Of a stretch of 27,218 nucleotides of DNA, positions 1 through 27,218 are shown one piece after another. Position 1 is the stretch's first letter, and the number at the start of each line of letters is the position of its first letter. The notes under the pieces are model-generated. The model did not search any database and had not been told where the DNA came from. It saw nothing but the letters and a program-made list of their open reading frames with translations. A program made the position numbers and the translations under genes. This DNA is from Candidatus Methanomethylophilaceae archaeon (GTDB lineage: Archaea > Thermoplasmatota > Thermoplasmata > Methanomassiliicoccales > Methanomethylophilaceae): NCBI GenBank assembly GCA_017475875.1, contig JAFVET010000107.1:1-27218 (forward strand), read 5' to 3'.

Positions 1-1298
1 ACCATCGTGACCGTGACGGCCTCTGTGACCGGCACAGCGAACCACACCGAATCTATGCCGAACGCAGCCGGGAACAGGATTATGAGCGGGGCCAGCAGGA
101 GGAGCGTCCTGACGAACGATATCCAGGCCGACACCTTCCCGTTCGAAAGGGACGTGAACATGGACGAGGCATACACGTTGATGCCCATGAACAGGAATCC
201 GAACGCGTATACGGTGGCGCCGTGTTCCACCAGGTCCATCACGCTGTCCGAGGATTGCGCGAACAGACCCGCTACCGATCCGGCGAACAGCTCCATCATG
301 GCGAAGACCGACACCGACAGGACCGATACGAACAACATCGACGTCCTGAACAGGTTGCGGATCCCCGACCTGTCTCCGGCCCCGTGACGGAACGACATCA
401 GCGGAGCCACTCCGTTGGAATAACCTATCACGACCGACAACGCAAGGAACTCGACGTATGAGAGGATGCTGATCGCGGCGACGCCGTCCGCCCCTATGTA
501 ACGCATCATGACCAGGTTGTAGCACAGGACCGTCACCCCTCCGGAGACCTCGCTCACCATCTCCGAGACCCCGTTCGAAAGAGACGACGCTATGGCGGCC
601 GCACCCCGGGCGGGTTTGGCGAAACGGACGTACATCCTCCTATCCGCGAAGAGGGCCAACGCGACGCAACTCGGGACCAGCGACCCGATGCCACTGGCCG
701 CGGCGGCCCCCTCGAGGCCCCAACCGAGGACCGCTATGAACACGTAATCAAGGACGATGTTTGAAATCCCCCCGGCGATGGACGAGTACAACGCGACGGA
801 GGGCCTCCCGGCCACGACCAGGAACTGGTTCGTGACGAACTGCAATATCAGGAACACCGTGAAGAACAGGTACACCCGCGTGTACTCGACGCATCCGTCG
901 AGGAGCGCCTCGTCCGCCCCGGACAACGAGGCTATGTCCTCGACGAAGACCGACCCGAACAGGGTGAAGACGACGCTCACCGCCGTGACGGCTATGATTA
1001 TCTGTGTGAACGCCGCCCTGGCCATGTCTGGCTCCCCCTTGCCGAACAGGTTGGATACGTACGCGCTCCCGCCGGTCGCGAACATGAACCCCACCCCCGT
1101 CACAAGGGAGAACACGGGCATCATTATGTTCAGCGATGCCAAGGCGTCGGTGTCCACGTAATTGGAAATGAACGCCCCGTCGACCACGTTGTACGACGAT
1201 ATGAATACCATCATGACGACGGACGGAAGCGCGAAACGGAGGACTTTGCGGGTGCCCGTTACCGAACCGAGGTATGCGTCCGAGGAGCGATCGTCCAT
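1..1298 (-). CDS. MATE family multidrug/Na+ efflux transporter (3' end off the window)
   Basis: I translated the minus strand from the ATG at 1296-1298. It reads open for 432 codons to the left edge, so the C-terminus is missing; MATE proteins are usually about 450 aa, so little is lost. The protein opens MDDRSSDAYLGSVTGTRKVL, then alternates hydrophobic spans with short loops in the pattern of twelve helices. Family-like segments include the N-terminal FALPSVVMMVFISSYNVVDG and the mid-protein repeat start around SSLSNGVSEMVSEVSGG. MATE pumps (MepA/NorM/DinF group) exchange Na+ or H+ for drugs or cationic metabolites in the cytoplasmic membrane. The substrate cannot be told from sequence. A TATA-like element about 22-27 nt upstream of the ATG suggests a leaderless transcript. 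It stands alone, divergent from the next gene. Confidence 0.88.
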   Translation of the reverse strand, partial: MDDRSSDAYLGSVTGTRKVLRFALPSVVMMVFISSYNVVDGAFISNYVDTDALASLNIMMPVFSLVTGVGFMFATGGSAYVSNLFGKGEPDMARAAFTQIIIAVTAVSVVFTLFGSVFVEDIASLSGADEALLDGCVEYTRVYLFFTVFLILQFVTNQFLVVAGRPSVALYSSIAGGISNIVLDYVFIAVLGWGLEGAAAASGIGSLVPSCVALALFADRRMYVRFAKPARGAAAIASSLSNGVSEMVSEVSGGVTVLCYNLVMMRYIGADGVAAISILSYVEFLALSVVIGYSNGVAPLMSFRHGAGDRSGIRNLFRTSMLFVSVLSVSVFAMMELFAGSVAGLFAQSSDSVMDLVEHGATVYAFGFLFMGINVYASSMFTSLSNGKVSAWISFVRTLLLLAPLIILFPAAFGIDSVWFAVPVTEAVTVTM

Positions 1299-1318
1299 GG
1301 CGACTGGATACCGTGTCC

Positions 1319-1326
1319 GTATATAT
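1319..1326 (-). promoter_or_regulatory. TATA box for the MATE gene
   Basis: A palindromic TATATA core lies about 22-27 nt upstream of the MATE ATG (1298), the archaeal spacing for a transcript starting at or near the start codon. Because the core is palindromic it could also serve the plus strand. Confidence 0.45.
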
Positions 1327-1405
1327 CGCCATGTATGGAGCACGCACAGCGCCCCGACCAGCCCTCGTACCGATACCATTAAGTCGTTCATGGGGAGTCC
1401 CATCC

Positions 1406-1579
1406 ATGATGGGAAGACTCTTCGGCATCGCCCTTGCCGCAATCGTCGTGATTTTCTCCATATTCTGGATGCTGACCGCCTCTTCGATGGGCGCCCCCTG
1501 GTTCTTCTCCCTGTTCGGCCTGGTCTTCGTGATACTCGCGATATACGTCCTCCTGAAGACGGTCTTCCGTCACAGGTGA
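1406..1579 (+). CDS. Small two-span membrane protein, 57 aa
   Basis: The frame begins at tandem ATGs (1406 and 1409) and ends in TGA. The product starts MMGRLFGIALAAIVVIFSIF and holds two hydrophobic segments (about residues 5-22 and 30-50) separated by a short SSMGAPW loop, ending in a basic KTVFRHR tail. It therefore looks like a helical-hairpin inner-membrane protein with both ends cytoplasmic. A GGGGAG stretch lies about 9 nt upstream of the first ATG. The frame can be extended upstream to 1274, but that part is Arg/Pro-rich and overlaps the MATE 5' end, so I reject the extension. I do not recognise a family, and no function can be assigned. Confidence 0.55.
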   Translation: MMGRLFGIALAAIVVIFSIFWMLTASSMGAPWFFSLFGLVFVILAIYVLLKTVFRHR

Positions 1580-1644
1580 TGGAAAAACCGATATCCCGTC
1601 CGACACGCGATGAAAACGGTTATCATGCAGTGCCTTCATTGGAT

Positions 1645-1669
1645 GTATAATCCTATATAGTCGGTGGGG
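1645..1669 (+). promoter_or_regulatory. cobN promoter TATA element and ribosome binding site
   Basis: A TATAAT stretch at 1645-1650 is followed by the palindrome CTATATAG at 1653-1660 and a purine-rich GGTGGGG at 1663-1669, 7 nt before the cobN ATG at 1677. The Shine-Dalgarno-like site fixes the start codon and argues for a short leader. Confidence 0.5.
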
Positions 1670-1676
1670 AACCAGA

Positions 1677-4600
1677 ATGAAAGTAGTCTACCTGTCCATA
1701 CGCAACGTCGACGCACACAACATGGAGATCGCGGCCGACCGTCTGTCGGAGACCATCGGGACGAAGGTCGAACTCTACGGGGTGAACTCCGAGGAGGTCA
1801 ACGACGACGTCCTCGCCTATTCGGACCTCGTCAGGAACTGCAGGGACGCGGACTTCGTCTACGTCCGTATCATGGGCGACCCGTACCGCTTCCAGAGGTT
1901 CGACAGGTTCGTAGATTCTCTCAGGGAATCGGATTCGCTCGTCTACTTCCATGCCGGGACCCCGGAGGTCGCTTCCCTCGTCAGGGACCTCTTCCACGGA
2001 ACGGACGCCGATTACAAGACTCTGTGGAACTACTCCAACGCCAAAGGGCTGGACAACGACGTGTCGACCCTGTGGTACGCCGCGCACATGCTCGGTTTCA
2101 CTGATTCGCTCCCTCCCGAACCCGTACTCAGGAGACCGCACGGAATCTACCATCCCGACCGTCCCTCCGATGTCTCTGCCGAGGACTACATACGCTCCCT
2201 TCCGAAGACCAGGGTCAGGGCCGGATTGGTTTTCCCGGGATACACCCTGGTGTACCACGACACGGAGCACATCGACGCGGTGATAAGGGCCCTGGAAGCG
2301 CACGGCATGAGCGTCGTCCCGGTCTTCTTCTCCACTTTCTCCGACGAGGGGTACGAGGGGCTGAAGGGGATATTCGACCAATACTTCCGTCCGGAAGGCG
2401 TCCCGATCATAGACGTGGCAGTCTCGCTCGTGTCTTTCTCGCGTTCCACCACATACGGGCTCAACGGCCTCGAGGAAACCAACTACTTCCGCGACTGCCT
2501 GAACGTCCCGATAATCTACGGCTTGAACGTCGCGGGCGAGTACCACGACTTCGAGGACGACAGGATCGGCCTTTCCAAATCGGACATGGAGGCGAACGTC
2601 ACCTATCCAGAGCTTAACGGCGACATTATCACGGTACCCGTGTCCTACCGCCCCCGCGGAAAGGGGGACAGGACGTCCAGGCCCATACCCGACAGGATCG
2701 AGCACCTGTGCCGCGTGGCCTACGGATGGGGGAAGCTGAGGTCCACTCCCAAAAAAGACCGCAAGGTCGCGATACTCATGTGGCAGTCCACCGCCAACTC
2801 CGGGAACATAGGCGGGGCCGCAGGGCTCGACACGATGGAATCCATCGCCGACGAGCTGAAGAGGTTCGAAAAGGAGGGTTACACTGTCACAGACGTCCCC
2901 GAGAACGGCGCCGAACTCGTGAAGCAGATCCTGGACGGCGTCACGAACGACCTCGACAACCTCCCGCTGGAGTACATGAGGGAGCACGCCGCGGACACAA
3001 TGTCCAAGAAGGACTACGTAAGGCACTTCGAGTCCATCCCGGAATGGAACCAGGCGATGAAGCGCAAGGATTGGGGCGAACCGCCGGGAGAGCTTTGCGT
3101 CGACGGCGACGACATGATCATACCCGGGCTTGTCAAGGGCAACATCTACATCGGGTACCAGCCGCTTCGCGGGAGGGCGGAGAAGTTCGCCCAGAACATC
3201 CACGACCCGCTGCTGTTCCCCCAGCACCAGTACCTGGGCTTCTACAGATGGCTGAGGGACGTCTTCAAGGCGGACATGATAATCCACACCGGCACCCACG
3301 GCACCCTGGAATGGCTCCCGGGGAAGAACGTCGGGATGTCGAGAAAATGCGAACCGTGCGTCGTGCTCGACGGGATCCCCAACCTCTACCCCTACATCAT
3401 CGACGACCCCGGCGAGGCGATGCAGACGAAGAGGCGCTCGGAGAGCGTCGTCATAGGACACATGACCCCTTCGATGGCGCGCGCAGACAGCTACGACGAG
3501 CTCGACGAGGTGAACGTCCAGCTTCAGAACTACTTGAAGAACAAGAACGGGGCGTCCCCGGAGAGGATTTCGGAGATGGTCGCACAGATCTATGATGCGG
3601 CCAAGAGGAACGACATGCTGAACGACCTCGGGCTCGAGGGGGAGAAGGATCCGGGGGCCGAAGGGTTCGAACCTTACATCGTCGCCCTGCACGAATACAT
3701 AGAGGAGATGAAGGACGCTCTGATTCGCGCCAACCTCCACGTGCTCGGAAAGGTTCCTGAGGGGATACACTTCGACGAGATGGTATACTCCCTCACGAGG
3801 TTGGACAACGGGGACGTCGTCTCGTTCAGGGACGCGTTCGCCGCCAACCAGGGTTTCGACATGCGTTCCGCGGTGGACGACGTGTCCTCGATGTCAAGGG
3901 ACGAACTGAACTCGGAGGCGATCGACCGCATCGATTCGGAGCTCATGGACCTGATCGCATGGATGAGAGAGGACGGTTTCGACACCGGGCGCAGCATAAC
4001 CGAGGTCGAGAGGAGGTACGGCAGGGCGGACGATACCCTCAGGGAATCCATAAGGTACGTGTGCGAGAGCGTGGCGCCCAGGATCGAGAACATGGCGTAC
4101 GAGATGGACAACCTGTTCGGAGGGATCAACGGGGAGTTCGTGCCGCCGGGGCCTTCGGGTGCGCCCACCAGGGGGAACGCCGACATCCTCCCCACGGGGA
4201 GGAACATGTACTCCCTCGATCCATCGCTCGTCCCGTCGAAATCGTCCTGGGAAATAGGGAAGCGGATGGCGGACCAGATGATCCGGAGGTACGCCGACGA
4301 GCACGGCGGGTTCCCGAGGGAGGTCGGTTTCGTCATATGGGCCACCGACACCATGAAGACCGGCGGGGACGACGTGGCGTACATCCTGTGGCTCATGGGC
4401 GTGAAACCGGTGTGGAGCAGGACCGGGGGCCAGGTCCTCGGGCTCGAGGTCATCCCCCTGTCGGAGCTCGGGAGGCCCCGCGTGGACGTCACGGTGAACA
4501 TCACGGGACTGTTCAGGGACACCTTCCCGAACCTCATCGACCTCATCGACGACGCCGTCAAGATGGTGATGGACCTGGACGAGGACGACGAGGACAACGC

Positions 4601-5408
4601 CATCGCGGCCAACCTCAGGAAGGACATAGTCGAGGGGATAGCGAACGGGCTCACACCAGACGAGGCCCGCAGACGCAACTCCGTCCGTCTGTTCGGCGCC
4701 CCGCCCGGGGCGTACGGTGCGGGCGTGAACCATGCCGTGGCCTCCAGCACGTGGGAGACCGTGGAGGACCTGGCGAACGTCTACAGGGACTGGTGCTCCA
4801 ACGGATACGCGAAAGGCGAATACGGAACGAAGATGACCGAGGAGTTCTGCCGCAGGTTCTCGAAGGTCGCGGTCACCGTCAAGAACATCGCAGACAGGGA
4901 GATAGACATCCTTGACTGCGACGACTACTACGAGTTCCTGGGCGGGATGAACTCCTTCGTCCGCACGTACGGGCGGAAGGACTTCGTGACGTACATGGGC
5001 GACGACTCGGACCCGAAGAAGAGCAAGATCCGCTCCACTCAGGAGGAACTGCGCTTCACCGTCAGGAGCAAGGCGTTCAACCCCAAGTTCATAAACGGCC
5101 TGAAGGAACACGGATACCGCGGTGCGGCGGAGCTCGCCAACGTGGTCGAGTTCACGATGGCCTGGGACGCCACGTCCGGGATCGGGGAGGACTGGATGTA
5201 CGAGGGTCTCGCGGACAGGTACCTCTTCGACAAGGACACACAGGATTGGATGCGGGAGGTCAACCCCTATGCGATGATGAACATCATCAACCGCCTGCAG
5301 GAAGCGATCGAGAGGGGGCTCTGGGATGCCACGGACGAGTACAAAGATAAACTGAAGGACCTCTACATCGAGACCGAGGCGCACATAGAGGAGATCACGG
5401 ACCGCTGA
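1677..5408 (+). CDS. cobN: CobN/BchH/ChlH-family metal chelatase large subunit
   Basis: This 1243-aa protein is the size of CobN (about 1200-1300 aa). The family's large subunit binds the tetrapyrrole and catalyses ATP-driven insertion of Co2+ (CobN, corrin ring) or Mg2+ (BchH/ChlH). Diagnostic motifs are visible: GTHGTLEWLPGKNVGMS near residues 537-553, and PPGAYGAGVNHAVASSTWE near residue 1008, both highly conserved in CobN. The N-terminal region (MKVVYLSIRNVDAHN) matches archaeal CobN-like proteins. The start is set by a GGTGGGG site 7 nt upstream. The AAA+ and MIDAS partner subunits (ChlI/ChlD or CobS/CobT type) are not in this window, so they must lie elsewhere or be absent. The nearby importer for a metal chelate or cobamide is consistent with a corrinoid role, but the metal and ring cannot be decided from sequence. 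The 3' end overlaps the convergent hipA-like gene by 46 nt. Confidence 0.93.
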   Translation: MKVVYLSIRNVDAHNMEIAADRLSETIGTKVELYGVNSEEVNDDVLAYSDLVRNCRDADFVYVRIMGDPYRFQRFDRFVDSLRESDSLVYFHAGTPEVASLVRDLFHGTDADYKTLWNYSNAKGLDNDVSTLWYAAHMLGFTDSLPPEPVLRRPHGIYHPDRPSDVSAEDYIRSLPKTRVRAGLVFPGYTLVYHDTEHIDAVIRALEAHGMSVVPVFFSTFSDEGYEGLKGIFDQYFRPEGVPIIDVAVSLVSFSRSTTYGLNGLEETNYFRDCLNVPIIYGLNVAGEYHDFEDDRIGLSKSDMEANVTYPELNGDIITVPVSYRPRGKGDRTSRPIPDRIEHLCRVAYGWGKLRSTPKKDRKVAILMWQSTANSGNIGGAAGLDTMESIADELKRFEKEGYTVTDVPENGAELVKQILDGVTNDLDNLPLEYMREHAADTMSKKDYVRHFESIPEWNQAMKRKDWGEPPGELCVDGDDMIIPGLVKGNIYIGYQPLRGRAEKFAQNIHDPLLFPQHQYLGFYRWLRDVFKADMIIHTGTHGTLEWLPGKNVGMSRKCEPCVVLDGIPNLYPYIIDDPGEAMQTKRRSESVVIGHMTPSMARADSYDELDEVNVQLQNYLKNKNGASPERISEMVAQIYDAAKRNDMLNDLGLEGEKDPGAEGFEPYIVALHEYIEEMKDALIRANLHVLGKVPEGIHFDEMVYSLTRLDNGDVVSFRDAFAANQGFDMRSAVDDVSSMSRDELNSEAIDRIDSELMDLIAWMREDGFDTGRSITEVERRYGRADDTLRESIRYVCESVAPRIENMAYEMDNLFGGINGEFVPPGPSGAPTRGNADILPTGRNMYSLDPSLVPSKSSWEIGKRMADQMIRRYADEHGGFPREVGFVIWATDTMKTGGDDVAYILWLMGVKPVWSRTGGQVLGLEVIPLSELGRPRVDVTVNITGLFRDTFPNLIDLIDDAVKMVMDLDEDDEDNAIAANLRKDIVEGIANGLTPDEARRRNSVRLFGAPPGAYGAGVNHAVASSTWETVEDLANVYRDWCSNGYAKGEYGTKMTEEFCRRFSKVAVTVKNIADREIDILDCDDYYEFLGGMNSFVRTYGRKDFVTYMGDDSDPKKSKIRSTQEELRFTVRSKAFNPKFINGLKEHGYRGAAELANVVEFTMAWDATSGIGEDWMYEGLADRYLFDKDTQDWMREVNPYAMMNIINRLQEAIERGLWDATDEYKDKLKDLYIETEAHIEEITDR

Positions 5409-6535
5409 CGTCGACGGGACTTCAGAGACTCGACGTGGTCCGCCCTCCGTTGAATCAGCCCGACCAGCGCCTCCCTGCGCTCCGGCCCGATCCTGCCGCG
5501 GGACCCGTCCATCACCCTGCGGATGTCATCCATGGCGCAATCTACCGATCCGCGGTCGAACCAATCGAGTGGTCCTAGGAGATCCAGTTGCTCCCTGAAC
5601 CTCTTCTTGAACGGTTTGCTCGGGGACTCCATGTTCGACAGGTGCTCGGTGGGAACGTTGTACCCCAACGAGGAACCCGAATCGTACACCGGGGCTGGCC
5701 CGATCCATTCCAACGTGTCGGCGTCGCGGAATATGCCGAAATTGTTGGTGTGACGGTCGCCGTTGTCGATCAGGTAGTCCAGGACAAGCATGCGGTCCAG
5801 CGACGGTCTCACATCCACGCCGTGCTTGCGGCACACTTCGATGTAATGGTCGTAATACGACATCCGGTTGTCCTTCGGTTCCGAGATGATGACCTGGTGC
5901 GCGGTAACGAGCTCCGTGTTCACGTCTATGAAATCCCTGCATACCGAATAAGATTCCCCGTCCGACCACAGGAGGGAATAGTCGACGTGGTCCATAGGCA
6001 TGGCGCCCATGAGCGTCGATGCGACAACCTCGTTGAACGTTTCCTGGCAAAACGGTGTACTTCCGCCCTTCACGAGACAGCGGTTACCATCAATGATCTT
6101 CCATCTCTTCTTCAGAACCCCATCCGTCGTGACGTCAGGGGATGTCGGATCGAACACAGTATCGGAATCGGGTTCACGTCCGAACAACAGGTCGCCGAGA
6201 TCTTCCGAAAAACCGTTGTCGAAGAAATCGACATCGTCCCAACAGACCTGTGAACCGCCCTTCCTGATCCAGTAGTGGTCGGAAAGGCTCAGACCCATCG
6301 ATTCGGATAGCAGTTCGGAAGGTCCGCTGACACCCAGGTACTTCAGCGCCTCGTCCAGACCTTCGCGTGACTGGGGGATGCCACGCCCGTTCCACCACCT
6401 GTTCATGGAAACGGGGTCTGCGTATCCGTTGCGCAGGGTCCCCAACGGCATCGATTCCTGGGAATACACCTCTGCAACGGAGGTCACCTGTCCGTTGACC
6501 ATCTCCAATCTCGACACCTGTGTGTCCTTGTGCAT
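5363..6535 (-). CDS. HipA-like Ser/Thr kinase-fold protein
   Basis: The protein (390 aa from the ATG at 6533-6535) has HipA-type kinase features. K156 in LVKGGS is the likely ATP-binding lysine. DYLIDNGDRHTNNFG (residues 253-267) is the catalytic D-x-x-x-x-N core. A VYDSGSSLG segment near residue 285 is the metal-binding equivalent of the DFG motif. The N-terminal MHKDTQVSRLEM and LSLSDHYWI match the HipA-like family common in Firmicutes and methanogens. An upstream TTG (6592) extends the frame by 19 residues, but homologues start at the MHKD position, so I use that ATG. No HipB-like antitoxin or helix-turn-helix partner is adjacent, so this is an orphan, not a classical toxin-antitoxin pair. 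The stop codon is TAG and lies inside the end of cobN. The target of phosphorylation is unknown. Confidence 0.82.
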   Translation of the reverse strand: MHKDTQVSRLEMVNGQVTSVAEVYSQESMPLGTLRNGYADPVSMNRWWNGRGIPQSREGLDEALKYLGVSGPSELLSESMGLSLSDHYWIRKGGSQVCWDDVDFFDNGFSEDLGDLLFGREPDSDTVFDPTSPDVTTDGVLKKRWKIIDGNRCLVKGGSTPFCQETFNEVVASTLMGAMPMDHVDYSLLWSDGESYSVCRDFIDVNTELVTAHQVIISEPKDNRMSYYDHYIEVCRKHGVDVRPSLDRMLVLDYLIDNGDRHTNNFGIFRDADTLEWIGPAPVYDSGSSLGYNVPTEHLSNMESPSKPFKKRFREQLDLLGPLDWFDRGSVDCAMDDIRRVMDGSRGRIGPERREALVGLIQRRADHVESLKSRRRQRSVISSMCASVSM

Positions 6536-6607
6536 CAGAGTGACTTCCAATCTATCGCCCGATGTGAAATGTACCTGTGAGAACGGATACAAACAATTCG
6601 AACCTGG

Positions 6608-6826
6608 TCAGCTTTCAATCCACTTCTGGATCCGCCCACTGCAGAACACCAGTACCGCAAGAAGCGCCGTGGCCACCGCCGGAATGACCAAACGGGCAGT
6701 CCACCGCAGACCGTCGCCGAGGTTCTCCAAAAGGTACAAGGACAACCCGACCGTGGCCGCCATGACGGCGATCACCGCTACCAACAACATTATCGACCTA
6801 CCGTTCCACCCTTCACCGTCACCCAT
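6608..6826 (-). CDS. Small two-span membrane protein, 72 aa
   Basis: Starting at the ATG at 6824-6826, the product is MGDGEGWNGRSIMLLVAVIA followed by a second hydrophobic span (LVIPAVATALLAVLVF) and a basic, amphipathic RIQKWIES tail. The open frame extends upstream to 7117, but that part is Cys/Arg/Pro-rich and overlaps the 44-aa gene in another frame, so I reject it. A TTTTATAC element about 55-60 nt upstream could be its promoter, giving a short leader. The 3' end lies about 70 nt from the hipA-like start, so the two could be co-transcribed. No family is recognised. Confidence 0.5.
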   Translation of the reverse strand: MGDGEGWNGRSIMLLVAVIAVMAATVGLSLYLLENLGDGLRWTARLVIPAVATALLAVLVFCSGRIQKWIES

Positions 6827-6927
6827 GCGACCGCACACCTCCGTCGACACCCGAAGGCAACATTGGAATCGCATGGTGCGTATAAAAGAACACGTGAAAA
6901 CACAGAAACGAACGGAGAAATTGATGG

Positions 6928-6949
6928 CCCCTCCCCCGGAAGGGAGGGG
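6928..6949 (-). terminator. GC-rich hairpin after the DMT permease operon
   Basis: CCCCTCCC (6928-6935) pairs with GGGAGGGG (6942-6949) around a 6-nt loop. It lies about 30 nt downstream of the 44-aa gene's TAA on the minus strand and is followed by a moderately T-rich stretch. It fits an intrinsic terminator or a 3'-end stabilising hairpin. Confidence 0.5.
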
Positions 6950-6977
6950 AAATGGTTTCGGATGGTTGACAAGATGT

Positions 6978-7112
6978 TTACATCTCTTTGTAGATCTGGT
7001 ACGCCTTGAAGAGCCCGAACGCGCACAGGGCAACGATAAAGATCGAACTGATCTCGGCGGACCAGGGGATGCCGCCGTCGAAACAGTGCTGATACACTTC
7101 CCACATTCCCAT
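6978..7112 (-). CDS. 44-aa single-span membrane microprotein
   Basis: Minus-strand translation from the ATG at 7110-7112 gives MGMWEVYQHCFDGGIPWSAE followed by a hydrophobic span ISSIFIVALCAFGLF and a basic-aromatic KAYQIYKEM tail, ending in TAA. The start codon lies one base after the TGA of the upstream gene, with GGAGAG about 8 nt before it, so translation is probably coupled. It is the last member of a three-gene unit (DMT permease, winged-helix-like protein, microprotein) and is followed by a strong hairpin. The size, single helix and linkage suggest an accessory subunit or regulator of the permease; that role is inference. It is short enough for automatic gene finders to miss. Confidence 0.68.
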   Translation of the reverse strand: MGMWEVYQHCFDGGIPWSAEISSIFIVALCAFGLFKAYQIYKEM

Positions 7113-7113
7113 T

Positions 7114-7419
7114 TCACGCACTCTCCTTCGCGATCCTGTGCTGGATCTCCTTGTACATGTCCTTCCCCAAACCGCTTATGGTGTAATAGGTCAGGAGATG
7201 TCCCTTCTTGAACTTACCCTCCTCGTCGAGGACGGTCTCGCCCTCGTTCAGGAACCCGGCGGACACGAGCTCGACGATGTCGTAGGTCACGATGCCCCTC
7301 CCGTAGTCCGACTCGAGGTTGTACTCCTTCTGGATTATCGGAACGATGTCCTGCAACCAGTATCCCTGCTCGTTGAAGAGCTCGAGGATACGGAACTTGA
7401 TAGGCTCGCCTTCCATCAT
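7114..7419 (-). CDS. Small winged-helix-like protein, 101 aa
   Basis: The product opens MMEGEPIKFRILELFNEQGY and continues with a helix-turn-helix-like region (VPIIQKEYNL, then YDIVELVSAGFLNE) and a beta-hairpin-like LLTYYTISGLGKDMYKEI. This is the layout of compact wHTH proteins of the PadR/MarR sort, where the YYTISGLG segment resembles the wing and the start of the last helix. The assignment is by pattern only and is not secure. The start ATG overlaps the TGA of the upstream permease by 4 nt, and its own stop is 1 nt from the next start. It could regulate the operon or be a cytosolic partner of the permease. Confidence 0.7.
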   Translation of the reverse strand: MMEGEPIKFRILELFNEQGYWLQDIVPIIQKEYNLESDYGRGIVTYDIVELVSAGFLNEGETVLDEEGKFKKGHLLTYYTISGLGKDMYKEIQHRIAKESA

Positions 7420-8510
7420 CGCTCGTCACGCCCCTCTCTCAATGATACCATGCCTTCGGTATCCTCGGATGCCAGCAGGAAGCTGCCTATCAGACAGATG
7501 ACCAGTCCGGCGATGGTGGATCCGACGATTATAAGCATGGAGTCGTCGTCATAGCCGAGCGCTCCAGCAGGTCCGGTGAACAGGCACAGGAACAGCACGG
7601 CGCAAGCCGCGTAGAGACTTCCGACGGCCTGTCCACGTGCGACACCCAGGAGCGGAAACGACTTGTACCAGGTGACGTAGCACCAGGCGAACGAGAGTCC
7701 CAGCAGGATGAAGATGAAGAACGTGGCGGGGTCGAGGAACTCCCCGATGGTGGAGAAGATCGGGACGCCGGTGCATGCGATGACAACCATGACGATGATC
7801 CAGAACAGGGCCTCGAAGCAGAACCTGAGGTGGAGTCCGACGTCGGGCTCGCAGAAGTCGAGCGCCTTTCCGGCGAACACTCCCTCGAATCCCCAGCCGA
7901 CGGCCGCCATGATACCTCCGATCAGACCGATCATGAGGTTTCCTTCGCCTCCGACCCCACCGCTGATGATCGAACCAAGGTACAGGGTGATTCCACCGAC
8001 GAGGATAATGACGATGGAGAGGTAACCCCTCTTGGAGACCTTCTGCTTCAGATAGAGGACGGACATGATCGTACCGATGATCGGGTAGAGCAGTCCCGCG
8101 ATGGCGGCGAAACCGGCACTTAGGTTGAACGCCGCGAGATAAGTTCCGGAGACGGCGCACGCGCCGCAGATTCCGGCCATCAGGAAGTACTTGCTCGCTC
8201 CGCGGAACTCGGTCAGTTCCCTCTTGAACTCGGGGAGCTTTCTGAGCCCGCCGTTCCATATGAACAGCACCGCGGCGCAGAAGATGGCGTTGAATCCGGT
8301 GATGAAAATACATGCGACGATGTTCTGGACGTCTCCACTCAGACTGGTCTCGCCCAGCTTCTCTCCGAGGACCGTCAGGATGTCGAGGTTCCATGCGGCG
8401 TTCCCAGGGACGTACCATATACCCCAGTACAGGGCGCACAGGATACCCATGAGAAGACCGATACGGACCTTCTTCTTGTGGTCCATCTTTTTGATCTCTT
8501 CTATGTCCAA
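7416..8510 (-). CDS. DMT/EamA-superfamily permease, 10 transmembrane spans
   Basis: This 364-aa protein has about ten hydrophobic spans, with two related five-helix halves. Segments such as LMGILCALYWGIWYVPGNA at the start of helix 1 and AAIAGLLYPIIGTIMSVLYL in the first half are EamA/DMT-like. Members export or import amino acids, nucleotide sugars, polyamines or small metabolites; the substrate is unknown. The start is a TTG: a full AGGAGG site sits exactly 7 nt upstream, whereas the nearest ATG in frame is 8 codons further in. It heads an operon with a winged-helix-like gene (4-nt overlap) and a 44-aa membrane protein. The promoter is in the AT-rich region upstream. Confidence 0.88.
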   Translation of the reverse strand: MDIEEIKKMDHKKKVRIGLLMGILCALYWGIWYVPGNAAWNLDILTVLGEKLGETSLSGDVQNIVACIFITGFNAIFCAAVLFIWNGGLRKLPEFKRELTEFRGASKYFLMAGICGACAVSGTYLAAFNLSAGFAAIAGLLYPIIGTIMSVLYLKQKVSKRGYLSIVIILVGGITLYLGSIISGGVGGEGNLMIGLIGGIMAAVGWGFEGVFAGKALDFCEPDVGLHLRFCFEALFWIIVMVVIACTGVPIFSTIGEFLDPATFFIFILLGLSFAWCYVTWYKSFPLLGVARGQAVGSLYAACAVLFLCLFTGPAGALGYDDDSMLIIVGSTIAGLVICLIGSFLLASEDTEGMVSLREGRDER

Positions 8511-8517
8511 ATCATAA

Positions 8518-8523
8518 CCTCCT
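8518..8523 (-). promoter_or_regulatory. Shine-Dalgarno site fixing a TTG start for the DMT permease
   Basis: AGGAGG on the minus strand is 7 nt from the TTG at 8508-8510. An ATG at 8513-8515 is out of frame and meets a TAG after four codons, so it is not the start. Confidence 0.75.
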
Positions 8524-8934
8524 TGATTGTTAGGTCAGGATGTGACTGGATGTATCAATCCGAATTATTTGTATTTAAACATATGTATATGAAATGATAA
8601 ATATAAATAGTATGACATTGAAAAAAGGAATGTTGAGACCTCATTAAAATTGCACATATATAAATGGAATCTAATCTACAAAATTCGTTAGACGATTCAT
8701 GTTGACCATCTTTATTTAAATTTTTTGTAATAAGTATTTGTAGGACCGCGTGAGAGGGCAGTCATGAAGGAGCGGAGGTCGGGATGACAGCGGACAGACG
8801 TCGGGACGAGTGTGACGGACCGGCTGACGACGATGGATCTGGCCCAAATGGACGGGTGATTGCTGCGTATCCGCTGTCCGACGAACCTGTTCCCATTATC
8901 GGAACCTATGGGCGATATCCGTCAATACCGTCCG

Positions 8935-8942
8935 TTAAATAC
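8935..8942 (+). promoter_or_regulatory. TATA box of the dockerin-bearing binding protein
   Basis: TTAAATAC is centred about 26 nt before the ATG at 8965, so the transcript is probably leaderless. This spacing also supports that ATG over the upstream in-frame start at 8860. Confidence 0.6.
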
Positions 8943-8964
8943 AATCGGATGCATCCTCCCATTC

Positions 8965-10311
8965 ATGGCGATATCGACCAAAGTCATAGCTGTGATCGTC
9001 GTCCTCATCATTGCCATCGGAGGCGTCGCGGCGTTCGCGCTCCTCCAGAACAAGGACAAATCCTCGGACCAGACCGTGGATCCGAAGGACGACGACAATC
9101 CGAAAGAAGACACCCCGCAGGAGGACCTCTCCTGGAAGGTGGGTGGCGAAGGCCGCCTGCAGGTTTACGGGAACGCCAACATGGACGACGTCATGGACGA
9201 CAAGGACCTCAAGGCGATCTCCTACTTCATGAGCAAGGGCTGGACGGCCAGCGAATACCCGTACGCTGACGCCAACATGGACGGGAAGGTCGACCAGAGC
9301 GACTACGACATCGTGGACAAGATCCTGAAGAAGCAGGAGGTCGACATCTACTACATCGACGGTCTCGACGAGACCAAGGTGTTCCACTACCCCCTGACCA
9401 AACTCATCCTCGGCGGCAACAACACCCACGCCATCGTGAGCGCCGTCGGCGCCTACGACAAGGCCGTCGCCAGGACGGGTACGAGCTCCCTGGACTCGAC
9501 CTACCTCAAGTACACCTACGACCTCCCCTCCGTGGGGGCAAAGGCGTACAACATCGACCTCGACGAGGCCTCGAAGTACACCTTCAACACCGTGATCACC
9601 CTCAGCTCCAGCACCTACGACGCCATCGTCAAGGCCCTGGAAGGAACCCCGATCAATTGCGTCAGGATCAACCCCGACAGCAACGAGAAGAACGTCCAGA
9701 CGTACCTGCTCCTCGGATTCCTCACGGACCACGTGGACCAGGCACAGAAGATCGCCGCCTTCTACGACAAGTGGAACCCCGTCATCGCTGAGAACGTGAA
9801 GAAGATCACCCAGCAGAAGACGACCATCTCGAAGTACACCGGCAGCATGACCGGAATGAACTACTACCTCACCCAGAACACCGTCTCCGCGGGAGCGATC
9901 AACCTGTCCGACTTCGATGCCAACACCATGAAGTTCGCCGACAACAAGGAGAAGTTCGCCGAGGAGAAGTACCAGGCGGAATACATCGTGCAGTACCTCG
10001 AGATCGGGTTCAACCCGCAGTACGCGACCCAGGGAGACATGCAGACCGCTTACAACAAGTACGCGAAGGACATGGACCTGATGAAAGCGTTCCCCAAGAA
10101 CTACTTCATCGTCAACAAGGACATACAGGACATCGCGAGGACCGCCTACGTCGCACAGTACCTCTATCCCGAGATCTTCGGCGAGGACTTCGGCGACAAG
10201 CTGTACGCGGAGCTCGTCCAGGTGTTCTTCCCGTACATCGATAACTTCGACGTCACCAAGTGCTACAACCTCTTCGACTACCAGATGGCCTTCGTGGACA
10301 CCTGGGCCTGA
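8965..10311 (+). CDS. Membrane-anchored ABC substrate-binding protein with dockerin-like module
   Basis: Starting at the ATG preceded by a well-placed TATA box, the 448-aa protein has an N-terminal membrane anchor (residues 5-27), an acidic linker (about 30-55), a dockerin-like pair of Ca-binding loops, and a large C-terminal domain. Loop 1 has ligands N70, N72, D74, D78 and D81; loop 2 has D102, N104, D106, G107, D110 and D113, matching the D-x-N-x-D-G-x-x-D-x-x-D dockerin pattern, each loop followed by a helix. The rest (about 125-448) resembles the FepB/BtuF/FhuD binding-protein class (clusters such as LTKLILGGNNTHAIVSAVGA), though divergent. It should capture a metal chelate, siderophore or cobamide for the FecCD-type permeases downstream. 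No lipobox is present. A terminator follows directly, so it is its own transcript. The upstream in-frame ATG at 8860 adds 35 residues without conserved character. Confidence 0.82.
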   Translation: MAISTKVIAVIVVLIIAIGGVAAFALLQNKDKSSDQTVDPKDDDNPKEDTPQEDLSWKVGGEGRLQVYGNANMDDVMDDKDLKAISYFMSKGWTASEYPYADANMDGKVDQSDYDIVDKILKKQEVDIYYIDGLDETKVFHYPLTKLILGGNNTHAIVSAVGAYDKAVARTGTSSLDSTYLKYTYDLPSVGAKAYNIDLDEASKYTFNTVITLSSSTYDAIVKALEGTPINCVRINPDSNEKNVQTYLLLGFLTDHVDQAQKIAAFYDKWNPVIAENVKKITQQKTTISKYTGSMTGMNYYLTQNTVSAGAINLSDFDANTMKFADNKEKFAEEKYQAEYIVQYLEIGFNPQYATQGDMQTAYNKYAKDMDLMKAFPKNYFIVNKDIQDIARTAYVAQYLYPEIFGEDFGDKLYAELVQVFFPYIDNFDVTKCYNLFDYQMAFVDTWA

Positions 10312-10321
10312 AAAACCTTTC

Positions 10322-10350
10322 GAGGGGGTTCACAGCCCCCTCCGCTTTTT
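10322..10350 (+). terminator. Intrinsic terminator after the binding-protein gene
   Basis: GAGGGGG (10322-10328) pairs with CCCCCTC (10336-10342) around a 7-nt loop, followed by CGC and five T residues. It starts 11 nt past the TGA. Confidence 0.8.
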
Positions 10351-10373
10351 CCTATATATAATATCAATATAGG
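10351..10373. repeat. AT-rich inverted repeat
   Basis: CCTATAT (10351-10357) and ATATAGG (10367-10373) form a 7-bp inverted repeat with a 9-nt spacer, between the terminator and the 3' end of the reverse-strand ATPase gene. Possible roles are a protein-binding dyad or part of the ATPase transcript's 3' end. No gene starts here. Confidence 0.4.
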
Positions 10374-10424
10374 GAGACTACCGGTCGCATCGGTTCCCCT
10401 GACCGGGAACACATGTCGACATGG

Positions 10425-11246
10425 TCACAGGGAACACACCGAATCGGGACCGGCCGGTTTCGGGGAGAACTTGGAATCGCGGAGGATAACATAAGGCCGC
10501 CCGTCGTCCATGACGACCTTGGACTCGACCTTGTACACGTGACTGATGTTCTCCTCGGTGATGACCTCCTCCGGGGTGCCCATGCAGTAGATCCCGTGGT
10601 CGTACATCATCACCACCCTGTCGGAGTACCTGGCGGCGATGTTCAGGTCGTGGCTGATCATCACCACGGTCATGCTCTCCTTTTCCGACAGCTCCTTGAG
10701 GATGCGCGTGACGTCCATCTGATGTTTGATGTCGAGATTGGACGTCGGCTCGTCCAACAGGAGGATCCTGGGCTTCTGTACGAGCCCTCTGGCCAAAACC
10801 ACCTTTTGGTGCTGACCCGCGGACAGCTGGTCGAAGGGGCGCATGGCGAACTCGCCGATGTCGAGGAGCTTCAGGACGTTGTATGCTTCCATCACGTCCT
10901 CGTCGGTGATCTTGCGACCCGAGTGCGGGTGCCGACCCATCAGCACCGTGTCCATGACGGTCATTGGAAATACGTCGCTGGTGGCGTGCGGGACGAAACC
11001 CATCTTCTTCGACAGGTTCTTGATCGAAATGTCCTTGACGTCCTCGCCCTCGACCAGGACGGTGCCCTCGGTGGGACTGAGGATCTTGTTCAGACAATAT
11101 ATGAAGGTGGACTTCCCGACCCCGTTGGGTCCGATGATGGATATGAGCTGCGGTCCGCCGATCTTCAGGGAGACCCCGTCGAGGATCTTCGATCCCCCGG
11201 CATAGCTGAATCCCAGATCCCTGACATCCAGCTCGTACGCGTCCAT
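10425..11246 (-). CDS. FecE/BtuD-type ABC transporter ATPase
   Basis: The 273-aa protein has Walker A GPNGVGKST (39-47), signature LSAGQHQK (141-148, a variant of LSGGQ), Walker B ILLLDEP (161-167) and H-loop H199 in MISHD. The MGRHPH segment (103-108) is typical of the Fe-siderophore/heme/cobamide class (FepC, FecE, BtuD). It energises import through two FecCD-type permeases. At the Q-loop, the family's usual GFVPQ reads GFVPH (H87), an unusual replacement of the glutamine that contacts Mg2+ and the permease. It is divergent from the permease genes with a 51-nt intergenic region, so binding protein, ATPase and permeases form three transcription units. Confidence 0.93.
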   Translation of the reverse strand: MDAYELDVRDLGFSYAGGSKILDGVSLKIGGPQLISIIGPNGVGKSTFIYCLNKILSPTEGTVLVEGEDVKDISIKNLSKKMGFVPHATSDVFPMTVMDTVLMGRHPHSGRKITDEDVMEAYNVLKLLDIGEFAMRPFDQLSAGQHQKVVLARGLVQKPRILLLDEPTSNLDIKHQMDVTRILKELSEKESMTVVMISHDLNIAARYSDRVVMMYDHGIYCMGTPEEVITEENISHVYKVESKVVMDDGRPYVILRDSKFSPKPAGPDSVCSL

Positions 11247-11263
11247 GTCGGAACAAAATTATG

Positions 11264-11276
11264 ATAATATAAATAC
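11264..11276. promoter_or_regulatory. Shared bidirectional TATA region between ATPase and permease genes
   Basis: TATAAATAC (11268-11276) is centred about 26 nt before the plus-strand ATG at 11298. The same AT block read on the minus strand lies about 24 nt before the ATG at 11246. Both genes therefore appear leaderless, and their core promoters overlap. Confidence 0.65.
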
Positions 11277-11297
11277 TGTTGGACTTTTCATCCATCT

Positions 11298-12392
11298 ATG
11301 CGCTACGAGGAGGACGAGGACGGGATCCGCGTCATAGAGGAGTACAACGCCTCGCTCTCCAGGAAGGTCACCTTCATCGTGCTGATGACTGTGGCGATCG
11401 TGATCGTCATCTGCCTGTCCGGTTCCGCGGGCGGCCGTCACATAGACGTCATGTCGATCCCCGGGATCATATGGGACCACATCATGGGCGCCACTTACCA
11501 GTGGGGCACGCAGGAGTGGTGGGACGACTACGTCCTCGTGCAGGTGAGGATGCCGCGCATACTGATATCGTGCGTGGCGGGTGCCACACTGGCGATATGC
11601 GGTGCCGCGGTCCAGAGCCTGATGAGCAACCCCATCGCGTCGCCGTACACCATGGGGATATCCTCCGGGGCGGGGTTCGGTGCCACCCTGGCGATAATCC
11701 TTGGTTTTTCACTGGGGAACGTGACCGGGATGTACGGGATAACGTTCAACTCGTTCGTGTTCGGGATGATCCCCGTGGTCGTCATCCTGATGATCTCGAG
11801 GGTCGTTCGCATGACCCCGGTCACCCTCATCCTGATAGGCGTGGCCATCTCCCAGTTCTTCGGTTCCCTGACGAGCCTGATTTACATCGGTGCGGAGGAG
11901 GGCGGGATCACCGCCGCGTACCTGTGGGAGATAGGCAGCATTGTGAACGTCAAATGGGCCGACCTCCCGTTCATGGCGGCGATGCTCGTCATAGGCGGGA
12001 CGCTGCTGTACCTGGCGTCGTGGAAGTTCAACGTGATAGCGATGGGCGAGGACAGCGCGAAGACCATGGGTGTCGATGCCAACAAGTTCAGGCTCATCAC
12101 CATGTGCCTCCTCGCGCTCATGACAATGTCGGTTGTATCGTTCGTCGGGATCATAGGGTTCGTGGGGCTCATCGCACCACATGTGGTCAGATCGGTGATC
12201 GGGAGCGACAACAGGTTCGTCATGCCAGCGTCGCTGGTGGGCGGGGCTCTGCTGCTGCTCTGCGCTGATTCCGTGGCGAGGCTCGGCACGAGCGACCTCC
12301 TCCCCGTGGGGACGGTCATCTCGCTGATCGGCGCACCCGTTTTCATATATCTCATACTGAGACGCAACTCACAGTTCAAGGGGGCCTGGTGA
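11298..12392 (+). CDS. FecCD/BtuC-family ABC permease, first copy
   Basis: This 364-aa integral membrane protein has about nine to ten spans and the family's conserved segments: VRMPRILISCVAGATLAICG, QSLMSNPIASPYTMGISSGA, and IGFVGLIAPHVVRSVIGSDN followed by LPVGTVISLIGAPVFIYL. The N-terminal 25 residues are acidic and cytoplasmic. FecCD permeases import Fe-siderophores, heme or cobamides with a BtuF-like binding protein. The ATG is set by a TATA box at leaderless distance. The second permease follows within 90 nt and probably forms a heterodimer with it, as in FepD/FepG, given that only one ATPase gene is nearby. Confidence 0.93.
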   Translation: MRYEEDEDGIRVIEEYNASLSRKVTFIVLMTVAIVIVICLSGSAGGRHIDVMSIPGIIWDHIMGATYQWGTQEWWDDYVLVQVRMPRILISCVAGATLAICGAAVQSLMSNPIASPYTMGISSGAGFGATLAIILGFSLGNVTGMYGITFNSFVFGMIPVVVILMISRVVRMTPVTLILIGVAISQFFGSLTSLIYIGAEEGGITAAYLWEIGSIVNVKWADLPFMAAMLVIGGTLLYLASWKFNVIAMGEDSAKTMGVDANKFRLITMCLLALMTMSVVSFVGIIGFVGLIAPHVVRSVIGSDNRFVMPASLVGGALLLLCADSVARLGTSDLLPVGTVISLIGAPVFIYLILRRNSQFKGAW

Positions 12393-12402
12393 CACGGCTC
12401 TG
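12388..12402 (+). promoter_or_regulatory. GGTGA site ahead of an in-frame CTG: possible non-ATG start of the second permease
   Basis: GGTGA (12388-12392), overlapping the first permease's stop, sits 7 nt before a CTG (12400-12402) in frame with the second permease. No ATG, GTG or TTG lies in that frame between the stop at 12358 and the GTG at 12478. AGGAGG at 12469-12474 is only 3 nt from that GTG but 6 nt from the TTG at 12481; it also simply encodes Arg-Arg. Confidence 0.4.
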
Positions 12403-12477
12403 AACCTATGGAAGAACCGTCCCGACAAGGACGGCGCCGAGGCTTACCTTAGGTTCTCCAGGTTCAAGAGGAGGATC

Positions 12478-13473
12478 GTGTTGCTCCTCCTGGTCGCTGC
12501 GATAGCGACACTGGCCGTATCGATGGGCGTCGGACAGTACCATCTCGGGCTTTCGGAGGCGGTGGACATCATCGTCCGCTGGTTCACCGACGGTCCCGAC
12601 GACTCCCTGAAGGAGAAGATCGTGTTCACGCAGAGGGTCCCCCGCGGCCTCATGGCCCTTGTGGTCGGAGGCGGGCTCGCTGTAGCGGGGGCAGTGATGC
12701 AGAGCATGCTCCACAACCCGCTTGCCGACCCTTACACCACCGGTGTCTCGTCGGGAGCGTCGTTAGGTGCCGCGCTGTACGTGGTGCTGGGGATAGGCAT
12801 ACTCCCACTGGGCGATACTGTAGGGCTCGTGTCCAACGCGTTCGTCATGTCGCTGATACCGGCGGCCATCGTGGTGCTCCTGTCCGTATACCGGAGAGTG
12901 ACGGCCACGACGATGATCCTCGTGGGGATCGGTGTCATGTACGTGTTCAGCGCGTTCACACAGACGCTGAAGGTCATAGCCACCCCTCAGCAGATGGAGA
13001 TGCTGTACATGTGGCAGCTCGGGTCACTGACCCAGTGCACGGTGCAGGATGTCTGTGCGGTGTTCGCGGTCGTCGCCGTGTGCACCGCGCTCCTCTATTC
13101 CCTGAGGACCGACCTCAACCTGCTGTCGGTCGGTGACAAGGCGGCAGTGACCATGGGGACGGACCCGTGGAAGGTGAGGGTCCTGTGCCTCGTGATAGTG
13201 TCGTTCATGACGTCCGTCATGGTCAGCTTCACCGGGGTGATCGGATTCGTGGGACTCGTCGCACCTCAGATGATCAGACTGGTCATGGGTTCCGACAACA
13301 GGTTCCTGATCCCGGCATCCGCCATGTTCGGGGCGCTGTTCCTGCTGGTGTGCGACTGCCTCAGCAGGGTGGTGAGCTCGGTCGGACTCCCGGTCGGGAT
13401 CCTCACGGCGGCGATCGGAAGCCCGATTTTCCTGTACATGCTGGTCAAGAGGTCCCGGAGACACACGATCTGA
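12478..13473 (+). CDS. FecCD/BtuC-family ABC permease, second copy
   Basis: The frame called from the GTG at 12478 gives 331 aa with about nine spans and the family segments QRVPRGLMALVVGGGLAVAG, QSMLHNPLADPYTTGVSSGA and IGFVGLVAPQMIRLVMGSDN. It is clearly paralogous to the preceding permease. The GTG start places the first residue inside helix 1 and removes the usual basic cytoplasmic N-terminus. Codons 12400-12477 in the same frame would supply LNLWKNRPDKDGAEAYLRFS and then RFKRRI, which looks like a genuine permease N-terminus. The true start may therefore be the CTG at 12400. It is co-transcribed with the first permease. The end is convergent with gltS, with an 18-nt gap. Confidence 0.9.
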   Translation: MLLLLVAAIATLAVSMGVGQYHLGLSEAVDIIVRWFTDGPDDSLKEKIVFTQRVPRGLMALVVGGGLAVAGAVMQSMLHNPLADPYTTGVSSGASLGAALYVVLGIGILPLGDTVGLVSNAFVMSLIPAAIVVLLSVYRRVTATTMILVGIGVMYVFSAFTQTLKVIATPQQMEMLYMWQLGSLTQCTVQDVCAVFAVVAVCTALLYSLRTDLNLLSVGDKAAVTMGTDPWKVRVLCLVIVSFMTSVMVSFTGVIGFVGLVAPQMIRLVMGSDNRFLIPASAMFGALFLLVCDCLSRVVSSVGLPVGILTAAIGSPIFLYMLVKRSRRHTI

Positions 13474-13491
13474 TTCCAGTTCTGTATCCTT

Positions 13492-14655
13492 TCAGAGAAC
13501 GTTGAGGAACACCAGGAGGACCCCGGTGTTCAGCACGTCCAACACCGCACCGCCTATGACGGGGACGGTGAATCCTGCGACCGGTGCCGGTCCGAACTCC
13601 GACGTCACGGCCTCCACGTTGGCGACCGCGTTCGGGGTGGCCCCCATCCCGAAACCCATGGTCCCTGCGACCAGTGCTGCGGAGTCGTAACTCCGGCCGG
13701 TGGCCCTGAACACGGCGAAATAGCTGAACAACGCGAGGAACAAGGTCTGCAACGCCAGCACCACTATCATCACGGCCGCCAGGTCCGCTATCTGCCACAG
13801 CTTTATCGACATCAGCGCCAGCACGAGGAACATGCACAGGGAGACCCATCCGATGACGTCGATCTCCTTGAGCGGGACGTCCGTATGCCTGCGGTCGACC
13901 ACGTTGCGTACCACGATGGCCACGAGCATAGCACCGAGGTACGACGGGATGGTGACGCCGACGGATTCCACCGCCATGTTCACGACCGTGCCCGCACCGA
14001 TGCAGAGTATCAGGTAGAGGAGGGCGGTCAGGAACCTCTGGCCGTCCGACCTGAGCTCCGTCTCGACGCCTTCCGTCACGTACCCCTCCGAGGGATGGAG
14101 CGAGTGCCTCCTCACCAGGGACCTGGCCAACGGTCCCCCGATCACGCCCGCGATGGCGAGACCGAAGGTGGCGGACGCTATCGCCACCGTGTCGGCACCG
14201 TCGAGGCCGTATGTGTCCACAAGGAGATCTCCGTAGGCGGCCGCGGTTCCGTGCCCTCCCGAGAGTGACACCGACCCGAGGGCGAGACCGTACATCGGAT
14301 CCAATCCGAAGGATCCGGCATAAACCACACCTATGAGGTTCTGGGACACGACCAACACGAGCATCAGGGCGGCCATGACCAGGACCGTACGGCCACCGGA
14401 CCTCAGCATGGCGGCGGAAGCGGTGAAACCCACCGAGCAGAAGAAGACCCTCATGAAGACGTCCCTGAGGGTCTCGTCGAACGTGAACTACAGTACGTCG
14501 GCCGAATGCAGAAGGAGGGTGCAGAATGAGAAGAGCAGTCCACCGACGACAGCCGCCGGAATGCAGTACCTCCTGAGGGCGGCGGAACGCTTCACCAGGT
14601 ACGTCCCGAGTATGAGCACCAGGGCACCGACGGCCACGGTCTGGAACAGGTCCAA
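13492..14655 (-). CDS. gltS: GltS-like sodium/glutamate symporter with in-frame TAG (pyrrolysine candidate)
   Basis: The C-terminal 320 residues (from the Met at 14454) match GltS: LDPMYGLALGSVSLSGGHGT is the signature motif, repeated in inverted topology near ATPNAVANVEAV. The frame without readthrough lacks the first helices. Reading upstream in the same frame, a TAG (14488-14490) is followed further upstream by 55 sense codons beginning at a TTG (14653-14655): LDLFQTVAVGALVLILGTYL, then KRSAALRRYCIPAAVVGGLLF, which is the family's N-terminus with its IP(E/A)xVxGG motif. With TAG read as an amino acid, the protein is 387 aa, close to the 401 aa of E. coli GltS, with no gap or frameshift. 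GltS imports glutamate with Na+. A GGAG lies 10 nt before the TTG and a TATA box about 55 nt before. If UAG is not decoded, this is a nonsense-mutated gene. Confidence 0.85.
14488..14490 (-). other. In-frame TAG codon inside gltS
   Basis: On the minus strand the codons read GAC GTA CTG TAG TTC ACG TTC GAC, that is D-V-L-(UAG)-F-T-F-D. E. coli GltS reads W-E-V-N-F-D just before its conserved LRDPLM, aligning with LRDVFM here. The TAG falls in the loop before helix 2, where sequence varies. Confidence 0.8.
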
Positions 14656-14705
14656 GGTCAGCGTCTCCGTTCTACCACTCCCGTGTATGGGATATGGCGA
14701 ACGGG

Positions 14706-14713
14706 GTTATATC
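14706..14713 (-). promoter_or_regulatory. TATA box for gltS
   Basis: GATATAAC on the minus strand lies about 55 nt before the TTG start, predicting a leader of about 28 nt that contains the GGAG site. Confidence 0.4.
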
Positions 14714-14796
14714 CGATTCCTATGCGAGCGAAAGCCTGGGATGATACAGACACGGACGAACGACGGAACCATAAGGATAGGTTGTAGAAGGATGGC

Positions 14797-14812
14797 CGCC
14801 CCTTCCGGGGCG
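14797..14812 (-). terminator. Short GC hairpin after the 133-aa gene
   Basis: CGCCCC (14797-14802) pairs with GGGGCG (14807-14812) around a TTCC/GGAA tetraloop, 11 nt beyond the TGA at 14824. The following tract is only weakly T-rich. Confidence 0.45.
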
Positions 14813-14823
14813 ACCGATCGGTT

Positions 14824-15225
14824 TCATTCCCTTACGAGCTTGTAGGTGAGGAAGTTGAGCATCCCGTCGGTCTCGGTGACCTCGCCCCAGTCGGGTTCGC
14901 CTCCACCGAATCCGGAGTCCACGAAGACCTTTCCACCCTCCTCCTTCCAATGGTACAGACCCGCGACGAGCAGGTTGTCGTAGACTTCGATGATCCCGGC
15001 CGCCACGGCTTCGTCTATGTCCTGCTGGGTCACGCCCTCCTTGAAGGGTTCGAGGACCTTCACCGTGCCGTCCTCGCTGAACATGAACCTGTCCGTCAGG
15101 AACTTCTTGGTGTCGTCGTCTATGGAGTCGGATTCGAGCGCCTGTTCGATCGTCTTCCATGGGTCCTCGTCATCGTCGCCCAACATCATGACTTTCTTAA
15201 TCTTCCAGAATCCGAGATAGTCCAT
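14824..15225 (-). CDS. Small soluble protein of unknown function, 133 aa
   Basis: The protein starts MDYLGFWKIKKVMMLGDDDE and is acidic, without membrane segments or a signal peptide. It mixes a helix-rich middle (DDTKKFLTDRFMFSEDGTVK, VTQQDIDEAVAAG) with beta-rich ends (GLYHWKEEGGKVFVDSGFG, MLNFLTYKLVRE). The opening LGFWKIKKV and the closing strand recall lipocalin-like single-domain proteins with a small-ligand barrel; this is a guess from pattern. A GGTGG sits 5 nt before the ATG and an ATTAAAA TATA-like element lies about 60 nt upstream. It is monocistronic between gltS and the zinc transporter operon. Confidence 0.75.
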   Translation of the reverse strand: MDYLGFWKIKKVMMLGDDDEDPWKTIEQALESDSIDDDTKKFLTDRFMFSEDGTVKVLEPFKEGVTQQDIDEAVAAGIIEVYDNLLVAGLYHWKEEGGKVFVDSGFGGGEPDWGEVTETDGMLNFLTYKLVRE

Positions 15226-15239
15226 TTGTCCACCTTCGT

Positions 15240-15254
15240 AGGTCGTCGCGACCT
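15240..15254. repeat. Inverted repeat in the leader of the 133-aa gene
   Basis: AGGTCG and CGACCT separated by TCG form a 6-bp dyad, 14 nt upstream of the ATG at 15225. It could be an operator or a leader hairpin near the ribosome binding site. Confidence 0.4.
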
Positions 15255-15319
15255 GGATCGTGAACCGCGGTCCGGTGTTTTAATGATTGTCCGTAATATC
15301 CTACACGGGTATCGCCGCG

Positions 15320-15340
15320 GGCGGTCCCGAACGGACCGCC
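15320..15340 (-). terminator. Hairpin downstream of the zinc transporter operon
   Basis: GGCGGTCC (15320-15327) pairs perfectly with GGACCGCC (15333-15340) around a 5-nt loop, 15 nt after the znuB stop on the minus strand. There is no clear T-tract, so it may protect the 3' end and not terminate on its own. Confidence 0.5.
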
Positions 15341-15355
15341 GACGGTTCACTCCGA

Positions 15356-16207
15356 CTAACCCAACCTGTCGGCGGCCTTCCTCACGATCATCATCAACAC
15401 GAACACCGCCCCGATGACGATCACGACGGTAGCCCCGGGAGGGGTGTCCATCGTCAGGGAAAGGAACAGTCCCAACACGGACAGCGCCACCGCATAGAAC
15501 GTACCGAGCAGCATGGTGCCCTTCATGTCCTTCGAGAACAGGTTCCCGACCGCCGCGGGAATCGTCATCAAAGCCATGATCATCACTATGCCCACGACGT
15601 TGGCCACCATCACGCAGGTGACGGCGATGAGCACGTGCAAAAGCAGATCCATCGCGGTGACATTGATTCCCGCTATCTTGGCATGGACGGGGTCGAAGGT
15701 CAGGATGCGCAGGTCGCGGTAGAAGAACAGCGTGACGGCAAGCACCGCTGCCGAGACAATAGCCATCACATACAGCTTCCCCGAATCTATCAGGAGCATG
15801 TTGCCGAACAGTATGGATTCGTACGACGACGGCACCAGGACGCTGCGGTCCATGTAGCACATGAACACCACACCTAGGGCCATCCCAACCGCCCACAGGG
15901 AACCTATGACTGTGTCGTCCCTGAGGTCGTCGATCCTCTTGCAGACGACCATGACCACGGCCGCGACGACACTGAACAGCAACGCCCCCAGCATCGGAGT
16001 CATCCACGAGACGGCGAACACGGACATCAGATAGTAGGCGAAACCCACCCCTCCGAAAGTGGTGTGGGCGATGCCCCCGGTGACCGCGACCATGCGGTTC
16101 ACCACCACATAGGTACCGATGACACCGCAGAGGACGCAGGCTATGACCGTGGCGGCGAACATGTTCTGGATGAGCGGGATCTCCAGATATCCTAAGAGAT
16201 CGGTCAC
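15356..16207 (-). CDS. znuB: Zinc/manganese ABC transporter permease (ZnuB family)
   Basis: The 283-aa protein has about eight spans with ABC-3 family segments: IPLIQNMFAATVIACVLCGV at the start, GGIAHTTFGGVGFAYYL (typical GxxSHxxxxGV region, with A-H here) and VVGIVMIMALMTIPAAVGNL near the C-terminus. It forms the membrane channel for Zn2+ or Mn2+ import with ZnuC and ZnuA. The GTG start overlaps the TGA of znuC by 4 nt. The stop is TAG, followed by two sense codons and a TGA in the same frame, so UAG readthrough would add only three residues. Confidence 0.92.
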   Translation of the reverse strand: MTDLLGYLEIPLIQNMFAATVIACVLCGVIGTYVVVNRMVAVTGGIAHTTFGGVGFAYYLMSVFAVSWMTPMLGALLFSVVAAVVMVVCKRIDDLRDDTVIGSLWAVGMALGVVFMCYMDRSVLVPSSYESILFGNMLLIDSGKLYVMAIVSAAVLAVTLFFYRDLRILTFDPVHAKIAGINVTAMDLLLHVLIAVTCVMVANVVGIVMIMALMTIPAAVGNLFSKDMKGTMLLGTFYAVALSVLGLFLSLTMDTPPGATVVIVIGAVFVLMMIVRKAADRLG

Positions 16208-16902
16208 AGTACCCCCTCCCCGCAGACCATGCCGTGCGGATCCGCGTGTATCTCGTGCACGCAGCGGTCGACCCTCACCATGCGGTTGACCAGATCCTCC
16301 ACACCCTCGACCTCGTGCGTGACCATCATGACCGTGACGCCGTCGGACCTCGCCTTCGCGAGGATCTCGTAGACCCCTGCCTTCATCTCGGGATCCAGGC
16401 TGGCCGTGGGCTCGTCCAGAAGGAGCATCTTGGGATGCGACACCAACGCCCTCGCCAGGAGCGTGCGCTGCATCTGTCCCCCCGAGAGGTCACCGATCCT
16501 CCTGTCGGCGAAGGCCGAGACCCCCGTGTACTCCATCACCTCCTCGACGGACCCCGTATCCTTGGAAAAGGGCGAGAGGCCCTGGCGGGAACGGAGGCCC
16601 ATCGCAACCACTTCACGGGCGAGTACGGGATATTTACGGTCGAAGGAACCGAACTGCGGCACGTAGCCTATCTCCCTGCATCCTTTGGACGGCGACGTGC
16701 CCATGACCTCGACGGTGCCCTTCGAGGGGGTGATTATCCCGAGCACGGTGCGGAACAGGGTGGTCTTGCCACCGCCGTTGGGTCCCACGACCGCCATGAA
16801 GTCGCCTTCCCTAAGCTCCAGGTCCACGTCTCTGATAATGTCAGCTCCGCCGTACCCGGCGGAGACGCCTTTCATCGATACCAACGGTGAAGCCATCCTC
16901 AC
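16204..16902 (-). CDS. znuC: Zinc/manganese ABC transporter ATPase (ZnuC family)
   Basis: The 232-aa protein has Walker A GPNGGGKTT (40-48), Q-loop YVPQ (80-83) in the family context REIGYVPQFGSFDRKYP, signature LSGGQMQR (139-146), Walker B MLLLDEP (159-165) and H-loop H196. The FDRKYP and MGLRSR segments are characteristic of the Mn/Zn ATPases. The start is a GTG at 16902 overlapping the znuA stop; an ATG two codons later (16896) is an alternative. All catalytic motifs are intact, in contrast to the His Q-loop of the other ABC ATPase in this window. Confidence 0.93.
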   Translation of the reverse strand: MRMASPLVSMKGVSAGYGGADIIRDVDLELREGDFMAVVGPNGGGKTTLFRTVLGIITPSKGTVEVMGTSPSKGCREIGYVPQFGSFDRKYPVLAREVVAMGLRSRQGLSPFSKDTGSVEEVMEYTGVSAFADRRIGDLSGGQMQRTLLARALVSHPKMLLLDEPTASLDPEMKAGVYEILAKARSDGVTVMMVTHEVEGVEDLVNRMVRVDRCVHEIHADPHGMVCGEGVL

Positions 16903-17822
16903 ACCTCCAGGTCGGATTCCAGGAACGAGAGGAACTCCGAAACCGAACTTAACATATCATCCGCGGTCGGGTTGACCACGTGGACCGCGATCCCCGCCTC
17001 GGTGAGGGCCGCACGTCCCTCATATCCCTCGTCGGTGGTGGAGACGTACACCGACCTGCAACCCTCCCCCCTCACGATCGCCACCGCCTCTGCGGGACTG
17101 ACCTCCCCGTCCTCCTCGACGGATTCCTGGTGGAGATCCGCTCCGAACCTGGCGACGTACTGTTCTATCAGGTACTGCCACGCCGGGTGCCACACCATCA
17201 CATGCACGTGGGCGTCTCCGACCTTCGATGCGATGGCAGCCATCTTCTCATCTACTGCGTCGGCCCTGGCCTCGTACGCCTTAAGGTTGGAAGCGTACTC
17301 TGACGCGTGAATCGGGTCCGCTTCTGAAACGACGTCCGCCACGAGGGCGGCGACCTTCCTCAGGATGTCCGGTGAGGTCCATATGTGCGGGTCCGTGGCG
17401 GATTCCTCCTCGTGGTCGTCCCCATCGTCGTGGTGGTGATGGGTGTTCGGAAGCGGGACGTACCCTATCGATGAAGAGATGTCTATAATCTTGACCGAAG
17501 ACGGGATGTCCCTGGTCACCGAGTCGAAGAACGCGGTCTCCCACTCCACCCCGGCCCCTATCTTGAAGTACATGACGGTTCCGTAGAGGTCGGATATGTT
17601 GCTTGGAGTGGAATACGCCTCGTGGGGGCTGACATTGGACCCCATCATCGAGACGACCCGGTAGTTGTCCCCGACGATCTCCTCCACTATGTCCTTCTCC
17701 CATCCCATCGTGACCGAGATGGTGTCCTTGTCGTCTCCGTCGCCGTTGATGAAGAGCAGACCGCCCATCCCTATCGCGAACACCGCCGCGATCACCGCGG
17801 CGGCCAAAGCCGTCATGTTCAT
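16899..17822 (-). CDS. znuA: Zinc-binding protein of ABC importer (ZnuA family)
   Basis: The 307-aa protein has an uncleaved-looking or signal-type N-terminal helix (residues 3-25) followed by the ZnuA fold. Likely metal ligands are H67 in SPHEAY, H146 in DPHIWTS and H212 in MVWHPAWQYL. Between the first two is the histidine/aspartate-rich loop HHHHDDGDDHEEE (128-140), diagnostic for zinc-specific ZnuA over manganese homologues. No lipobox Cys is present, so it is held by the N-terminal helix or is free in the pseudoperiplasm. It is the first gene of a znuA-znuC-znuB operon with overlaps at both junctions. The TATA-like TTTTAATAAT is 20-30 nt upstream of the ATG and a duplicated operator-like element lies just beyond it. 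Confidence 0.93.
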   Translation of the reverse strand: MNMTALAAAVIAAVFAIGMGGLLFINGDGDDKDTISVTMGWEKDIVEEIVGDNYRVVSMMGSNVSPHEAYSTPSNISDLYGTVMYFKIGAGVEWETAFFDSVTRDIPSSVKIIDISSSIGYVPLPNTHHHHDDGDDHEEESATDPHIWTSPDILRKVAALVADVVSEADPIHASEYASNLKAYEARADAVDEKMAAIASKVGDAHVHVMVWHPAWQYLIEQYVARFGADLHQESVEEDGEVSPAEAVAIVRGEGCRSVYVSTTDEGYEGRAALTEAGIAVHVVNPTADDMLSSVSEFLSFLESDLEV

Positions 17823-17842
17823 GGGGACCGCTTCCGAAAACC

Positions 17843-17924
17843 ATTATTAAAACGGTATGGTGATGTTATTAACCGTACGGAGTTCGAAGGTCCGAATGTT
17901 AATAACCTGGACGCCGAAGGTCCG
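17843..17924. promoter_or_regulatory. Duplicated operator-like element between znuA and the Cys-rich gene
   Basis: Two nearly identical 12-mers, ATGTTATTAACC (17863-17874) and ATGTTAATAACC (17896-17907), lie 33 bp apart, about three helical turns. Each contains GTTAWTAAC, a near-perfect palindrome. Each is followed by an exact copy of CGAAGGTCCG (17885-17894 and 17915-17924). The first 12-mer abuts the znuA TATA (17843-17852), and the array ends just before the TATA-like GTTATATC (about 17929-17936) of the divergent gene. This is a good candidate binding array for a metal-responsive repressor of the DtxR/MntR or ArsR kind. Confidence 0.6.
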
Positions 17925-17959
17925 TGACGGTTATATCGGTGCACGTCGGTCAAGGGGAC

Positions 17960-18103
17960 ATGGCTGAATTGGAACCGGAATGTCCATGCAAGAACACGAA
18001 CTGCCCGAGGCACGGAAACTGCCGCGAATGCGTCAGGTTCCACGTGTCACAGGGCAAGAAACCACCGGCGTGCCTGCGCATCCAGTGGACCGAGTATCCC
18101 TGA
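17960..18103 (+). CDS. 47-aa Cys-rich putative metal-binding protein
   Basis: Translation from the ATG at 17960 gives MAELEPECPCKNTNCPRHGN, then CRECVRFHVSQGKKPPACLR and a short tail, ending in TGA. Six cysteines (8, 10, 15, 21, 24, 38) and H18/H28 form the pattern CxC-x4-C-x5-C-x2-C-x3-H-x9-C. This resembles small Cys-rich domains of unknown function in clostridia and methanogens with GxCxEC and PxC motifs (I recall the DUF6485 type, not verified). A TATA-like GTTATATC about 25 nt upstream and an AAGGGG-type site precede the ATG. It is divergent from znuA across a duplicated operator-like array, so a role in zinc homeostasis, storage or sensing is plausible but inferred. Confidence 0.72.
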   Translation: MAELEPECPCKNTNCPRHGNCRECVRFHVSQGKKPPACLRIQWTEYP

Positions 18104-18158
18104 AAGAAGGTGAGGGTCGACGGCCTCCCCGCACAGCCCGCCTCCCACCAGCGAGGCC

Positions 18159-18557
18159 GTGTCGAAGTCGATGAAGAGCAACAAGGGGAAAGGCACCAGC
18201 CCGGAGCTGAAGGTCCGCCGGATGCTCCGGGACATGGGTTACCCCGGATACCGCCTGAACTGGAAGAAGGCACCCGGGAAGCCAGACATAACCTATCCCG
18301 GCAGAAGGATCGCGATATTCGTCAACGGATGCTTCTGGCACCGCTGCCCCAACTGCGCCCTGTCACTCCCGAAGTCTCACACCGAGTTCTGGAAGGCGAA
18401 GTTCGACCGGAACGTCGAGCGCGACAGACGCAACCTCGACGACCTCGAATCCGAAGGGTGGAGGGTGCTCGTGATCTGGGAATGCGAGATCAAAAAACAT
18501 CCCGACACCGTCGAGGGAGAGTTGCGGGAACTGTTGGAATCCTCGAAACCTCGGTAA
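18159..18557 (+). CDS. vsr: Very-short-patch repair (Vsr) mismatch endonuclease
   Basis: The 132-aa protein has the Vsr core. KGTSPELKVRRMLRDMG aligns with the N-terminal helix; GKPDITYPGRRIAIFVNGCFW, split by the catalytic Asp (D43), leads into the FVNGCFWHRCPNC zinc/active-site region (C58, H61, C63, C66). FWKAKFDRNVERDRRNLDDL and GWRVLVIWECE complete the fold. Vsr nicks 5' of the T in T-G mismatches made by deamination of 5-methylcytosine, normally beside a Dcm-type methyltransferase; none is in this window. The GTG at 18159 keeps the KSMKSNKGKGT segment that aligns with homologues; an ATG at 18171 is the alternative. Frame continuity upstream suggests the original N-terminus may have been longer. 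The 3' half overlaps the convergent deaminase gene. Confidence 0.9.
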   Translation: MSKSMKSNKGKGTSPELKVRRMLRDMGYPGYRLNWKKAPGKPDITYPGRRIAIFVNGCFWHRCPNCALSLPKSHTEFWKAKFDRNVERDRRNLDDLESEGWRVLVIWECEIKKHPDTVEGELRELLESSKPR

Positions 18558-19018
18558 ATCACGCCGTCCCTGTCGCGGTACTCGTAGAACGGTTCGAGAT
18601 AGCCGTCGAATGTAACCCTGTCGGACGGCGTGAGATCCTCCCCGTTGCGCAGCGCGTCTATCATCTTCTGGTCCCTGAAGCCGAGGACATCCTCGGTCTC
18701 CTTCATCGACGCTGCGAAAACCACCCTTCCCACGTTGGCCCAGGCTATGGCCGCGCGACACATCGGACACGGTTCCGATGATGTGTAAAGGGTACATCCG
18801 GAGAGGTCGAATGTCTTCATGCGGGAGCACGCGTCGCGTATCGCGACGACCTCCCCATGGGCGGTCGGATCGCTCTCCGTGAGGACGCGGTTGTGCCCCC
18901 TCCCCACGACGTCGCCGTCACGTACTATGACGCAGCCGAACGGGCCGCCGTGACCGGCGCGGATGCCTTCGAAGGCCTCGTCCACGGCCATTTTCAGGAA
19001 ACGCTCGTCGGAATCCAT
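18377..19018 (-). CDS. Guanine/cytidine-type nucleoside deaminase with unusual C-terminal extension
   Basis: The 213-aa frame starts at the ATG at 19016-19018, about 26 nt from a TATA-like element; a TTG at 19033 is less likely. The zinc-dependent deaminase motifs are HGE (54-56) with catalytic E56 and EPCPMC (82-87). The downstream SMKETEDVLGFRDQKMIDAL and FYEYRDRDG are close to GuaD-type guanine deaminases, which release xanthine and ammonia. Such enzymes are about 155-160 aa. Residues after about 162 (Ser/Arg-rich, SSRNSPSTVSGCFLISHSQI and onward) are encoded antisense to vsr and look non-native. The gene probably lost its original stop when vsr came to abut it. Confidence 0.88.
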   Translation of the reverse strand: MDSDERFLKMAVDEAFEGIRAGHGGPFGCVIVRDGDVVGRGHNRVLTESDPTAHGEVVAIRDACSRMKTFDLSGCTLYTSSEPCPMCRAAIAWANVGRVVFAASMKETEDVLGFRDQKMIDALRNGEDLTPSDRVTFDGYLEPFYEYRDRDGVIYRGFEDSNSSRNSPSTVSGCFLISHSQITSTLHPSDSRSSRLRLSRSTFRSNFAFQNSV

Positions 19019-19146
19019 GGCATCGAATCGCAACCATTGGATAAATCGGTAGCGTGCCGGGTGCGGACGTTCCTGACCGATAGATGCGGTTAGCGGGTAC
19101 CGGAATGGCGAGCAGGGGTTATCGTCGCATGCCCGTTGGATCGGCC

Positions 19147-19239
19147 ATGAGGAAAGTGGCCATCGGTGTCGATGGCTTCAAGGAGATCGGGAATGACGAC
19201 CTGTACTTCGTGGACGGATCTGCTCTAAGAAATTGGTAA
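19147..19239 (+). pseudogene. N-terminal remnant of an AAA-ATPase-like/PD-(D/E)XK family gene
   Basis: A 30-codon frame encodes MRKVAIGVDGFKEIGNDDLY and then FVDGSALRNW before TAA. This matches the opening of the archaeal/bacterial AAA-ATPase-like family (typical start K-L-P-I-G-x-x-D-F-x-x-[IL], then Y-x-Y-V-D-K-T). The remaining roughly 480 residues are absent, so it is a decayed fragment. The match rests on a short segment. Confidence 0.5.
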
Positions 19240-19243
19240 AAGG

Positions 19244-19276
19244 GAACAGGGAGGACGCGCCAAGCCCTCCCTGTTC
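19244..19276 (-). terminator. Terminator of the surface-protein operon
   Basis: An 11-bp perfect stem, GAACAGGGAGG (19244-19254) with CCTCCCTGTTC (19266-19276), starts 5 nt after the stop of the cohesin-like gene on the minus strand and is followed by CCCTTTTAC. Confidence 0.75.
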
Positions 19277-19281
19277 ATAAA

Positions 19282-21102
19282 TCAGGGATTCTTCCCCCTA
19301 TGCATAAGGAGCAGTGCCAGCACAGCAAGAACGACGATTACAATCACTATCACAAGAACGATTACAATCGGGAACCCGCCTCCCTCGGAAGCCGGCTCCA
19401 AAGCCGACCACTGGGCAGACATTTCTCCCGTGGGAGATGACGATGTTAGTGTGACACGGTCCCCTTGATGGTACATCTTTCCCTCATAGGTCCAACCGTC
19501 GAATGACATACCCTGACGTACGGGAACGGTCGAAGGAACGGTGAACGTCTCCGACGCGTTGCTCGATGACAATACGATATCGGAAGGCGCCCCGGTCCCC
19601 CCGTTGGCATTGAACGAGAGCTTGTAAGTGTACGTTTCGGCCGGGACGACTTCCCAGTTCGCTGTCAAGGTGACGGATGGCGACGAACTGGTCAAAGTGA
19701 TGGAACCGCCCTGGGCATACGTCCTGCCTCCATAGGCCCACCCCGAGAACGAACTGCCGTCCTTGACGGGTACGGTCGAAGGGATCTGGAACGTGTGGCT
19801 GCCCTCGATCGATACATACGTCATCGTCGACGGAGCGCCCGATCCGCCGTTGGGATCGAATGCAAGGGGGTAGGTGTATGATGCGGAAGGAACGTCTGTC
19901 CAACTGGCGGTCAGCGTAGCCGACGGTGACGAACTCGTCAACGTGATGGAACCTCCCGGATTGTACGTCCGTCCAGCGTGGGACCATCCCGCGAACGTGC
20001 TCCCGTCCTTGGTCGGGATGCCGACTGGTATCGTGAAGGTGTATTGCTGTGCCGTCACCGAAACGGATATGGGTGCGGGTGCACCGGATCCACCGTTCGC
20101 ATCGAATGACAGCGTGTACGTATACGATTCCGCGGGGTCAGCGGTCCACTGTGCGACCAGTTTCGTTGTAGGTGATGAACTCGTAAGGCTCAGTTCGTCC
20201 CCGGGTTGGTACGTCCTACCTCCGTAGGACCAGCCGGAGAACGAGTTCCCGGCCTTTGTGGGAACCGTGGCTGGAATCTGGAAGATCTGGCTAGTCTCTG
20301 TAGTCGTCACCGGTTCGACGTATACTGCACCGGTCCCGCCATCCAGATCGAAATCTACAGAATATGTGTAGGTCCGGGCCCACAGAGCGCTGAGGGTCGC
20401 TGAGGGATTGGATGAACCCAACGTGATCACATCGCCTGCGTGATAGGTGGAGCCCCCATACGACCATCCCGCAAAGGCATACCCGTTGCGGAACGGTTCG
20501 ATGCTGGAGACGACCATCTCGACCGACGACGAGACGCTGTGGACGGACTGTCTGGAAGGCGGCTGATTACCGCCGTTAGCATCGTACGTCAGGGAATACT
20601 CTGTGCTCTGAGAGGAGGGAGCCTCCACGTGCACCGTCGCATCGGTGATATGAACATCGAGCGTCGTCAACCCGGTTTCGTCCGACGGATCGTACATGAT
20701 CGCCTCGCTGGCGATGTCGCCCTCGAACAAAGCTCTGACATGAAGGTCCCCAGTCGCCGAAGGATCGATTCTGAACGAAAGCACCGCCAGAACACCGGTG
20801 TCTTCCACGTTGTAAGCGCCGTCGGCTTCCGACCAGACGACGAATTGGTTGGGTTCGGCGGAACCGATGTCGCCGGCCCTCGAACCCATGTACTCGAGGC
20901 CGGGATCGGCCTCGTAACCGAATCTCAGAACGAAATACCCCGGGTTCTCCACCAGGCGTACTTCGATGTCCACCGTGTCCCCCGGCGCCCCGGAGACGGA
21001 GCCGAACTCCGCCTCCAGGACGGGGGCGGCGCCCTCCGAGGAGGGCACCAGGAGGACCAGCAGCGTCAAGGCTGCTACGAAGGCCCCCCTGAGAAGTTTC
21101 AT
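19282..21102 (-). CDS. Membrane-anchored surface protein: cohesin-like domain plus five Listeria-Bacteroides repeats
   Basis: The 606-aa protein has a signal peptide (1-24, [20 protein letters not shown]), a cohesin-like beta domain (about 28-158), five related repeats of about 78-80 aa (about 168-570), and a C-terminal anchor ([20 protein letters not shown], then MHRGKNP). The cohesin call rests on [20 protein letters not shown], the [20 protein letters not shown] segment, and [18 protein letters not shown], which follow the order G-x-x-V-x-V-x-V, LxYDxxL, and G-x-L-x-x-L-x-F of cohesins. Each repeat carries DANGG near its start, FxGWxYGGRTY in the middle and TLTSSSPS at the end, the InlB B-repeat (Flg_new) pattern of surface adhesins. 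It overlaps the giant adhesin stop by 4 nt and should be co-transcribed. It probably presents the cohesin outward on a repeat stalk. Confidence 0.85.
19392..20601 (-). repeat. Five tandem Listeria-Bacteroides (InlB B-type) repeats
   Basis: Repeat starts can be seen at [47 protein letters not shown] and [12 protein letters not shown]. The last four are the most alike and share TYTY lead-ins and [14 protein letters not shown] ends, suggesting recent tandem duplication. Confidence 0.85.
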
Positions 21103-24100
21103 TCTCTCTTCCTCACGTAATAGTAGTACGCGGCTGCCACGACGACTATCAGCACGATCGCCACGACGACGATCCAGACCGGGAATCCTTCGGACTTCTC
21201 CGTCGATGGGTGGTAGTCGGCTGTCACTGCGAAGAGCGAGAAGTGGTCGGTGACGAAGACGACAGTACCGTCAGAGTATGTGAACGGCATCTCAGTGATG
21301 GTTCCGTCGTCAACGATGTAGAGGACATGGAGATCCTCGGTCGTCGCACCTTCCGGTATGGTGTAGTAGTATCTGATCTCGACCTTTCCGTTGAGATCGT
21401 GGATGGGCGTGGTTCCGTCAGCAGTGTCGATAGTGACTATCGCAGCGTCCCCGACGACCTTCCTCTGTGCCTCGGTCAACATGGACAAATCCCTGGTGAC
21501 CTGTACTACCAAGTTGTTCCTGGCCGCCTCAAGGGTGGTCATTGCTGACTTGTCTGGAACAAGCACGACGAAGCCGAAGTCGAGGTTGATCGTGAACCTG
21601 TCGTCCAGTTCCTCCAGGACTCCGGGTTCGACGGTCAGCCTGCCGTCGGAGGTCAGGGTGAGCGTCTCCGTCGCGGTGGCGCCGACATCTGAAAGCGCCC
21701 CCTTCAGCGAATCCGCCTGGGTCTTGATCTCCTCGAGCTTCTCCTCGGTCAGTTCGGTCGTGTTGACCTTGGTCTTGATCTCTGTCGTACCGCCGATGAC
21801 GGCGATATCGGTTGTAACCGACGAGTCCTTGCTGCTCGCGCTTCCGGTTACCGTGGCCTTTCCGTCGGCTATGACCGTACGGATGTTGACCTTGGTTCCG
21901 TCGGCGGAGACGGACTCCGACACGGTGGTCTCGGTCACCTTTCCGCCGGATACGGACACCGTGGTCACCTTGTTCGACGAGGAACCGTCGTCAGAGCTGG
22001 AGACGACGCTGGTGACTGTGTCCCTTCCGGTGGCTGTCTCTGTGACCGTCTGTTCGGTGCGGATCTCCGTCTTCACGGTCTTTCCGTCCTTGTCGGTGGC
22101 GGTCACGTTGGTGACTGTGGTCGACGAACCGTCAGCCTTGCTGACGGTACTGGTCTCTGTGGTGGTGATCGAACCGTCGGAACCGGTGGTCACGGCTGTC
22201 GTCTCGACGATTGCCGTTCCGTCGGCCTTCTGGGTCACGGTGGTGTGTGACTCGGTGTCGGCGAAGGCGCCGTCGGTCTGGGTGACCCTGGTCTCCGCCA
22301 CCGAGACGACCTTATTGCCGTACTCGGTGACCGTAACGGCGGATTCGGTCACGACGCCGGTGGGCGAGGTGACCTTGGTCTCCGTCTCCACCACGTCGGA
22401 TCCGTCGGCGGCGACGTAGGAGACGGTGGTGGTCTCCGTCTTCGTTCCGTCGGACGACGTGGTGGTACCGATAGTCACGGTCTCGACGGTGCCGTCGGGT
22501 TCGACGTTCACCGAGGTGACGTTTGTGGACTCCTCGGTGACGGTCCTTCCGAGACTGTCGGTCGTGGTGACCTTCGAGGTCTCGGTGACGGTTCCTTCGG
22601 GATCGACGACCGTGGTCTTCTCGACCTCGACCTTGGTCCCGTCGGATGAGACCGACTCGGAATCGGTTACCGTGGTGGCGGTTCCGTCGGAGGAGACGGT
22701 GGTTGTGCTTGTTGTCTCGGTGACCGTCGAGATTCCCTCCTTGGAGACCTCGGTGGTCTTCTCGGTGTCGACCATGCCGGTGTCCGTCTCGACGAGCACG
22801 GACTCGGTGACCTTGCTCGAACCGTCCGCGGACGATTCGGTAACGACGGTCGTGGTCTGCACGTTTCCGTCGGCGGTCTCCACAGTCACCGTCGTCTCGG
22901 TGGTCTCGAGGACGTTTCCGTTCCTGTCGGTGACCTCGGTGGTGTTGACCGTCTCGACCGTACCGTCGGGATTGACGGTCGTCTGCTCCTTCTCGGTGAC
23001 GGTCCCGGTGGGGCCGGTCGAGGAGGATTCGGTGGTCTCGGTGACGGTCCTGCTTCCGTCGGCGGCGGTCTCGGTCCTGGTCTCCTTGACGGTGTATCCG
23101 TCGGAGGTGACCTCGATGACCGTCTGCTCCCTGACGGAGGATCCGTCGGAGGACGTGGTCGAGGACTGCTCGACTGTCGTCTTGGTTCCGTCGGCGGACG
23201 TCGTGGTGTTGACGAATCCTTCGGTCTTCTCGGTGGTGACGTTTCCGTCCTTGTCGGTGACTGTGACGGTCGTCTCGGTCACCTTGTTGCCGTCCTTGTC
23301 GGTGGTCTCCTTGGACTGTTCGGTCCTCGAGGATCCGTCCGAGGAGGTGGTCGTGACGGTGGACTCCCTCACATCGTTGCCGAGGGCGTCGGTGGACTCC
23401 TTCTCGGTTACGGTGGTCTCTGTTACCGTGGTGGCGCCGTTGGGCGCGGTGGTCTCGGTTACCGTGGTGGTGGTAGTTCCGTCCTCGCCGGTGGTAGTGG
23501 TGGTGACCGTCTTGACGGTCGATCCGTCGTCGTTCTCCGAGACGGAATCGGTCTTCTCGACGACGTTGCCGTCGGAATCCACAGTGACCGTGGTCATGGA
23601 CTCGGTGACGGTCTTGTTGCCGTCCTTGTCCGTGGTCTCGACCTTGGTTTCCGTGGTGATCGTTCCGTCGGGGTTGACGGTGGTGGTCTCCCCGGTCTTC
23701 GAGGTTGTTCCGTCGGATCCGGTGGTCGTGGACTCCTTCTCGGTGACGGCGGTTCCGTCGGGGTTGACGGTGGTCGTGGATGTCGACTCGGTCTTCGAGG
23801 TGGTTCCGTCGGGGTTGACGGTCTCCTTCTCGGAGGTCGTGGTCACGTTTCCGTCCTTGTCGACCGTGGTGGTCTCCTCGGTCTTGACGACGGTTCCGTC
23901 GGAGGATGTCGTCTTGGACTCGGTCTGAGCCACCGTGGATCCGTCCGTTCCGGTGGTGACGGTGGTCGTGGTCTCCGTCTCCGTTACCGTCCTACCGGCG
24001 CGGTCCTTCTCGGTCTCCTTGGTCTCGGTAACCGAGTTGCCGTCCTTGTCGGTCACGGTCGTGACGGATGTCTCATTGGAGCTTCCGTCCTTGTCCGCGG

Positions 24101-26048
24101 TCTTGGACGATCCGGTCTCCACGGTTTCGACGACGTTGCCGTCCTTGTCCTTGGTCACCGTCTCGGTGGTGGTGACCGTGTCGCCGTTCTCGGACACGAC
24201 GGTTGTCGACTCCCTGTCGACGGTGCTGCCGTCGGGGTTGGTCGTGGAGGTGGAGATGTTCTGCACCTGGTTGCCCTCGTCGTCCTCGGACACGGTCGTG
24301 GTGGACTCGGTCTCGGTGACGTTGCCGTCCTTGTCCGTGGTCTTGGTCTGGGTCTCGGTCACGGTCGTACCGTCGGGCGAGACCGTGGTGGTCGAGGTCT
24401 TCTCCTCGGTGGTTCCGTCGGAGGCCTTGGTCTCGGAGGAGGTCTCCTTCGTGACCGTTCCGTCGGGTTCCACTTCGGTGGTCTCGGTCTTCTTGGTCTC
24501 GGTCGTGACGGTGTTGCCGTCCTTGTCGGTCGTGGTGACCTTCTCCTCGGTGGTGACGTTACCGTCCTTGTCGGTGGTCTGCGTCAACTCCTTGGTCTCG
24601 GTGGATCCGTCGGATCCGGTCGTGACGGACGTGGTCTCCTTGACCTCGTTGCCGTCGGAGTCGGTTGTGACCGAGGTGGTCTCGGTGGTTTCGGTGGTGA
24701 CCTTGTTGCCGCCCTTGTCGGTGGTCTCGGTCTTCGTCTCCTTGACCTCGTTGCCGTCCTTGTCGGTGGTAGTGGTGGTCTCGGTGACGGTCACGGTTCC
24801 GTCCGCGGATGTCGCCTTGACGGTCTCCTCGGTGATGGTGTTGCCTTCGGTGTCCGTAGTCTCGGTCTTGGTGGACTCCTTGACCGATCCGTCGGATCCG
24901 GTGGTGGTCGACTCGGTCTCCTTGACCTTGTTCCCTTCGGAATCGACGGTCTCGGTGGTGGTCGACTCGGTGGTGGACGTGACGTTGCCGCTCTCGTCCT
25001 TCTCCGTGACGGTCGACTCGGTGACGGAGTTACCGTCCTTGTCGGTCACGGTCTTGGAGGTCTCCTCGGTCGAGGAACCGTCGGTGTTGGTCGTGGACTT
25101 GTTCGTCTCGGTGGAGCTGTTGCCCTCGTCGTCGGTGACGGTCTTGGTCTCCTCGGTGGTGACGGATCCGTCGTCGTTGACGTCGGTCTTCTTCTCCTCC
25201 TCGACCACGGGTTCGGCGACCTTGGTCCAAGATGCCGTGACGGTCATGGCGCGGGTCACCTCGGCGGTTGGGTCTACGGACCATCCTGCGAAGGTGTATC
25301 CGGACCTGACGGGGGTCGGGAGGTCTCCGATGGCGTTTCCGGACTGCACCTGGATGCTGCCGGGCGACACCATCCCACCGTTTGCGTCGAGGGTCACCGT
25401 GTAGACGGTTACGAACGTCGCGGTGTAGGTGACGTCTGCAGTCACGGGTGCGATCGCGGGCGACCAGCCGGCGAAGGTGTAGGACACTCCGGGGATGCCG
25501 AGCCTGGACGGGGTACCGTCGTAGGCGGGCGTCGCTCCCTGCTCGTAGACCTGCGTCTTGAGCACGGTGCCGTCGTAGTCGGCCCATGTCACAGTGTACG
25601 TGGGTCCGGTGACCGGCGTGGAGGTGAAGGTCGCGGTGTAGTCTGCGTCGGCGGTGGCCGTGACGACCTCTGGCGACCATCCTGCGAAGGTGTAGGTGAA
25701 CCTTCCGTCCATGGCCTTGGTCGGGGTCTGTCCGGAGTAGACCGGCGTGGCGCCTTCCGCCCAGGATCCGGTGGACAGGAGCTTTCCGTCTCCGTCGAAC
25801 CACCTGACCGTGAAGGTCTTGGAGATCGGTCCGACCGGCGTGGCGGTGAAGGTCGCGGTGTAGGTGGCATCGGATGTTAGCACCGTTATCGCGGGCGTCC
25901 ATCCGGCGAACTCGTAGCTGTACATGGCGTCGGAGTCCCTGGCGGGGGTGAGACCCGTGTACATCGGGGTCGAGCCCTCGTTCCACCTCTCGGTGGACAG
26001 GACGGTTCCGTCGTAGTTCATCCAGGTGACCGTGAACTTGTTGGTCAC
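21099..26048 (-). CDS. Giant Thr/Asp/Gly-repeat adhesin-like protein, C-terminal part after an in-frame TAA
   Basis: This frame of 1649 aa has no signal peptide and begins at a GTG inside a run of InlB-type repeats, so it is the downstream part of an interrupted gene, not a complete one. In order it has three to four B-type repeats (YTATF and FAGW motifs, about residues 1-275), a region of roughly 1100 residues of short T/E/D/G-rich repeats (DKDGN, SPDGT, NPDGT, SSDGT units every 16-19 aa), a globular C-domain ([20 protein letters not shown] to DHFSLFAV), a transmembrane helix ([19 protein letters not shown]) and a basic RKRE end. It resembles archaeal adhesin-like proteins that extend from the membrane through the cell surface. 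The DxDGN units recall Ca-binding turns, but calcium binding is untested. Its TGA overlaps the start of the cohesin-like gene. Confidence 0.72.
21840..25200 (-). repeat. Long array of degenerate 16-19-aa Thr/Asp/Gly repeats
   Basis: About 1100 codons of short units with a turn (DKDGN, NPDGT, SSDGT, SADGT) followed by an alternating strand such as TVTETTTTT. The units are degenerate in sequence but regular in spacing, as expected for a beta-hairpin or beta-solenoid stalk. At the DNA level the motif GGTGGTCTCGGTGACGG recurs with many variants, so recombination-driven length change is likely. Confidence 0.8.
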
Positions 26049-26258
26049 GGGAACGATCGGCGAGGAATATTACGTGGCCGTGTACTCAGCATCGGCTGTG
26101 GCCGCGACGATCTCCGGGGTCCATGCCCTGAACTCGTAGATGTAGCGTCCGTCGGACTCCCTGACGGGGTTGGTTCCGTACCTGGGCGTCTCCCCGTCGG
26201 CGACGCGGTCGGTGCGGAGCACGGTTCCGTCCCAGTCCTTCCAGGTTATGGTGTGGTA
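25225..26258 (-). repeat. InlB-type repeats in the giant adhesin
   Basis: Four units of about 62-70 aa share YTVTWxDYDGTVL at the start, GxTPxYxGxTP in the middle, FAGWSP and DATYTATF at the end. A fifth variant ([10 protein letters not shown] to TVTASW) closes the block before the T-rich region. The TAA sits at the end of the first unit. Confidence 0.8.
26070..26072 (-). other. Single in-frame TAA interrupting the giant repeat gene
   Basis: The sense codons ACG GCC ACG TAA TAT TCC read T-A-T-stop-Y-S, where sibling repeats read T-A-T-F-T-(A/S). The frame is otherwise intact on both sides. TAA is not the pyrrolysine codon. Confidence 0.85.
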
Positions 26259-27218
26259 TCCGTCGTCGGTCACGATCGCGTAGAGCGAGAAGTGGTCGGT
26301 GACAAACACGACGTCCCCTCCGTCGACGGTGAACGGCATCTCTACGATGCCTCCGTCCTCGGCGATGTAGAGGACGCGGATGGTGGAAGCATCGAACGCG
26401 GCGGTGCTGTAGTGGTAGATGACGGTTACGATACCGTTCATCTCGTGGATCGCACCTCCGGCGGCGGTGATGTCGACGGTGACGATGGCACCGGTTCCGA
26501 CGACCGCCCTCTGGGCGTCCGTGAGCTTGGCGAGGTCCCTCGCGACGTCGAAGGTCAGGGTGTTGCCCAGGGATTCGAGGTATGCGAGAACGTCCTCGTC
26601 GGGCACGAGCACGACGAAACCGAAGTCGAGGTTGAGGGTGAACCTCTCGCTCAACTCCCTGATCACGTCGGGGTCGATCTCGACTGTTCCGTCGGTGACG
26701 ATGGTCACGGTCTGCTCCGGTTCGGTACCGGTGGCGTCCGCGAGCGCCTCCGTCTGGGAGATTATCTCGTCGAGGACGCTCTGGTCGACCTTGTCCGTAT
26801 TGACGACGGTCTCGGTCTCGACGGTTCCGTCAGGTCCGGTGGTGAGCTCGGTCTTGACGCTCTCGTCCTCGTTCGAAGCGCTTCCGGTGGCGGTGGTTCC
26901 GTCTCCGGTTTCCTCGGTCTCGGTGGTGACGGCGGTCTTGGTGCCGTCCTCCTTGGTGATCTCGACGGTCGTCTCGGTAGTGACGTTTCCGTCGGAGTCC
27001 GCCTTGACGGTCTCCTCGGTCTTCACGACGCTTCCGTCGGGGTTGGTCGTGGTGGATTCGGTCTCGACGACAGGGTTTCCTTCCGAGTCGGTGGACTCGG
27101 TGGTCTTGGAGTCGGTGACCTTCTTGTCGCCGTCGGGGCCTGTCTCCTCGACGTGGGTCTCGGTGACCTTGTTGCCGTCCTCGTCGGTGGTCTGGGTCTC
27201 CACTGTATCGATCACCGT
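26070..27218 (-). CDS. Giant adhesin-like protein, upstream part (5' end off the window, ends at TAA)
   Basis: The frame is open to the right edge; the missing N-terminus should carry the signal peptide. Visible parts are T/E/D/G-rich repeats (about 27218-26890), a globular domain (about 26870-26260) that duplicates the C-domain of the downstream part (both carry [15 protein letters not shown] or [15 protein letters not shown] and VFVTDHFSL), and one B-type repeat (YHTITWKDWDGTVLRT to AEYTAT). It then stops at TAA (26070-26072). Translation of the next 21 nt (YSSPIVP) continues in frame into the next gene's VTNKFTVTW, completing the repeat junction where other copies have F. The two halves are therefore one ancestral gene of more than 2000 codons. 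Confidence 0.75.
   Translation of the reverse strand, partial: TVIDTVETQTTDEDGNKVTETHVEETGPDGDKKVTDSKTTESTDSEGNPVVETESTTTNPDGSVVKTEETVKADSDGNVTTETTVEITKEDGTKTAVTTETEETGDGTTATGSASNEDESVKTELTTGPDGTVETETVVNTDKVDQSVLDEIISQTEALADATGTEPEQTVTIVTDGTVEIDPDVIRELSERFTLNLDFGFVVLVPDEDVLAYLESLGNTLTFDVARDLAKLTDAQRAVVGTGAIVTVDITAAGGAIHEMNGIVTVIYHYSTAAFDASTIRVLYIAEDGGIVEMPFTVDGGDVVFVTDHFSLYAIVTDDGYHTITWKDWDGTVLRTDRVADGETPRYGTNPVRESDGRYIYEFRAWTPEIVAATADAEYTAT

Follow-up and report, generated by a model that had tools for sequence, protein, structure and literature searches.

The gene for a sodium/glutamate symporter (gltS) in a Candidatus Methanomethylophilaceae archaeon raises the question of whether an in-frame TAG codon near its 5' end is read as an amino acid or marks a gene that has been broken. 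The gene lies on the minus strand of a contig of 27,218 nucleotides that was analysed in its entirety (C201, hereafter the window), which belongs to a 76% complete draft genome (1.54 Mb, 281 contigs). It spans positions 13492..14655 and comprises 387 codons from TTG to TGA, including one TAG as codon 56 at 14488..14490 (CTA on the plus strand), preceded by 55 codons and followed by 331. If the TAG is counted as a residue, a single frame of 387 residues runs from 14655 down to 13495 without any frameshift and is closed by TGA. Both pieces independently match the Glt_symporter family (PF03616), the upstream codons at profile positions 3-54 (E 4.8e-11) and the downstream ORF at positions 70-368 (E 1.2e-88), in the order of the family and far above chance, and reading through the TAG yields one single match over positions 4-368 (E 1.3e-109). 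Moreover, the NCBIfam gltS cut-off of 310.75 bits is passed only by the read-through product (343 bits), the separate pieces reaching 40 and 279 bits. The earlier note on this DNA had claimed that a TAG interrupts gltS and that the 55 codons upstream encode the GltS N-terminus in the same frame, and both claims are borne out. By its full-length family match, obtained on reading through the TAG, GltS is an ESS-family glutamate symporter, for which sodium-coupled glutamate transport is predicted. Codon use is coding-like on both sides of the TAG, with per-codon scores of 0.28 before and 0.37 after it, the reference values for aligned genes being 0.41 at the median and 0.12 at the 5% point.

Judged by its gene content, the genome is a pyrrolysine-decoding one, containing pylT with the anticodon CUA, pylS, pylD, likely pylB and pylC, and an mttB gene with one in-frame TAG that aligns with a TAG in the relative G007. 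The tRNA-Pyl gene is located at C204:135-206, and the frame 3' of it on the same strand was read by eye as the beginning of pylS, pylT being likewise directly upstream of pylS in G007. Contig C84 starts within pylS, which is thus split by the contig end; the 3' part of pylS and pylD on this contig exceed their family cut-offs, and the ORFs between them, from which pylB and pylC were read, likely represent these two genes. A genome devoid of pyl genes, which the earlier note had named as an outcome that would speak against a sense reading, is therefore not what its proposed search for pylT, pylS and pylBCD returned. Downstream of pylD, C84 also carries a putative RamA-like ORF.

Comparison with relatives, also proposed earlier, reveals a sense codon at the site. 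Among 18 homologous gltS loci examined in the family, all 17 that cover the position of residue 56 encode Glu (12 GAG, 5 GAA), and all nine same-genus loci have GAG, the ancestral codon, so that one G-to-T change would have been enough to create the TAG. A second set of 15 named loci, retrieved by alignment search and overlapping the first in part, consists of 12 loci titled as archaea or Methanomassiliicoccaceae and three titled as bacteria; 14 of them cover the site, 13 with Glu and one with Phe. L014, a match of 49 residues, was excluded from the site count, L165 and L188 miss the site, and L012 and L180 are truncated short of the start. The TAG occurs in none of the relatives that cover the site, either among the 17 family loci or among the 14 named ones. 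A contig search with the GltS protein alone recovered no relative, and a search with the 55-residue piece upstream of the TAG returned no match. In a broader alignment, comprising the best 120 of 1873 database hits minus the ORF of the window itself, the residue-56 column holds Glu in 99 of the 119 other proteins, followed by Thr (6), Gly (5), Tyr (5), Asp (2), Ile (1), and Gln (1). These alignments show that the position of the UAG varies across the wider family. No solved structure matched GltS by sequence. In an AlphaFold2 model calculated with lysine in place of pyrrolysine (mean pLDDT 87.7), residue 56 lies in a loop between the helices formed by residues 34-51 and 62-78, that is, after the second long helix and not in the loop before helix 2, where the earlier note had placed it.

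Taken together, these observations are best explained if the UAG at 14488 is a sense codon read as pyrrolysine that arose by near-neutral drift, with a full-length symporter still possible, a reading drawn from sequence to which we assign a probability of about 0.6. In the sequence of events that we envisage, GAG would have mutated to TAG in the gltS gene of this lineage, PylS would charge tRNA-Pyl(CUA), and this tRNA would insert pyrrolysine at residue 56, so that full-length GltS could still be produced by read-through of the UAG. The exchange of Glu for pyrrolysine was probably close to neutral because residue 56 is situated in a variable loop between membrane helices. Initiation would take place at the TTG codon after the loss of an older start codon.

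The drift reading also draws on the rest of the genome, for which stop codons were surveyed in 47 readable contigs totalling 319 kb, the window included, after 14 of 61 contigs (60 from the draft plus the window) had been dropped because they consist entirely of N. Alignments to the gene set of G007 contain 15 internal stops, comprising 9 TAG, 4 TAA, and 2 TGA. After inspection, a TAG is supported on both sides in mttB, gltS, gpmA, a thiI-like gene, and a cobN gene, to which a codon-use scan and a G007 match spanning the TAG add an arsC/phosphatase-like gene, giving a total of six genes with a mid-gene TAG in 319 kb, five of them besides mttB. Family searches name the gpmA, thiI-like, cobN, and arsC/phosphatase-like genes, whose counterparts in G007 carry TAT, CAG, CTG, and GAG, respectively, at the position of the TAG, three of the four being one base away from it. 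When the separate pieces were compared with Pfam, the thiI-like and cobN genes were matched in both halves, gpmA only in the larger half, and the arsC-like gene in neither. The control with the other stops is not entirely clean: a mid-gene TAA (window 26070, in a repeat protein) and a mid-gene TGA (L032:3580, 28% identity) likewise have coding-like sequence on either side; consequently, decay or base errors also occur in this sample. Mid-gene TAG is favoured over TAA and TGA, although the counts are low and certain frames of the draft are broken or mis-read.

Several TAG rows were dropped from the count, namely those that immediately precede a gene start (L049:1101, L143:5167, L042:245, L146:1458, and L152:4734), those antisense to or beside a better-supported gene on the other strand (L028:5102, L028:4793, L148:1267, L023:4785, and L156:3514), those with flanks that are not coding-like (L033:178, L150:6874, L140:3631, and L021:710), and one without a homologue (L038:1802). 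Antisense-looking rows of L052 and L042, as well as window 15495, L143:1942, and L143:1729, are also outside the count. With coding-like sequence around it but no homologue in G007, L038:1802 may be an additional mid-gene TAG.

Among 295 non-edge ORFs scoring above 20, 11 end at TAG; three of these are read-through sites, which leaves no more than 8 of 292 with TAG as terminator, and several of the remaining eight appear over-extended. Because few genes of this genome terminate at TAG, selection against TAG codons within genes would be weak, and several such codons could have arisen; their presence in unrelated genes fits drift. The earlier proposal that UAG is sense in a transporter thus stands in part, with the pyl genes, the other mid-gene TAGs, and the Glu codons of the relatives in its favour, whereas a special role for the residue finds no support. 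One of the eight ORFs ending at TAG, a metal-type ABC permease recognized by eye, stops at window 15356 and is followed two codons further on by a TGA that would serve as a backup stop.

The 5' region of gltS complicates this picture. In all 16 evaluable relatives, translation starts five codons upstream of the TTG, at ATG (5) or GTG (11), and the same position holds ATG, GTG or, once, TTG in all 13 evaluable named loci; by comparison with the 16 relatives, this ancestral start has been lost here and now reads ACG (14668..14670, minus strand), a change that the earlier note does not mention. The likely present start is the TTG at 14653..14655, which is the first ATG, GTG, or TTG in the frame. 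A candidate ribosome-binding site, GGAG, is located nine bases upstream of it (14665..14668, minus strand), and a candidate archaeal TATA box, ATATAA, lies at 14707..14712 on the same strand, both recognized by eye. On this visual reading, the TTG with its GGAG is a usable start. Nevertheless, with the conserved start codon lost too, gltS may no longer work.

Early decay would typically show itself in such a pair of changes, a lost start and a new TAG, and gltS may have been inactivated recently, the change of the start to ACG, the TAG, or both having arisen once the gene had become dispensable; the remainder would still look intact because little time has passed. The accessory nature of the gene, present in 18 of 102 family genomes including this one, is in line with such a history, as are the other broken-looking frames of the sample (the TAA at window 26070 and the TGA at L032:3580). 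However, 387 codons have been kept without a frameshift, codon use remains coding-like on either side of the TAG, a TTG start persists, and UAG can be decoded in this genome. Nor have changes accumulated to excess at conserved sites elsewhere in the protein: only 2 of 95 columns that are 95% conserved deviate, which ranks this sequence 51 of 75. Relatives with a sense codon combined with a decaying downstream region had been named beforehand as evidence against a sense UAG; the sense codon is indeed there, as Glu, but the decay is not. We regard recent inactivation as rather unlikely. An error of the assembly, affecting the TAG or both the TAG and the ACG, appears more improbable still: the draft is fragmented into 281 contigs and neither change is shared by any relative, but mid-gene TAG codons recur in other genes and outnumber mid-gene TAA and TGA, and the product of 320 amino acids is listed as a four-member cluster, which may hint at more than one database copy.

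The least probable explanation, to which we give hardly any weight, is a regulated switch in which full-length GltS would be made only when pyrrolysine is plentiful, with the aid of a downstream RNA hairpin. Pyrrolysine genes are present, and a local hairpin of 10 bp (14444..14475, minus strand) starts 12 bases after the TAG, although its statistics are weak (z -1.95; 6 of 200 shuffles fold equally well). Over 103 bases the hairpin is unremarkable (z -0.22) and it is not seen in relatives, and a UAG-specific RNA signal was rejected for these reasons. No relative has the TAG in gltS, and similar TAGs are found in unrelated genes; the suggestion that GltS levels are coupled to the supply of pyrrolysine thus receives no support.

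Read as a product of drift, the gltS codon can be compared with several known systems. The residue encoded by UAG in the methylamine methyltransferases MtmB, MtbB, and MttB is catalytic. Like these enzymes, gltS has a single in-frame UAG that would be read by the same tRNA, but their UAG is conserved, whereas that of gltS is private to this genome and located in a variable loop. A closer parallel may be the tRNA-His guanylyltransferase of Methanosarcina, for which Heinemann et al. in 2009 reportedly attributed pyrrolysine to neutral evolution: in both cases a stray UAG in a gene outside methylamine metabolism is explained by drift, although the Methanosarcina enzyme is said to have been studied experimentally and the gltS codon is known here from sequence alone. 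An archaeal genetic code in which all TAG codons specify pyrrolysine is also said to have been reported in 2025. In Candidatus Methanomethylophilus alvus, 16 proteins with in-frame UAG are predicted besides the methyltransferases, including one transporter family protein, TAG accounts for 1.6% of stops, and in-frame amber codons are argued to persist as stable mutations when they are constantly suppressed (Borrel et al. 2014, PMC4153887). The two organisms are alike as pyrrolysine-decoding Methanomassiliicoccales with UAG in non-methylamine genes, a transporter gene among them, that have UAG-free homologues elsewhere, and with TAG stops that are rare in both (1.6% in the former, no more than 8 of 292 ORFs in the latter); the present case differs in concerning gltS, in the additional loss of the conserved start, and in coming from an incomplete draft genome (PMC4153887). 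The gltS UAG fits the pattern proposed there in 2014 (PMC4153887). Passages in two further papers treat pyrrolysine in the context of methylamine use (PMC10804542; PMC13044021), and a literature search combining glutamate symporter and pyrrolysine, with most subscription papers outside its scope, found no paper.

By itself, gltS would be a further example of the pattern proposed in 2014, and an ambiguous one given the loss of its start codon. A sharper test is offered by gpmA, since it is a core gene found only once here and is thus harder to dismiss as decay. Its in-frame TAG lies at L139:730 (G000:C41), where G007 has Tyr (TAT); it is the only match listed that has a TAG inside. Of 31 genomes in the genus, 26 possess the family, the present genome among them, as do all 17 that are near-complete, and the sole hit here to the alternative phosphoglycerate mutase family is far under the cut-off. 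A second gpmA or gltS may lie elsewhere in the genome, given its 76% completeness. A more far-reaching possibility, which we hold tentatively and at somewhat below even odds, is that UAG has become an ordinary sense codon throughout the proteome of this lineage, including the only gpmA found, that the cell depends on pyrrolysine for growth even in the absence of methylamines, and that gltS belongs to a set of perhaps a few dozen pyrrolysine proteins, six genes with a mid-gene TAG having been seen in 319 kb of the 1.54 Mb draft. If UAG were sense genome-wide, standard annotation would cut proteins short, among them a transporter and a core enzyme of glycolysis, and pyrrolysine might be required beyond methylamine use.

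Among minor observations, two related genomes are listed with phosphoglycerate mutase paralogues that have one in-frame TGA each, at G011:C27:43586-44305 and G012:C31:38028-38735. At least two cobN-type genes are present, one with the in-frame TAG (L027:2540) and one without a TAG (window 1677-5408). On the minus strand of window 21099-27218, the TAA at 26070 stands between a 382-codon frame reaching the contig end and an ORF of 1649 amino acids that continues this frame; the two align to a single long protein of G007 and may represent one large interrupted repeat protein.
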